NCBI GenBank assembly: GCA_903848275.1 | Contig: CAINGB010000006.1 | Span: 1-41,124 of the forward strand | Direction of reading: 5' to 3' | Source of the DNA: Candidatus Uhrbacteria bacterium | GTDB lineage: Bacteria; Patescibacteriota; Patescibacteriia; UBA9934 | DNA: 41,124 nt | Part shown: piece after piece, positions 1 through 41,124 of the stretch | Layout of the letters: each line of letters begins with the position of its first letter | Position numbering within the stretch: the stretch's first letter is position 1 | Translations under genes and position numbers: made by a program | The notes under the pieces: generated by a model | The model's input: the letters and a program-made list of their open reading frames with translations, nothing else | Told to the model about the DNA's origin: nothing | Database searches by the model: none

Positions 1-648
1 GGTATGGTTTGGGTGATGCAGAAAATGGGTCGCGAGACGATGGAAAAGTATATTAAGAGGTTTCACTTTGGCGCTTTGGGTGGTGTTGAACTGGCGACGG
101 AGGCGACTGGTACGATTGATGCGCTCGATAAGTCGGCGGAGGTTTATGCGGCAACAGCTAGTTTTGGTCAGGGCATTACGGTAACGCCGTTACAGCTGGC
201 GAGCGCTTATGGCGCAATTGCGAACGGTGGAGAGTTGATGAAGCCGTATGTAGTAGACGAAGTGCGTTACCCGGATGGCACCGTGGATAAGCATCAGCCG
301 GAAAAAGTCGAGCAAGTTGTGTCCCAAGCGACGGCGACGACGGTTGGGGCGATGTTGGTGTCCGTGGTCGAGAATGGGCACGGTAAGCGAGCTGGTGTGA
401 AAGGTTATTACATTGCCGGCAAGACTGGTACGGCGCAGGTGGCTGGTCAGGGTGGCTATTTACAGGGAGTGACGAATGGTACGTTTGCTGGCTTTGGACC
501 AGTGACTAATCCGAAATTCGCTATGGTTATTAAGCTGAATAATCCAAAGACTGTCGAATGGGCGGAGTCTTCAGCTGCTCCAGTCTTTGGACAAATTGCG
601 GCATTCTTACTCGATTATTACGATATTGCTCCAACTCGACCTATGTAA
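1..648 (+). CDS. ftsI: Class B penicillin-binding protein (FtsI/PBP2-type), 3' part
   Basis: The frame is open from the first base, so this is the C-terminal part of a larger gene whose start lies outside the window. It matches the end of a class B transpeptidase, which cross-links peptidoglycan stem peptides outside the membrane. The KTG box (KTGTAQ) sits about 140 codons in, followed by the usual FAGFGP segment and an AAPVFGQIAAFLLDYY tail near the C-terminus. The SxxK and SxN motifs would be upstream and are not visible. The next gene is murF; the ftsI-mur order supports FtsI over PBP2, but the two cannot be told apart firmly from this fragment. A structured repeat begins about 23 nt after the stop. 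Confidence 0.85.
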   Translation, partial: GMVWVMQKMGRETMEKYIKRFHFGALGGVELATEATGTIDALDKSAEVYAATASFGQGITVTPLQLASAYGAIANGGELMKPYVVDEVRYPDGTVDKHQPEKVEQVVSQATATTVGAMLVSVVENGHGKRAGVKGYYIAGKTGTAQVAGQGGYLQGVTNGTFAGFGPVTNPKFAMVIKLNNPKTVEWAESSAAPVFGQIAAFLLDYYDIAPTRPM

Positions 649-670
649 AAGTCTGCTCGGCCTTTGTCTG

Positions 671-747
671 TGGGTCCTGCCACTGCGGACCCCGCTGGGT
701 GCTCGCAAGCTGCGCGCCCAAGCAGGGGCCTCCCTCCGTGTCACCCA
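671..747 (+). repeat. 77-nt structured intergenic repeat, copy C1
   Basis: This segment matches 27319-27395 at 71 of 77 positions. Both copies contain the inner stem GGGTCC/GGACCC (here 672-677 with 687-692), then a second imperfect stem GGGTGC/GCGCCC. The ends pair as GTGGGT/ACCCAC. The terminal pair is T-A here and C-G in the other copy, a compensatory change. CGGCC (658-662) and GGCCG (769-773) may close an outer stem. It lies just after the transpeptidase stop, and no U-tract follows, so it is not a textbook terminator. Confidence 0.8.
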
Positions 748-797
748 CTAAAGGATTTCGATGTCAGCGGCCGTGATAGGATATAAATAAATACTGT

Positions 798-2063
798 ATG
801 AAAAAAATATTATTACAACTCCTCCAGTCTCGAGCAAAGGCGGCGATTGCACGGTTTAAGCCAACTGTGGTGGCGGTGACTGGTTCGGTTGGTAAGACGT
901 CGACGAGGGAAGCTGTGGCGATTGCGTTGGGACAGGCGTTTGCTGTGAGAACGCCACAGAAAAATTATAATAATGAGTTTGGCTTGCCGTTTGCTATTCT
1001 TGGAGAAAAAAGTCCAGGTAAAAATCCGGCAGCCTGGCTGGGTTTATTCCTGCGCTCGTTTAAAATTGCAAAGTATCCTAATCTCCTTGTCCTCGAATAT
1101 GGGGCGGACAAGCGAGGTGACATTGGTGCGCTGTGTGATATTGCCGAACCGAATATTTCGGTGATAACGGCGATTTCACCAGTTCATGTAGCGAACTACG
1201 TGTCGCTTGATGAGCTTATTTTGGAGAAGCTGACGTTGGCTATGCGGACTAGTAATGAGGGTTTGGTGGTTTTGAATGCTGACGATGCGATGGTGCTCGC
1301 TATGCGTAAATCGATTACAGCCAAAGTACTCACTTATAGTGTGGGTGGTGTGGCCGACGTCGTGGCTAGTGATATTGTCATCGAAACTCAGCCCGTTATT
1401 CATACTCGAGCTACGGTGCGCGCTTTTGGGGAAGAATCTGTTTTAGTACTCAAAAATTGTCTTGGTAATTCGGCAATATCAGCTTGCTTGGCGGCTATTG
1501 CTGTGGCCCATCAGCTTGATATTAAGTTAGTCGATGCCGTGGCTGAATTGAATAAGAAGATGCAGCCGGTACCAGGCAGAATGAATCCGCTAACGGGAAT
1601 TCGCGGCAGTTTGATTCTCGACGATACTTACAATGCGGCTCCAGCATCGATGAGAGCTGGGCTTGAGGTGCTACACGCTTTTGTGCCGCAGAAGGCCACG
1701 ATGAGGCGGATTGCGGTGCTCGGTAAGATGGCCGAGCTCGGTGAATTTTCGAAGAATGAGCATGAGGCTATTGGCCGACAAGTAGCTAGCGTCGCCAATT
1801 TATTTATTGCCGTGGGGGATGAAATGAAAGATGCGGCGCGTGCTGCAGTGGAGGCTGGCATGGCGCCGGACCATGTGTTGTGGTTTGGTACACCGGTTGA
1901 GACCGGACGTTACCTCGACGCTAATGTTCGTCCAAGTGATATTGTTTTCGTGAAGGGTTCGCAAAGTGCCAGAATGGAAAAAGCAGTCAAGGACATGGTG
2001 GCTGATCCACTGCATGCCGCTCAACTGCTGGTTCGTCAGGAAGCGTATTGGTTGCGCCGCTAG
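798..2063 (+). CDS. murF: UDP-MurNAc-tripeptide:D-Ala-D-Ala ligase (MurF)
   Basis: A cytoplasmic Mur ligase that adds D-Ala-D-Ala to the UDP-MurNAc-tripeptide using ATP, the last soluble step of the peptidoglycan precursor. The 421-aa protein has the ATP-binding loop GSVGKTS at residues 29-35, the NYNNEFGLP segment at 56-64 and DDTYNAAPASM near 274, all typical of MurF rather than MurC/D/E. Its length is close to that of bacterial MurF, though the N-terminal substrate domain is short. The ATG at 798 has no SD; an AT-rich -10-like stretch (GATATAAAT) lies just upstream. It converges with the next minus-strand gene, and the two stops overlap by 4 nt. Confidence 0.93.
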   Translation: MKKILLQLLQSRAKAAIARFKPTVVAVTGSVGKTSTREAVAIALGQAFAVRTPQKNYNNEFGLPFAILGEKSPGKNPAAWLGLFLRSFKIAKYPNLLVLEYGADKRGDIGALCDIAEPNISVITAISPVHVANYVSLDELILEKLTLAMRTSNEGLVVLNADDAMVLAMRKSITAKVLTYSVGGVADVVASDIVIETQPVIHTRATVRAFGEESVLVLKNCLGNSAISACLAAIAVAHQLDIKLVDAVAELNKKMQPVPGRMNPLTGIRGSLILDDTYNAAPASMRAGLEVLHAFVPQKATMRRIAVLGKMAELGEFSKNEHEAIGRQVASVANLFIAVGDEMKDAARAAVEAGMAPDHVLWFGTPVETGRYLDANVRPSDIVFVKGSQSARMEKAVKDMVADPLHAAQLLVRQEAYWLRR

Positions 2064-2779
2064 CTCCACTGGATTGGGGCTGACGGGCGAGCCATTGGTG
2101 TTGGCTCTGGTCGACCGAAAAAGGTATTGCCGGCTAATACATTGTTTTTAACACGTAGCTGTAATTCGTCGTTGCGTAATTTGAGGTCACCGAGGAAATT
2201 TTTAATGTCACCCAGACGACTATCGAGATCGCGAATCTTGCCCCAGTGGAATGGATTCCAGGCGTGAAGTTTGGCTCTGTCAGCGGTGACGGTGGCCATT
2301 TCATTTTTGAATTTGGTGATTTTTGTGTTGACTTTTGTCGTTTCTTTTCTGATTTCCAAGCGTTCGTCTTCAATAGCTTGACGCTTAGCAAAGTTATCTG
2401 TGAATTCTGGCCCTCTTTGCATTTTGTGGCCGGCAATTCGTGGTGTTGGGTTGAGGAGCAGACGATCAACTTCTTGCTGTTTAGCATTAATTAATTTTAT
2501 TTCTGCTAGGTTACCGGAAAGATCGGCGTTATCTGGCGCTTCTTCATTAGCTTGTTCCAGTTTGTCTAATCTTTCATGGAGTACTCGGCGATAAGTTGAT
2601 ATGTCTAAACTTTGTAAATCCTGATGCACTTCAGTTTGAGCTCGAGCTATTATTTGCGCCTCTTCGTTAGCATTTATTTGTTTTTTGCTGGCAGAATCAA
2701 TAGGTACCCAGATGCTCGGTGCTTCGCGAAGAGAACGGAAAGCTGATTTTTCTGATGAATGAGAACGGATTTCGGACAT
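2060..2779 (-). CDS. Coiled-coil protein, paralog of the upstream gene
   Basis: A 239-aa protein rich in Glu, Lys, Arg, Asn and Leu with long predicted coiled-coil stretches and no signal peptide or membrane segment. It is homologous to the product of 2803-3969. Both contain an AxIxxRAxxEVxQxL block followed by a YRxxL block, and near the C-terminus a Trp-rich turn (AWNPFHWGKIRDLD here, WWNWLQRGDRNAEIKDLE there) followed by a heptad-like helix. The gene follows its paralog after 23 nt, so the two are probably co-transcribed. No SD is visible. I do not recognise a named family; a structural or scaffold role is only a guess. Confidence 0.75.
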   Translation of the reverse strand: MSEIRSHSSEKSAFRSLREAPSIWVPIDSASKKQINANEEAQIIARAQTEVHQDLQSLDISTYRRVLHERLDKLEQANEEAPDNADLSGNLAEIKLINAKQQEVDRLLLNPTPRIAGHKMQRGPEFTDNFAKRQAIEDERLEIRKETTKVNTKITKFKNEMATVTADRAKLHAWNPFHWGKIRDLDSRLGDIKNFLGDLKLRNDELQLRVKNNVLAGNTFFGRPEPTPMARPSAPIQWS

Positions 2780-2802
2780 AGAATCGATTAAGCGGCGATT
2801 GA

Positions 2803-3969
2803 TTATTTCTCGAGTGGTTCGAGCTCTGTGGCGGCAATTTCTGGACGGGCTGAGACTTCCACTTTTGGTGTACGGTATTCTGGTTTAACTGTTCTTTTTT
2901 CTGAGCTTAAGGCGGCGAGCGAGAGTTTTCCTTTCAGTTCGAGATTTTTATCTTCGAGATCTTTTATTTCGGCGTTGCGATCGCCACGTTGAAGCCAATT
3001 CCACCATTTTAAAGCATCACGTTCTTTGGTGATGATGGAGATTTCGCGCTCGTTGTTAAGTATTTCCTTACGAATAGCGTCTTTACGTTCTTTGGTTTCT
3101 TTGGCTAATGTTTCAAGGGCTGTTTTAGGTTGCTCACTAATAGAGACGGCTTCACGTTTTGTTTTAGCGGTTGTGGCTTCTTCGTAAGCGAGGTTATTCA
3201 GCGCTTTACGTTGAGCCTTGAGTTTTTTGAGGTTAGTCATTTCTGGTGACTCGTCGTCGAACCCCGATGACTCAGCCTCGAAGTAGGCGATGTCTTCATC
3301 GAGTTTGGCGCGATACTCATTTTTTGAAATACCGCTAGCTAAGAGATTTTGCAACACTTCAGCTTTGGCGCGAGAAGTGATATCTGCCTCCTGGGAGGCA
3401 AGGCGAGCCTGAGTATCGAGGACGCGTTTTTCTTCAGGTGTTCGTGGGCGAATTTCTGGAGTATGAACTTCTTTGGCGTGGACTCCAAAATCAATGCGGG
3501 GACGATGTGCCAACTGCTCGGGCATATTTTTTTGTTTAAATTTTGTAGATTCACCGTGCAGAGTTTTGGTATCTTTAGTGCTTGGGGCGATAGCTTCTAG
3601 CGTGTTGAGGCGAGTTTGAATATTGTGGATAGCGTCAGCGTCACCGGTCGCCCAGAGTTTGGTGCGTTCAGCGGATAGCTGTTGATGTAAGTCCTCTAAC
3701 TTTTGAGCGAAATTTGGTTGGTTTTGTAGTTTCAAGACGTCGTAGAAAATTTGGGATTTTAGAGAGTCGTCGGCGTAGGCTTTTTCTTTTTCGGTTTTGA
3801 GTTGTTGCTCGTGTGCTTCTCTTATTACTTTGTTGCGTTCGGCTAATTTAGTTTGTTTAGCGAGGACGTCACGGCGGCGTGAGTCTTCCGTTTCCCCGGT
3901 TTCTTCCGAAACATAATCATGCAGGAGGACGTCGAGGTTATCAGTTCCTTTATGATGGTTTTCTAACAT
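2803..3969 (-). CDS. Large coiled-coil protein with internal repeat
   Basis: A 388-aa charged, helix-rich protein without signal peptide or membrane segment. Its C-terminal 200 residues match the 239-aa neighbour downstream. Its N-terminal half contains a diverged version of the same helical block (around SQIFYDVLKL), so the unit may occur twice within this protein. The Trp motif WWNWLQRGDRNAEIKDLE lies near residue 320. The start ATG at 3969 is preceded by a TATAAT box (4000-4005, read on the minus strand), giving a leader of about 24 nt with no SD. Function unknown. Confidence 0.77.
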   Translation of the reverse strand: MLENHHKGTDNLDVLLHDYVSEETGETEDSRRRDVLAKQTKLAERNKVIREAHEQQLKTEKEKAYADDSLKSQIFYDVLKLQNQPNFAQKLEDLHQQLSAERTKLWATGDADAIHNIQTRLNTLEAIAPSTKDTKTLHGESTKFKQKNMPEQLAHRPRIDFGVHAKEVHTPEIRPRTPEEKRVLDTQARLASQEADITSRAKAEVLQNLLASGISKNEYRAKLDEDIAYFEAESSGFDDESPEMTNLKKLKAQRKALNNLAYEEATTAKTKREAVSISEQPKTALETLAKETKERKDAIRKEILNNEREISIITKERDALKWWNWLQRGDRNAEIKDLEDKNLELKGKLSLAALSSEKRTVKPEYRTPKVEVSARPEIAATELEPLEK

Positions 3970-3999
3970 AGGGAAGAAACTAATCTTCTAGTTAGCTAA

Positions 4000-4005
4000 A
4001 TTATA
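4000..4005 (-). promoter_or_regulatory. -10 box for the coiled-coil gene pair
   Basis: On the minus strand this reads TATAAT, about 30 nt upstream of the ATG at 3969. No good -35 was identified. Confidence 0.55.
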
Positions 4006-4015
4006 CCATAAAAAA

Positions 4016-4054
4016 GATGTCCCCACCCAACCATGATGATCGAGGGGGACAGAG
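4016..4054 (-). terminator. Rho-independent terminator of ORFan 1
   Basis: On the minus strand TGTCCCC pairs with GGGGACA and is followed by TCTTTTTT. It lies just after the stop of the 4068-4811 gene. Confidence 0.8.
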
Positions 4055-4067
4055 GCTGCTGAACAGC

Positions 4068-4811
4068 CTAAACGATAGAAGGCTGAAACATTAATTGGTT
4101 GTCGCGGTAACGCTTGAGCCAGTTGATGATTTCCTTGTAGGCGGTGTGGTGGATTGGGTTTCTGACCCGATAGGCCAGGAGTTGGACGATGTTACGCCGC
4201 AGGTATTCACAGGTGTCGCGCCGTTCGAGGATGGCGAGTTCAACGTGTAGAATCTGGCGCTCTAGGCGACGCAGCATCATCGCTTCTAGGAGCTGATGGC
4301 GTTGACGATCAAAATCGGGATTGAGTTCGAGCCAGGTTTTCTCGCCGAAGTACCAGCGGGCGAGCGGCTTATCCACCAGATAAGAGGTGAAGCTGAGTAT
4401 CCGTTTGGCGACTGGTTCTGGGGCTGGGAAGATGTCGGTTGAGCCTTTGGCGTAGCCTTCGAACCAATCGATTGTGGCTGTGATCTGTTCACGGTGATGT
4501 AGATGCTGGAGTCGACCAGCGATGATTTTGAGGTACTTGATGAAGCGTTGGCAGACCAGGCGTCGCTGTGTCTGGGGAATGGCGACACCAGCCAATTGGT
4601 AGAGCTCGCTTGTAAGCAGGAGCTCAGCTAGTTCCTGTTGCGCTTCGGACAGTTCTCCCAGCTTTTGGGTGCCAGTTGCCCAGTCGTTGCGCTCGGTTTT
4701 GGCCAGTAGGGCACAGTAAGCGAGCATGACTGTGTAGTAGGGCTGAGGAGTGACGTCGTAGGTGAGGTCGAGTTCGGTGGGGTCGTCGGGGAGGATGGCG
4801 GCGTGTGACAT
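4068..4811 (-). CDS. ORFan 1, paralog of the adjacent ORFan 2
   Basis: A 247-aa soluble protein with no family I recognise. It is a paralog of the gene at 4943-5671: both have an LAxxERxDW segment near residue 50, a TxRRxVxxQxIKxLKxIxxxL block in the middle, a GLYGY/WFEGYA segment, and a similar C-terminal helical region. I chose the ATG at 4811, not the upstream ATG at 4841, because CAGGAACCCC precedes it exactly as AGGAACCAC precedes the paralog's start. It has its own promoter-like -10 (TAACCT) and its own terminator. Base composition is GC-richer, with more C-ending codons than housekeeping neighbours. Function unknown. Confidence 0.75.
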   Translation of the reverse strand: MSHAAILPDDPTELDLTYDVTPQPYYTVMLAYCALLAKTERNDWATGTQKLGELSEAQQELAELLLTSELYQLAGVAIPQTQRRLVCQRFIKYLKIIAGRLQHLHHREQITATIDWFEGYAKGSTDIFPAPEPVAKRILSFTSYLVDKPLARWYFGEKTWLELNPDFDRQRHQLLEAMMLRRLERQILHVELAILERRDTCEYLRRNIVQLLAYRVRNPIHHTAYKEIINWLKRYRDNQLMFQPSIV

Positions 4812-4862
4812 GGGGTTCCTGTGGTCGACGTGACGCGACATGCGAAATGGTCGACGCGGCTG

Positions 4863-4868
4863 AGGTTA
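4863..4868 (-). promoter_or_regulatory. Extended -10 element of ORFan 1
   Basis: On the minus strand this reads TGC-TAACCT, an extended -10. It sits immediately downstream of the U-tract of the ORFan 2 terminator, and the same layout recurs at 5722. The -35 is weak. Confidence 0.5.
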
Positions 4869-4880
4869 GCATTGATTTTA

Positions 4881-4926
4881 GAAAAAAGGAAGCCCCCACC
4901 TGACCAAGCGTGGTCAAATGGGGACG
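4881..4926 (-). terminator. Terminator of ORFan 2
   Basis: On the minus strand a two-level hairpin (CCCC/GGGG outside, TGACCA/TGGTCA inside) is followed by CTTCCTTTTTTC. Confidence 0.85.
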
Positions 4927-4942
4927 GTAAGAGAAGCAGAAT

Positions 4943-5671
4943 TCAGGGTGGGAGTTGGAGGGTGCTGGCAGCGTGGAAGTCGATCCAGCCGGATGTTTCT
5001 TCGAGTTTGTGACGGTTGGGCGTCCAGTTGATGCCGAGCAGAACGAGCTGGTTGAGGTGGGCGATGAGTTCGTTGCGCACGCGTGGTCGCACCGGCCGGG
5101 GGATGAGTACGCCCACGATTGAGTCGTGGATGTAGTCGACGACTAGGCTTTCTGCTAGGTGGTTGAGCCTGTCGTTGTTTTCTGGATTGTAGACTTCGCG
5201 CCAGAGTTGACCGTGAAAGCGCCAACGCTCGTGTTGAGGAGTCGTTTTGCTGGCGATATAAGCCAAGATGTGCTCGTATGGCTTGACTGGTCGCCGGCTC
5301 GACCGCTGGAATTCGAATGAATTGGTGCAGTAGCCGTAGAGGCCGTCGATGCTCAAGTCGAGTTGCTGTTGGTTGTCGATGATGAGCAGTTTGCGGCTGA
5401 TCTGCTTGAGGCATTTGATGATTTGTTCGCCGACAGCTCGACGAACGGTGCCCGGGAACCAGATGTTCTCGAGGTGGGTGAGACCGTCGACAGTGATGGT
5501 TTCTGCGACGTCCCGCTCATCTTCAGTCCCTAGGTGGCCGAGGATGCTGTCGCTCACTGGCCAGTCGTCGCGCTCTGAGCTGGCCAAGCGGTTGAGGCGG
5601 TCGAGGACCACGAGGTGGTGGAAGCGAGCTGGGGCGTAATACGGTGCAACGGAGTCAATTGGGGTGAGCAT
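4943..5671 (-). CDS. ORFan 2, paralog of ORFan 1
   Basis: A 242-aa soluble protein related over most of its length to the product of 4068-4811 (shared LAxxERxDW, RRxVxxQxIKxLKxIxRKL and C-terminal blocks). No recognised domain. The ATG at 5671 is preferred because TTAGGAACCAC sits just upstream; an in-frame upstream ATG at 5731 would place the start before the -10 element. The gene has its own extended -10 (TGC-TAATCT) and terminator. Even its 5' leader aligns with that of ORFan 1, so the duplication covered promoter, leader, gene and terminator. Function unknown. Confidence 0.75.
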   Translation of the reverse strand: MLTPIDSVAPYYAPARFHHLVVLDRLNRLASSERDDWPVSDSILGHLGTEDERDVAETITVDGLTHLENIWFPGTVRRAVGEQIIKCLKQISRKLLIIDNQQQLDLSIDGLYGYCTNSFEFQRSSRRPVKPYEHILAYIASKTTPQHERWRFHGQLWREVYNPENNDRLNHLAESLVVDYIHDSIVGVLIPRPVRPRVRNELIAHLNQLVLLGINWTPNRHKLEETSGWIDFHAASTLQLPP

Positions 5672-5721
5672 GTGGTTCCTAAGCCGACATAACGCGGAAT
5701 GCGTGGTGATCGACGGGGCTG

Positions 5722-5727
5722 AGATTA
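5722..5727 (-). promoter_or_regulatory. Extended -10 element of ORFan 2
   Basis: On the minus strand TGC-TAATCT, followed by a leader that aligns with the ORFan 1 leader (CTCAGCC, CGTCGA, GCAT, CGCGT in the same order). Confidence 0.5.
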
Positions 5728-5740
5728 GCATCGATTTTAG

Positions 5741-5781
5741 AAAAAAGGAAGCCCCTAAAGACCAGCGCGGTCGATAGGGGC
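5741..5781 (-). terminator. Terminator of ORFan 3
   Basis: On the minus strand GCCCCTA pairs with TAGGGGC, with GACC/GGTC inside, followed by TTCCTTTTTTC. The end of the hairpin plus U-tract is nearly identical to that of ORFan 2. Confidence 0.85.
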
Positions 5782-5796
5782 GGACGAGGACGTTGA

Positions 5797-6093
5797 CTAC
5801 TGGTGGCCGATGTGGCGGCGGATCACTTCTTGAGCGGCGGTGATGTACTTCGCTTCGTCAGGAGTCAACTGACCCTTGATGGTGGTCAGCTGGTACATGA
5901 GCGGTGTGACAGCTTCACCGTTCAAGCTGCCGTCTTGGTTGATCAGTGGCGGCGGCAGTCTGAACAACGCGAGGGTGGCTTCTGACGGCCGGCGGCGCAC
6001 TGGAGGTTCCCTGACAGGCACCGGATGGTTGGTTGTTGGTGCTTTTGGCGAAGTAGGAAGTCTGCCTGGTTCTGGGACGTCGTGGCTGGGCAT
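5797..6093 (-). CDS. ORFan 3, small proline-rich protein
   Basis: A 98-aa protein with a Pro/Arg-rich first half and a more ordered second half ending in EAKYITAAQEVIRRH. No recognised family. The ATG at 6093 fits the position of the promoter (TTGTTT, 17 nt, TGC-TAACCT at 6146-6174); the frame stays open upstream to 6183, but that would start before the promoter. It has its own terminator and shares the block's layout of one promoter and one terminator per gene. The SD is weak (CGGA). Function unknown. Confidence 0.6.
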   Translation of the reverse strand: MPSHDVPEPGRLPTSPKAPTTNHPVPVREPPVRRRPSEATLALFRLPPPLINQDGSLNGEAVTPLMYQLTTIKGQLTPDEAKYITAAQEVIRRHIGHQ

Positions 6094-6145
6094 GGAGAGT
6101 CCGTGGTCGGTAGTCAGGCGGGATGCCTGGCAGTTGACGAGGCTG

Positions 6146-6174
6146 AGGTTAGCAGAAATGTCTGGCAAAAACAA
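6146..6174 (-). promoter_or_regulatory. Promoter of ORFan 3
   Basis: Minus strand: -35 TTGTTT (6169-6174), 17-nt spacer ending in TGC, -10 TAACCT (6146-6151). The -35 overlaps the U-tract of the ORFan 4 terminator. Confidence 0.6.
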
Positions 6175-6241
6175 GACCCGCACAGAGTCCTGTCAGGAGA
6201 GCCCCAGCGAACGGGGGTTCTCGACTAACAGGCGTGCGGGT
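6165..6241 (-). terminator. Terminator of ORFan 4
   Basis: Minus strand: ACCCGCAC (6234-6241) pairs perfectly with GTGCGGGT (6176-6183), enclosing a second hairpin of CCCC/GGGG flanked by GAGA/TCTC, and is followed by CTTGTTTTTG. Confidence 0.8.
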
Positions 6242-6262
6242 TGAGACGGTTGACGTCAACGG

Positions 6263-6631
6263 CTAGTCGGCAGAGTTGATCTCGCCGAAGTATTTCTGCG
6301 TGGCAGGGAAGGGCCGCTGACGTTGATTGTGCGGAGCGGTACGGCGCCTCAGGTGCGGGATGACGAACACCCAGGTGATGAACGCGAGTGGTCCGACACC
6401 GGTGCCGATTGTCCAGATGATGATGTGGTCCCAGGCATCGAAGCCGAGGTCGAGCAGTGGGCAGCCGCCGACCAGACCAGCGACTAGCAGAACCATGATG
6501 GTGCTGTAGAGTAGGTGATCGCCCGACCAGACGATGTTTTCGTCGCGACCGGACCAGACCAGGGTGGCCATGATAATGGCGCAGATGGGGGCGAAGGCAA
6601 AGGCGAAGGCGAGCCAGTAAAGGGAAGGCAT
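6263..6631 (-). CDS. ORFan 4, small membrane protein
   Basis: A 122-aa protein with three hydrophobic segments: residues 3-25 (LYWLAFAFAFAPICAIIMAT), 43-62 (STIMVLLVAGLVGG) and 71-93 (IIWTIGTGVGPLAFITWVFV). A charged tail rich in Arg and Gln follows. No recognised family. CCGGAG lies 6 nt before the ATG, a good SD, and a strong promoter is present (TAGACA, 17 nt, TATACT at 6686-6714). Transcribed alone, away from tRNA-Glu. Function unknown. Confidence 0.75.
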   Translation of the reverse strand: MPSLYWLAFAFAFAPICAIIMATLVWSGRDENIVWSGDHLLYSTIMVLLVAGLVGGCPLLDLGFDAWDHIIIWTIGTGVGPLAFITWVFVIPHLRRRTAPHNQRQRPFPATQKYFGEINSAD

Positions 6632-6685
6632 GTGAGCTCCGGTGGAAGGTGTGGTACTGCACGAGCAGGAAACTCGTGACGCAAA

Positions 6686-6714
6686 AGTATAGCGTAAAAT
6701 GAGGTGATTGTCTA
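6686..6714 (-). promoter_or_regulatory. Promoter of ORFan 4
   Basis: Minus strand: -35 TAGACA (6709-6714), 17-nt spacer, -10 TATACT (6686-6691). Predicted leader is about 45-50 nt. Confidence 0.7.
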
Positions 6715-6765
6715 CCCAGAACTGGGGAAAATGCGGATAAATAATTGGTATTAACTGGCTGAAGA

Positions 6766-6794
6766 TTGACCCAATCGGTCAACTTTGCTACACT
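6766..6794 (+). promoter_or_regulatory. tRNA-Glu promoter
   Basis: TTGACC, 17-nt spacer ending in TGC, TACACT; the mature tRNA starts 24 nt after the -10. Confidence 0.8.
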
Positions 6795-6817
6795 TCGCCC
6801 GAAATTTGCCGCAATAT

Positions 6818-6892
6818 GGCTCCATCGTCTAACGGTTAGGACAGAGGCTTCTCAAGCCTTTAATCGGAGTTCGATTCTCCGTGGAGTCACCA
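6818..6892 (+). tRNA. tRNA-Glu (anticodon CTC)
   Basis: The acceptor stem GGCTCCA/TGGAGTC closes the molecule. The anticodon stem GAGGC/GCCTT flanks the loop TTCTCAA, so the anticodon is CTC, which reads GAG. The T arm GGAG-TTCGATT-CTCC is intact. CCA is encoded at 6890-6892. The last 21 nt of this gene, plus the first A residues after it, are duplicated at 7057-7082. Confidence 0.93.
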
Positions 6893-6924
6893 AAAAAAAC
6901 CACCCAGCTATGGGTGGTTTTTTT
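6893..6924 (+). terminator. tRNA-Glu terminator
   Basis: ACCACCC (6899-6905) pairs with GGGTGGT (6912-6918), flanked by A-tract and T-tract. Confidence 0.9.
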
Positions 6925-7020
6925 GTGTGACGACACAGCAAGCCAACTGCTTGGCTTGCGTGGAGAAGCGAACGCCGGAGCGATATGCGAGCACCAGCGA
7001 GCATCGCGAGGCGGTGCCCA

Positions 7021-7057
7021 GCCCGAACCGAGTGTCGACGAGGTGAGAGGCGCGGGC
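7021..7057 (+). other. Hairpin with the conserved loop of the 13.3/39.2 kb element
   Basis: GCCCG (7021-7025) pairs with CGGGC (7053-7057). The loop carries CCGAGT, four bases, then ACGAGGTGAG. The minus strands of the elements at 13302-13356 and 39221-39275 carry CCGAGT, three bases, ACGAGGTGAG. This looks like a third, diverged member on the plus strand, inside the segment between the two tRNA-Glu 3' ends. Confidence 0.55.
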
Positions 7058-7082
7058 GATTCTCCGTGGAGTCACCAAAAAA
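7057..7082 (+). repeat. Duplicated 3' end of tRNA-Glu
   Basis: 26 nt identical to 6872-6897: part of the T arm, the acceptor 3' strand, CCA and six A residues. The rest of a tRNA is missing. The spacing between copies is 185 bp. This is the pattern left when an element integrates into the 3' end of a tRNA gene, but no integrase is present. Confidence 0.85.
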
Positions 7083-7108
7083 TACCAGGCCTCGGCTTGG
7101 TATTTTTT
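7077..7108 (+). terminator. Terminator after the tRNA fragment
   Basis: AAAAAATACCA pairs with TGGTATTTTTT around a short GC-rich hairpin. It overlaps the end of the duplicated tRNA 3' segment. Confidence 0.8.
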
Positions 7109-7133
7109 GTTGAGATGTAGATTGTTTTGTTGG

Positions 7134-7487
7134 TTAACAAGTTGCTAGCTGATTTTCAATTTTCAAGACGCGGTGATCGAGACTGGTAATTTGTGGGAGG
7201 ATTGACTGGTCGAGGATTTCGCCAATGTCGGTGACGATTTCTACGCGCATTTTCTGCATGTTAGAGTAGATGTCCAGCCGCATTTGCTGCATATCTCGTC
7301 TCAGTTGATTTTCTAGAGCCTTGTTGGCTGAGTAGATCTCATCACGTATTTCGCGCTTGAGCATGTGATTGTTTTGCTCAAGGAGATCTTGAACGACTTC
7401 TTTGATCATGCCAGGTAATGTTTCTTTGAGTGCAGAAATGCTGTTGTTAACAATGGTGGCGAATACCACCTGATCGTTTTTGGTCAT
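7134..7487 (-). CDS. Small coiled-coil protein
   Basis: A 117-aa hydrophilic protein with a long continuous heptad pattern from about residue 20 to 110 (LPGMIKEVVQDLLEQNNHML, then QLRRDMQQMRLDIYSNMQKM). No signal peptide or membrane segment. Similar small coiled-coil ORFs are common in Patescibacteria, but I cannot assign a family. It is transcribed divergently from the antiporter gene at 7574, with an 86-nt intergenic region. No SD is seen before the ATG at 7487. Confidence 0.72.
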   Translation of the reverse strand: MTKNDQVVFATIVNNSISALKETLPGMIKEVVQDLLEQNNHMLKREIRDEIYSANKALENQLRRDMQQMRLDIYSNMQKMRVEIVTDIGEILDQSILPQITSLDHRVLKIENQLATC

Positions 7488-7546
7488 AAGAGAAACGAAA
7501 AATAATAAGGTGGGGAGTTAGGGAGTACATTCAGTTTAACATATGC

Positions 7547-7571
7547 TATAATCTCCTCATAGTAGAGGAGG
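7547..7571 (+). promoter_or_regulatory. -10 box and SD of the antiporter gene
   Basis: Extended -10 TGC-TATAAT (7547-7552) and a strong AGAGGAGG SD (7564-7571). Two ATG codons follow at 7574 and 7577; the SD spacing of 5 nt favours the second. Confidence 0.65.
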
Positions 7572-7573
7572 CT

Positions 7574-9232
7574 ATGATGGAATATTTGTTTGTGGAGGTT
7601 GGCGTGGTGATGGTCATTGCGGGAGTGCTCGCAATTTTAGCGTATAAACTAAAGCAACCGCTCATCATCGCTTACATTTTAACGGGCGTGTTGGTGGGGC
7701 CGGGAGTGATGAACTTAGTGCAGTCAACGGATGTGCTTGGCGGGTTGTCGCAGTTTGGGATTGCGTTGTTACTTTTTATCGTTGGTTTGAATTTAAATTG
7801 GCGGAGTATTCGCGACGTCGGGCCGGTCGTGTTGATTGGCGGTATCGCGCAGGTGATTTGTACTTCGGCGATTGGTTATGGTATTGCTAGTTTGTTGAAA
7901 TTTGATAGTTTGACGAGTCTGTTCCTGGGCTTGGCGTTCTCTTTCTCGTCGACGATTATCATTGTTAAATTGTTGTCGGATAAAGACGATTTAGACCGAC
8001 TTTACGGCCGAATTAGCGTGGGCATGTTGATTGTGCAGGATATGTTGGCGATGTTCTTGCTGCTGATTTTGGGCGCTTGGCACGGTGGGGGATCTGTTAC
8101 ACAGATCGTGACGACGTCACTTGGCAAGGGTGTGCTCGTTATTTTCGCCTTGTTTCTATTGTCGAAAACTGTTTTGCCGATTTTGTTTAAGTTCGTGGCG
8201 CGATCGCAGGAATTGTTGTTCCTCGTCGCTCTTGGCTGGTGCTTTGCAGTGGCGTCGACCTTACTGGGCCTAGGTTTTAGCATTGAAATTGGGGCGTTGT
8301 TGGCCGGTATTAGTTTGGCGGCCAGCGGGTTCCAGCATGAGATTGAGGCGAAGATTCGGACGCTGCGCGACTTCTTTCTTATCATCTTTTTTATTGTTCT
8401 TGGTACGGGGTTGACGCTCGGCAACTTGCAGACGTTGCTTGTGCCAGCAATTGTGATCAGTTTGTATGTGCTGATTGGTAACCCGCTGATCGCTTGGCTT
8501 TTGATGCGTTTTCTCGGCTATCATCCCCGTAGTGCCTGGTTGACGGGGACAACTATGGCGCAGATTAGTGAATTTTCGTTCATCTTGTTGACGGCTGGAA
8601 TTGCGGCAGGATTAGTGGCTGAGAATGCGATTGCGCTCGCCACCATCGTCGCTATGATTACAATTACACTGTCGTCCTACCTAATCAATTATAACGAGCA
8701 GATTTACGAAAAACTGGCGTTTATTTTTGAGCGATTTGGTTTAGGTAAACATACAGAAGGACATCGGGCTGAGGTGGCGGATTACATCCTGTTTGGTTAC
8801 AATCGCATGGGCAAACGTTTGTGGCCACAATTGAAGAAGTTGGATAGTGACACGCTGGTTGTCGACTATAATCCGATGATTATCGAAGAACTTGCCAAAG
8901 TGGGCATTCCGGCTATGTATGGCGACGCTGGAAGCGATGATTTGCTGCATTTTATTGGAGCGGCTAAGGCGAAGCTGATTATTTCCACAATTTCGGATAT
9001 CACGGTGACTATAGATTTGCTTGATTATTTGCGGGCTCATCATGCTAAAGGGACGATTATCGTGACGGCCAGGAATGCGGGGGAGGCGGCGAAGTGCTAT
9101 GCGCTCGGGGCGACGTATGCGGTGATTCCTAGTATCCTCGGCGGTGAACATTTGGGACAATATTTGAAAGAGAAGAAAGCGACAAAGGGAGGTTGGCAGA
9201 AGTTGGCAAAGCAACAATTACATCATAACTAA
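7574..9232 (+). CDS. CPA2-family cation:proton antiporter with TrkA-N domain
   Basis: A 552-aa inner-membrane protein of the KefB/KefC-like CPA2 family. The first ~385 residues hold about 12 hydrophobic segments (for example LLFIVGLNLNW and FLGLAFSFSSTIIIVKLL, typical of the Na_H_Exchanger fold). Residues ~400-525 form a cytoplasmic TrkA-N/RCK nucleotide-binding domain with a degenerate glycine motif GYNRMG and the following VVDYNP and YGDAGS elements. Such proteins exchange K+ or Na+ for H+ and are gated by nucleotide or redox ligands; the ion cannot be read from sequence. It is one of the few housekeeping-type genes here with a clear SD. The real start may be the second ATG, 7577. Confidence 0.9.
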   Translation: MMEYLFVEVGVVMVIAGVLAILAYKLKQPLIIAYILTGVLVGPGVMNLVQSTDVLGGLSQFGIALLLFIVGLNLNWRSIRDVGPVVLIGGIAQVICTSAIGYGIASLLKFDSLTSLFLGLAFSFSSTIIIVKLLSDKDDLDRLYGRISVGMLIVQDMLAMFLLLILGAWHGGGSVTQIVTTSLGKGVLVIFALFLLSKTVLPILFKFVARSQELLFLVALGWCFAVASTLLGLGFSIEIGALLAGISLAASGFQHEIEAKIRTLRDFFLIIFFIVLGTGLTLGNLQTLLVPAIVISLYVLIGNPLIAWLLMRFLGYHPRSAWLTGTTMAQISEFSFILLTAGIAAGLVAENAIALATIVAMITITLSSYLINYNEQIYEKLAFIFERFGLGKHTEGHRAEVADYILFGYNRMGKRLWPQLKKLDSDTLVVDYNPMIIEELAKVGIPAMYGDAGSDDLLHFIGAAKAKLIISTISDITVTIDLLDYLRAHHAKGTIIVTARNAGEAAKCYALGATYAVIPSILGGEHLGQYLKEKKATKGGWQKLAKQQLHHN

Positions 9233-9233
9233 T

Positions 9234-9566
9234 ATGGAAATGCGTGTTGAACAATATCCAAATTACGGCCGACCAACTATTGATTTGCGTAAGCAGGAGG
9301 TAAAGGGTTGGAAGGAAGGGCAAGGAGCTGAGGATGAACCTCGACGAGAAGCTGAGTCTAATAGAGGAGCAGCCGAAGCTCGACAAAAAGAGTTGAGAGT
9401 ATTCGAGCAACAATCTGAAATATCTGGTCTGGAAGGACGGGCGGAGGGTCTGCGTCGACGTTTAGAGATTTATCAGCGCGATCAAGCTGATAGGCATTTA
9501 ACAGAGCATACCGAGGATGAGTTGAAGTCTGTGGAAGAACGACTTAATAGGCAAAAAGCGGCCTAA
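9234..9566 (+). CDS. Small charged helical protein
   Basis: A 110-aa protein with very high Glu, Arg, Gln and Lys content and a heptad pattern over residues ~30-108. No membrane segment. The ATG lies one base after the antiporter stop, so it is probably translated from the same mRNA. Composition is like the other coiled-coil proteins here (2060-3969, 7134-7487), but no clear homology was seen. Function unknown. Confidence 0.6.
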   Translation: MEMRVEQYPNYGRPTIDLRKQEVKGWKEGQGAEDEPRREAESNRGAAEARQKELRVFEQQSEISGLEGRAEGLRRRLEIYQRDQADRHLTEHTEDELKSVEERLNRQKAA

Positions 9567-9574
9567 GATTGCAC

Positions 9575-9603
9575 TTGACGCAATATAATTAGCACTCTAT
9601 ACT
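9575..9603 (+). promoter_or_regulatory. Promoter of the hrcA heat-shock operon
   Basis: -35 TTGACG (9575-9580), 17-nt spacer, -10 TATACT (9598-9603). The -10 begins in the CIRCE spacer, so HrcA bound there would block RNA polymerase. Confidence 0.88.
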
Positions 9604-9615
9604 ACTGAGTGCTAA
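9589..9615 (+). promoter_or_regulatory. CIRCE operator (HrcA-binding site)
   Basis: A perfect consensus inverted repeat: TTAGCACTC, nine bases, GAGTGCTAA. It lies over the promoter of hrcA and predicts autoregulation of the hrcA-grpE-dnaK genes. Confidence 0.96.
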
Positions 9616-9629
9616 TTACTTTTGGGCTT

Positions 9630-10340
9630 ATGTTGAACGACCGACAAGCCAATATTTTACGAGCCGTAGTGGAGGAATACATCCGCACGGCGGAACCGGT
9701 AGCCAGCAAGATGATTGCGGATACTCACTTGCCGAGCGTGTCGCCGGCTACAGTGCGCAACGACTTAATGGCGCTGACTGAGGCGTTGTTCCTGCTCCAG
9801 CCACATACGTCGGCGGGGCGTGTACCAACGGAAGCTGCTTACCGCTATTACCTGGACCATTTCATGAAGGTCGAGCGGGCAGACAGAATCGCGGCCGAGT
9901 TGAAAGTCGCTGTTGGTGAAGCGTCGACGAGTGAGGAGGTGTTACGAGCTGTCAGTAAAGCGTTATCCATGATGAGCGGAGAGACGGCTTTTGTGGCGAG
10001 TGATAATCACGCCACGCAGTACACGGGGTTGTCCAACTTGATGCGTAAGCCGGAGTTCGAAGTCGCTGGTCACCGCGAAGAGATTGCTGACGCGATTGAT
10101 CGGGTTGATAACGCGGTCGACGACTTGCTCAAGCTGGCACAAGAAGATGTGCGGGTGTGGCTCGGGAGTGAGAGTCCGATTAGTGCAGAGATGGCGACAG
10201 TGGTAGTGCGAGTGAGGTTGCCTGATGGCAGCGTAGGACTGCTCGGACTGCTGGGACCTTTAAGGATGAAATATGGACGTAACATTGGGCTACTACAAGA
10301 AGTAAAGAAAATGCTTGATAGTAATTTTGAAGAAGTATGA
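9630..10340 (+). CDS. hrcA: Heat-inducible transcription repressor HrcA, short form
   Basis: A 236-aa repressor that binds CIRCE and shuts off chaperone genes when GroE/DnaK capacity is adequate. The N-terminal winged helix is clear (MLNDRQANILRAVVEEYI, then SPATVRNDLMAL and TSAGRVPTEAAYRYYLD). The C-terminal part is short: typical HrcA is about 340 aa, so much of the inserted dimerisation region is missing. I chose the ATG at 9630, since an upstream GTG at 9609 lies inside the CIRCE palindrome and ahead of any usable leader. With the -10 at 9598-9603 the leader is about 20 nt and has no SD. The stop overlaps grpE (ATGA). Confidence 0.9.
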   Translation: MLNDRQANILRAVVEEYIRTAEPVASKMIADTHLPSVSPATVRNDLMALTEALFLLQPHTSAGRVPTEAAYRYYLDHFMKVERADRIAAELKVAVGEASTSEEVLRAVSKALSMMSGETAFVASDNHATQYTGLSNLMRKPEFEVAGHREEIADAIDRVDNAVDDLLKLAQEDVRVWLGSESPISAEMATVVVRVRLPDGSVGLLGLLGPLRMKYGRNIGLLQEVKKMLDSNFEEV

Positions 10341-10903
10341 CCGATTCACAGCTCGACGAAGAGATTGTAAATGATGAGGGCGTGCAAGGAGCCTCGAAGG
10401 AGGGAATGGGCGGCACTGATGCCTCAATAGGCGCCCGCCATGACGAGCCGAGTCTCGTCGAACAGAATGCCGAATATCTCGCCGGTTGGAAACGAGCCCT
10501 CGCCGACTACGAGAATTTGCAGAAAAGAAACTCGGAAGCACGAGATGATGACCGTCGACGTGTTCGCATCAATATGGCGCAGGAATTGCTGCCAGTCGTC
10601 GACAACTTTGACCAAGCGATCAAGTTTGCACCAACTGAAGTGCCGGATAATTTGAAGAGCTGGTTTGCTGGTATTCAGCATATCGCTAGGCAGTTCGAGG
10701 AGGTTCTCAAGAGTCTCGGCGTCGAACCAATTAAAGCCGTCGGTGAGCAGTTTAACCCGAACGTGCATGAGTCTGGTGGGAGTAAGTTCGACGAGGCTCG
10801 ACCAGAACACGAGGTCGTCGAAGAGCTGATCAAGGGTTGGAAACTCGGCGAGATTGTACTGAGGCCATCGAAAGTTATCGTCAATGAAAAACCAACGAGT
10901 TAA
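10337..10903 (+). CDS. grpE: Nucleotide exchange factor GrpE
   Basis: A 188-aa cochaperone that releases ADP from DnaK. The long N-terminal helix precedes the family core LLPVVDNFDQAIKFA (around residue 80), and the C-terminal beta domain shows FNPNVHES and GWKLGEIVLRPSKVIVNEK. The start overlaps the hrcA stop by 4 nt, so translation is coupled. The first ~40 residues are low-complexity and acidic. Confidence 0.93.
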   Translation: MTDSQLDEEIVNDEGVQGASKEGMGGTDASIGARHDEPSLVEQNAEYLAGWKRALADYENLQKRNSEARDDDRRRVRINMAQELLPVVDNFDQAIKFAPTEVPDNLKSWFAGIQHIARQFEEVLKSLGVEPIKAVGEQFNPNVHESGGSKFDEARPEHEVVEELIKGWKLGEIVLRPSKVIVNEKPTS

Positions 10904-10909
10904 CTACAG

Positions 10910-10933
10910 ACTACCAACTACTAACTACCAACT
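10910..10933 (+). repeat. 24-nt leader repeat before dnaK
   Basis: ACTACCAACTACTAACTACC followed by AACT: a G-free, A/C/T-only sequence identical to 14117-14140 in front of dnaJ. It lies between the grpE stop and the dnaK start. Confidence 0.85.
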
Positions 10934-10946
10934 TTAAAAATATTGT

Positions 10947-12836
10947 ATGAGCAAGATTCTCGGTATCGACTTAGGAACTACGAACAGCTGCATGGCCATT
11001 ATGGAAGGTGGTCAGCCAAAGGTGTTGGAGAATAAGGAGGGAATGCGCACGACGCCCAGCATTGTGGCTGTCGCGAAGAATGGGGAGAGATTGGTTGGTA
11101 TGCCAGCTAAGCGTCAGGCCGTGACGAACCCGAAGAATACGCTTTACTCGATTAAGCGTTTGATTGGTCGTCGTTTTGGCGATGAAGAAGTGCAGCGCGA
11201 TATTAAGTTGATGCCGTACTCCATTGTGAAGAAGGGCGAAGGCGTGGCTGTGACGCTCGGTGAGAAGGACATGACGCCGCAGGAAATCAGCGCCATGATT
11301 TTGGGCAAGATGAAGGCCGACGCTGAAGAGCGCACTGGTGAGACGATTACTGAAGCTGTTATCACTGTGCCAGCTTACTTTGACGACGCCCAACGCCAGG
11401 CTACTAAGGATGCTGGTGAGATTGCTGGTTTGAAAGTTCTTCGTATTATCAACGAACCAACAGCCGCGGCTTTGGCTTACGGGTTCGACAAGAAGGTCGG
11501 CCAAAAGATCATGGTTTACGATCTTGGTGGTGGTACGTTTGACGTTTCCGTGCTCGATATTAGCGAAGGCACAGTGGAGGTTTTGGCGACCAATGGTGAC
11601 ACGCACTTGGGTGGTGATGACTTCGACTTGGTGATCATGAAGTACATTCTCGAGGAGTTCAAAAAGCTGGAGGGTGTTGATCTCTCTGGCGATGCTTTGG
11701 CCATGCAGCGTATTAAGGATGCGGCTGAACGCGCTAAGATTGAGCTTTCCACAGCACAAGAAACTGAGGTCAACCAACCATTCATTACCTCGAGCAATGA
11801 AGGTCCAAAGCACTTGGTGCTCAAGATTTCTCGTTCTAAGCTGGAAGACTTGGTGTCCGGTTTGGTGGAGCAGACTTTTGGCCCAGTGCGTAAGGCGCTT
11901 GAAGATAGCAAGATGGACAAAGGTGCCATTGCCGAGATTGTCATGGTCGGTGGTATGACCCGCATGCCACTGGTGCTTAAGAAGGTCGAAGATTTCTTTG
12001 GCAAGAAGCCAAACGTCAGCGTCAACCCGGATGAGGTCGTCGCCGTTGGGGCGGCTGTGCAAGCTGGTGTGTTGCAAGGTGACGTGAAGGATGTGTTGTT
12101 GCTCGATGTCGCCCCACTTTCTCTTGGTATTGAAACTATGGGCAGCGTGATGACCAAGTTGATCGAAAGGAATACGACGATTCCTACAAGCAAGAGTCAG
12201 ATTTTCTCGACCGCCGCCGACAATCAGCCAGCGGTAACGATTCGCGTGGCTCAAGGTGAACGCCCAATGTTCGGCGACAACAAGTTGCTCGGCCAGTTTG
12301 ACCTCTCCGGTATTCCACCGGCACCTCGTGGTACGCCACAGATTGAAGTTAAGTTTGACGTCGACGCTAACGGCATTTTGCACGTTTCCGCTACGGACAA
12401 GGGCACGAACAAGAGTCAGAACATTACGATTACTTCCAGCTCTGGTTTGAGTAAAGATGAGATTGCTAAGATGACGGCGGACGCTGAGAGTCACGCGGAG
12501 GAAGATAAGAAGAAGCAGGAACTTATTGAGACCCGCAACTTGGCCGACAGCATGATGTACACGGTGGAAAAGATGTTAGCGGATAATAAAGATAAGGTCA
12601 GCGAGGAAGATAAGAAAATTTTGGAAGAAAAGATGACAGCGGTGAAGGCTGTTAAAGAAGGCGAGGATATTGAGGCTATCAAGACGGCGGCGGATGCTTT
12701 GACGACCGAAGCTCAGCGCGTAGGGGCAGCTTTCTACAAACCAGCGGATGGTGGTGCTGCGCCAGAAGCTGCAGCAGAATCCGCCGAAGCTAAGCCAGAG
12801 GAGCCGAAGGATGCCGAGTTCACGGACAAGCAATAG
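10947..12836 (+). CDS. dnaK: Chaperone DnaK (Hsp70)
   Basis: A 629-aa ATP-dependent Hsp70 with all main motifs: GIDLGTTNS at residues 6-14, the [15 protein letters not shown] segment, the phosphate-2 loop [11 protein letters not shown], and the substrate-binding domain ([11 protein letters not shown], then [18 protein letters not shown]). The helical lid ends in the acidic Ala/Pro/Glu-rich tail usual for bacterial DnaK. It works with GrpE and DnaJ encoded in the same locus. No SD precedes the ATG; the upstream 40 nt are unstructured and hold the 24-nt repeat. A palindromic element overlaps the stop codon. Confidence 0.97.
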
Positions 12837-12856
12837 GCGGGGTCACCGTCCCCCGC
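12832..12856 (+). repeat. 25-nt palindromic element, copy 1
   Basis: A hairpin element (GCGGGG/CCCCGC arms around TCACCGTC) that overlaps the dnaK stop. The exact reverse complement occurs at 21581-21605 and a copy with one mismatch at 21710-21734, both inside dnaX. Confidence 0.88.
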
Positions 12857-12880
12857 TATAAATCTCCATAAATTAAATAC

Positions 12881-13267
12881 ATGAACCCTCTAAAAGAATA
12901 TGCGTTGCTCTGTGAGTTCCTGACCCAGTCGACTAATGGGCTCTACACTTATGCTCATGTATTCGATCGAACGAATACGGTTGGCGAAGGGCCGATTACG
13001 CTCAATGGCTTCTTGGCTGTTAGATTGCGTGATGTGCCGGTGGATGCTAACTTGGAGATTTATATTACAGATGAGAATAATGTTCTCGTCGACAAGGGAA
13101 GTGTGTTTAAGCAGGCGGTGAAGGGGCCGCAAGTCCACATAATTGCCAAGATGCATGGGCTGACGGTGACCAAGCCGGGCGAGTATCGCTTTGCTGCTCG
13201 AATTGACGGTGGCGAACCAATGGCCCTGTGTACTTGGGTGGCGGAGAGAAAAGTAGAAGTAAAATAA
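12881..13267 (+). CDS. Conserved hypothetical protein, DUF6941-like
   Basis: A 128-aa all-beta-looking protein. The start EYALLCEFLTQSTNGLYTYA followed by a conserved VFDR, and the end pattern PGEYRFAARIDG, resemble the DUF6941 family as I recall it; this needs a profile search. No signal peptide or membrane segment. It lies 44 nt after dnaK with no SD, inside the chaperone locus, so it may be co-expressed with dnaK. Confidence 0.65.
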   Translation: MNPLKEYALLCEFLTQSTNGLYTYAHVFDRTNTVGEGPITLNGFLAVRLRDVPVDANLEIYITDENNVLVDKGSVFKQAVKGPQVHIIAKMHGLTVTKPGEYRFAARIDGGEPMALCTWVAERKVEVK

Positions 13268-13271
13268 ATCC

Positions 13272-13386
13272 TGATGGGTTAAGTAGTTTCTCACTGCGCG
13301 CCGTCAACCGCACCAGCCGTCTCACCTCGTATGACTCGGGCGCTGGCGCAGGGCCGGTGCTCGCTCGGCACTGCTTAACCACATCA
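13272..13386 (-). other. Structured intergenic element A
   Basis: The core at 13302-13356 aligns without gaps to 39221-39275 (47 of 55 identical). Its 8-bp stem (positions 9-16 with 41-48 of the core) shows two compensatory changes between copies, and the loop TCACCTCGTATGACTCGGG is identical in both. Outer arms TGATGGGTTAAGTAG (13272-13286) and CTGCTTAACCACATCA (13371-13386) pair with one bulge and one mismatch or wobble. The A11-C46 mismatch in the stem becomes U-G if read from the minus strand, so I give the minus strand, with low certainty. Confidence 0.75.
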
Positions 13387-13407
13387 TGATTTAATAAGAA
13401 AAAAAGT

Positions 13408-13578
13408 ATGATCAATACCCAAACGCCGAATAAGCAACCGTGGGTAATCCGTGGGTTACTGGGAGTCGCTTCGTTTACGATGTGGCTGTTGTCGTTCCGG
13501 TTTATAAGGCGTTGGGTGACGGGCAAAATTGATGTGAAGAGGGGGAAGAATGTGGTAGAGGGTAAGATTGTTGAGTAG
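13408..13578 (+). CDS. Very small single-pass membrane protein
   Basis: A 56-aa ORF with one hydrophobic segment (GLLGVASFTMWLLSF, residues ~16-30) flanked by Arg residues, then a Lys-rich tail with VKRGKNVVEGKIVE. No SD; an A-rich run precedes the ATG, as in neighbouring genes. Position inside the dnaK-dnaJ interval and the clean membrane topology support a real gene, but I do not recognise it. Confidence 0.5.
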   Translation: MINTQTPNKQPWVIRGLLGVASFTMWLLSFRFIRRWVTGKIDVKRGKNVVEGKIVE

Positions 13579-13589
13579 TTACTGATACC

Positions 13590-13749
13590 GTCAGCGCGAG
13601 ACTCGGGTAGTCCTGCTCCTCGCTCAAGGCCTCAGCCCAGAAACTCCTTACAGAATGACTCGCTGGTAAAGAAAAGCCAATGCCGCGAGTCAAGAGTTTC
13701 TCGGGTCGGCCTCTCGACTCGTCGCAGAACCACCCTTGTCTTCGCTGAC
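13590..13749. other. Non-coding stretch with nested inverted repeats
   Basis: No convincing ORF. GTCAGCG (13590-13596) pairs with CGCTGAC (13743-13749). Inside, AGAAACTC (13639-13646) pairs with GAGTTTCT (13694-13701) and GACTCGC (13657-13663) with GCGAGTC (13685-13691), so the last two are nested and nearly contiguous. It fills most of the gap between two small genes. Confidence 0.6.
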
Positions 13750-13795
13750 TACTGCCGTGCGATCGCCATCCGTCACTCCGCCTAATATAAAAATT

Positions 13796-14131
13796 ATGAT
13801 CAAGACGTTTTGGAAGAAATTTGCCCTGGTGTACTTTGCCTACTTAATGGTGCAGATACTAGCGGTGCTGGTGTTTGTGGTCAGCAATTTTAACGTTGAG
13901 CATGCGATGAAGCCAGTTGTCTATGTATTGTTTGCACCAGCGATTATTGCAGGCGCTACGGTAGTTTTACCAATAGCAAATCGGTTTGGTAATTCTGCAA
14001 CCGAAGATGTACTGGTGTTATTGATTATTCTTGCTTTCTTCTTGAATGCTGCTGTTTACGCCTTTGCAATAATGGGATTACGAGCGTTGTGGTTAAGGTT
14101 TAAATCACGTCGAGCCACTACCAACTACTAA
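13796..14131 (+). CDS. Small multi-pass membrane protein
   Basis: A 111-aa protein with about three hydrophobic segments (VYFAYLMVQILAVLVFVV, then VLFAPAIIAGATVVLPI, then VLVLLIILAFFLNAAVYAF). The start at 13796 (MIKTFWKK) is preferred over an in-frame upstream ATG at 13736, which would add a non-hydrophobic extension from the structured non-coding stretch. The final codons (RATTNY) are encoded by the 24-nt repeat shared with the dnaK leader. No recognised family. Confidence 0.6.
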   Translation: MIKTFWKKFALVYFAYLMVQILAVLVFVVSNFNVEHAMKPVVYVLFAPAIIAGATVVLPIANRFGNSATEDVLVLLIILAFFLNAAVYAFAIMGLRALWLRFKSRRATTNY

Positions 14132-14140
14132 CTACCAACT
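14117..14140 (+). repeat. 24-nt leader repeat before dnaJ
   Basis: Identical to 10910-10933 before dnaK. Here it covers the last codons of the upstream gene and part of the dnaJ leader, ending 14 nt before the dnaJ ATG. Confidence 0.85.
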
Positions 14141-14154
14141 ACAAACTCGTACTT

Positions 14155-15213
14155 ATGGCCAAAGATTACTACGCAACGCTGGGAGTGAATAAGTCTGCGA
14201 CGCAAGACGAGATTAAGAGCGCGTTCCGAAAGTTGGCGCATACTCATCACCCGGATAAGGGAGGTAAGGAAGAAAAGTTTAAGGAGATTAATGAGGCGTA
14301 CCAGGCGCTGGGTGATGCGGATAAGCGCAAGCAGTACGATCAGTTCGGTAGTGCAGCCTTTGATGGTAGCGGCGGCGGCAATCCGTTTGCTGGTGGTCAA
14401 GGTGGTTTCCAAGGTTTTGACCCAAGCATGTTCGGCGATTTGGGTAGCATGTTTGGTGATATGTTTGGTGGTGGGGGTGGTGGTGGCAGACAGAAAGGTC
14501 AAGACTTGGCGGTGCAGGTGACGCTGACTTTTAAGGAAGCAGTGTTCGGCGTCGAGAAAGAGATTACGCTCAATAAGAGTTTTAATTGTGAACGTTGCGG
14601 TGGCGTCGGCGCAGAACCGGCGACCAGTTTGAAGAAGTGTAGTACTTGTAACGGTCAGGGGCACGTCATTGGCCAGCAACGCACAGTGTTTGGCACGATT
14701 CAGACGCGCAATGTTTGTGCTACTTGTCATGGCCGTGGCGAATTGCCGGAGAAGCCGTGTACTGCTTGTGCTGGTAAAGGTGTGCAGCACGGCAAGAAGT
14801 CGGTCCGGGTAGAGATTCCAGCTGGCGTCGATAATGGTATGCAGATTAGAGTACGTGGTCAGGGTGAGGTGCTGGGCGCTGCTGGCGAGCCGGGCGATTT
14901 GTACTTGCAGGTAAGAGTGCAGTCTGATGCGCGGTTTGTGCGTGAAGGCGATAATATTTATGTGACGAGACTCGTCGGCTTCACACAGGCGGCTTTGGGT
15001 TGTGAAGTTGAGGTTGATACGGTGGACGGCAAGGTGAGTATGAAGATTCCGGCCGGGACGCAGTCGGGCGAAGAGTTGCGTTTGCGGGGCAAGGGCGTGC
15101 CACACGGCCGTGGTCGTGGTGATGAGATTGTGACCATTCAAGTAGTGACGCCGCGCAAGCTCGATAAAGAGCAACGGAAGCTACTCGAAGAATTGGCATT
15201 GAACGAGAAGTAA
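14155..15213 (+). CDS. dnaJ: Chaperone DnaJ (Hsp40)
   Basis: A 352-aa J-protein that delivers substrates to DnaK and triggers its ATPase. The J domain has HPD at residues 32-34; a Gly/Phe-rich linker follows (residues ~65-115); the cysteine-rich domain carries four CxxCxGxG-type repeats (ERCGGVG, STCNGQG, ATCHGRG, TACAGKG) around residues 143-210; the two C-terminal beta domains are complete. Length is near the usual 370. No SD; the leader contains the 24-nt repeat also present before dnaK. Confidence 0.96.
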   Translation: MAKDYYATLGVNKSATQDEIKSAFRKLAHTHHPDKGGKEEKFKEINEAYQALGDADKRKQYDQFGSAAFDGSGGGNPFAGGQGGFQGFDPSMFGDLGSMFGDMFGGGGGGGRQKGQDLAVQVTLTFKEAVFGVEKEITLNKSFNCERCGGVGAEPATSLKKCSTCNGQGHVIGQQRTVFGTIQTRNVCATCHGRGELPEKPCTACAGKGVQHGKKSVRVEIPAGVDNGMQIRVRGQGEVLGAAGEPGDLYLQVRVQSDARFVREGDNIYVTRLVGFTQAALGCEVEVDTVDGKVSMKIPAGTQSGEELRLRGKGVPHGRGRGDEIVTIQVVTPRKLDKEQRKLLEELALNEK

Positions 15214-15257
15214 TCTACCCCGCCACCCAGCTACTCAACCACCCAGCCCATTCATGC

Positions 15258-15263
15258 TATACT
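15258..15263 (+). promoter_or_regulatory. Extended -10 of the 161-aa membrane gene
   Basis: TGC-TATACT, 10 nt before the ATG at 15274; predicted leader is only a few nucleotides. Confidence 0.6.
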
Positions 15264-15273
15264 CTCTTCATCT

Positions 15274-15759
15274 ATGGAGGTATTGCATACATTGATTGCT
15301 GGCGTGCCGGTGGACGTCGGCGTGGTGGTGATTTTACTCGGCGTGACGTTGCTTTATAACTACACTATCGGCAAGTACCGCATCATCATGCTGCTCGTCG
15401 CTTTGTACTTGGCGGGTGCCGTTATCATGTTGGCGCCGGTACTTAAGATGTTGCAGACCTTGGTACCTATTCCGAGTCTGTGGTTGTCGCTTGGCTTGCT
15501 CGCTATTATGACGACGTTGACGACCTTCGTGTTGGCGCGCAGTACATTTTTTGATGACGTGTATAACCCGCACGGCTGGCGAATAGCTGTTTATTCGTTG
15601 CTGCAGGTGATTGTGGTGGTGGTGATTTTGGTAACGATGCTGCCGTTAGCGGTGACTGGAGACTTGTCGCCAAATTTTGCTCGGGTCTTTATGGATCCAA
15701 TAATCCGTTCTGTTTTAATCCTGTCACCATTGGTTGTGATGGCCCTGTTGCGTGGCTAG
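15274..15759 (+). CDS. Integral membrane protein of unknown function
   Basis: A 161-aa protein with about five hydrophobic segments: residues ~11-30, 37-55, 65-87, 105-127 and 140-158. No charged catalytic motif stands out. It has its own near-leaderless promoter. CPR genomes encode many such small membrane proteins; a CvpA-like fold came to mind because of size and layout, but no motif supports it. Confidence 0.72.
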   Translation: MEVLHTLIAGVPVDVGVVVILLGVTLLYNYTIGKYRIIMLLVALYLAGAVIMLAPVLKMLQTLVPIPSLWLSLGLLAIMTTLTTFVLARSTFFDDVYNPHGWRIAVYSLLQVIVVVVILVTMLPLAVTGDLSPNFARVFMDPIIRSVLILSPLVVMALLRG

Positions 15760-15836
15760 TGAATATTGTTTAGAGTGTAGTGAGCCTGAGCCTTGTAGGA
15801 GCGAGCGACTGTCGCCAGTCCTCATGACGACGCCAA

Positions 15837-15990
15837 GACCGGCCCGTGTCAATCTCTCCCGAGGTAACGTAGGGCTTTAAGAGAGTGACCGGTCGCCATT
15901 CCAAAATCTACTCAGTTAAGAAATGTGGCGGTCGTGTCTGCAGCTAGGAATGAGGGCTGGCGCAGTCGCGAGCGATTGCCTAGATTTCTT
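15837..15990. other. Non-coding stretch with inverted repeats before cysS
   Basis: The 279-nt gap between 15759 and 16039 has no good ORF. GACCGG (15837-15842) pairs with CCGGTC (15889-15894), with CTCTC (15854-15858) and GAGAG (15881-15885) inside. A second structure has right arm CCTAGATTTCTT (15979-15990), whose complement is split into AAGAAAT (15918-15924) and CTAGG (15944-15948). The first hairpin has CGGCCC and CCGAG at places similar to element A/B, but the match is weak. Confidence 0.5.
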
Positions 15991-16038
15991 CGCTGTACTC
16001 GTACAGACCGATAAGATAAACAGAAATTAAATGATATT

Positions 16039-17427
16039 ATGACCATGCCGATTTTCCTCCATAACACGTTGACTCGCTCCACGGATGAGTTTAAGCCGAT
16101 TATAGCTGGTAAAGCTGGATTGTACGTTTGTGGCCCCACGGTATATGGCCGAGCCCATGTAGGTAATTTGCGTTCCTGGCTGTTTGCTGACACTTTGCGT
16201 CGTGTTTTGCAGGCGAATGATTTTATTGTGACGGAAGTCATGAATATTACGGACGTTGGGCATTTGGTTGGTGATGGCGATGAGGGCGTGGACAAGCTCC
16301 AGATGGCGGCGGACAAGGTGAGCAAGACGGCTTGGGACATTGCGACTGAATTTACTAAGCTGTTCGTCGATGATATTAAAAAGGTCAACATCGAAACGCC
16401 GCATGTCATGCCAAAGGCGACAGATCATATTGCCGAGCAGATTGAGTTGATCAAGGTGATGGAGGCTAAAGGTTTTACTTACGCGATAAGTGATGGCATT
16501 TATTTCGACGCGGCTAAGTTGCCGGAGTACGGTCAGTTGTCACGACAGAAAAGTGAGGAAAAAGAAGAAGGTGCCCGCGTGGTCGTCAATGCAGAAAAGC
16601 GGAGTGCGAGTGACTTCGCCTTGTGGAAGTTCTCGCCTGAGGGTGAACAACGTCATATGGAGTGGGAGTCGCCCTGGGGCAAGGGTTTCCCGGGCTGGCA
16701 TTTAGAATGCTCGGCCATGAGTGAGAAATATTTGGGCGTACCGTTTGATATTCATACGGGTGGCGTCGACCATATTGCCGTGCACCATGAGAATGAAATT
16801 GCCCAGACGTTGGCGGCTCGTGGCGTGCTCGAGGCTAATTATTGGTTGCATAACGAGTTCATGTTGATTGATGGCGGTAAGATGAGTAAATCGCTTGGTA
16901 ATATTTATTCTTTGGACGACTTGGATTTGAAGAATATTTCACCTATTGGCTTCCGTTATTTTGTGCTCGGTGCACATTACCGGACGCAACTAAACTTTAC
17001 CTGGGAAGGCGTTAAAGCAGCTCAGAATGCGCTGAACAATTTGGTCGACATGGCTCGTGACTGGCAGAAGCCGAGTGTTGTCGACGAGGTGACGATGGGC
17101 AAGTTCATGCTAGCTGTGAATAACGACCTCGACACACCAGCCGCGCTCGCCGTGCTGTGGAATTTTGTGAATGACGGTGCGATTAGCTCGGATGTGAAAG
17201 CGGCAACGGTGCTTAAGATGGATGAGGTGCTCGGCTTGGCGTTAGAGGATGTGATTGCTCGACCATTGCGAATTAGTGAGGCAGCTCAGAAGTTGCTGGA
17301 TGAACGTGAGGTGGCGAGAATCGCGAAGGATTGGGAGCGCTCTGATTTGTTGCGCGATGAGTTGTTTGGGCTAGGTTATGCGGTTGAGGATAAGCCAACT
17401 GGACAGCATTTAAGGGAGCGTCGATAA
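16039..17427 (+). CDS. cysS: Cysteinyl-tRNA synthetase
   Basis: A 462-aa class I aminoacyl-tRNA synthetase charging tRNA-Cys. CGPTVYGRAHVGN (residues 31-43) includes the first zinc Cys and the HIGH signature as HVGN; the other zinc ligands fit WHLECSAMS and the HHENE motif; KMSKS lies at about 282-286. Length matches bacterial CysRS. Start at 16039 (MTM) or 16045; no SD is present and an AT-rich GATATT lies directly upstream. Confidence 0.96.
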   Translation: MTMPIFLHNTLTRSTDEFKPIIAGKAGLYVCGPTVYGRAHVGNLRSWLFADTLRRVLQANDFIVTEVMNITDVGHLVGDGDEGVDKLQMAADKVSKTAWDIATEFTKLFVDDIKKVNIETPHVMPKATDHIAEQIELIKVMEAKGFTYAISDGIYFDAAKLPEYGQLSRQKSEEKEEGARVVVNAEKRSASDFALWKFSPEGEQRHMEWESPWGKGFPGWHLECSAMSEKYLGVPFDIHTGGVDHIAVHHENEIAQTLAARGVLEANYWLHNEFMLIDGGKMSKSLGNIYSLDDLDLKNISPIGFRYFVLGAHYRTQLNFTWEGVKAAQNALNNLVDMARDWQKPSVVDEVTMGKFMLAVNNDLDTPAALAVLWNFVNDGAISSDVKAATVLKMDEVLGLALEDVIARPLRISEAAQKLLDEREVARIAKDWERSDLLRDELFGLGYAVEDKPTGQHLRERR

Positions 17428-17432
17428 CGTGG

Positions 17433-17438
17433 TATAAT
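17433..17438 (+). promoter_or_regulatory. -10 box giving a leaderless start
   Basis: TATAAT with 6 nt between it and the ATG at 17445, so transcription would begin at or next to the start codon. Confidence 0.7.
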
Positions 17439-17444
17439 GTCGCC

Positions 17445-17957
17445 ATGAGCGATGAAGTCACCGAAAAGTTAAGTGTCGATATGTTGAACCCGGAAACTCC
17501 GGGTAATGTTGAGGTTCAAGAAACGCAGCAGGAGGAACTCGGCCAAGAAAGTGGCGAGCAAATGCAGACTGAAGAAGCGCCAGTAGCAGAACAGGCTCCG
17601 AGTGCTCAACCGTTGTCACCAGTAGTCGTTGATCGGCCGATTGTGCCGCCACAGGACGAAATTCTTAAAGGTGTCGAGGATATTCTAGCTAAAGGCATTG
17701 CTGATCTTTATAGAGATTTAGCTCCCGAGAAAAAGCCGGCTTTTCGGGCCAAGGGTGAGGAAGTGGCGCAGAAGATTCGTAACATGATTGCTAAGGGCAA
17801 GGTGAAGGTTCATGCCGTACTGAAACTTATTAAAGATTGGCTGCATTCAATTCCGGGTATTAATCGTTTCTTCCTCGAACAAGAGGCCAAGATTAAGACA
17901 GATCTTATTATCGCTTTTGGGGAGAGCAAATCTCACCACGGCATGAACGCTATTTAA
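17445..17957 (+). CDS. Hypothetical partner of the TraG-like ATPase
   Basis: A 170-aa protein. Residues 1-70 are acidic and rich in Glu, Gln and Pro, probably disordered; residues ~72-170 are helical and basic (DEILKGVEDILAKGIADLY, then KVKVHAVLKLIKDWLHSIPG). No membrane segment. Its stop overlaps the region of the next gene's start, so the two are one transcription unit. I cannot name a family; location suggests an accessory to the ATPase. Confidence 0.75.
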   Translation: MSDEVTEKLSVDMLNPETPGNVEVQETQQEELGQESGEQMQTEEAPVAEQAPSAQPLSPVVVDRPIVPPQDEILKGVEDILAKGIADLYRDLAPEKKPAFRAKGEEVAQKIRNMIAKGKVKVHAVLKLIKDWLHSIPGINRFFLEQEAKIKTDLIIAFGESKSHHGMNAI

Positions 17958-17958
17958 T

Positions 17959-20505
17959 GTGTTTCCAGGCTTATTTCTCATTGCGGGTGACATAGCTGCT
18001 ACGCCGTATGCCACGAGCAGTAGCTTGTCCATGTGGCCAAGATTGATAATCGTGGCGGTGGTGATTGGCGGAATAATCGGCGGCGTCTTTTTGCTCCGTT
18101 ATAAGATGCATCGCAAGTTCCGTCAGCGTGGTGGGGAGCATGCCAACGTTACTTTGCTGGTAACCATCCCACGATACCGTAACCAGGAAGAAGCCAAAGG
18201 TAATGAATCGGCGCAGGTTATTAAAGAGTCGATTGCGATTGCGGAGACTTTTTTTGCGGCGATTGGTGGCCTTAAACCGCACCATGGTTTTGGTATTCAT
18301 GCTTGGTTGGCGGGACGACCAGATTCCATTGCTTTGGAAATTGTGGCTCACCAGAAGCTGGTGTCTTTCTATATCAATGTGCCGCGTAACATGCTGGAAT
18401 TTGTGCAGCAACAGCTGCATGCCCAGTATAGCGATGCCAGCTTGAAGGAAGTTGAAGATTATAATATTTTCGCGACGACTGGTGTGGTGCTGGGTGGTTA
18501 TTTGGAGTTGAAGCGTGAAGGAGTATTTCCTTTGAAAACCTATAAAGAGATCGATTCGGATCCCTTGAACTCTATAACGAATGCTTTATCCAAAGTAGAG
18601 GATGGGGATGGTTTGGTGGTGCAATATATTGTTCGCCCGGTGCATCATAAGTGGCGCGAATTGGGTGCCCGTATTGTGAAGAACATGCATAATGGCATGA
18701 CCCTGGAGGAAGCAATTAAGGGCAAGCACATTGGCAACTGGATTGCTAGCAAAGAAGATATTGAGAAGCAGAAGGCCGAGCACCGTGAGCGCAAGTTGTC
18801 GCAGACGGAAACTAAGATGATTGAGGGTATTGGTAACAAGATCACTAAAGCTGGCATGGAGGTGAATATTCGGATTATTTCTTCGGCCAAGTCGGCGGAT
18901 GTGGCTTTGGCTAACTTGAATAACGCCTTGCAGGCTTTTGGCCAGTATAACATTTATGAGTACGGCAATTCGTTGCAGAAGGTTTTGCCGCTCCGTAAAA
19001 AGCGCCTAGTTGAACATTTTATTTATCGTACTTTTGCTGAACATCAGAGCCTGGTATTGAATACGGAGGAGATGGCTTCCTTGTGGCATTTGCCATTGCC
19101 AAGCACGGATACGCCGAATATTTTATGGATGATGGCTCGGGTGGCTCCAGCACCAACTAACACACCAACTGAGGGTTTGCGTTTGGGCACTAACACCTAC
19201 CGTGGTATTACCAAGCCTGTTTACATTAAGGACGGTGACAGGCGTCGCCACATGTATATTATTGGTAAGACTGGTTCTGGTAAATCTGAATTTATTAAGA
19301 ATCTTGTCATTCAAGATATTATTGCTGGCAAGGGTGTGGGTGTGATCGATCCGCATGGTGACTTGGCGGATGGTATCATGGAGCTCATTCCTAAGGAGCG
19401 TTACGATGACGTCATTTATTTCAACCCGAGTGATACCGAGCGGCCGATGGGCTTAAACATGTTGGAGGCACCGAACGAGGATATGCGCGACTTTGCGGTG
19501 CAGGAAATGATCAGTATTTTTTACATGCTGTTCCCGCCGGAAATGATCGGCCCAATGTTTGAGCACAGCATGCGTAACTTCATGTTGACGTTGATGGCTG
19601 ACCCAACTCACCCTGGTACCATTGCGGAAATTCCGCGGATGATTGCGGATGATGCTTTCCAAAAGGAATGGATTGCTCGTGTTAAGGACCCGGTTGTGCG
19701 AAGTTTCTGGGAGGACGAACAGGCCAAAACCAGCGACTACCACAAGAGTGAAACCATGGGCTATTTGGTGAGTAAGGTCGGTCGCTTTGTGGAAAACGAG
19801 ATGATGCGTAATATTATTGGTCAAAGTAAGTCGGCCTTTAACTTCCGCGAGATCATGGATGAGGGCAAGATTTTGCTAGTTAACTTGAGTAAGGGTAAGA
19901 CGGGCGAAGTCAATGCATCGCTCCTCGGCCTCATCATCGTCGCTAAGTTGCAGATGGCGGCTTTCGCCCGGGCTGATATGGAAGAGAGTAAGCGTAAGGA
20001 TTTTTATCTCTACGTCGACGAATTCCAAAACTTCGTGACACCAAGTATTGCCACTATTTTGTCTGAGGCACGTAAGTATCGCTTGAACTTGGTGATGGCG
20101 CACCAGTACATGGGTCAGTTGGTGAAGGACGGCAAGAGTGAAATTAGGGACGCGGTGCTGGGTAACGTTGGTAGTATGTTTGTGTCCCGCGTCGGCCCTG
20201 ATGACACTGAGGTACTCGAAAAAGTGTTTGAGCCAACGTTCTCGGCTTACGACCTCATGAACAACGAGGCTTTGACTTGGAACTGTAAAATCATTATCGA
20301 CAACGCACAAGGCAAACCATTTACGCTTCGCGTCGACAATAAACAGGAAGGTAAGCCAAAAGTCGGTCAGGCGTTGCGCGAGATTTCACGTTTGTTGTAT
20401 GGCCGTGATAAGAAGATTGTGGAGCGCGAAATTGCCCTTCGTTCTGGCGTCGGCGTGCCAAAACAGGTGCAACCAGTTGTCCCCATTCCACCGGTTGGCC
20501 TCTAG
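17959..20505 (+). CDS. TraG/VirD4-like (DUF87-type) membrane-anchored ATPase
   Basis: An 848-aa protein with one hydrophobic segment near residues 26-48 (RLIIVAVVIGGIIGGVFLL), a ~350-aa N-terminal domain, and a P-loop ATPase domain. Walker A is GKTGSGKSE at about 436-444; Walker B is YVDEFQNF near 684-691. The signature fits the VirD4/TraG and HerA/FtsK group, which pump DNA or couple substrates to type IV secretion. No other secretion gene is nearby; single copies like this are usual in Patescibacteria. The start is GTG at 17959, 1 nt after the previous stop; a later Met (MWPRLI) is an alternative. Confidence 0.85.
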   Translation: MFPGLFLIAGDIAATPYATSSSLSMWPRLIIVAVVIGGIIGGVFLLRYKMHRKFRQRGGEHANVTLLVTIPRYRNQEEAKGNESAQVIKESIAIAETFFAAIGGLKPHHGFGIHAWLAGRPDSIALEIVAHQKLVSFYINVPRNMLEFVQQQLHAQYSDASLKEVEDYNIFATTGVVLGGYLELKREGVFPLKTYKEIDSDPLNSITNALSKVEDGDGLVVQYIVRPVHHKWRELGARIVKNMHNGMTLEEAIKGKHIGNWIASKEDIEKQKAEHRERKLSQTETKMIEGIGNKITKAGMEVNIRIISSAKSADVALANLNNALQAFGQYNIYEYGNSLQKVLPLRKKRLVEHFIYRTFAEHQSLVLNTEEMASLWHLPLPSTDTPNILWMMARVAPAPTNTPTEGLRLGTNTYRGITKPVYIKDGDRRRHMYIIGKTGSGKSEFIKNLVIQDIIAGKGVGVIDPHGDLADGIMELIPKERYDDVIYFNPSDTERPMGLNMLEAPNEDMRDFAVQEMISIFYMLFPPEMIGPMFEHSMRNFMLTLMADPTHPGTIAEIPRMIADDAFQKEWIARVKDPVVRSFWEDEQAKTSDYHKSETMGYLVSKVGRFVENEMMRNIIGQSKSAFNFREIMDEGKILLVNLSKGKTGEVNASLLGLIIVAKLQMAAFARADMEESKRKDFYLYVDEFQNFVTPSIATILSEARKYRLNLVMAHQYMGQLVKDGKSEIRDAVLGNVGSMFVSRVGPDDTEVLEKVFEPTFSAYDLMNNEALTWNCKIIIDNAQGKPFTLRVDNKQEGKPKVGQALREISRLLYGRDKKIVEREIALRSGVGVPKQVQPVVPIPPVGL

Positions 20506-20517
20506 CTAAAATTGCGG

Positions 20518-20523
20518 TAGGAT
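20518..20523 (+). promoter_or_regulatory. Possible -10 box of dnaX
   Basis: TAGGAT with 8 nt before the ATG at 20532. An AGGGG lies between, but only 3 nt from the ATG, too close for a normal SD. Confidence 0.4.
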
Positions 20524-20531
20524 AGGGGCCT

Positions 20532-22109
20532 ATGGCAGAGACACTTTACCGTAAATATCGCCCGGCTCAGTTCGCCGACGTGGCTGAACAGGAACACGTT
20601 GTTAAGACAATCCAGAATCAAATAGCCAGCGGGACATTGGCTCATGCCTACCTATTCTCTGGTCCACGCGGTATTGGCAAAACGACGATTGCTAGGTTAC
20701 TCGCCAAGGCGGTTAATTGTCTCAACCGAAAAGTAGGAGAGAGTGAACCTTGTGGTACTTGTGACCATTGTTTAGCATTTGCGGAAGGGCGATTTTTGGA
20801 TACGGTGGAGATTGATGCGGCGAGTAATACTGGCGTCGACAACGTGCGCGAGAATGTGATTGAGAATGTGCGCTTTGTGCCGCAACAAGGTAAGTACAAG
20901 GTCTTTATCATCGATGAAGTTCACATGCTTTCGACGTCGGCCTTTAATGCGTTATTGAAGACGTTGGAAGAACCGCCAGCACACGTTATTTTCATTTTAG
21001 CGACGACTGAATTGCACAAAATTCCCGCCACGATTATAAGCCGTTGTCAGCGTTTTGATTTTCACAAAATTGCGGCGCCAGAGATGATTGTCCGTTTGTC
21101 AGCGATTACTAAGAAAGAAGGTATTGAGATTGACGAGGAAGTATTGCGGGTGATTGCTAAAATTTCTGAGGGTTGTTTGCGTGATGCGGAGAGTTTGCTC
21201 GGCCAGGTGTTGTCGCTTGGTGACAAGAAAATAACGGTAGCGTTGGCGGCGTCTATTTTGCCGGTGACGACGATTGAGTTGGTGCGTGAATTGATCACAG
21301 CGATTGAGCAGAAGGAGGTGAAAGCGGCGCTCGATAAGATCAGTGCGTTTGTGGCTGATGGTGGATCCGTTAAGCATTTAAACGATGAGTTGATTGAAGA
21401 GATTAGAGACGATTTAATGAGCTCGGTAGGCGGGAAGAAAGCGACGTTTGAAGCCGTGGTTTCTCGCCGTTTGCTTGATTTGCTGTTGACGGCACGGGGT
21501 AGGCATTCACTCGCGACTTTGCCACAGTTGCCGCTCGAGTTAGCGTTAGTCGAGTTTGTGTTAGGGGATGAGATGTTAGGGCGGGGGACGGTGACCCCGC
21601 CTATTGTTGCGCCATCAATTACGCCAGTTGTGATATCGATGCAATCGAGGGCTGTAGCTGGTAATATTGGGAGTTTAGTTTCTCCGCGACCAGTTGCTGT
21701 CGAAAAAGTAATAGGCGGGGTCACCGCCCCCCGCCAGAACGAGCCGATATCCAATACGACCGATAACATTGATGGCGCAGCACCGATTACTTTTACGCTC
21801 GCCGAGATTCAAGATAAGTGGGAACGTTGCTGCGACTATGTGGCGGACCGGAATATTGCCTTGCCCATGGGTTTGCGGACGGGTAAGCCGAGTGCGATTA
21901 ATGGCGCAAAGTTGACGATTACTTTCCCGTACGCTTTTCATGCCGATGCACTAAAGGACGGCAAGAACTTGCGCTTGCTGGAAGATGCGATTGCCAGCGT
22001 GATGATGCAGCGGCCGATGATTGTGACGGAAGTGGTGTCGATTCCAGATAAAGAAGAGGAAACGGTGGCGATGTTTACGGATGCTTTTGGCGGAGTTGTC
22101 GTAGAATAA
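20532..22109 (+). CDS. dnaX: DNA polymerase III subunit gamma/tau
   Basis: A 525-aa clamp-loader ATPase. Walker A GPRGIGKT lies at residues 44-51, zinc-binding cysteines at C74, C77 and C80 (CGTCDHC), the DEVHML Walker B near 130, and the sensor region ISRCQRFDF near 170. Domain III ends around residue 345. A low-complexity Thr/Pro/Val linker (~345-410) contains two copies of a 25-nt palindromic element in opposite orientation (codons 350-358 and 393-401). The last ~110 residues are a C-terminal domain. Confidence 0.94.
   Translation: MAETLYRKYRPAQFADVAEQEHVVKTIQNQIASGTLAHAYLFSGPRGIGKTTIARLLAKAVNCLNRKVGESEPCGTCDHCLAFAEGRFLDTVEIDAASNTGVDNVRENVIENVRFVPQQGKYKVFIIDEVHMLSTSAFNALLKTLEEPPAHVIFILATTELHKIPATIISRCQRFDFHKIAAPEMIVRLSAITKKEGIEIDEEVLRVIAKISEGCLRDAESLLGQVLSLGDKKITVALAASILPVTTIELVRELITAIEQKEVKAALDKISAFVADGGSVKHLNDELIEEIRDDLMSSVGGKKATFEAVVSRRLLDLLLTARGRHSLATLPQLPLELALVEFVLGDEMLGRGTVTPPIVAPSITPVVISMQSRAVAGNIGSLVSPRPVAVEKVIGGVTAPRQNEPISNTTDNIDGAAPITFTLAEIQDKWERCCDYVADRNIALPMGLRTGKPSAINGAKLTITFPYAFHADALKDGKNLRLLEDAIASVMMQRPMIVTEVVSIPDKEEETVAMFTDAFGGVVVE
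21581..21605 (-). repeat. 25-nt palindromic element, copy 2 (inside dnaX)
   Basis: Exact reverse complement of 12832-12856. It is read in frame and encodes about RGTVTPPI of the DnaX linker. Confidence 0.88.
21710..21734 (+). repeat. 25-nt palindromic element, copy 3 (inside dnaX)
   Basis: 24 of 25 positions match 12832-12856, same orientation; encodes about VIGGVTAPR. Together with copy 2 it forms a 25-bp inverted repeat with a 104-nt loop within the dnaX message. Confidence 0.88.
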
Positions 22110-22146
22110 GTGAATACCCCTGGGATATAAACCAGGGGTATTCACT
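22109..22146. terminator. Bidirectional terminator between dnaX and the rib genes
   Basis: A perfect 15-bp stem (AGTGAATACCCCTGG with its complement) around an 8-nt loop; TATTTT follows on the plus strand and TTATT on the minus strand. It serves both convergent units. Confidence 0.85.
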
Positions 22147-22498
22147 ATTTTAGGCCGAGGAGGGATTTAGCTTTTTCCACGTCGGCTAAGATTTTTGCGC
22201 GTAACACGTCGACGTTAGATTCGTTGATCATCTCACTGACTTTGTCACCGATTTCGACGTTCAGTGTTTGGGCGGTGAGACAGAGTGTCATGTTGAGAAT
22301 GTGAACCTCGAACTTATCTGCTCCATCGGCGCCGTAACAGATGATGGAGGGGTAGGCGGTGCCTTGCCAGCTGGTGCGACCGAGGTAAACACCAGAGGCT
22401 AGGGTGATTGGTTGCTCGAGCTTGAGGTTGGCGGTAGGGACACCAAAAATGGTACCAGCAATGCCGAGGCCAGGAACAACCATGCCGCGCACTATCAT
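22145..22498 (-). CDS. Stand-alone riboflavin kinase domain (RibF C-terminal type)
   Basis: A 117-aa protein corresponding only to the flavokinase half of bifunctional RibF, which phosphorylates riboflavin to FMN. It has the GxxxxGLGIAGTIFGVPTANL entry with the PTAN motif that binds nucleotide and Mg, LASGVYLG, and the HILNM segment at the place of the usual HLLDF. The FAD synthetase (nucleotidyltransferase) half is absent. It overlaps ribH by 4 nt (ATGA) on the minus strand, so the two are coupled. Whether the H-I-L-N replacement affects the catalytic region cannot be told by eye. Confidence 0.8.
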   Translation of the reverse strand: MIVRGMVVPGLGIAGTIFGVPTANLKLEQPITLASGVYLGRTSWQGTAYPSIICYGADGADKFEVHILNMTLCLTAQTLNVEIGDKVSEMINESNVDVLRAKILADVEKAKSLLGLK

Positions 22499-22947
22499 AG
22501 GTTCGCCATTTCTAATGCCACTTTGGCTGCTTCTGCGCCGCGGTTCATGGCGCCAGGGCCGGAGCGATCAATGGCCTGCTGTTGGTCGTTGACGGTGAGG
22601 ACGGCGGCGATGACGGGAACGGTGTGCGCCAGCATAATGTCTTTCATGGCGCTATAGACGGCATTGGCTAAGTATTCGTCGTGCTTGGTAGAGCCACGGA
22701 TAATGCAACCCAAGCAGAGGATGGCGTCATACTTGGCTTGTTTGGCGAGGACGTTGGCGGCGTGGATAATTTCAAATGAGCCGGGAACTTCCACGGTTTT
22801 GATGCGGTCATCGGTCACGCCGGCTTCGTGGAGGGTGTCGATGGCGCCGTCGAGTAAGCCTTGGGTAACATCTTCATTAAAGCGGGCGCGAATGATGGCT
22901 ACTTTGAGTTTGCTGCCGTCTTGGGGGGCGAAAGTGTTATGATCCAT
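22495..22947 (-). CDS. ribH: 6,7-dimethyl-8-ribityllumazine synthase
   Basis: A 150-aa RibH-type protein that condenses the aminopyrimidine with 3,4-dihydroxybutanone phosphate in riboflavin synthesis. Motifs: ARFNEDVTQGLLDGA (residues ~21-35), VPGSFEI (~53-59), LGCIIRGSTKHDEY (with the catalytic-position His) and NRGAEAAKVALEM at the end. Length is typical. The promoter reads TTGCTT, 17 nt, TACTAT on the minus strand (22957-22985), with only 9 nt to the ATG. No ribA, ribB, ribD or ribE is present in the window. Confidence 0.93.
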   Translation of the reverse strand: MDHNTFAPQDGSKLKVAIIRARFNEDVTQGLLDGAIDTLHEAGVTDDRIKTVEVPGSFEIIHAANVLAKQAKYDAILCLGCIIRGSTKHDEYLANAVYSAMKDIMLAHTVPVIAAVLTVNDQQQAIDRSGPGAMNRGAEAAKVALEMANL

Positions 22948-22956
22948 ATGGCGAAA

Positions 22957-22985
22957 ATAGTACGGTTATTCGAAGAAAAAAGCAA
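22957..22985 (-). promoter_or_regulatory. ribH promoter
   Basis: Minus strand: -35 TTGCTT (22980-22985), 17-nt spacer, -10 TACTAT (22957-22962). The -35 overlaps the T-rich tail of the preceding small gene's terminator. Near-leaderless start. Confidence 0.65.
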
Positions 22986-23055
22986 CAAAACAGAAGCACC
23001 CGACGAGGCGTGACTTCCGGAGACATGAGGTCTCTGAGGTCACCCTGACGGGTGC
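22973..23055 (-). terminator. Terminator of the 51-aa membrane ORFan
   Basis: Minus strand: GCACCCG (23049-23055) pairs with CGGGTGC (22996-23002), with GAGACCTCATGTCTC inside, followed by TTCTGTTTTGTTGCTTTTTTC. Confidence 0.6.
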
Positions 23056-23078
23056 ACGGGGAGGAGAGTGACGCGGGG

Positions 23079-23234
23079 TCACTCGATGGAAGCTGGGTTT
23101 TCCCGGTGAGGGGTGTAGAACCATTGGAAGCACTTGACGACCGAGAGGCCGACGAAGAGGTAGGCCAGCACATCGAAGCAGCATAGGCCGACGTTGCTGA
23201 AGGAGAGTTGATCGACGAGAAACTTGTTGAGCAT
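23079..23234 (-). CDS. 51-aa single-pass membrane ORFan
   Basis: A 51-aa ORF with one hydrophobic segment (VGLCCFDVLAYLFVGLSVV, residues ~15-33) and a short soluble tail. Evidence that it is real: a canonical promoter (TTGACC, 17 nt, TACTAT), CGGAG located 6 nt before the ATG, C-ending codons, and a terminator. This is the same design as the ORFans at 4.0-6.7 kb and 33.4 kb. No recognised family. Confidence 0.65.
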   Translation of the reverse strand: MLNKFLVDQLSFSNVGLCCFDVLAYLFVGLSVVKCFQWFYTPHRENPASIE

Positions 23235-23287
23235 GAGCGTCTCCGGTGGGTTGGAAGGAGGCTGCGGGAGGCAGCGACTCGGGGTTT

Positions 23288-23316
23288 ATAGTAGCATAAA
23301 GATGAGGTTTGGTCAA
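23288..23316 (-). promoter_or_regulatory. Promoter of the 51-aa ORFan
   Basis: Minus strand: TTGACC (23311-23316), 17-nt spacer ending in TGC, TACTAT (23288-23293). Confidence 0.8.
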
Positions 23317-23415
23317 GGTAATGTAGTTAAAATAGGGCTAATATTAGAGTGTTTATTAGCAAATTCACGATTCACGACCTGACCCTATTAGTGATCGATA
23401 ATTACCCTACGGTGA

Positions 23416-23444
23416 TTGACGCGAGCAAGATGTAATGGTATCTT
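23416..23444 (+). promoter_or_regulatory. tRNA-Gln promoter
   Basis: TTGACG, 17-nt spacer, TATCTT; the tRNA begins 22 nt after the -10. The ~95 nt upstream (23317-23415) hold only short inverted repeats and no ORF. Confidence 0.75.
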
Positions 23445-23465
23445 TCCAGCGTTATTAGTGATTCT

Positions 23466-23539
23466 TCCGGGATCGTCTAGCGGCAGGACACCTCCCTCTG
23501 GAGGAGGGTACCGTGGTTCGAATCCACGTCCCGGAACCA
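23466..23539 (+). tRNA. tRNA-Gln (anticodon CTG)
   Basis: Acceptor stem TCCGGGA/TCCCGGA, anticodon stem CCTCC/GGAGG around loop CTCTGGA, giving anticodon CTG, which reads CAG. The T arm GTGG-TTCGAAT-CCAC is intact and CCA is encoded. Confidence 0.93.
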
Positions 23540-23540
23540 A

Positions 23541-23573
23541 CAAAAAATCAGCCTTTGGCTGGTTTTTTGTTTG
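23541..23573 (+). terminator. tRNA-Gln terminator
   Basis: AAAAATCAGCC, loop TTT, GGCTGGTTTTTT: strong stem with T-tract. Confidence 0.88.
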
Positions 23574-23587
23574 GGCTGCTTAGTTTG

Positions 23588-24532
23588 TTACTCCATCATC
23601 CTCCGCTTCGGTAACGGTTTAGCCTGTTTGAGGCCGACGGAGGCAACGCGGTGTTCGATGAAGTCTACGACTTTCGCGGCGACTGGGATGTTGGTGGCTT
23701 TGCTGATACCTTCGAGACCCGGGTTGCTGTTGACTTCGATGATTTTTGGGCCAGTGTTGGTGCGGAGAATGTCGACGCCGGAGATGTCGAGGCCGAGGAT
23801 TAGGCTGGCCTTAATGGCTAGTTGTTGCTCGAGCTTGGTGAGGACTACGCTGCCGACACTGCCGCCTTTGTGAAAATTAGCCCGGAATTCACCGTCTTTA
23901 GCCACGCGTTCCATGGCGGCGACGATCTTCTTGCCACAGACAAACGCGCGGATGTCTTTACCCTTGGCTTCGGCAATATATTCCTGCAACTTGATTGGTC
24001 CACGTTCCTTCTTGGTTAAGTAGTCGACGATGGGCGAGAGGGAACGCATGCTTTCGGCAATAAAGACGCCGGTGCCGTGCGTGCCGAAAATGGTTTTGAT
24101 AATAACAGGGAAAGTAAATTCCGTAGCCGCCACAGCAATTTGGGCCGGGTTAGCGACGACGAGAGTCTTTGGTACCGGAACACCAAAGTGGTCGAGCATC
24201 TGCATGGTGCGGATTTTGTTTTTGGCGCGGAAAACGGCTAGGTAGTTGTTAATAACGAAGAAGCCGGCGAGTTGGAATTGCTTAATAATGCTAGCGTTGA
24301 TGCTCGGGTCACCGGTAAAACCAGGGCGGACCAGGATAACGTCAAAGTCGGCCGGGGTGATGCTGCGGCCTTCGTAGGAAATGCGCTTGCCGTTACCAAA
24401 GACCAGGCCGACGTTGGTGCTGTAGAGGAAAGTGACCTCATGACCACGCTTTTTTGCTTCACGGGCAATACTAAGCGTACCAACCGCGAGGGCCTTTTTG
24501 GTCTTACTAAATGTCAGAATGCCGAGCTTCAT
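23588..24532 (-). CDS. rimK: RimK-family ATP-grasp ligase
   Basis: A 314-aa ATP-grasp enzyme of the RimK/LysX group, which forms amide bonds to an acidic amino acid; RimK adds glutamates to the C-terminus of ribosomal protein S6. Visible motifs: the P-loop-like IKTIFGTHGTGVF (~145-157), LQEYIAEAKGKDIRAFVCG, FRANFHKGGSVG (~218-229) and the metal site IIEVNSNPGLEGI near the end. The exact substrate cannot be read from sequence. It lies 7 nt downstream of the dus gene on the same strand, so they probably form an operon. Confidence 0.88.
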   Translation of the reverse strand: MKLGILTFSKTKKALAVGTLSIAREAKKRGHEVTFLYSTNVGLVFGNGKRISYEGRSITPADFDVILVRPGFTGDPSINASIIKQFQLAGFFVINNYLAVFRAKNKIRTMQMLDHFGVPVPKTLVVANPAQIAVAATEFTFPVIIKTIFGTHGTGVFIAESMRSLSPIVDYLTKKERGPIKLQEYIAEAKGKDIRAFVCGKKIVAAMERVAKDGEFRANFHKGGSVGSVVLTKLEQQLAIKASLILGLDISGVDILRTNTGPKIIEVNSNPGLEGISKATNIPVAAKVVDFIEHRVASVGLKQAKPLPKRRMME

Positions 24533-24539
24533 AACGGGG

Positions 24540-25598
24540 TTATTTTTTGGTAAGCACAGTGGGCCGGTAGCTCGTAGAGTCGGTAGTGTTATGCACGGCT
24601 AGGAATGCGTCAAGTATAGCGGTCAGTTCTGGCTTGGTCGAGGCCTTCATCATGCCCTCTTTATAGTCCTTCATGTGGGGTAAACCTTTGAAATACCAGG
24701 ACAAGTGCTTGCGGAAGGTAGGTACGGAGGCTTCGCCGTACTGCTCAACGTGGAGGTCAAGATGACGCTTGACGACGCGTAAGCGCTCGCCAATGGTGAC
24801 GGGAGTGATGGGGAGGCCAGCTAGCACCTCGTTGATTTGGGCAAAAATCCAAGGGTTGCCGAGAGCGCCACGGGCAATGAGCACACCGTCGGCTTTACTT
24901 TGCTTGAGGGCTTCGACGACTTTCTCTGCCGTGTGGATGTCGCCGTTGACGAGGACGGGAATGCTGACAGCTTTTTTGACTTCGCCGACTTGGCGCCAAT
25001 CAGCTACACCACTGTAGCCTTGCAGTTTGGTGCGGCCGTGAACGGTAATGAGATCAGCGCCGGCGGCTTCGAGCGCTTGAGCAAAAGCGACGCATTCAGT
25101 TGGTTCGCTCCAACCTAGGCGGATCTTAACCGACAAGGGCACGGTGATGACCGCCTTCATGGCTTTGACGATGTTGCTGGCGAGTTCCGCATTTTGCATG
25201 AGCGCGGCGCCGTTAAAGTTGTGGACAATTTTATAAACTGGGCAGCCCATGTTGATGTCAAAACCTTCGGGATGATGTTCGGCTTCAATCAGACGAGCAG
25301 CAGTCGCCATGGTGACGGGGTCGCTGCCAAAAATTTGTTGGACTAGCGGACGTTCAGCGTCGTGAATGGCGGTCATGCCAAAAGTTTTGTCGTTGCCACG
25401 GACGACTGCTTCAGCGGAAACCATTTCGCGAAACATTACTAGCGGTGATGCCACCCGCTGTGACGAAACCTCGAGGTTGGTCCGTTGGTCGTCGGTGACT
25501 TCTTTTACTACACGACAAAAAGCAGAGTCGGTCATATCCGCCATCGGTGAGAGGGCGATAATCGGGCGGGAAATAGATGACCAATTCAGTGCTGACAT
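24540..25598 (-). CDS. tRNA-dihydrouridine synthase (Dus family)
   Basis: A 352-aa FMN enzyme that reduces uridine in the D-loop of tRNA. The barrel start SRPIIALSPMADMTDSAFC, the catalytic NMGCPVYKIVHNFNGAALM (Cys119), VKIRLGW, the ITVHGRT motif and the phosphate-binding VLIARGALGNPWIF are all present. DusB-like by motif order. I chose the ATG at 25598 because TGC-TATTAT (25607-25612, minus) lies 8 nt upstream; a start at 25616 would precede the transcription start. rimK follows. Confidence 0.92.
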   Translation of the reverse strand: MSALNWSSISRPIIALSPMADMTDSAFCRVVKEVTDDQRTNLEVSSQRVASPLVMFREMVSAEAVVRGNDKTFGMTAIHDAERPLVQQIFGSDPVTMATAARLIEAEHHPEGFDINMGCPVYKIVHNFNGAALMQNAELASNIVKAMKAVITVPLSVKIRLGWSEPTECVAFAQALEAAGADLITVHGRTKLQGYSGVADWRQVGEVKKAVSIPVLVNGDIHTAEKVVEALKQSKADGVLIARGALGNPWIFAQINEVLAGLPITPVTIGERLRVVKRHLDLHVEQYGEASVPTFRKHLSWYFKGLPHMKDYKEGMMKASTKPELTAILDAFLAVHNTTDSTSYRPTVLTKK

Positions 25599-25606
25599 AA
25601 GCGAAG

Positions 25607-25612
25607 ATAATA
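25607..25612 (-). promoter_or_regulatory. -10 box of dus (near-leaderless)
   Basis: Minus strand TGC-TATTAT, 8 nt before the ATG at 25598. Confidence 0.65.
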
Positions 25613-25664
25613 GCATATTTTACGCTCTTTGTCCAGTTTCGTCGCGAGCAACTCGAGGTGGTGT

Positions 25665-25670
25665 TATACT
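25665..25670 (+). promoter_or_regulatory. -10 box for the 69-aa gene
   Basis: TATACT, about 27 nt upstream of the ATG at 25698. Confidence 0.5.
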
Positions 25671-25697
25671 ATGTATACGATAATTGATTTTACCTGT

Positions 25698-25907
25698 ATG
25701 ACCGAAGATGAATTGTTCGAGCAAATTGTAGAACGCGGTGAGCTAGATATGGTGCTAGACAAAGAGGGCTATGATTCTATAGTTGAGAGCGTAATTAATG
25801 ACAATATCGACATTGGCGGTCTCGATTTGGATCAGAATACGGAGGGTCAGGAGACGCATTTGAAGAGTCGCTTTGACGAGTACGTGGCTCGTGTTCCTCA
25901 GGAATAA
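25698..25907 (+). CDS. Small acidic hypothetical protein
   Basis: A 69-aa acidic protein (many Asp and Glu, including IDIGGLDLDQNTEG). The ATG at 25698 (MTEDELFEQIVE) is preferred over in-frame upstream starts, which precede or overlap the -10 box. It lies 8 nt before the beta-CASP gene and is likely co-transcribed. No family recognised. Confidence 0.6.
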   Translation: MTEDELFEQIVERGELDMVLDKEGYDSIVESVINDNIDIGGLDLDQNTEGQETHLKSRFDEYVARVPQE

Positions 25908-25915
25908 GTAATTGT

Positions 25916-27283
25916 ATGCAACTCACTTTCTACGGCGCCACGGAGCAAGTTACAGGTTCTTGTTTTTTACTGCAGACGAGTAAAGCAAAAATCTTGATTG
26001 ACTGTGGCGCTGTGCAGGGTGAGCAGGCTTGTGCGACGACTAACCTGGACGATTTTCCTTTTGAGGCAGCCTCGATAACTGTGGCTTTGGTGACGCATGC
26101 TCATTTTGATCACACGGGTCGTTTACCAAAGTTAGTGCGTGATGGGTTCAACGGCATTATTTACGCCACGACACCAACCAAGAGTTTGGCGCATATTGTG
26201 CTCGAAGATTCGCTCAGCGTGATGCGCGACCAGGCCGCTAAGTGTGGTCATGGCGTACCTTTTGAAGAAGCGGACGTAGTGGTTTGCATGGCGCACATGA
26301 AGGGTGTCAGTTATGGCGAGCAGGTAGAGATTGCGCCAGGCGTCGTGGCCATGTTCCATGATGCCGGACATATCCTGGGTTCGAGCTATATTACACTCTC
26401 GGTGGACGGTAGCGAAACAGCTTCTGGCAAGCCAGAGCGGATTGTTTTCAGTGGCGACTTGGGCAACGATAACACGCCAATCTTGCCGGACACCGAGCCG
26501 CTCGATCATGCCGACGTGTTGATTTGTGAAGCGACGTATGGTGACAAGGTTCATGACGATATGGTGACCCGTGGTGATAAATTAGCTACGGTGGTTAATT
26601 CAGTTATTGGTCGTGGCGGGACTCTCATGATTCCGGCTTTTTCGATTGAAAGAACACAGGAATTATTGTACGAGCTCGACATTTTGCTCGGCGATAAGAA
26701 GATTCCTGAAGTGCCAATCTACCTCGACAGTCCACTAGCAATTCGGGCGACGGAGATTTATCGCGACTGTAAATCGTATTTAGTTTTTGACCACCCGGCT
26801 AGCAATGACGGTGATTTTTTTGCTTTCCCTAATTTGCATGAGACGCTGACGCAACAGGAATCGCAGGCGATTAATCTGGATCATCGGCCGAAAATTATTA
26901 TTGCGGGCAACGGCATGATGTCGGGCGGGCGCATTTTACACCACATGTTGCGCTATTTAAGCGAGGAGAAATCTGGTTTGTTGATTGTTGGTTATCAAGC
27001 GGCGTATACGCTTGGCCGACAAATTCAGGATGGAGCAAAAGTGGTGGAAATTTTTCACGACAAGGTGACTGTGCATGCCACGATCTTTAATATTGAAGCG
27101 TTCTCCGCCCACGGTGACCGGACTAAATTGACTAAGTTCATTTACCCGTTGCACGGCGCTGTACCAAAGATATTTTTAACGCACGGCGAGAACGATATCA
27201 AACAACGCTTTGCGGATTATTTGAAAACGCAGGGGATTACGGATGTGACGATTCCCAGACTCAACCAGATGTTTGAGTTGTAG
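25916..27283 (+). CDS. MBL-fold beta-CASP RNase-like hydrolase
   Basis: A 455-aa metallo-beta-lactamase of the beta-CASP (CPSF73/RNase J/YsxH-like) group, expected to cleave RNA in the cytoplasm. The zinc motif THAHFDHTGRLPKL is near residue 60, FHDAGHILGSS near 145 and the SGDLGND aspartate near 182. The beta-CASP insert has GTLMIPAFSIERTQELLYEL; then GNGMMSGGRILHH, FSAHGDRTKL and the terminal HGEND motif. All metal-site motifs are intact. No SD. The stop is followed by a copy of the 77-nt structured repeat. Confidence 0.92.
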   Translation: MQLTFYGATEQVTGSCFLLQTSKAKILIDCGAVQGEQACATTNLDDFPFEAASITVALVTHAHFDHTGRLPKLVRDGFNGIIYATTPTKSLAHIVLEDSLSVMRDQAAKCGHGVPFEEADVVVCMAHMKGVSYGEQVEIAPGVVAMFHDAGHILGSSYITLSVDGSETASGKPERIVFSGDLGNDNTPILPDTEPLDHADVLICEATYGDKVHDDMVTRGDKLATVVNSVIGRGGTLMIPAFSIERTQELLYELDILLGDKKIPEVPIYLDSPLAIRATEIYRDCKSYLVFDHPASNDGDFFAFPNLHETLTQQESQAINLDHRPKIIIAGNGMMSGGRILHHMLRYLSEEKSGLLIVGYQAAYTLGRQIQDGAKVVEIFHDKVTVHATIFNIEAFSAHGDRTKLTKFIYPLHGAVPKIFLTHGENDIKQRFADYLKTQGITDVTIPRLNQMFEL

Positions 27284-27290
27284 GCTCTAC

Positions 27291-27483
27291 GGCCAAGGCT
27301 CGGGGTGCGAGAGTTCGTCGGGTCCTGCCGCTGCGGACCCCGCTGGGTGCTCGCAAGCTGCGCGCCCAAGCAGGGACCTCCCTTCGCGTCACCCGACTGA
27401 AGGTTTTTGGCCTGCCCCTCGCTACTTGGCCTTCGGGCTCGTACCGTTGACATCCGAGGAAGACAGGGTCTACCTCGGATGTC
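27291..27483. other. Structured intergenic region containing repeat C2
   Basis: The 218-nt gap between convergent genes is almost entirely foldable. GGCCAAG (27291-27297) pairs with CTTGGCC (27425-27431) around repeat C2, and GACATCCGAGG (27449-27459) pairs perfectly with CCTCGGATGTC (27473-27483). No T-tract follows either stem. Confidence 0.65.
27319..27395 (+). repeat. 77-nt structured intergenic repeat, copy C2
   Basis: Matches 671-747 at 71 of 77 positions. Ends pair as GTCGGGT/ACCCGAC, with the C-G pair here replacing T-A in the other copy. Like C1 it lies shortly after the stop of a plus-strand gene (about 35 nt). Confidence 0.8.
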
Positions 27484-27501
27484 GGCTCGTTAGGTGGCTC
27501 G

Positions 27502-28131
27502 TTAGCGGCCGAGGGCCCAGTCGTAGAAGGTTTTGACCGAGGCGGCGTCGACGCTGAAAGTGGTTGGCTTGATAGCTTCGAATGGCGTGAGAGTGTCCAG
27601 GCTGACGGCGTGGTTGTCTTTGACGAGGCTGGAATATTGTCCTTGGTGAATATTGGCGGAACCAGAGAGCACGCTAACGTCCATTTTGTTTAGCCAGCTG
27701 TAGTTGACGAGCGTAGCTACGCCGTCGATAGCGATAGAAGTGTCGCGGACGACGACTGTGACTTTGCCGTCGACGACGAGTCGGCCGGTGATGAGATCAA
27801 CAGTGATATTGTCGCCGTCAGTTGAGACAATTTTTAATTGAGAGTTGACGTCGAGGTTAAAAATTGGAGCGTTGGTCGGGCCGTTGGTGCGGAGAGCGTA
27901 GAATTGATCCGTTGGTGTGCTGATAATTTCACCGGGTAGCCAGGTGAGAAGTGGAGTGTCGGCGGCATGGCTGTCCGTGGTGGCCGCGAAGACGTCGATT
28001 AGTTCAGTAGTTTCCGGCGTGATGACGCCGTCGCCACCAGCCCAAAAGTAGCCTAAACGATGGCCAACGAGCACGATGATGGCGAGAGTGATGATTATTA
28101 CTGTCAGGCTAATTGTGGTACGATTACGCAT
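27502..28131 (-). CDS. Membrane-anchored FecR-like protein
   Basis: A 209-aa protein with an N-terminal membrane anchor (TTISLTVIIITLAIIVLVG, residues ~4-22) and an extracytoplasmic part. Residues ~90-165 (SQLKIVSTDGDNITVDLITG, then a run of short beta strands with VVVRDTSIAIDG and VLSGSANI) resemble the FecR beta-solenoid domain. I chose the ATG at 28131 (MRNRTTIS); the longer frame to 28215 adds a non-signal extension. It is divergent from the CPHC thioredoxin gene. No sigma factor is nearby, so a classical FecR role is not supported. Confidence 0.65.
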   Translation of the reverse strand: MRNRTTISLTVIIITLAIIVLVGHRLGYFWAGGDGVITPETTELIDVFAATTDSHAADTPLLTWLPGEIISTPTDQFYALRTNGPTNAPIFNLDVNSQLKIVSTDGDNITVDLITGRLVVDGKVTVVVRDTSIAIDGVATLVNYSWLNKMDVSVLSGSANIHQGQYSSLVKDNHAVSLDTLTPFEAIKPTTFSVDAASVKTFYDWALGR

Positions 28132-28176
28132 AGATTGAGACAAGTATGACGAATAATCTAAAAATAAGCTAGCGCT

Positions 28177-28437
28177 ATGGCCTTGCAAGAATTTTACGGT
28201 GAGAGTTGCCCACATTGTATAACCATGAAGCCTTTAGTTGAACAGCTAGAGCAGGAACTTGGTGTGACGGTCGAAAAATTTGAAGTTTGGAATAATGAGA
28301 CTAATGCCGCGATGCTTGAGAAGTGTGACACTGGAGAATGCGGTGGCGTGCCGTTTTTCTACAACACCGAAAGTAAAAAGAATATTTGTGGGAGTGCTAA
28401 CTACGAAGCGTTGAAGGCTTGGGCTTTGAGTAAATAG
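28177..28437 (+). CDS. Mini thioredoxin-like protein with CPHC active site
   Basis: An 86-aa thioredoxin-fold protein. FYGESCPHC places the CPHC redox site (as in DsbA) at residues 11-14, and GGVPFFYN supplies the cis-proline at ~63-70. Extra cysteines lie at CDTGEC and NICG. There is no signal peptide, so it would act in the cytoplasm unless exported in another way. It is shorter than thioredoxin (about 105 aa), lacking the last part of the fold. The next gene starts 1 nt after its stop. Confidence 0.8.
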   Translation: MALQEFYGESCPHCITMKPLVEQLEQELGVTVEKFEVWNNETNAAMLEKCDTGECGGVPFFYNTESKKNICGSANYEALKAWALSK

Positions 28438-28438
28438 T

Positions 28439-29338
28439 ATGACTACATTTCGCCGAGCTGGGTACGTTGCGCTTTTAGGATTATCGATGATGACGATGGG
28501 TAGCGGTTGTTTGCCTTGGCAACAGGCGCCAGTTGATAGCACGACTGCTGAGGCGGCCAAGTTTCATGCTGGATCGACGCTGACGATTGCACAGAACTGG
28601 TTTGGAGTTAGTACACCGACTGATCCGGTGTACGGACAGCGTAATGTCACTATCGATAAGTGGACGGCGGGGGAATCGGCTAAACTGTCGTGGACGTTGA
28701 AGTCGCGGGAGGAAACTGCCGAGTCCGTAGCGGCGCGGGCAGCGGCGGCGAATGTGCCGGTTGGCCAAATTGCGAAGATTCCCGATGCTGTCTATGTCGA
28801 CGTCGACACGACAGGATCTGTGAAGACTGACGGTTTGGGTAATGCGGAGCGAATTTTATTACCTGCTTATTGGCCAGCTGAAGATTATGACGTGACTGGC
28901 GATCAGAATAGCGTGATTTGGTTATCGAGGGCGCAGTATGACGAATTGACGACGACGCGAACGTCGCACATTGCGCTTGGTTTGTTCGATAGTACGCTTG
29001 AGAAGTTGCAGAACTTTAGTAGTAATGTGACTGAAGCATTAGCTAAGCTGGAAGGTAAAGTGGCCAGTAATTCAGTTGCCAGCAACAGTGATATAACGAA
29101 ATTAACAGCAGATGAAGATTGGAGTAATTATACTTTGAATATTAATGGTACGCCGACAGTTGTTCGTACTGTAACCGCCAGTAGCGAGTTAGCAAATTAT
29201 GTAATCTTAGCCAATCCTGAGAACCCGTTGATTCTCAAAGTAGCCATCAAGCCGTTATCCCTCGGATTTACTATGCTTTCTACACTAAGTCTGGTAAAAT
29301 CCTTGGCAGGGTATACTATAACCTCTATAACTTATTAA
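28439..29338 (+). CDS. Putative lipoprotein
   Basis: A 299-aa protein with a basic start (TTFRRAG), a hydrophobic stretch and a cysteine after MTMGSG at about residue 24, a weak lipobox. The rest is a beta-rich Thr/Ser-containing ectodomain with no recognised family. The coupled CPHC protein and this lipoprotein share one mRNA, so a link through disulfide handling is possible, but this protein has only the lipobox Cys, so it is not an obvious substrate. Confidence 0.7.
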   Translation: MTTFRRAGYVALLGLSMMTMGSGCLPWQQAPVDSTTAEAAKFHAGSTLTIAQNWFGVSTPTDPVYGQRNVTIDKWTAGESAKLSWTLKSREETAESVAARAAAANVPVGQIAKIPDAVYVDVDTTGSVKTDGLGNAERILLPAYWPAEDYDVTGDQNSVIWLSRAQYDELTTTRTSHIALGLFDSTLEKLQNFSSNVTEALAKLEGKVASNSVASNSDITKLTADEDWSNYTLNINGTPTVVRTVTASSELANYVILANPENPLILKVAIKPLSLGFTMLSTLSLVKSLAGYTITSITY

Positions 29339-29347
29339 CTTTTCACT

Positions 29348-29602
29348 ATGAAGTTTTCCGACATGAAGTTGACGACCTTCAGCGATCCATTCTACCGCAT
29401 GGTCATTCACGCCTTCTTGGGCAGCTTGTGTGGTTTGGTCGCTGGCATTGTGCTCGGTGCTATCATGGCTCTCATTGCGAAGTACGGCGTAGCTGGTTAC
29501 GCTGATCAATTGGTTAGCTATGTTTCGATCGGCGCTATGTCGATTGGTACTGTGCTTGGTGCTATTATGGGCGGTGTTGTTGGGATTGTAAGAAAGGATT
29601 AA
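29348..29602 (+). CDS. Small glycine-rich membrane protein
   Basis: An 84-aa protein with two hydrophobic segments (FLGSLCGLVAGIVLGAIMAL and IGAMSIGTVLGAIMGGVVGI) with GxxxG-type spacing, as in glycine-zipper proteins. No family assigned. It lies 9 nt after the lipoprotein gene, with no SD, and is followed by a terminator. Confidence 0.7.
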   Translation: MKFSDMKLTTFSDPFYRMVIHAFLGSLCGLVAGIVLGAIMALIAKYGVAGYADQLVSYVSIGAMSIGTVLGAIMGGVVGIVRKD

Positions 29603-29617
29603 TTTTACTGCATTTGC

Positions 29618-29650
29618 AAAAAGAGTTCGCTTGGGCGGGCTCTTTTTGGT
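29618..29650 (+). terminator. Terminator after the 28.2-29.6 kb operon
   Basis: CAAAAAGAG pairs with CTCTTTTTGG around a small GC-rich hairpin. The T-tract runs directly into the -10 box of the next gene. Confidence 0.75.
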
Positions 29651-29656
29651 TAGAAT
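29651..29656 (+). promoter_or_regulatory. -10 box of the zeta-toxin-like gene
   Basis: TAGAAT with 8 nt before the ATG at 29665; near-leaderless. Confidence 0.6.
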
Positions 29657-29664
29657 ATCTTGGT

Positions 29665-30372
29665 ATGAGCATTGAAGAAGAGGCGATTGCCTTTGCTAAG
29701 AAACACAAGATTGAAATATCGCGTCGCTTGACTGATGTGGCTTTGTATCCGCCGAGCGAACCGGTGGTGACGATTTTTATGGCTGGTTCGCCAGGAGCTG
29801 GTAAGACGGAATACTCGAAGAACTTGGTTGCGTCTATGGGAGAAGCTGTTAATGCCTCAGTGGTCAGATTGGATAGCGATGAATTACGTTCGGAGATACC
29901 GGTATATACAGGGCATAATGCTTCCGAAGTTCAGGGCGCCGTGTCTATACTTATTAGAGAAATGTACGAGCGTACTCTTAAAAATTATCAGACGGTTATT
30001 TTTGACGGTACTTTGGCTAATTATGATAAAGCTAAAGAAAATATCGAACGATCTCTTAAGAGGAATCGTCCAGTTTTTATTTTTTATATCTACCAACGTC
30101 CAGAGGTTGCTTGGCAATTTACCAAAGCTCGTGAATCAGTCGAGGGGCGAAATATTCCAATAGATGCGTTTGTTCGACAGTTTATAGCTGTTCGTGAGGT
30201 GGTTACTCGCTTACGTGAAGAATTTGATGATCAACTTACAATTCATCTTATTCAAAAGAATTATCTCACTAATGAGGTTGAGTCGTCTGACGTAATAACT
30301 AAGGATGGACCGGGATTGGACGAGTATTTACCAGATAGGTATACTGAAAAGCAGATAATGGAACTATTATGA
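29665..30372 (+). CDS. Zeta-toxin-like P-loop kinase
   Basis: A 235-aa protein of the zeta-toxin fold. Walker A GSPGAGKTEYSKN is at residues 41-53; RLDSDELRSEIPVY matches the substrate-site D-x-x-R-x-x-x-P-x-Y pattern of zeta toxins; VIFDGTLANYDKA matches the Walker B region. Zeta toxins phosphorylate UDP-GlcNAc and block wall synthesis; some relatives in free-living lineages are housekeeping kinases. The ATG at 29665 fits the -10 box; the frame upstream overlaps the terminator. Base composition is more AT-rich than the neighbours. The stop overlaps a 54-aa gene. Confidence 0.85.
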   Translation: MSIEEEAIAFAKKHKIEISRRLTDVALYPPSEPVVTIFMAGSPGAGKTEYSKNLVASMGEAVNASVVRLDSDELRSEIPVYTGHNASEVQGAVSILIREMYERTLKNYQTVIFDGTLANYDKAKENIERSLKRNRPVFIFYIYQRPEVAWQFTKARESVEGRNIPIDAFVRQFIAVREVVTRLREEFDDQLTIHLIQKNYLTNEVESSDVITKDGPGLDEYLPDRYTEKQIMELL

Positions 30373-30533
30373 AGTTGGCCAATTTATTCAAGAGAAAAGA
30401 AAAAAAAGCTAAGAGTTTAGCTAGTTTTTTATTGCATGCGTCTGCTTCTGATCAGCGACGTGTATTCATGAAAGTTGCAGATTTAGCCAATAAGGATCAG
30501 CGAGCGATGGTTAAGCAGAGTGTAACTCGATAA
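30369..30533 (+). CDS. 54-aa basic protein overlapping the zeta gene
   Basis: Starts within the zeta stop (ATGA overlap) and ends just before a terminator. The product is 54 aa, basic, and looks helical (KLANLFKRKEKKAKSLASFL, then SDQRRVFMKVADLANKDQRA). No membrane segment. The strict overlap and AT-rich composition shared with the kinase support a two-gene unit. A toxin-neutralising partner is a natural hypothesis, although known epsilon antitoxins lie upstream of zeta and are longer. Confidence 0.65.
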   Translation: MKLANLFKRKEKKAKSLASFLLHASASDQRRVFMKVADLANKDQRAMVKQSVTR

Positions 30534-30535
30534 AC

Positions 30536-30562
30536 AAAAATCAGCCTAACGGGCTGATTTTT
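30536..30562. terminator. Bidirectional terminator between the zeta unit and era
   Basis: AAAAATCAGCC, loop, GGCTGATTTTT: symmetrical A- and T-tracts serve both convergent units. Confidence 0.9.
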
Positions 30563-30574
30563 GCAACTGACAGA

Positions 30575-31432
30575 TTAGATTTCTAAGCGGTTCAACCAGC
30601 TGGCGTCGACTTCGACGTTGAGGTCCAGGTAGTACTTTTTGTCGGTGATGGCCTCGAGTTCGCGGCGGGTGGATTGGCCGATTTCTTTGATACCACGAGC
30701 GCCGACGCCGATAATCATCGGCTTGTAACGAGCGGCAGAGGTGAAGACCGTGGCTTTGACGTAGACAACGCCGTTCTGACGTTCGTTGATGTCTTCAACT
30801 TCGACGTGGGTGGAATATGGGAGTTCTTCACGCAAGCGGAGAAAGAGTTTTTCGCGGATAAGTTCGCTCAACCATTCCTTGTTGCTTTGGTTAGTCAACT
30901 GGAAGTCTGGGTAATGAGCCTCGCCTTCGGGAAGATTGTCAAAGATCCAGCGCTTGATGAGGTTGACGTCCTTGCCGGTCAAGGCGGAAACTTCGACGTA
31001 AGCGTCAAACTTCTTAGCTAAGTCGCGGTAGAAGTCGACGTTGTAGCGGTAGGTCGGGTCGTCCATCTTGTTGATGACGAGGAGTTTAGGGACGGTGACG
31101 TGCTCAATCATGCGCTGAGCAGCCTTTTCTTCGTCGCCAATCTGACGAGTTGGGTCGACCACGTAGATGACTAGTTCGACGTCGCGCAAAGCGTCCTTAA
31201 TCCAACCGGTCAACTTTTGGGTAAGTGGGTCACGCGCTTTTTGCATGAAGCCTGGGGTGTCGACAATGACGGCCTGGCCCTGGTCTGTCGTAATGACGCC
31301 TTGAATGGGGCGACGGGTGGTTTGTGGTTTTGGTGTGGTGATGGAGATTTTGCTGCCGACCAAGCTGTTGAGCAAGGTGGACTTGCCGACGTTGCTGCGG
31401 CCGATGATGCTGACGAAACCAGACTTTTTCAT
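30575..31432 (-). CDS. era: GTPase Era
   Basis: A 285-aa GTPase that binds 16S rRNA and assists small-subunit assembly. G1 is GRSNVGKS at residues 11-18 (Era usually has GRPNVGKS), then TTRRPIQG (G2), DTPGF (G3) and NKMD (G4). The C-terminal KH domain shows the VYVKATVFTSAARYKPMIIG segment and GARGIKEIGQ loop. Length is close to the usual 300. No SD before the ATG at 31432. Confidence 0.94.
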   Translation of the reverse strand: MKKSGFVSIIGRSNVGKSTLLNSLVGSKISITTPKPQTTRRPIQGVITTDQGQAVIVDTPGFMQKARDPLTQKLTGWIKDALRDVELVIYVVDPTRQIGDEEKAAQRMIEHVTVPKLLVINKMDDPTYRYNVDFYRDLAKKFDAYVEVSALTGKDVNLIKRWIFDNLPEGEAHYPDFQLTNQSNKEWLSELIREKLFLRLREELPYSTHVEVEDINERQNGVVYVKATVFTSAARYKPMIIGVGARGIKEIGQSTRRELEAITDKKYYLDLNVEVDASWLNRLEI

Positions 31433-31517
31433 AGAGTTGAGGTAGTCACCGCAGGGTTATGCGATGCCGTTTAAATAAGAGATGATACTAGCAGAAATGT
31501 GCTGCTTTGGCAATGTC

Positions 31518-32696
31518 CTAGGCCGTAAAGGCTTGGGTAGCTGGTGGACGGCGGAGGAGGGAGGTGATGAGCTCGACGTGAGGAGTGTGAGGGAACATGT
31601 CGATAGCGCGCATGCTTTCAATGGAATAGTGGAGCTGCAATTGCTGTAATTCGCGGGCGAAGTTCTTGTAGTTGCAGGAGACGTAGACAATGCGTTCTGG
31701 TTTGGCGGCAATGACGTCGGCCAAGGCTTTGTCATGCATACCGCTGCGAGGTGGGTCGAGAATGACGACGTCGGCACCGAGTGACATCCAGTCAAATTTT
31801 TCGGTCGCTACGTCGTGGAAGGTGACGTCGACTTTGTTGATTTCGGCATTTACCTTAGCGTCACGAATAGCGTCGGGGTTAAGCTCCACGCCGATGGTCT
31901 TCTTAGCGTGACCGGCCATGGCGACACCGAAGAAACCAGTGCCGCAGTAGAGGTCGAGTAAAGTTTTGTCGGTTAGGTCGCCAGCGAATTCACGGACGGT
32001 GTCGAGGAGGACGGCGGCCATGTGGGAATTGGTTTGGAAGAAGGCGTTAGGAGAAATGCGATATTTAACGCCGCCAATGTTTTCGTTGATGACTCCCTCG
32101 CCGGCAATGGTGATGAGTTCGTCGCCGAAGCTGACGTCCGTAATGGTGTGGTTGATAGACCAAACTACGGTGGTTGCCTTGGAGACTTCGGCCAAATTTT
32201 GCAAGGCTTTGGTGACAGCGGCCTTCTCGACGTCGTCAGCGGGGGCACTCGTAACGACGGTGATCATGCTTTCGCCAAGGCTGGTAGCACGAATGACGGC
32301 GTAACGGAGCAAGCCGGTGTGGGCTTTGCGGTCAAAGAAGGTGAGGCCAGCGGTTTTGGTCCAGTCGCGGGTGACTTTGAAAAGTTCTTCAATTTTGACG
32401 TCGCCCAAGAAACAAGTGTGGTCATCAATCACGCTCCACCACTTACCTTTTTCGCGGAGGCCCATTTTGCCCTGGAAGTCGATGACGAAGTCCATGCGGT
32501 TGCGGTAGTGTTCGGTTTTACCCGCAGCGATAATTTCTTCCACGGTGTAGCGCAACTTTTTGATGGCAAAGCTGCCGTTGATGTCGGAAAGTTTTTGTTG
32601 GAGCTGCTTTTCGTAGGGAATGTGGGACCAGCCGCAGCTGCCGCAGAGATCGGGACTAGGACAGAGGTTGGTACGGAGGGTTGGGAACTGACTCAT
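31518..32696 (-). CDS. RNA (uracil-C5)-methyltransferase, TrmA/RlmD family
   Basis: A 392-aa SAM-dependent enzyme making m5U in rRNA or tRNA. Cysteines C12, C18, C21 and C95 are placed as in the Fe-S cluster of the RlmD group. The SAM site is LLDLYCGTGFFGVA; LDPPRSG and the catalytic YVSCNYKNFARE follow. There is no N-terminal TRAM domain, which RlmD usually has. Whether the target is 23S rRNA or tRNA cannot be decided here. The upstream region to 32780 is short and diverges from the SpoU gene. Confidence 0.9.
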   Translation of the reverse strand: MSQFPTLRTNLCPSPDLCGSCGWSHIPYEKQLQQKLSDINGSFAIKKLRYTVEEIIAAGKTEHYRNRMDFVIDFQGKMGLREKGKWWSVIDDHTCFLGDVKIEELFKVTRDWTKTAGLTFFDRKAHTGLLRYAVIRATSLGESMITVVTSAPADDVEKAAVTKALQNLAEVSKATTVVWSINHTITDVSFGDELITIAGEGVINENIGGVKYRISPNAFFQTNSHMAAVLLDTVREFAGDLTDKTLLDLYCGTGFFGVAMAGHAKKTIGVELNPDAIRDAKVNAEINKVDVTFHDVATEKFDWMSLGADVVILDPPRSGMHDKALADVIAAKPERIVYVSCNYKNFARELQQLQLHYSIESMRAIDMFPHTPHVELITSLLRRPPATQAFTA

Positions 32697-32779
32697 ATTG
32701 AATTGAGATTACCGGTTAATTTGGCGCGAGTATTACACGAATTGTCGTTTTTGGCTAATCCTAGTATGCTCCTCGGGCT

Positions 32780-33220
32780 ATGATTATCATCGCTCACGAC
32801 ATTCGCAGTCTCCATAATGTTGGCAGTATCTTCCGCAATGCGGCGGCTTTTAACGTGGAAAAGCTATATTTAACGGGCTTTACGGAGACGCCACCACGTA
32901 AAGAAATTGCTAAGGTTGCTTTGGGGGCGGAGCTTTTAGTTGATTGGGTCAAGACTGATGTGGTGACGGCCATCGACGAGTGCCGGGCGGCGGGTTACAC
33001 TGTGCTTGGTTTGGAGACGGGGGAGGAAGCGAAGGACATTGCGGAGGTCGACGGGGCTCGTATTGCCCTCGTACTCGGCAACGAAGTAGCGGGAATCGAC
33101 GCTGAAACTAGGCAATTACTCGACGGCTTGGTGGTAATTCCCATGGGCAAAAAGCAGTCGCTGAATGTTTCGGTGGCCAGCGGGATAGCGATGTATGTGT
33201 TAACAAAAGTTAAAGATTAA
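32780..33220 (+). CDS. SpoU/TrmH-family RNA methyltransferase
   Basis: A 146-aa SPOUT enzyme, expected to 2'-O-methylate a tRNA or rRNA ribose. The three SPOUT motifs are present: NVGSIFRNAAAF (residues 13-24, with the catalytic Arg), LVLGNEVAGI near 93-102, and MGKKQSLNVSVASGIA (~116-131). It is the bare catalytic domain without an RNA-binding extension. The stop ends one base before tRNA-Arg, so both are likely on one transcript. Confidence 0.9.
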   Translation: MIIIAHDIRSLHNVGSIFRNAAAFNVEKLYLTGFTETPPRKEIAKVALGAELLVDWVKTDVVTAIDECRAAGYTVLGLETGEEAKDIAEVDGARIALVLGNEVAGIDAETRQLLDGLVVIPMGKKQSLNVSVASGIAMYVLTKVKD

Positions 33221-33221
33221 T

Positions 33222-33298
33222 GCACTTGTAGCTCAGCTGGATAGAGTGTCTCCCTCCGAAGGAGAAGGTCGTGCGTTCGAATCGCGCCAAGTGCACCA
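33222..33298 (+). tRNA. tRNA-Arg (anticodon CCG)
   Basis: Acceptor stem GCACTTG/CAAGTGC, anticodon stem TCTCC/GGAGA around CTCCGAA, giving anticodon CCG, which reads CGG. CCA is encoded. The 5' end lies 1 nt after the methyltransferase stop, so it must be cut from a longer mRNA unless a promoter lies within the CDS. Confidence 0.92.
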
Positions 33299-33304
33299 GA
33301 GAGA

Positions 33305-33331
33305 ACTCGAGGCTTGACCTCGGGTTTTTTC
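33305..33331 (+). terminator. tRNA-Arg terminator
   Basis: CTCGAGG, loop, CCTCGGGTTTTTT. The loop and right arm also hold the -35 of the next gene. Confidence 0.8.
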
Positions 33332-33342
33332 TTTGCTAGTCT
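33314..33342 (+). promoter_or_regulatory. Promoter of the 33.4-kb ORFan pair
   Basis: TTGACC (33314-33319), 17-nt spacer ending in TGC, TAGTCT (33337-33342). It is embedded in the tRNA-Arg terminator. Confidence 0.65.
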
Positions 33343-33398
33343 TAGCGCGCTTTCGGTCATGGTGGCCGAGCAATCACAACTGTGTCAAGGAGAACGAC

Positions 33399-33653
33399 AT
33401 GAGTAGCAAGCCTTTGCCTTTCCACAAGGCGCTCATTGGTGCCATCAATCACGCCAGCGATGACGACATCGTCTGTCTCGCCAGTCTGATCCCCAACATC
33501 ATCATCCCAGCTGACCACGACCTGATCAAGGCGGCCTGGGAGAAGCGTCTCAAGGTGCTGGCTTGGCAGGGTATCGACTACGGTGTGCCAGCGCATCTCG
33601 ATGAGGAGAAGAGGCGCTGTGAGAAGGAGGCGGGGAGCGAGAAGTATGTGTAG
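33399..33653 (+). CDS. ORFan 5, small soluble protein
   Basis: An 84-aa protein with no membrane segment and no recognised family (core ASDDDIVCLASLIPNI, then DHDLIKAAWEKRLKVLAWQG). CAAGGAG sits 6 nt before the ATG, one of the best SD sequences in the window. GC-richer with C-ending codons. It overlaps the next ORF by 8 nt. Confidence 0.68.
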   Translation: MSSKPLPFHKALIGAINHASDDDIVCLASLIPNIIIPADHDLIKAAWEKRLKVLAWQGIDYGVPAHLDEEKRRCEKEAGSEKYV

Positions 33654-33903
33654 GAGTACAGAGCTGAAGCCGTACGAGCAGATCATCGAGAAGATTCGCG
33701 GCGCCGTGAGCTTTGCGGCGATGCTCGCCTTGGAGAACGAGATCTGTGGCACAACCTTGCGCCAAGGGCACGGAGAAATCCTGCACGCCTGGCGGACGCA
33801 AGCTACCAAGGTAGGCTACTGGAGCTCGTCGCGGGCAGTGCCGAACAATCTTCGTCGGCAGATTCGGCGTTTGAAGCAGGCCGACGGCAACAAGAACTCG
33901 TAG
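33646..33903 (+). CDS. ORFan 6, small basic protein
   Basis: An 85-aa basic protein (LKPYEQIIEKIRGAVSFAAM, then a C-terminal NNLRRQIRRLKQ helix). The ATG at 33646 overlaps the end of ORFan 5 and is preferred over an in-frame ATG at 33583 deep in the preceding gene. A GGAG lies 7 nt upstream. No recognised family. A strong terminator follows. Confidence 0.6.
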   Translation: MCRSTELKPYEQIIEKIRGAVSFAAMLALENEICGTTLRQGHGEILHAWRTQATKVGYWSSSRAVPNNLRRQIRRLKQADGNKNS

Positions 33904-33925
33904 TCGCTGTTCGGGCGACACAATA

Positions 33926-33963
33926 GGACGCACGGTCATGGGGCCGGGCGTCCGCTTTTTTTT
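33926..33963 (+). terminator. Terminator of the ORFan 5-6 pair
   Basis: GGACGC (33926-33931) pairs with GCGTCC (33948-33953), followed by GC and a run of at least eight T. Confidence 0.9.
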
Positions 33964-33978
33964 GAGGGTTTTCGTAAT

Positions 33979-34010
33979 CAACACTTAGTGTTGGTCAACA
34001 CGAAGTGTTG
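33979..34010 (+). promoter_or_regulatory. Tandem palindromes, candidate operator
   Basis: CAACACTTAGTGTTG (33979-33993) and CAACACGAAGTGTTG (33996-34010), each nearly palindromic, centres 17 nt apart. They cover the -35 and spacer region of the promoter whose -10 is at 34016-34021. Confidence 0.65.
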
Positions 34011-34015
34011 AATGT

Positions 34016-34021
34016 TATACT
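34016..34021 (+). promoter_or_regulatory. -10 box of the glycosyltransferase gene
   Basis: TATACT, 10 nt before the ATG at 34032. Confidence 0.65.
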
Positions 34022-34031
34022 GTCAGTAACT

Positions 34032-34754
34032 ATGCCTCGAGTCGCTGTCGTCATTCCCGCTAAAAATGAAGCGCAGTATTTGCCGGCGTTGCTGACGGCG
34101 CTTTTGAGGCAAACTAAAATTCCGGATGAGATAATCGTGGCGGATGCTGGGAGTACTGATGGTACGAGAGAGATTGCGCTAGGATTTGCGGGTGTAAAGG
34201 TGGTGCCTGGTGGCATTGCGGCGGTGGGCAGGAATGCTGGGGTTAAGGCGTCGACCGCAGAGATAATTTTGTTCTTGGATGCGGATGCGATTATTGAAGG
34301 ACATGATTGGCTCGAGAAAGCGGTGACAGAGTTTGTGGCAAGAAAGTTTGATTTAGTGACGTGCGATGTGGCGGTAAAGGGTGGGACGGTGCTCGATAAA
34401 CTGTCGTTCAAGTTTTATAACCGCTACGTGCGCTTGTGGGGAGCGCGACATCCGCACCCGATTGGGACGATGATGATGGTGTGGAGGAAGGTACATAATG
34501 AGATTAAGGGTTTCGATACAGCGGTGACGTTTGCGGAGGATCATGATTATGGTTTGCGAGTGCGAGATGCTGGCTATAAGTTTGGCGTGCTGAATAGCGT
34601 CAAAGTTGGCATTACTATGCGCCGCCAAGAGAAGATTGGACGCTTGCGGTTTTTGTTAGTTAACGGTTTGGCCGAGCCTTATATTATGCTGTTTGGCTCG
34701 ATTAAGCGGCCGTCCTATGGCCAGGCTTACGATAAGGTGAAACGCCTAAAGTAG
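34032..34754 (+). CDS. Family 2 glycosyltransferase
   Basis: A 240-aa GT-A enzyme. VVIPAKNEAQYLPALL opens the nucleotide-sugar fold, DAGSTDGT is at residues 38-45, the DXD-type LFLDADA near 82-88, and the TFAEDHDYGLRVRDAG acceptor-site segment near 172-187. No membrane segment except a weak one near the end. Sugar and acceptor are unknown; surface glycan synthesis is the usual role. Start at 34032 fits the promoter; an upstream in-frame start at 34005 lies within the operator. Confidence 0.88.
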   Translation: MPRVAVVIPAKNEAQYLPALLTALLRQTKIPDEIIVADAGSTDGTREIALGFAGVKVVPGGIAAVGRNAGVKASTAEIILFLDADAIIEGHDWLEKAVTEFVARKFDLVTCDVAVKGGTVLDKLSFKFYNRYVRLWGARHPHPIGTMMMVWRKVHNEIKGFDTAVTFAEDHDYGLRVRDAGYKFGVLNSVKVGITMRRQEKIGRLRFLLVNGLAEPYIMLFGSIKRPSYGQAYDKVKRLK

Positions 34755-34760
34755 TTGTGA

Positions 34761-34766
34761 TACAAT
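34761..34766 (+). promoter_or_regulatory. -10 box giving a leaderless start
   Basis: TACAAT with exactly 6 nt before the ATG at 34773, the same spacing as at 17433-17445. Confidence 0.7.
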
Positions 34767-34772
34767 AGAGCC

Positions 34773-35345
34773 ATGTCTCGTCCAATCCCGATTGAAATCG
34801 TACCGTCGCATATTCACTTGTCTGAGGAGCATCAGGCTAAGTTGTTTGGCGTTGGCCAAGCGTCGACCATTACTCATGCTTTGGCGCAAAGCGGGCAGTT
34901 TGCTTATGCCCAGTCGTTGGAAGTTTTTGGTAAACTGAAACGCTCAATAACTCTACGAGTACTGGGCCCGCACCGTAAGTTCACGCAAGTGGAATTGACG
35001 CCGACGGAGGCCGCTGTGCTTGGTTTGAATGCGCCAGTGGCAAGGTCGGGTGATGTGAGTATGGCGGCGACTTGCAGATTGGTTGGCCCGGCGGGTGAGG
35101 TGATGGCGGAGGCGAGTGTGATTATTCCGCAAGCGCATTTGCATTGTTCGGATACCGAGGCCGCGAGTTTGCACCTGACCAACGGCAAGTTGGTAGAGGT
35201 GGAAATTATTGGCGACCAACCAGCTATTCTATCCAATGTGATTGTTCGTGTGCATCCGAGTTACCGATTGCGTTTGCATATTCATCCGGACATTGCTAGG
35301 GAGTATTGGATTAGCGGAGTGGTGCATGGGAAGATAAAGAATTAA
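34773..35345 (+). CDS. pduL: PduL-type phosphotransacylase
   Basis: A 190-aa enzyme of the PTAC family, interconverting acyl-CoA and acyl phosphate. PSHIHLS (H13, H15) matches the first zinc-binding strand, VLGPHRKFTQVELTPTEA and APVARSGDVSMAATCRLVGP match the conserved core, and QAHLHCSDTEAA (H122, H124) the second metal site. A final LHIHPD stands where PduL has its last conserved His. No encapsulation peptide or microcompartment gene is nearby, so it probably makes ATP from acetyl-CoA with an acetate kinase elsewhere. Confidence 0.88.
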   Translation: MSRPIPIEIVPSHIHLSEEHQAKLFGVGQASTITHALAQSGQFAYAQSLEVFGKLKRSITLRVLGPHRKFTQVELTPTEAAVLGLNAPVARSGDVSMAATCRLVGPAGEVMAEASVIIPQAHLHCSDTEAASLHLTNGKLVEVEIIGDQPAILSNVIVRVHPSYRLRLHIHPDIAREYWISGVVHGKIKN

Positions 35346-35378
35346 ATGGCGGGGTAGGGGCGTAGCGGGGTAGCTTGG

Positions 35379-35384
35379 TAGAAT
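35379..35384 (+). promoter_or_regulatory. -10 box of the surface-protein gene
   Basis: TAGAAT, 9 nt before the ATG at 35394. A G-rich run precedes it (35349-35370). Confidence 0.55.
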
Positions 35385-35393
35385 ATGGATCAT

Positions 35394-36347
35394 ATGAAGA
35401 AAAATTGTATTGTTGGGGTGATGGTTGCGGCAAGTTTGCTGTTGCCGTCTTTGGTAAAAGCAGCGAGTGCGGATTTGGCTATCGACAACGGTTCGATTAC
35501 TTTCTCGACTAGTAAATTTTACAGTGGCGATACGGTGCGGATTTACGCTCGGGTACGGAATTTGGGGGACGTCGACATGGAGGGAAGTGTGGTTTTTTAT
35601 AATGGCTCAAAGATAATTGGAGCGACTCAGCCTGTTTCTCTGCGAGCTGGCGGTGCGCCGGAAGAAGTGTTTGTTGATTTTTTTGTACCCGATAGTTCAT
35701 TTAACATTTATGCCGTGTTAGCCGGTTCTAATCCAGCTGACGAAAATTCTAGTAATGACTCCGCTATGACGGTGCTATACACCGCTATTTTAGATGCGGA
35801 TAAGGATGGCGTTCTTGATGGGGCGGATAATTGTCGTGATAATGCTAACGCCGATCAAGCTGATCTTGACCATGATGGAATTGGCGACGTTTGCGATAGT
35901 GTCGATAATACGCCTAAACCAGTGGCAGTGGTTCCGCCGACGCCGATCGTGACTCCTGTCCCTACCGTGTCAGCTAAGATAGCGGCTGCTCCGGTTACAG
36001 CACCGATAGCGACCGTAACTGCGCCTAGTGCTGTGAGTGCGGCGGCTGATTCAGCGAATTCAACGACGAACTCGACTTCAGTCAACACGTTGCCGAGCGA
36101 TAACGACGGTACTGTCTGGCCAGATAAGGCTTATGGCATCTTTGATAATGCGGTGGCGGCTGAGCCAGCTGTGGCTGAGACCTCAGAGTCATTTTGGCGC
36201 TTGACCAATCCTGTGGTACAAGTCTTACTCATTGTGCTTGGTTTGCTGGCTATTGGTTGTTTGCTGAGCGTGATAGTTGTGCGACGCAAAGCGCGTGGAG
36301 GCCAGACAGAAGGGATGGCAGAAGAGGTGACCGAGGCTGAACTATGA
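35394..36347 (+). CDS. Surface protein with TSP3 calcium-binding repeats
   Basis: A 317-aa secreted, membrane-anchored protein. KKNCIVGVMVAASLLLPSL is a signal peptide; residues ~28-125 look like an Ig/CARDB-type beta domain; residues ~130-168 carry thrombospondin type 3 repeats (DADKDGVLDGADNC and DLDHDGIGDVCD), which bind calcium. A Pro/Thr/Ala-rich linker follows, and a C-terminal membrane helix (VVQVLLIVLGLLAIGCLLSV) with Arg/Lys stop-transfer. I chose ATG 35394, since 35385 touches the -10 box. It overlaps murJ by 4 nt. Confidence 0.82.
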   Translation: MKKNCIVGVMVAASLLLPSLVKAASADLAIDNGSITFSTSKFYSGDTVRIYARVRNLGDVDMEGSVVFYNGSKIIGATQPVSLRAGGAPEEVFVDFFVPDSSFNIYAVLAGSNPADENSSNDSAMTVLYTAILDADKDGVLDGADNCRDNANADQADLDHDGIGDVCDSVDNTPKPVAVVPPTPIVTPVPTVSAKIAAAPVTAPIATVTAPSAVSAAADSANSTTNSTSVNTLPSDNDGTVWPDKAYGIFDNAVAAEPAVAETSESFWRLTNPVVQVLLIVLGLLAIGCLLSVIVVRRKARGGQTEGMAEEVTEAEL

Positions 36348-37954
36348 TTAAAAAACTTTTTAATAATGCTTCTCCGACGATTGCGAGTGCGGCGATAATT
36401 GTCGGCGTTTTCTCCATTGCTTCGCGAGTGGCTGGTTTTGTCCGCGACCGTATTTTGCTCCACCTGTTTTACGGTCACGACCAGATTACGGATGCTTATT
36501 ATCAAGCTTTGCGTATTCCGGATATTATTTTGCAGCTGTTCGTTATTGGCGCCTTGTCGGCCAGCTTCATTACAATTTTTTCGCGTTACTATTTTGCCCA
36601 TAACGAAGAGAAAGCCTGGAAGTACACTAACGCCATGTTGGTCACATTGGTAATTGGATTCCTGGGACTGGCGGTACTTGGTGAAATATTTGCGCCGTTA
36701 CTGGCTGTGCCACTTGGCCTGAACTTTCCGCCAGAAACTCGGGCGCTGATGGTGAAGATGATGCGGGTCATGTTCATTGGCCAGAGTTTCTTCAGTATTT
36801 CCATGGTGTTCGGTTCGGTGTTGCAAGGAGCTAAGCGTTTCTTTTTGTACAGCTTCGCGCCGATCATGAACAACTTGGGCATTATTTTTGGCGCTATTTT
36901 CTTTGTGCCAATTTTTGGCCCGATTGGCTTGGCTTATGGCACTGTGTTTGGGGCCTTGCTGCACGCCTTGATTCAGTTAGTTGGTGTGTTCGGTTTGGGC
37001 TACCGTTTTGCTTTTGTGAAGTTTTGGCAGGAGTCGGACGTCTGGCATTCGCTTAAACAAATGGGACCGCGCGTGATGGGTCTCGCCATCAATCAAGTCA
37101 ACTTCCTGGTGATGGACATTTTGGCGTCGTCCTTGGTGGCTGGTTCGGCGACACTGCTCAATATTTCCTACGCGCTCAACTACTTCCCGATTGGTGTGTT
37201 CGCCGTGTCCTACGCGATTGCGGCTTACCCGACGTTCTGTGACTTTGCTAACAAGAATGATAAAGAGTCTTTCCGCCGTTCGTTTTCCGAAACTGTGCGT
37301 CAGGTAATGTTCTTTATTATTCCGATTACGGCAGTGACGTTATTGCTCCGTGCGCAGATTGTCCGCATTCTCTACGGCTCACACAGTTTTGACTGGGCAG
37401 CGACGATTACGACCGCTAATATTCTTGGTTTCTTTGCTATCAGTTTCCTAGCCCAGTCACTTGTTTACGTTCTAGTTCGCGCTTATTTTGCTTATGAGGA
37501 CACGGTCACACCGTTTGCGGTTGGCTTGGGTTCGGCTTTGCTGAACTTGGGTGGGGCTTGGTTTTTTACGCGGAGCATGGGCGTAACTGGGCTTGGCTTG
37601 AGTTTTACGTTGACAGCTATTTTTCAGGCCGTGGTGTTGTGGGTTTTGCTACACAAGCGTATCGGCAACCTGGATGAACGGAAGATTGCTTGGTCTGCGG
37701 CTTTATTGTTGGTAGCTGGTGGGGCAGCGGCTGGGGCCATGCAGTTGGTGAAGTACGCTGTGTCAGCGGTTTGGGAATTGGATACCTTAGGGCATGTGGC
37801 TTTGCAGACGGCGGTGGCTGGTGGTGTTGGCTTGTTCATGTATTGCCTGGTGGCCTATGTGCTTGGTAGCCCGGAGATGAAAGCAGTTATTTATGGCCTG
37901 AAACGTAAACTCTTGAAGTCAGCTCAACCGACGGAAATGAGTACCGGTCTATGA
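36344..37954 (+). CDS. murJ: Lipid II flippase MurJ
   Basis: A 536-aa polytopic membrane protein with about 14 hydrophobic segments that moves lipid II across the membrane. IIVGVFSIASRVAGFVRDRIL at the start and ALRIPDIILQLFVIGALSASF are typical of MurJ/MviN; later FPIGVFAVSYAIAAYP and the C-terminal half of the MATE-like fold are complete. It starts by ATGA overlap from the surface protein gene and ends by ATGA overlap into the DUF218 gene, so three wall or envelope genes form one unit. Confidence 0.94.
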   Translation: MIKKLFNNASPTIASAAIIVGVFSIASRVAGFVRDRILLHLFYGHDQITDAYYQALRIPDIILQLFVIGALSASFITIFSRYYFAHNEEKAWKYTNAMLVTLVIGFLGLAVLGEIFAPLLAVPLGLNFPPETRALMVKMMRVMFIGQSFFSISMVFGSVLQGAKRFFLYSFAPIMNNLGIIFGAIFFVPIFGPIGLAYGTVFGALLHALIQLVGVFGLGYRFAFVKFWQESDVWHSLKQMGPRVMGLAINQVNFLVMDILASSLVAGSATLLNISYALNYFPIGVFAVSYAIAAYPTFCDFANKNDKESFRRSFSETVRQVMFFIIPITAVTLLLRAQIVRILYGSHSFDWAATITTANILGFFAISFLAQSLVYVLVRAYFAYEDTVTPFAVGLGSALLNLGGAWFFTRSMGVTGLGLSFTLTAIFQAVVLWVLLHKRIGNLDERKIAWSAALLLVAGGAAAGAMQLVKYAVSAVWELDTLGHVALQTAVAGGVGLFMYCLVAYVLGSPEMKAVIYGLKRKLLKSAQPTEMSTGL

Positions 37955-38616
37955 GACTGGCCCGGTTGCTGTGGGGTGGTATTGTGATGGCAATTGGTTT
38001 AGCTATTGCTTTGTTTGTGAGTGCACAAGCGGCGGTTGGTTCTTTGGCGGATCATATTGTGAAGGCTGAGGCTGTGCCTGTGGCGCAAGTGATTATTGTG
38101 CCAGGTGCTAGTGTCCTGCCAAGTGGTCAACCTTCGGACGTATTGAAGGATCGGTTGATGATGGCCGACGAGCTGTACGTGGCCGATAAGGCACCGAAGA
38201 TCATTGTTTCGGGTGATCATGGCAGTAAAGATTATGACGAGGTGAATGCCATGCGCCGTTATTTGTTGACGCTTGGCGTCGCTCCAGAAGATATCTTTTT
38301 GGACCACGCTGGTTTTGATACTTACGACACAATGTATCGAGCTCGCAATATTTTTGGCGTGACGTCGGCTATAGTGGCTAGTCAGACTTTTCATTTGCCG
38401 CGAGCGCTGTATATCGGACAAGCCCTGGGGATAACTACTTTTGGCGTGGCGGCGGAACGTCAGGCTTATGGTAAGGACGAACAGTTTGCCTTGCGTGAAA
38501 AGTTTGCTGTGGTTAAGGCTTATGTGGACGTCGTGCTTGGCGCTTTACCAAAGTACGAAGGAGCCACGGTGGACATTGCTGGTGACGGCCGGGTAACTTG
38601 GGATGAAGGCTTGTAG
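37951..38616 (+). CDS. DUF218/SanA-like envelope protein
   Basis: A 221-aa protein with an N-terminal membrane anchor (LLWGGIVMAIGLAIALFVSA) and a DUF218 (YdcF/SanA) domain: IIVPGASVLPSGQPSDVLKD, then IIVSGDHGSKDYDEV, DHAGFDTYDTMYRA and SQTFHLPRALYI. SanA-like proteins affect envelope integrity, by an unknown reaction. Its overlap with murJ supports an envelope role. Confidence 0.87.
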   Translation: MRLARLLWGGIVMAIGLAIALFVSAQAAVGSLADHIVKAEAVPVAQVIIVPGASVLPSGQPSDVLKDRLMMADELYVADKAPKIIVSGDHGSKDYDEVNAMRRYLLTLGVAPEDIFLDHAGFDTYDTMYRARNIFGVTSAIVASQTFHLPRALYIGQALGITTFGVAAERQAYGKDEQFALREKFAVVKAYVDVVLGALPKYEGATVDIAGDGRVTWDEGL

Positions 38617-38670
38617 TAAAGATTGATTGTTGGTAATTTGCTAATGCACTTTTAACCAAAAGGAGGGGGC

Positions 38671-39135
38671 ATGCAACAGACTTTTGGCAGCTGTTGCTGC
38701 CTCGTGACTACGCTTTTGTGGGTAGCGTTTGGGGTGGAGTCTTACCGTGTGTGGAAGGCAGGTCGAGTCTTGCCGACGATTGGTACTTTGCCGACGCCGA
38801 TTCAGAGTTCGGAAATGGTAGAGCTGACTGATGCTGATGTGGAGACGATGCCACCAGTGGAAATTGTTTCGAAGTTGCCGGTAGCGCATCGACTTGGTCA
38901 ATCGAGCGATATGACCGACGACGATGGTCAGGGTCCACCTCTTACTTCATTAGTCTCGGACGATGAAGTATTGGGTTATCTTGGCCCACCGGTGCGTGTA
39001 CTCCTACCAGGCAGTTTTAAGGAATGGATGTTTGATGCGCTGGAGGCAGAGGATCGTCAGGCAGCAGGCGAACCAGCACCGCATCCGGACCCGATTCCAG
39101 AACTACACTTGCCAGTGAAGCCGTTGTCTCCGTGA
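38671..39135 (+). CDS. ORFan 7, membrane-anchored acidic protein
   Basis: A 154-aa protein with one N-terminal hydrophobic segment (CCCLVTTLLWVAFGV, residues ~8-22) and an acidic, Pro-rich ectodomain ending in HPDPIPELHLP. Three adjacent cysteines (CCC) stand at the membrane face. AAAAGGAGGGGGC immediately before the ATG is a very strong SD. Own terminator. No recognised family; same design as the ORFans at 4.0-6.7, 23.1 and 33.4 kb. Confidence 0.72.
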   Translation: MQQTFGSCCCLVTTLLWVAFGVESYRVWKAGRVLPTIGTLPTPIQSSEMVELTDADVETMPPVEIVSKLPVAHRLGQSSDMTDDDGQGPPLTSLVSDDEVLGYLGPPVRVLLPGSFKEWMFDALEAEDRQAAGEPAPHPDPIPELHLPVKPLSP

Positions 39136-39167
39136 CGCCTCCAGCCGGGGGCGTCGACTTTTTTTAA
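39134..39167 (+). terminator. Terminator of ORFan 7
   Basis: GACGCC (39134-39139) pairs with GGCGTC (39150-39155), followed by GACTTTTTTT. Confidence 0.85.
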
Positions 39168-39177
39168 TGATTCCATT

Positions 39178-39317
39178 ACAATCATCCAAGTGGGAATATT
39201 TCGTATTCCTAGCTGCACCTCGTCAACCGTAACAGCTGACTCACCTCGTATGACTCGGGGGCTGTTACAGGGCCGAGGTTAGCGTCGTCAACGAAATATT
39301 CCCACCTGAATGATTGT
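39178..39317 (-). other. Structured intergenic element B
   Basis: A 27-nt inverted repeat (39178-39204 with 39291-39317, 25 of 27 pairs) encloses the 55-nt core 39221-39275 shared with element A. The core stem GTAACAGC/GCTGTTAC is perfect. Both mismatches of the outer arms (C-A and A-C on the plus strand) become G-U pairs when read from the minus strand, as does the one stem mismatch in element A. CCTCG (39218-39222) and CGAGG (39274-39278) add a further stem. The element ends within 5 nt of the alaS start used here. Confidence 0.8.
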
Positions 39318-39321
39318 CCCT

Positions 39322-41100
39322 ATGATTACAGCAAATGAATTGCGGCAGAAATACTTGGATTTTTTTAAGGGGAAAGGGCATGCGGAGATTCCATCTGCTT
39401 CCGTGGTGCCGGTGAATGATCCGACCGTGTTGTTTACTACCGCTGGTATGCATCCGTTGGTGCCGTACTTGCTGGGTGAACCACATCCAGCTGGCAAACG
39501 ACTGGTGGATTTTCAGCGCTGTATCCGCACTGGCGATATTGATGACGTGGGTGATGATACACATCTCACATTTTTTACCATGCTTGGCAATTGGTCGCTG
39601 GCTGATTATTTTAAGCAAGAATCGATTGAGTGGAGTTTTGAGTTTTTAACGAGTGCTGAGTGGTTGAATATTCCGTTGTCGCATTTGGCGTTCACGGTTT
39701 TTGAAGGCGACGAGAATTCGCCCTTTGATCAAGAGTCATATGATAAGTGGTTGAGTTTGGGCGTAGCACCTGAACGAATTTCTAAGCTTGGGAAAGAAGA
39801 TAACTGGTGGGGACCGGCTGGCAAGACTGGACCATGCGGACCGGACACGGAGATTTTTTATTGGGTCGGCGAAGGTGAGCCAGTGGGTAATAAAGGCACG
39901 AACCCGGGGCCGTGGATGGAGATTTGGAATAACGTCTTCATGCAGTTTAACAAACAGGAAGACGGCACGCTTTTGCCTTTAGCGAAGGGTAGTGTCGATA
40001 CCGGTATGGGCTTGGAGCGCACGATCGTGGCTTTGCAGCATCGTTCTAATGTCTATCAAACAGAACTTTTTGCAGATATTTTGAAGAAGCTGGAAGAATT
40101 GTCTGGAAAATCGTATGAGGTTGACGCTGAGATCAAAAAGTCGATGAGAATTATTGCGGACCATATTCGAGCCGCTTCGATTATGGTGATGGATGGCGTG
40201 CTGCCAGCTAACAAGGACCAGGGTTATATTTTGCGCCGCTTGGTACGTCGGGCCATTAGGCATGGTCGCAAGTTGAATATTGAAAGCAGCAAGATGATTG
40301 CGGCTATTATTGATGAAGTTGTTTTGTCGCTTGGCGAATCATACCCAGCTCTCATCGAAAAGAAAGCGTCGATTACAGCAGCGATCGAGGAAGAGGCTAA
40401 GAAGTTTGAAAAGACGTTGGCGCAAGGTTTACGTGAGTTCCAGAAGGTTTGGGATAAAACAAAGAGTATTTCAGGCGAAGATGCTTTTAACTTGTACCAA
40501 TCGTTTGGCTTCCCGCTGGAGGTGACGCAAGAACTGGCAGCCGAGCAGGGTCAGCAAGTAGATCGCGAGGTTTTTGCTGGCGAGTTTAAGAAGCACCAAG
40601 ATTTATCGCGAAGTGGCGCTGAACAAAAGTTTGCTGGTGGGCTCGCCGATCATTCGGTAGAAACCACGCGGTTGCATACGGCGACGCATTTGTTGCAGCA
40701 AGCACTCCGCGATGTTCTTGGCAATCATGTGGCGCAGAAGGGGAGTAATATTACGGCGGAGAGAATGAGGTTCGATTTTAGTCATGGCGAGAAGATGACG
40801 CCTGAACAGTTGGCGCAGGTTGAGGCTATCGTTAATGAGCAGATTAAGCGTGACCTGCCAGTGAAGTTTGAATTGTTGAGCGTGGAAGAGGCTAAAGAGC
40901 GTGGGGCGATTGGTTTGTTTGAAGATAAGTATGCCAGCGTCGGCGGTAAGATTAAGGTCTACTTTGTGGGCGATTACAGCAAAGAGATTTGTGGCGGGCC
41001 GCATGTTGAGCATACGGGGGAACTCGGCGGTTTTAAGATTGTGAAGGAGGAGGCGGTGTCAGCGGGTGTGCGTCGTATTAAGGCGGTGCTGGGGGTTTAA
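39322..41100 (+). CDS. alaS: Alanyl-tRNA synthetase lacking the C-terminal domain
   Basis: A 592-aa class II synthetase. TANELRQKYLDFFKGKGH opens it; the catalytic domain has FTTAGMHPLVPYLLG, FQRCIRTGDIDDVG (motif 2 region) and DTGMGLERT (motif 3). The editing domain has HTATHLLQQ near residue 452 and CGGPHVEHTGELG near 557, so both metal-binding motifs are intact. It ends right after the editing domain: the DHHA1/C-Ala oligomerisation region (about 280 residues in E. coli AlaS) is missing. I prefer the ATG at 39322 over 39310, which lies in the inverted repeat. Confidence 0.93.
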   Translation: MITANELRQKYLDFFKGKGHAEIPSASVVPVNDPTVLFTTAGMHPLVPYLLGEPHPAGKRLVDFQRCIRTGDIDDVGDDTHLTFFTMLGNWSLADYFKQESIEWSFEFLTSAEWLNIPLSHLAFTVFEGDENSPFDQESYDKWLSLGVAPERISKLGKEDNWWGPAGKTGPCGPDTEIFYWVGEGEPVGNKGTNPGPWMEIWNNVFMQFNKQEDGTLLPLAKGSVDTGMGLERTIVALQHRSNVYQTELFADILKKLEELSGKSYEVDAEIKKSMRIIADHIRAASIMVMDGVLPANKDQGYILRRLVRRAIRHGRKLNIESSKMIAAIIDEVVLSLGESYPALIEKKASITAAIEEEAKKFEKTLAQGLREFQKVWDKTKSISGEDAFNLYQSFGFPLEVTQELAAEQGQQVDREVFAGEFKKHQDLSRSGAEQKFAGGLADHSVETTRLHTATHLLQQALRDVLGNHVAQKGSNITAERMRFDFSHGEKMTPEQLAQVEAIVNEQIKRDLPVKFELLSVEEAKERGAIGLFEDKYASVGGKIKVYFVGDYSKEICGGPHVEHTGELGGFKIVKEEAVSAGVRRIKAVLGV

Positions 41101-41105
41101 TGTGA

Positions 41106-41117
41106 TATACTGGGAGG
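41106..41117 (+). promoter_or_regulatory. -10 box and SD-like run before the next gene
   Basis: TATACT (41106-41111) directly followed by GGGAGG, then ATG at 41121, the first codon of a gene cut by the window end. Confidence 0.5.
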
Positions 41118-41124
41118 TATATGA

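What the first reader, a model, noticed from the sequence alone, without database searches (positions are those of the whole stretch)
39178..39317. A structured element in two copies with compensatory base changes
The 55-nt cores at 39221-39275 and 13302-13356 are 47/55 identical, gap-free. The 8-bp stem keeps pairing through two double changes (C-G to A-T, C-G to T-A) while the 19-nt loop is invariant. Both copies are enclosed by longer inverted arms of unrelated sequence (27 nt at this site). Differing arms with conserved pairing argue against a simple MITE and for selection on structure. Four mismatches considered: three become G-U when read from the minus strand, one (outer arm of copy A) favours the plus strand. 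This may be an undescribed RNA or DNA hairpin family.
Basis: seen in the sequence. Interest (0 to 1): 0.75.

Follow-up and report, generated by a model that had tools for sequence, protein, structure and literature searches.

The report
Replication-polar hairpin repeats in Uhrbacteria
A genus of uncultured bacteria carries about 30 copies per genome of an undescribed folded DNA element whose paired strands mutate together and which always points the same way relative to DNA replication, suggesting a mobile or signalling element that works as a single folded strand.

Summary
The core is not a pair: a search of the whole genome finds 30 copies, and two other species of the genus (Candidatus Uhrbacteria) carry 9 and 32. 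Two further species of the genus and 285 other genomes of the class have none. Across 42 copies the structure pairs at 98.8% of cells with 109 double changes; a tip hairpin with tandem G·A pairs caps it. The strand that folds is the window's minus strand: in 24 unrelated sets of outer arms G·T mismatches exceed A·C by 41 to 6 and A·G exceed C·T by 20 to 0. The unexpected result is polarity: at 66 of 69 copies the folded strand is the C-rich (lagging) strand, whatever the direction of nearby genes; the three exceptions are one composite locus with two inverted cores. Copies at orthologous sites keep pairing while the arms change. The same GTAG-tagged outer stem carries at least three other apical cores. 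No Rfam family matches; the RAYT genes examined have other, shorter hairpins or none. Best reading: a non-autonomous, replication-coupled mobile element acting as a folded single strand of DNA. Partner enzyme unknown; an RNA-level role is not excluded.

The parts
39178..39317 (-). Copy A, whole element; folded strand is minus
   Evidence: fold z -10.3; model R1 match 39215-39287 minus, 95.7 bits
39178..39204 (.). Copy A outer arm, plus-strand left
   Evidence: 27-nt inverted repeat, 93%; its two mismatches are both G.T on minus
39291..39317 (.). Copy A outer arm, plus-strand right
   Evidence: same inverted repeat
39217..39222 (.). P2 helix of copy A, plus-strand left (ACCTCG)
   Evidence: covaries across 42 copies
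39274..39279 (.). P2 helix of copy A, plus-strand right (CGAGGT)
   Evidence: covaries across 42 copies
39223..39228 (-). Conserved internal-loop side, GGTTGA on minus
   Evidence: GGTTG invariant in 42 copies
39269..39273 (-). Invariant internal-loop side, GCCCT on minus
   Evidence: GGCCCTG invariant in 42 copies
39229..39236 (.). P3 helix of copy A, plus-strand left (GTAACAGC)
   Evidence: 100% of cells paired, 5 of 8 pairs with double changes
39261..39268 (.). P3 helix of copy A, plus-strand right (GCTGTTAC)
   Evidence: 100% of cells paired
39244..39258 (-). Tip hairpin CC-GA-GT-CAT-AC-GA-GG on minus, tandem G.A pairs; variant GC-GA-GT-ACG-AC-GA-GC in other copies
   Evidence: nearly invariant in A1; closing pair changes on both sides in diverged copies
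13272..13386 (-). Copy B, whole element including its own unrelated outer arms
   Evidence: fold z -3.7; R1 match 13296-13368 minus, 91.3 bits
13321..13340 (-). Tip of copy B, identical to copy A
13590..13770 (-). Related element with apical core 2 (GGCCGACCCGAGAAA..TTTCTGGGCTGAGGCC)
   Evidence: sequence; same core in L210, L211, L224, L227
15789..15975 (+). Related GTAG-tagged element with apical core 3; polarity opposite to the core-1 copies in this window
   Evidence: exact tag match, sequence, fold of L207

Best explanation
This is one copy of a genus-specific family of about 115-220-nt intergenic elements that fold as one strand (window minus) into a long hairpin: a variable outer stem, P2, a conserved asymmetric internal loop, P3, and a tip hairpin with tandem G.A pairs. 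Shown: copy number, structure, folded strand, retention at orthologous sites, and strict orientation with respect to GC skew. Inferred: the elements are non-autonomous mobile DNA that is recognised as a folded single strand and was inserted, or survives, only in one polarity relative to the replication fork, in the way that IS200/IS605 elements and attC sites depend on the strand exposed at forks. After insertion the structure is kept, so either mobility continues or the host uses the copies.
For: 30, 9 and 32 copies in three species, 0 in two other species of the genus. Near-identical arms shared by many copies show past spread. The site before alaS is filled in two species and empty in a third, and a site filled in G000 (L021) looks empty in G004. 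Folded strand is C-rich at 29/30 and 37/39 copies, nearly equally where genes run with it (35/38) or against it (31/31); orientation within a contig concordant in 67/75 pairs, 0/20000 at random; the skew holds over 20-kb stretches. Minus-strand folding: G.T 41 vs A.C 6, A.G 20 vs C.T 0, one arm set per cluster. Compensated pairs between orthologous copies. A GTAG-tagged 5' foot that can form two tandem G.A motifs is shared by elements with different cores and occurs in one genome of another family.
Against: No transposase, relaxase or recombinase is linked to the elements. The folded strand is the complement of the lagging-strand template, whereas IS200/IS605 act on the lagging-strand template. 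No target-site duplication could be defined. Wobble tolerance (about 8% G.T in the arms) is typical of RNA. In situ conservation is more than a dead mobile element needs.
Confidence: 0.5

Rival explanations
1. A structured RNA: the minus strand is transcribed and the RNA, not DNA, is the working molecule, either as a small RNA family or as an RNA intermediate copied into the fork.
For: G.U-type wobble tolerated on one strand only; tandem G.A motifs and a conserved asymmetric internal loop; covariation. Reverse transcriptases exist in the genus.
Against: Little or no orientation relative to genes but strict orientation to GC skew; no conserved promoter or terminator was noticed at the element edges by eye, not tested formally; the reverse transcriptases look DGR-type by eye and also occur in a species without the element.
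Confidence: 0.25
2. A host chromosome signal: a polar landmark that marks replication direction, comparable in use to KOPS or Chi, but read through a folded strand.
For: Near-absolute polarity; retention and compensatory change at orthologous sites.
Against: Absent from two species of the same genus and from all other class genomes sampled; sites differ between species; other hairpin types occupy the same sites.
Confidence: 0.15
3. Classical REP elements mobilised by RAYT.
For: RAYT genes present; a GTAG tag 5' of the stem in many copies.
Against: In seven of the RAYT loci read, the gene lies between its own short perfect hairpins; none of the loci read has a core-1 or foot element beside the gene. 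RAYT genes also occur in species without core 1. Window copies A and B lack the tag.
Confidence: 0.07
4. Quasipalindrome template switching alone copies one arm onto the other and mimics covariation, without selection.
For: Arms at orthologous sites are replaced in concert.
Against: It predicts no strand asymmetry of mismatches, yet G.T:A.C is 41:6 and A.G:C.T 20:0; it would erase the invariant non-complementary internal loops.
Confidence: 0.03

Closest known systems
REP / BIME elements with RAYT (GTAG-tagged palindromic repeats)
   Same: Dispersed intergenic hairpins with conserved unpaired positions; many copies here carry a GTAG tag 5' of the stem; a precedent exists for REPs inside longer palindromes (PMC3733652)
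   Different: About 115-220 nt rather than 20-50; no RAYT linkage; strict replication polarity; variable but paired arms; interchangeable apical cores
IS200/IS605 ends
   Same: Strand-specific hairpins with unpaired bases; replication-coupled (PMC6006769)
   Different: No transposase gene inside or beside; folded strand is opposite to the lagging-strand template
Integron attC sites
   Same: Structure conserved while sequence varies (own knowledge); orientation of the folding strand relative to replication matters (PMC5371416)
   Different: Single dispersed copies, no cassette array seen; attC core boxes and integrase not tested for
MITEs / ERIC-like intergenic palindromes
   Same: Dispersed, non-coding, imperfect palindromes
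   Different: Arms differ between copies; no target-site duplication shown; structure-level constraint on one strand

Membership tests
REP (RAYT-associated) | GTAG-type tetranucleotide directly 5' of the hairpin | tested here: inconclusive
   Present in many tagged copies (17 tag sites in G000 within 2 mismatches), absent from window copies A and B
REP (RAYT-associated) | Short palindrome of 20-50 nt | tested here: not met
   Elements are about 115-220 nt
REP (RAYT-associated) | Cognate RAYT gene flanked by copies | tested here: not met
   RAYT loci read in the genus carry other hairpins or none
IS200/IS605 derivative | Left and right ends around, or derived from, a Y1 transposase gene | tested here: not met
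   No element beside any of the Y1 genes read
IS200/IS605 derivative | Active folded strand on the lagging-strand template | tested here: not met
   Folded strand is C-rich at 66/69 copies, i.e. the complement of the lagging template if G-rich marks leading
MITE | Constant terminal inverted repeats with target-site duplication | tested here: inconclusive
   Arms fall in 24 clusters; the empty alaS site gives no clear duplication
cis-regulatory RNA (riboswitch, leader) | Constant orientation relative to the regulated gene | tested here: not met
   Both orientations occur
Known RNA family | Match to an Rfam covariance model | tested here: not met
   Only tRNAs in the window; best match to the element has E 9.7, far below its gathering score
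attC site | R and L boxes, integrase, cassette array | not tested
   Only the absence of an array at the loci read was seen

The most novel reading that the evidence does not exclude
A new class of replication-polar structured element: a modular hairpin platform (a GTAG-tagged foot with repeated tandem G.A motifs) carrying interchangeable apical modules, spread through a folded single-strand intermediate at replication forks by an enzyme not yet known, and used by the host after insertion.
Probability: 0.25. Interest if true: 0.85.

Novelty: new variant of a known kind. Interest (0 to 1): 0.64.

Why it matters
Dispersed palindromes are common in bacteria, but which strand works, and whether structure is kept after insertion, is rarely readable from sequence. 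Here the mismatch spectrum names the folded strand, and the orientation of nearly every copy follows replication and not transcription. That gives a clean natural system for asking how folded single-stranded DNA arises, moves and is retained at replication forks, in a lineage where I found no description of such an element, and it points to an unidentified hairpin-recognising protein.

Tried and rejected
Rfam at gathering and permissive thresholds: nothing. The viral collection: no copy. The species collection: hits in Uhrbacteria only, plus three single hits that do not fold alike. RAYT linkage: rejected after reading the RAYT loci. Reverse-transcriptase linkage: RT genes are present, look DGR-type by eye, and occur also in a species without the element, so they do not track it. 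Riboswitch or leader RNA: rejected by mixed gene orientation. Template switching as sole cause: rejected by strand asymmetry. Two early scripts failed because of a wrong pattern and were corrected. A search for target-site duplications at the empty alaS site was not conclusive. Papers on Uhrbacteria or Parcubacteria palindromes: none relevant.

Full report
OBSERVATION. The two cores are 47/55 identical, and the stem changes described are present. The 27-nt arms are found as an inverted repeat, and the element folds far better than shuffled sequence on either strand. A search of the window's own genome with the 20-nt tip gave 28 copies, with none for the reversed control; all share the same architecture.

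STRUCTURE AND FOLDED STRAND. Forty-two distinct copies from three species were aligned on the window's minus strand. P2 and P3 pair at 96% and 100% of cells; the whole structure has 109 cells with double changes against 33 in shuffles and a covariation score of 0.424 against 0.156, and sliding the partners destroys it. The internal loop (GCCCT/GGTTGA) and the tip are nearly invariant. On minus the tip reads CC-GA-GT-CAT-AC-GA-GG, a hairpin with two adjacent G.A pairs; diverged copies change the closing pair on both sides while keeping GA/GA. In the core, wobbles are 35 on minus against 4 on plus, though 28 of them are one column. In the outer arms, one representative of each of 24 arm clusters gives G.T 41 against A.C 6 and A.G 20 against C.T 0. 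A strand that must fold explains this asymmetry; arm-to-arm copying during replication would not produce it.

DISTRIBUTION. A covariance model finds 30 copies in the own genome, 9 and 32 in two species of the genus, and none in two others, and none in 285 further genomes of the class under stricter filters. A pattern scan found none in viral contigs. A pattern scan of one genome per species in a large collection finds it only in Candidatus Uhrbacteria MAGs, apart from three chance-like hits.

RETENTION AND TURNOVER. About a dozen loci are shared between species whose flanking DNA is roughly 70-85% identical. At these the core is kept while the arms change: pairs altered on both sides but still paired number 5-13 in most comparisons (1 in three of them), together with broken pairs. 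Before alaS the element lies between a TACAAT box and the start codon in two species and is missing in a third. At other shared sites related species carry different long hairpins, or a similar outer stem with another apical core.

A LARGER FAMILY. Many elements share a foot on the folded strand, GTAG-GA-GC-GA-GC ... GC-GA-GC-GA-C, which can form two tandem G.A motifs. Under this foot sit at least four apical cores, one of which is ours; two of the others lie in this window. The tag occurs 17, 12, 26 and 5 times in four species of the genus; the complete foot with a 105-135-nt interior was found in one genome of another family of the order. Window copies A and B lack the foot and have private arms.

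POLARITY. Copies on one contig nearly always point the same way: 67 of 75 pairs, never reached in 20,000 random draws (this set includes tagged elements with other cores and leaves out the inverted partner cores of the composite locus). Using local GC skew with the element removed, the folded strand is C-rich at 29 of 30 copies in G000 and 37 of 39 in the other two species; the three exceptions are the inverted second core of one composite locus shared by all three species. The result holds where genes run with or against the folded strand. Twenty-kb stretches show that the skew is regional. If G-rich marks the leading strand, as in most bacteria (general knowledge, not tested here), the folded strand has the sequence of the nascent lagging strand. 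Among other cores, core 2 agrees where skew is clear, while core 4 in G002 and core 3 in this window each show an exception.

MECHANISM. Polarity to replication without polarity to genes argues for a DNA-level process. IS200/IS605 elements insert at the lagging-strand template, and attC sites behave differently according to the template that carries the folding strand. Here the folding strand is opposite to the lagging template, so either insertion follows a different route, or copies in the other orientation are lost because a stable hairpin on the lagging template is unstable. These cannot be separated with the present data. RAYT proteins are present, but the RAYT loci read carry other hairpins or none, so REP membership is not claimed.

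LIMITS. All genomes are draft assemblies and several copies lie at contig ends. GC skew is a proxy for replication direction. Copies are related, so cell counts are not independent; the cluster-level test and the orientation test address this in part. The covariance model was built from many of the copies it then finds, so its scores for those are not independent evidence. No expression data were available. E-values from the model are rough.

Noticed in passing
window 13590-13770: Related long hairpin element with apical core 2, on the minus strand.
   Followed up: partly
window 15789-15975: GTAG-tagged element with apical core 3, polarity opposite to the core-1 copies in this window.
   Followed up: partly
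L048-L051; 22 sites in the genome: Self-complementary CCACGTCGGTCGCGACCGACGTGG with paired variants; nested inside three core-1 copies next to a repeated CAGG.
   Followed up: partly
L228, L230, L231, L233, L234, L239, L059: REP-associated (Y1) transposase genes each flanked on both sides by a private short perfect hairpin; candidate RAYT-REP pairs.
   Followed up: partly
window 22109-22146: Perfect hairpin AGTGAATACCCCTGG..CCAGGGGTATTCACT, the same arms as the hairpin beside a Y1 transposase gene in L232.
   Followed up: no
L096-L100, L104, L108: Tip of core 1 carries a nested hairpin insertion around CTGGCCAGCTGAGCTGGC in G000 and G004 copies.
   Followed up: no
L265-L270: Up to three reverse transcriptases per genome, most about 350 aa, DGR-like by their motifs.
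   Followed up: no
L010 / L035 / L038: Composite locus with two cores in inverted orientation about 125 bp apart, conserved in three species; the only core-1 exceptions to the polarity rule.
   Followed up: partly
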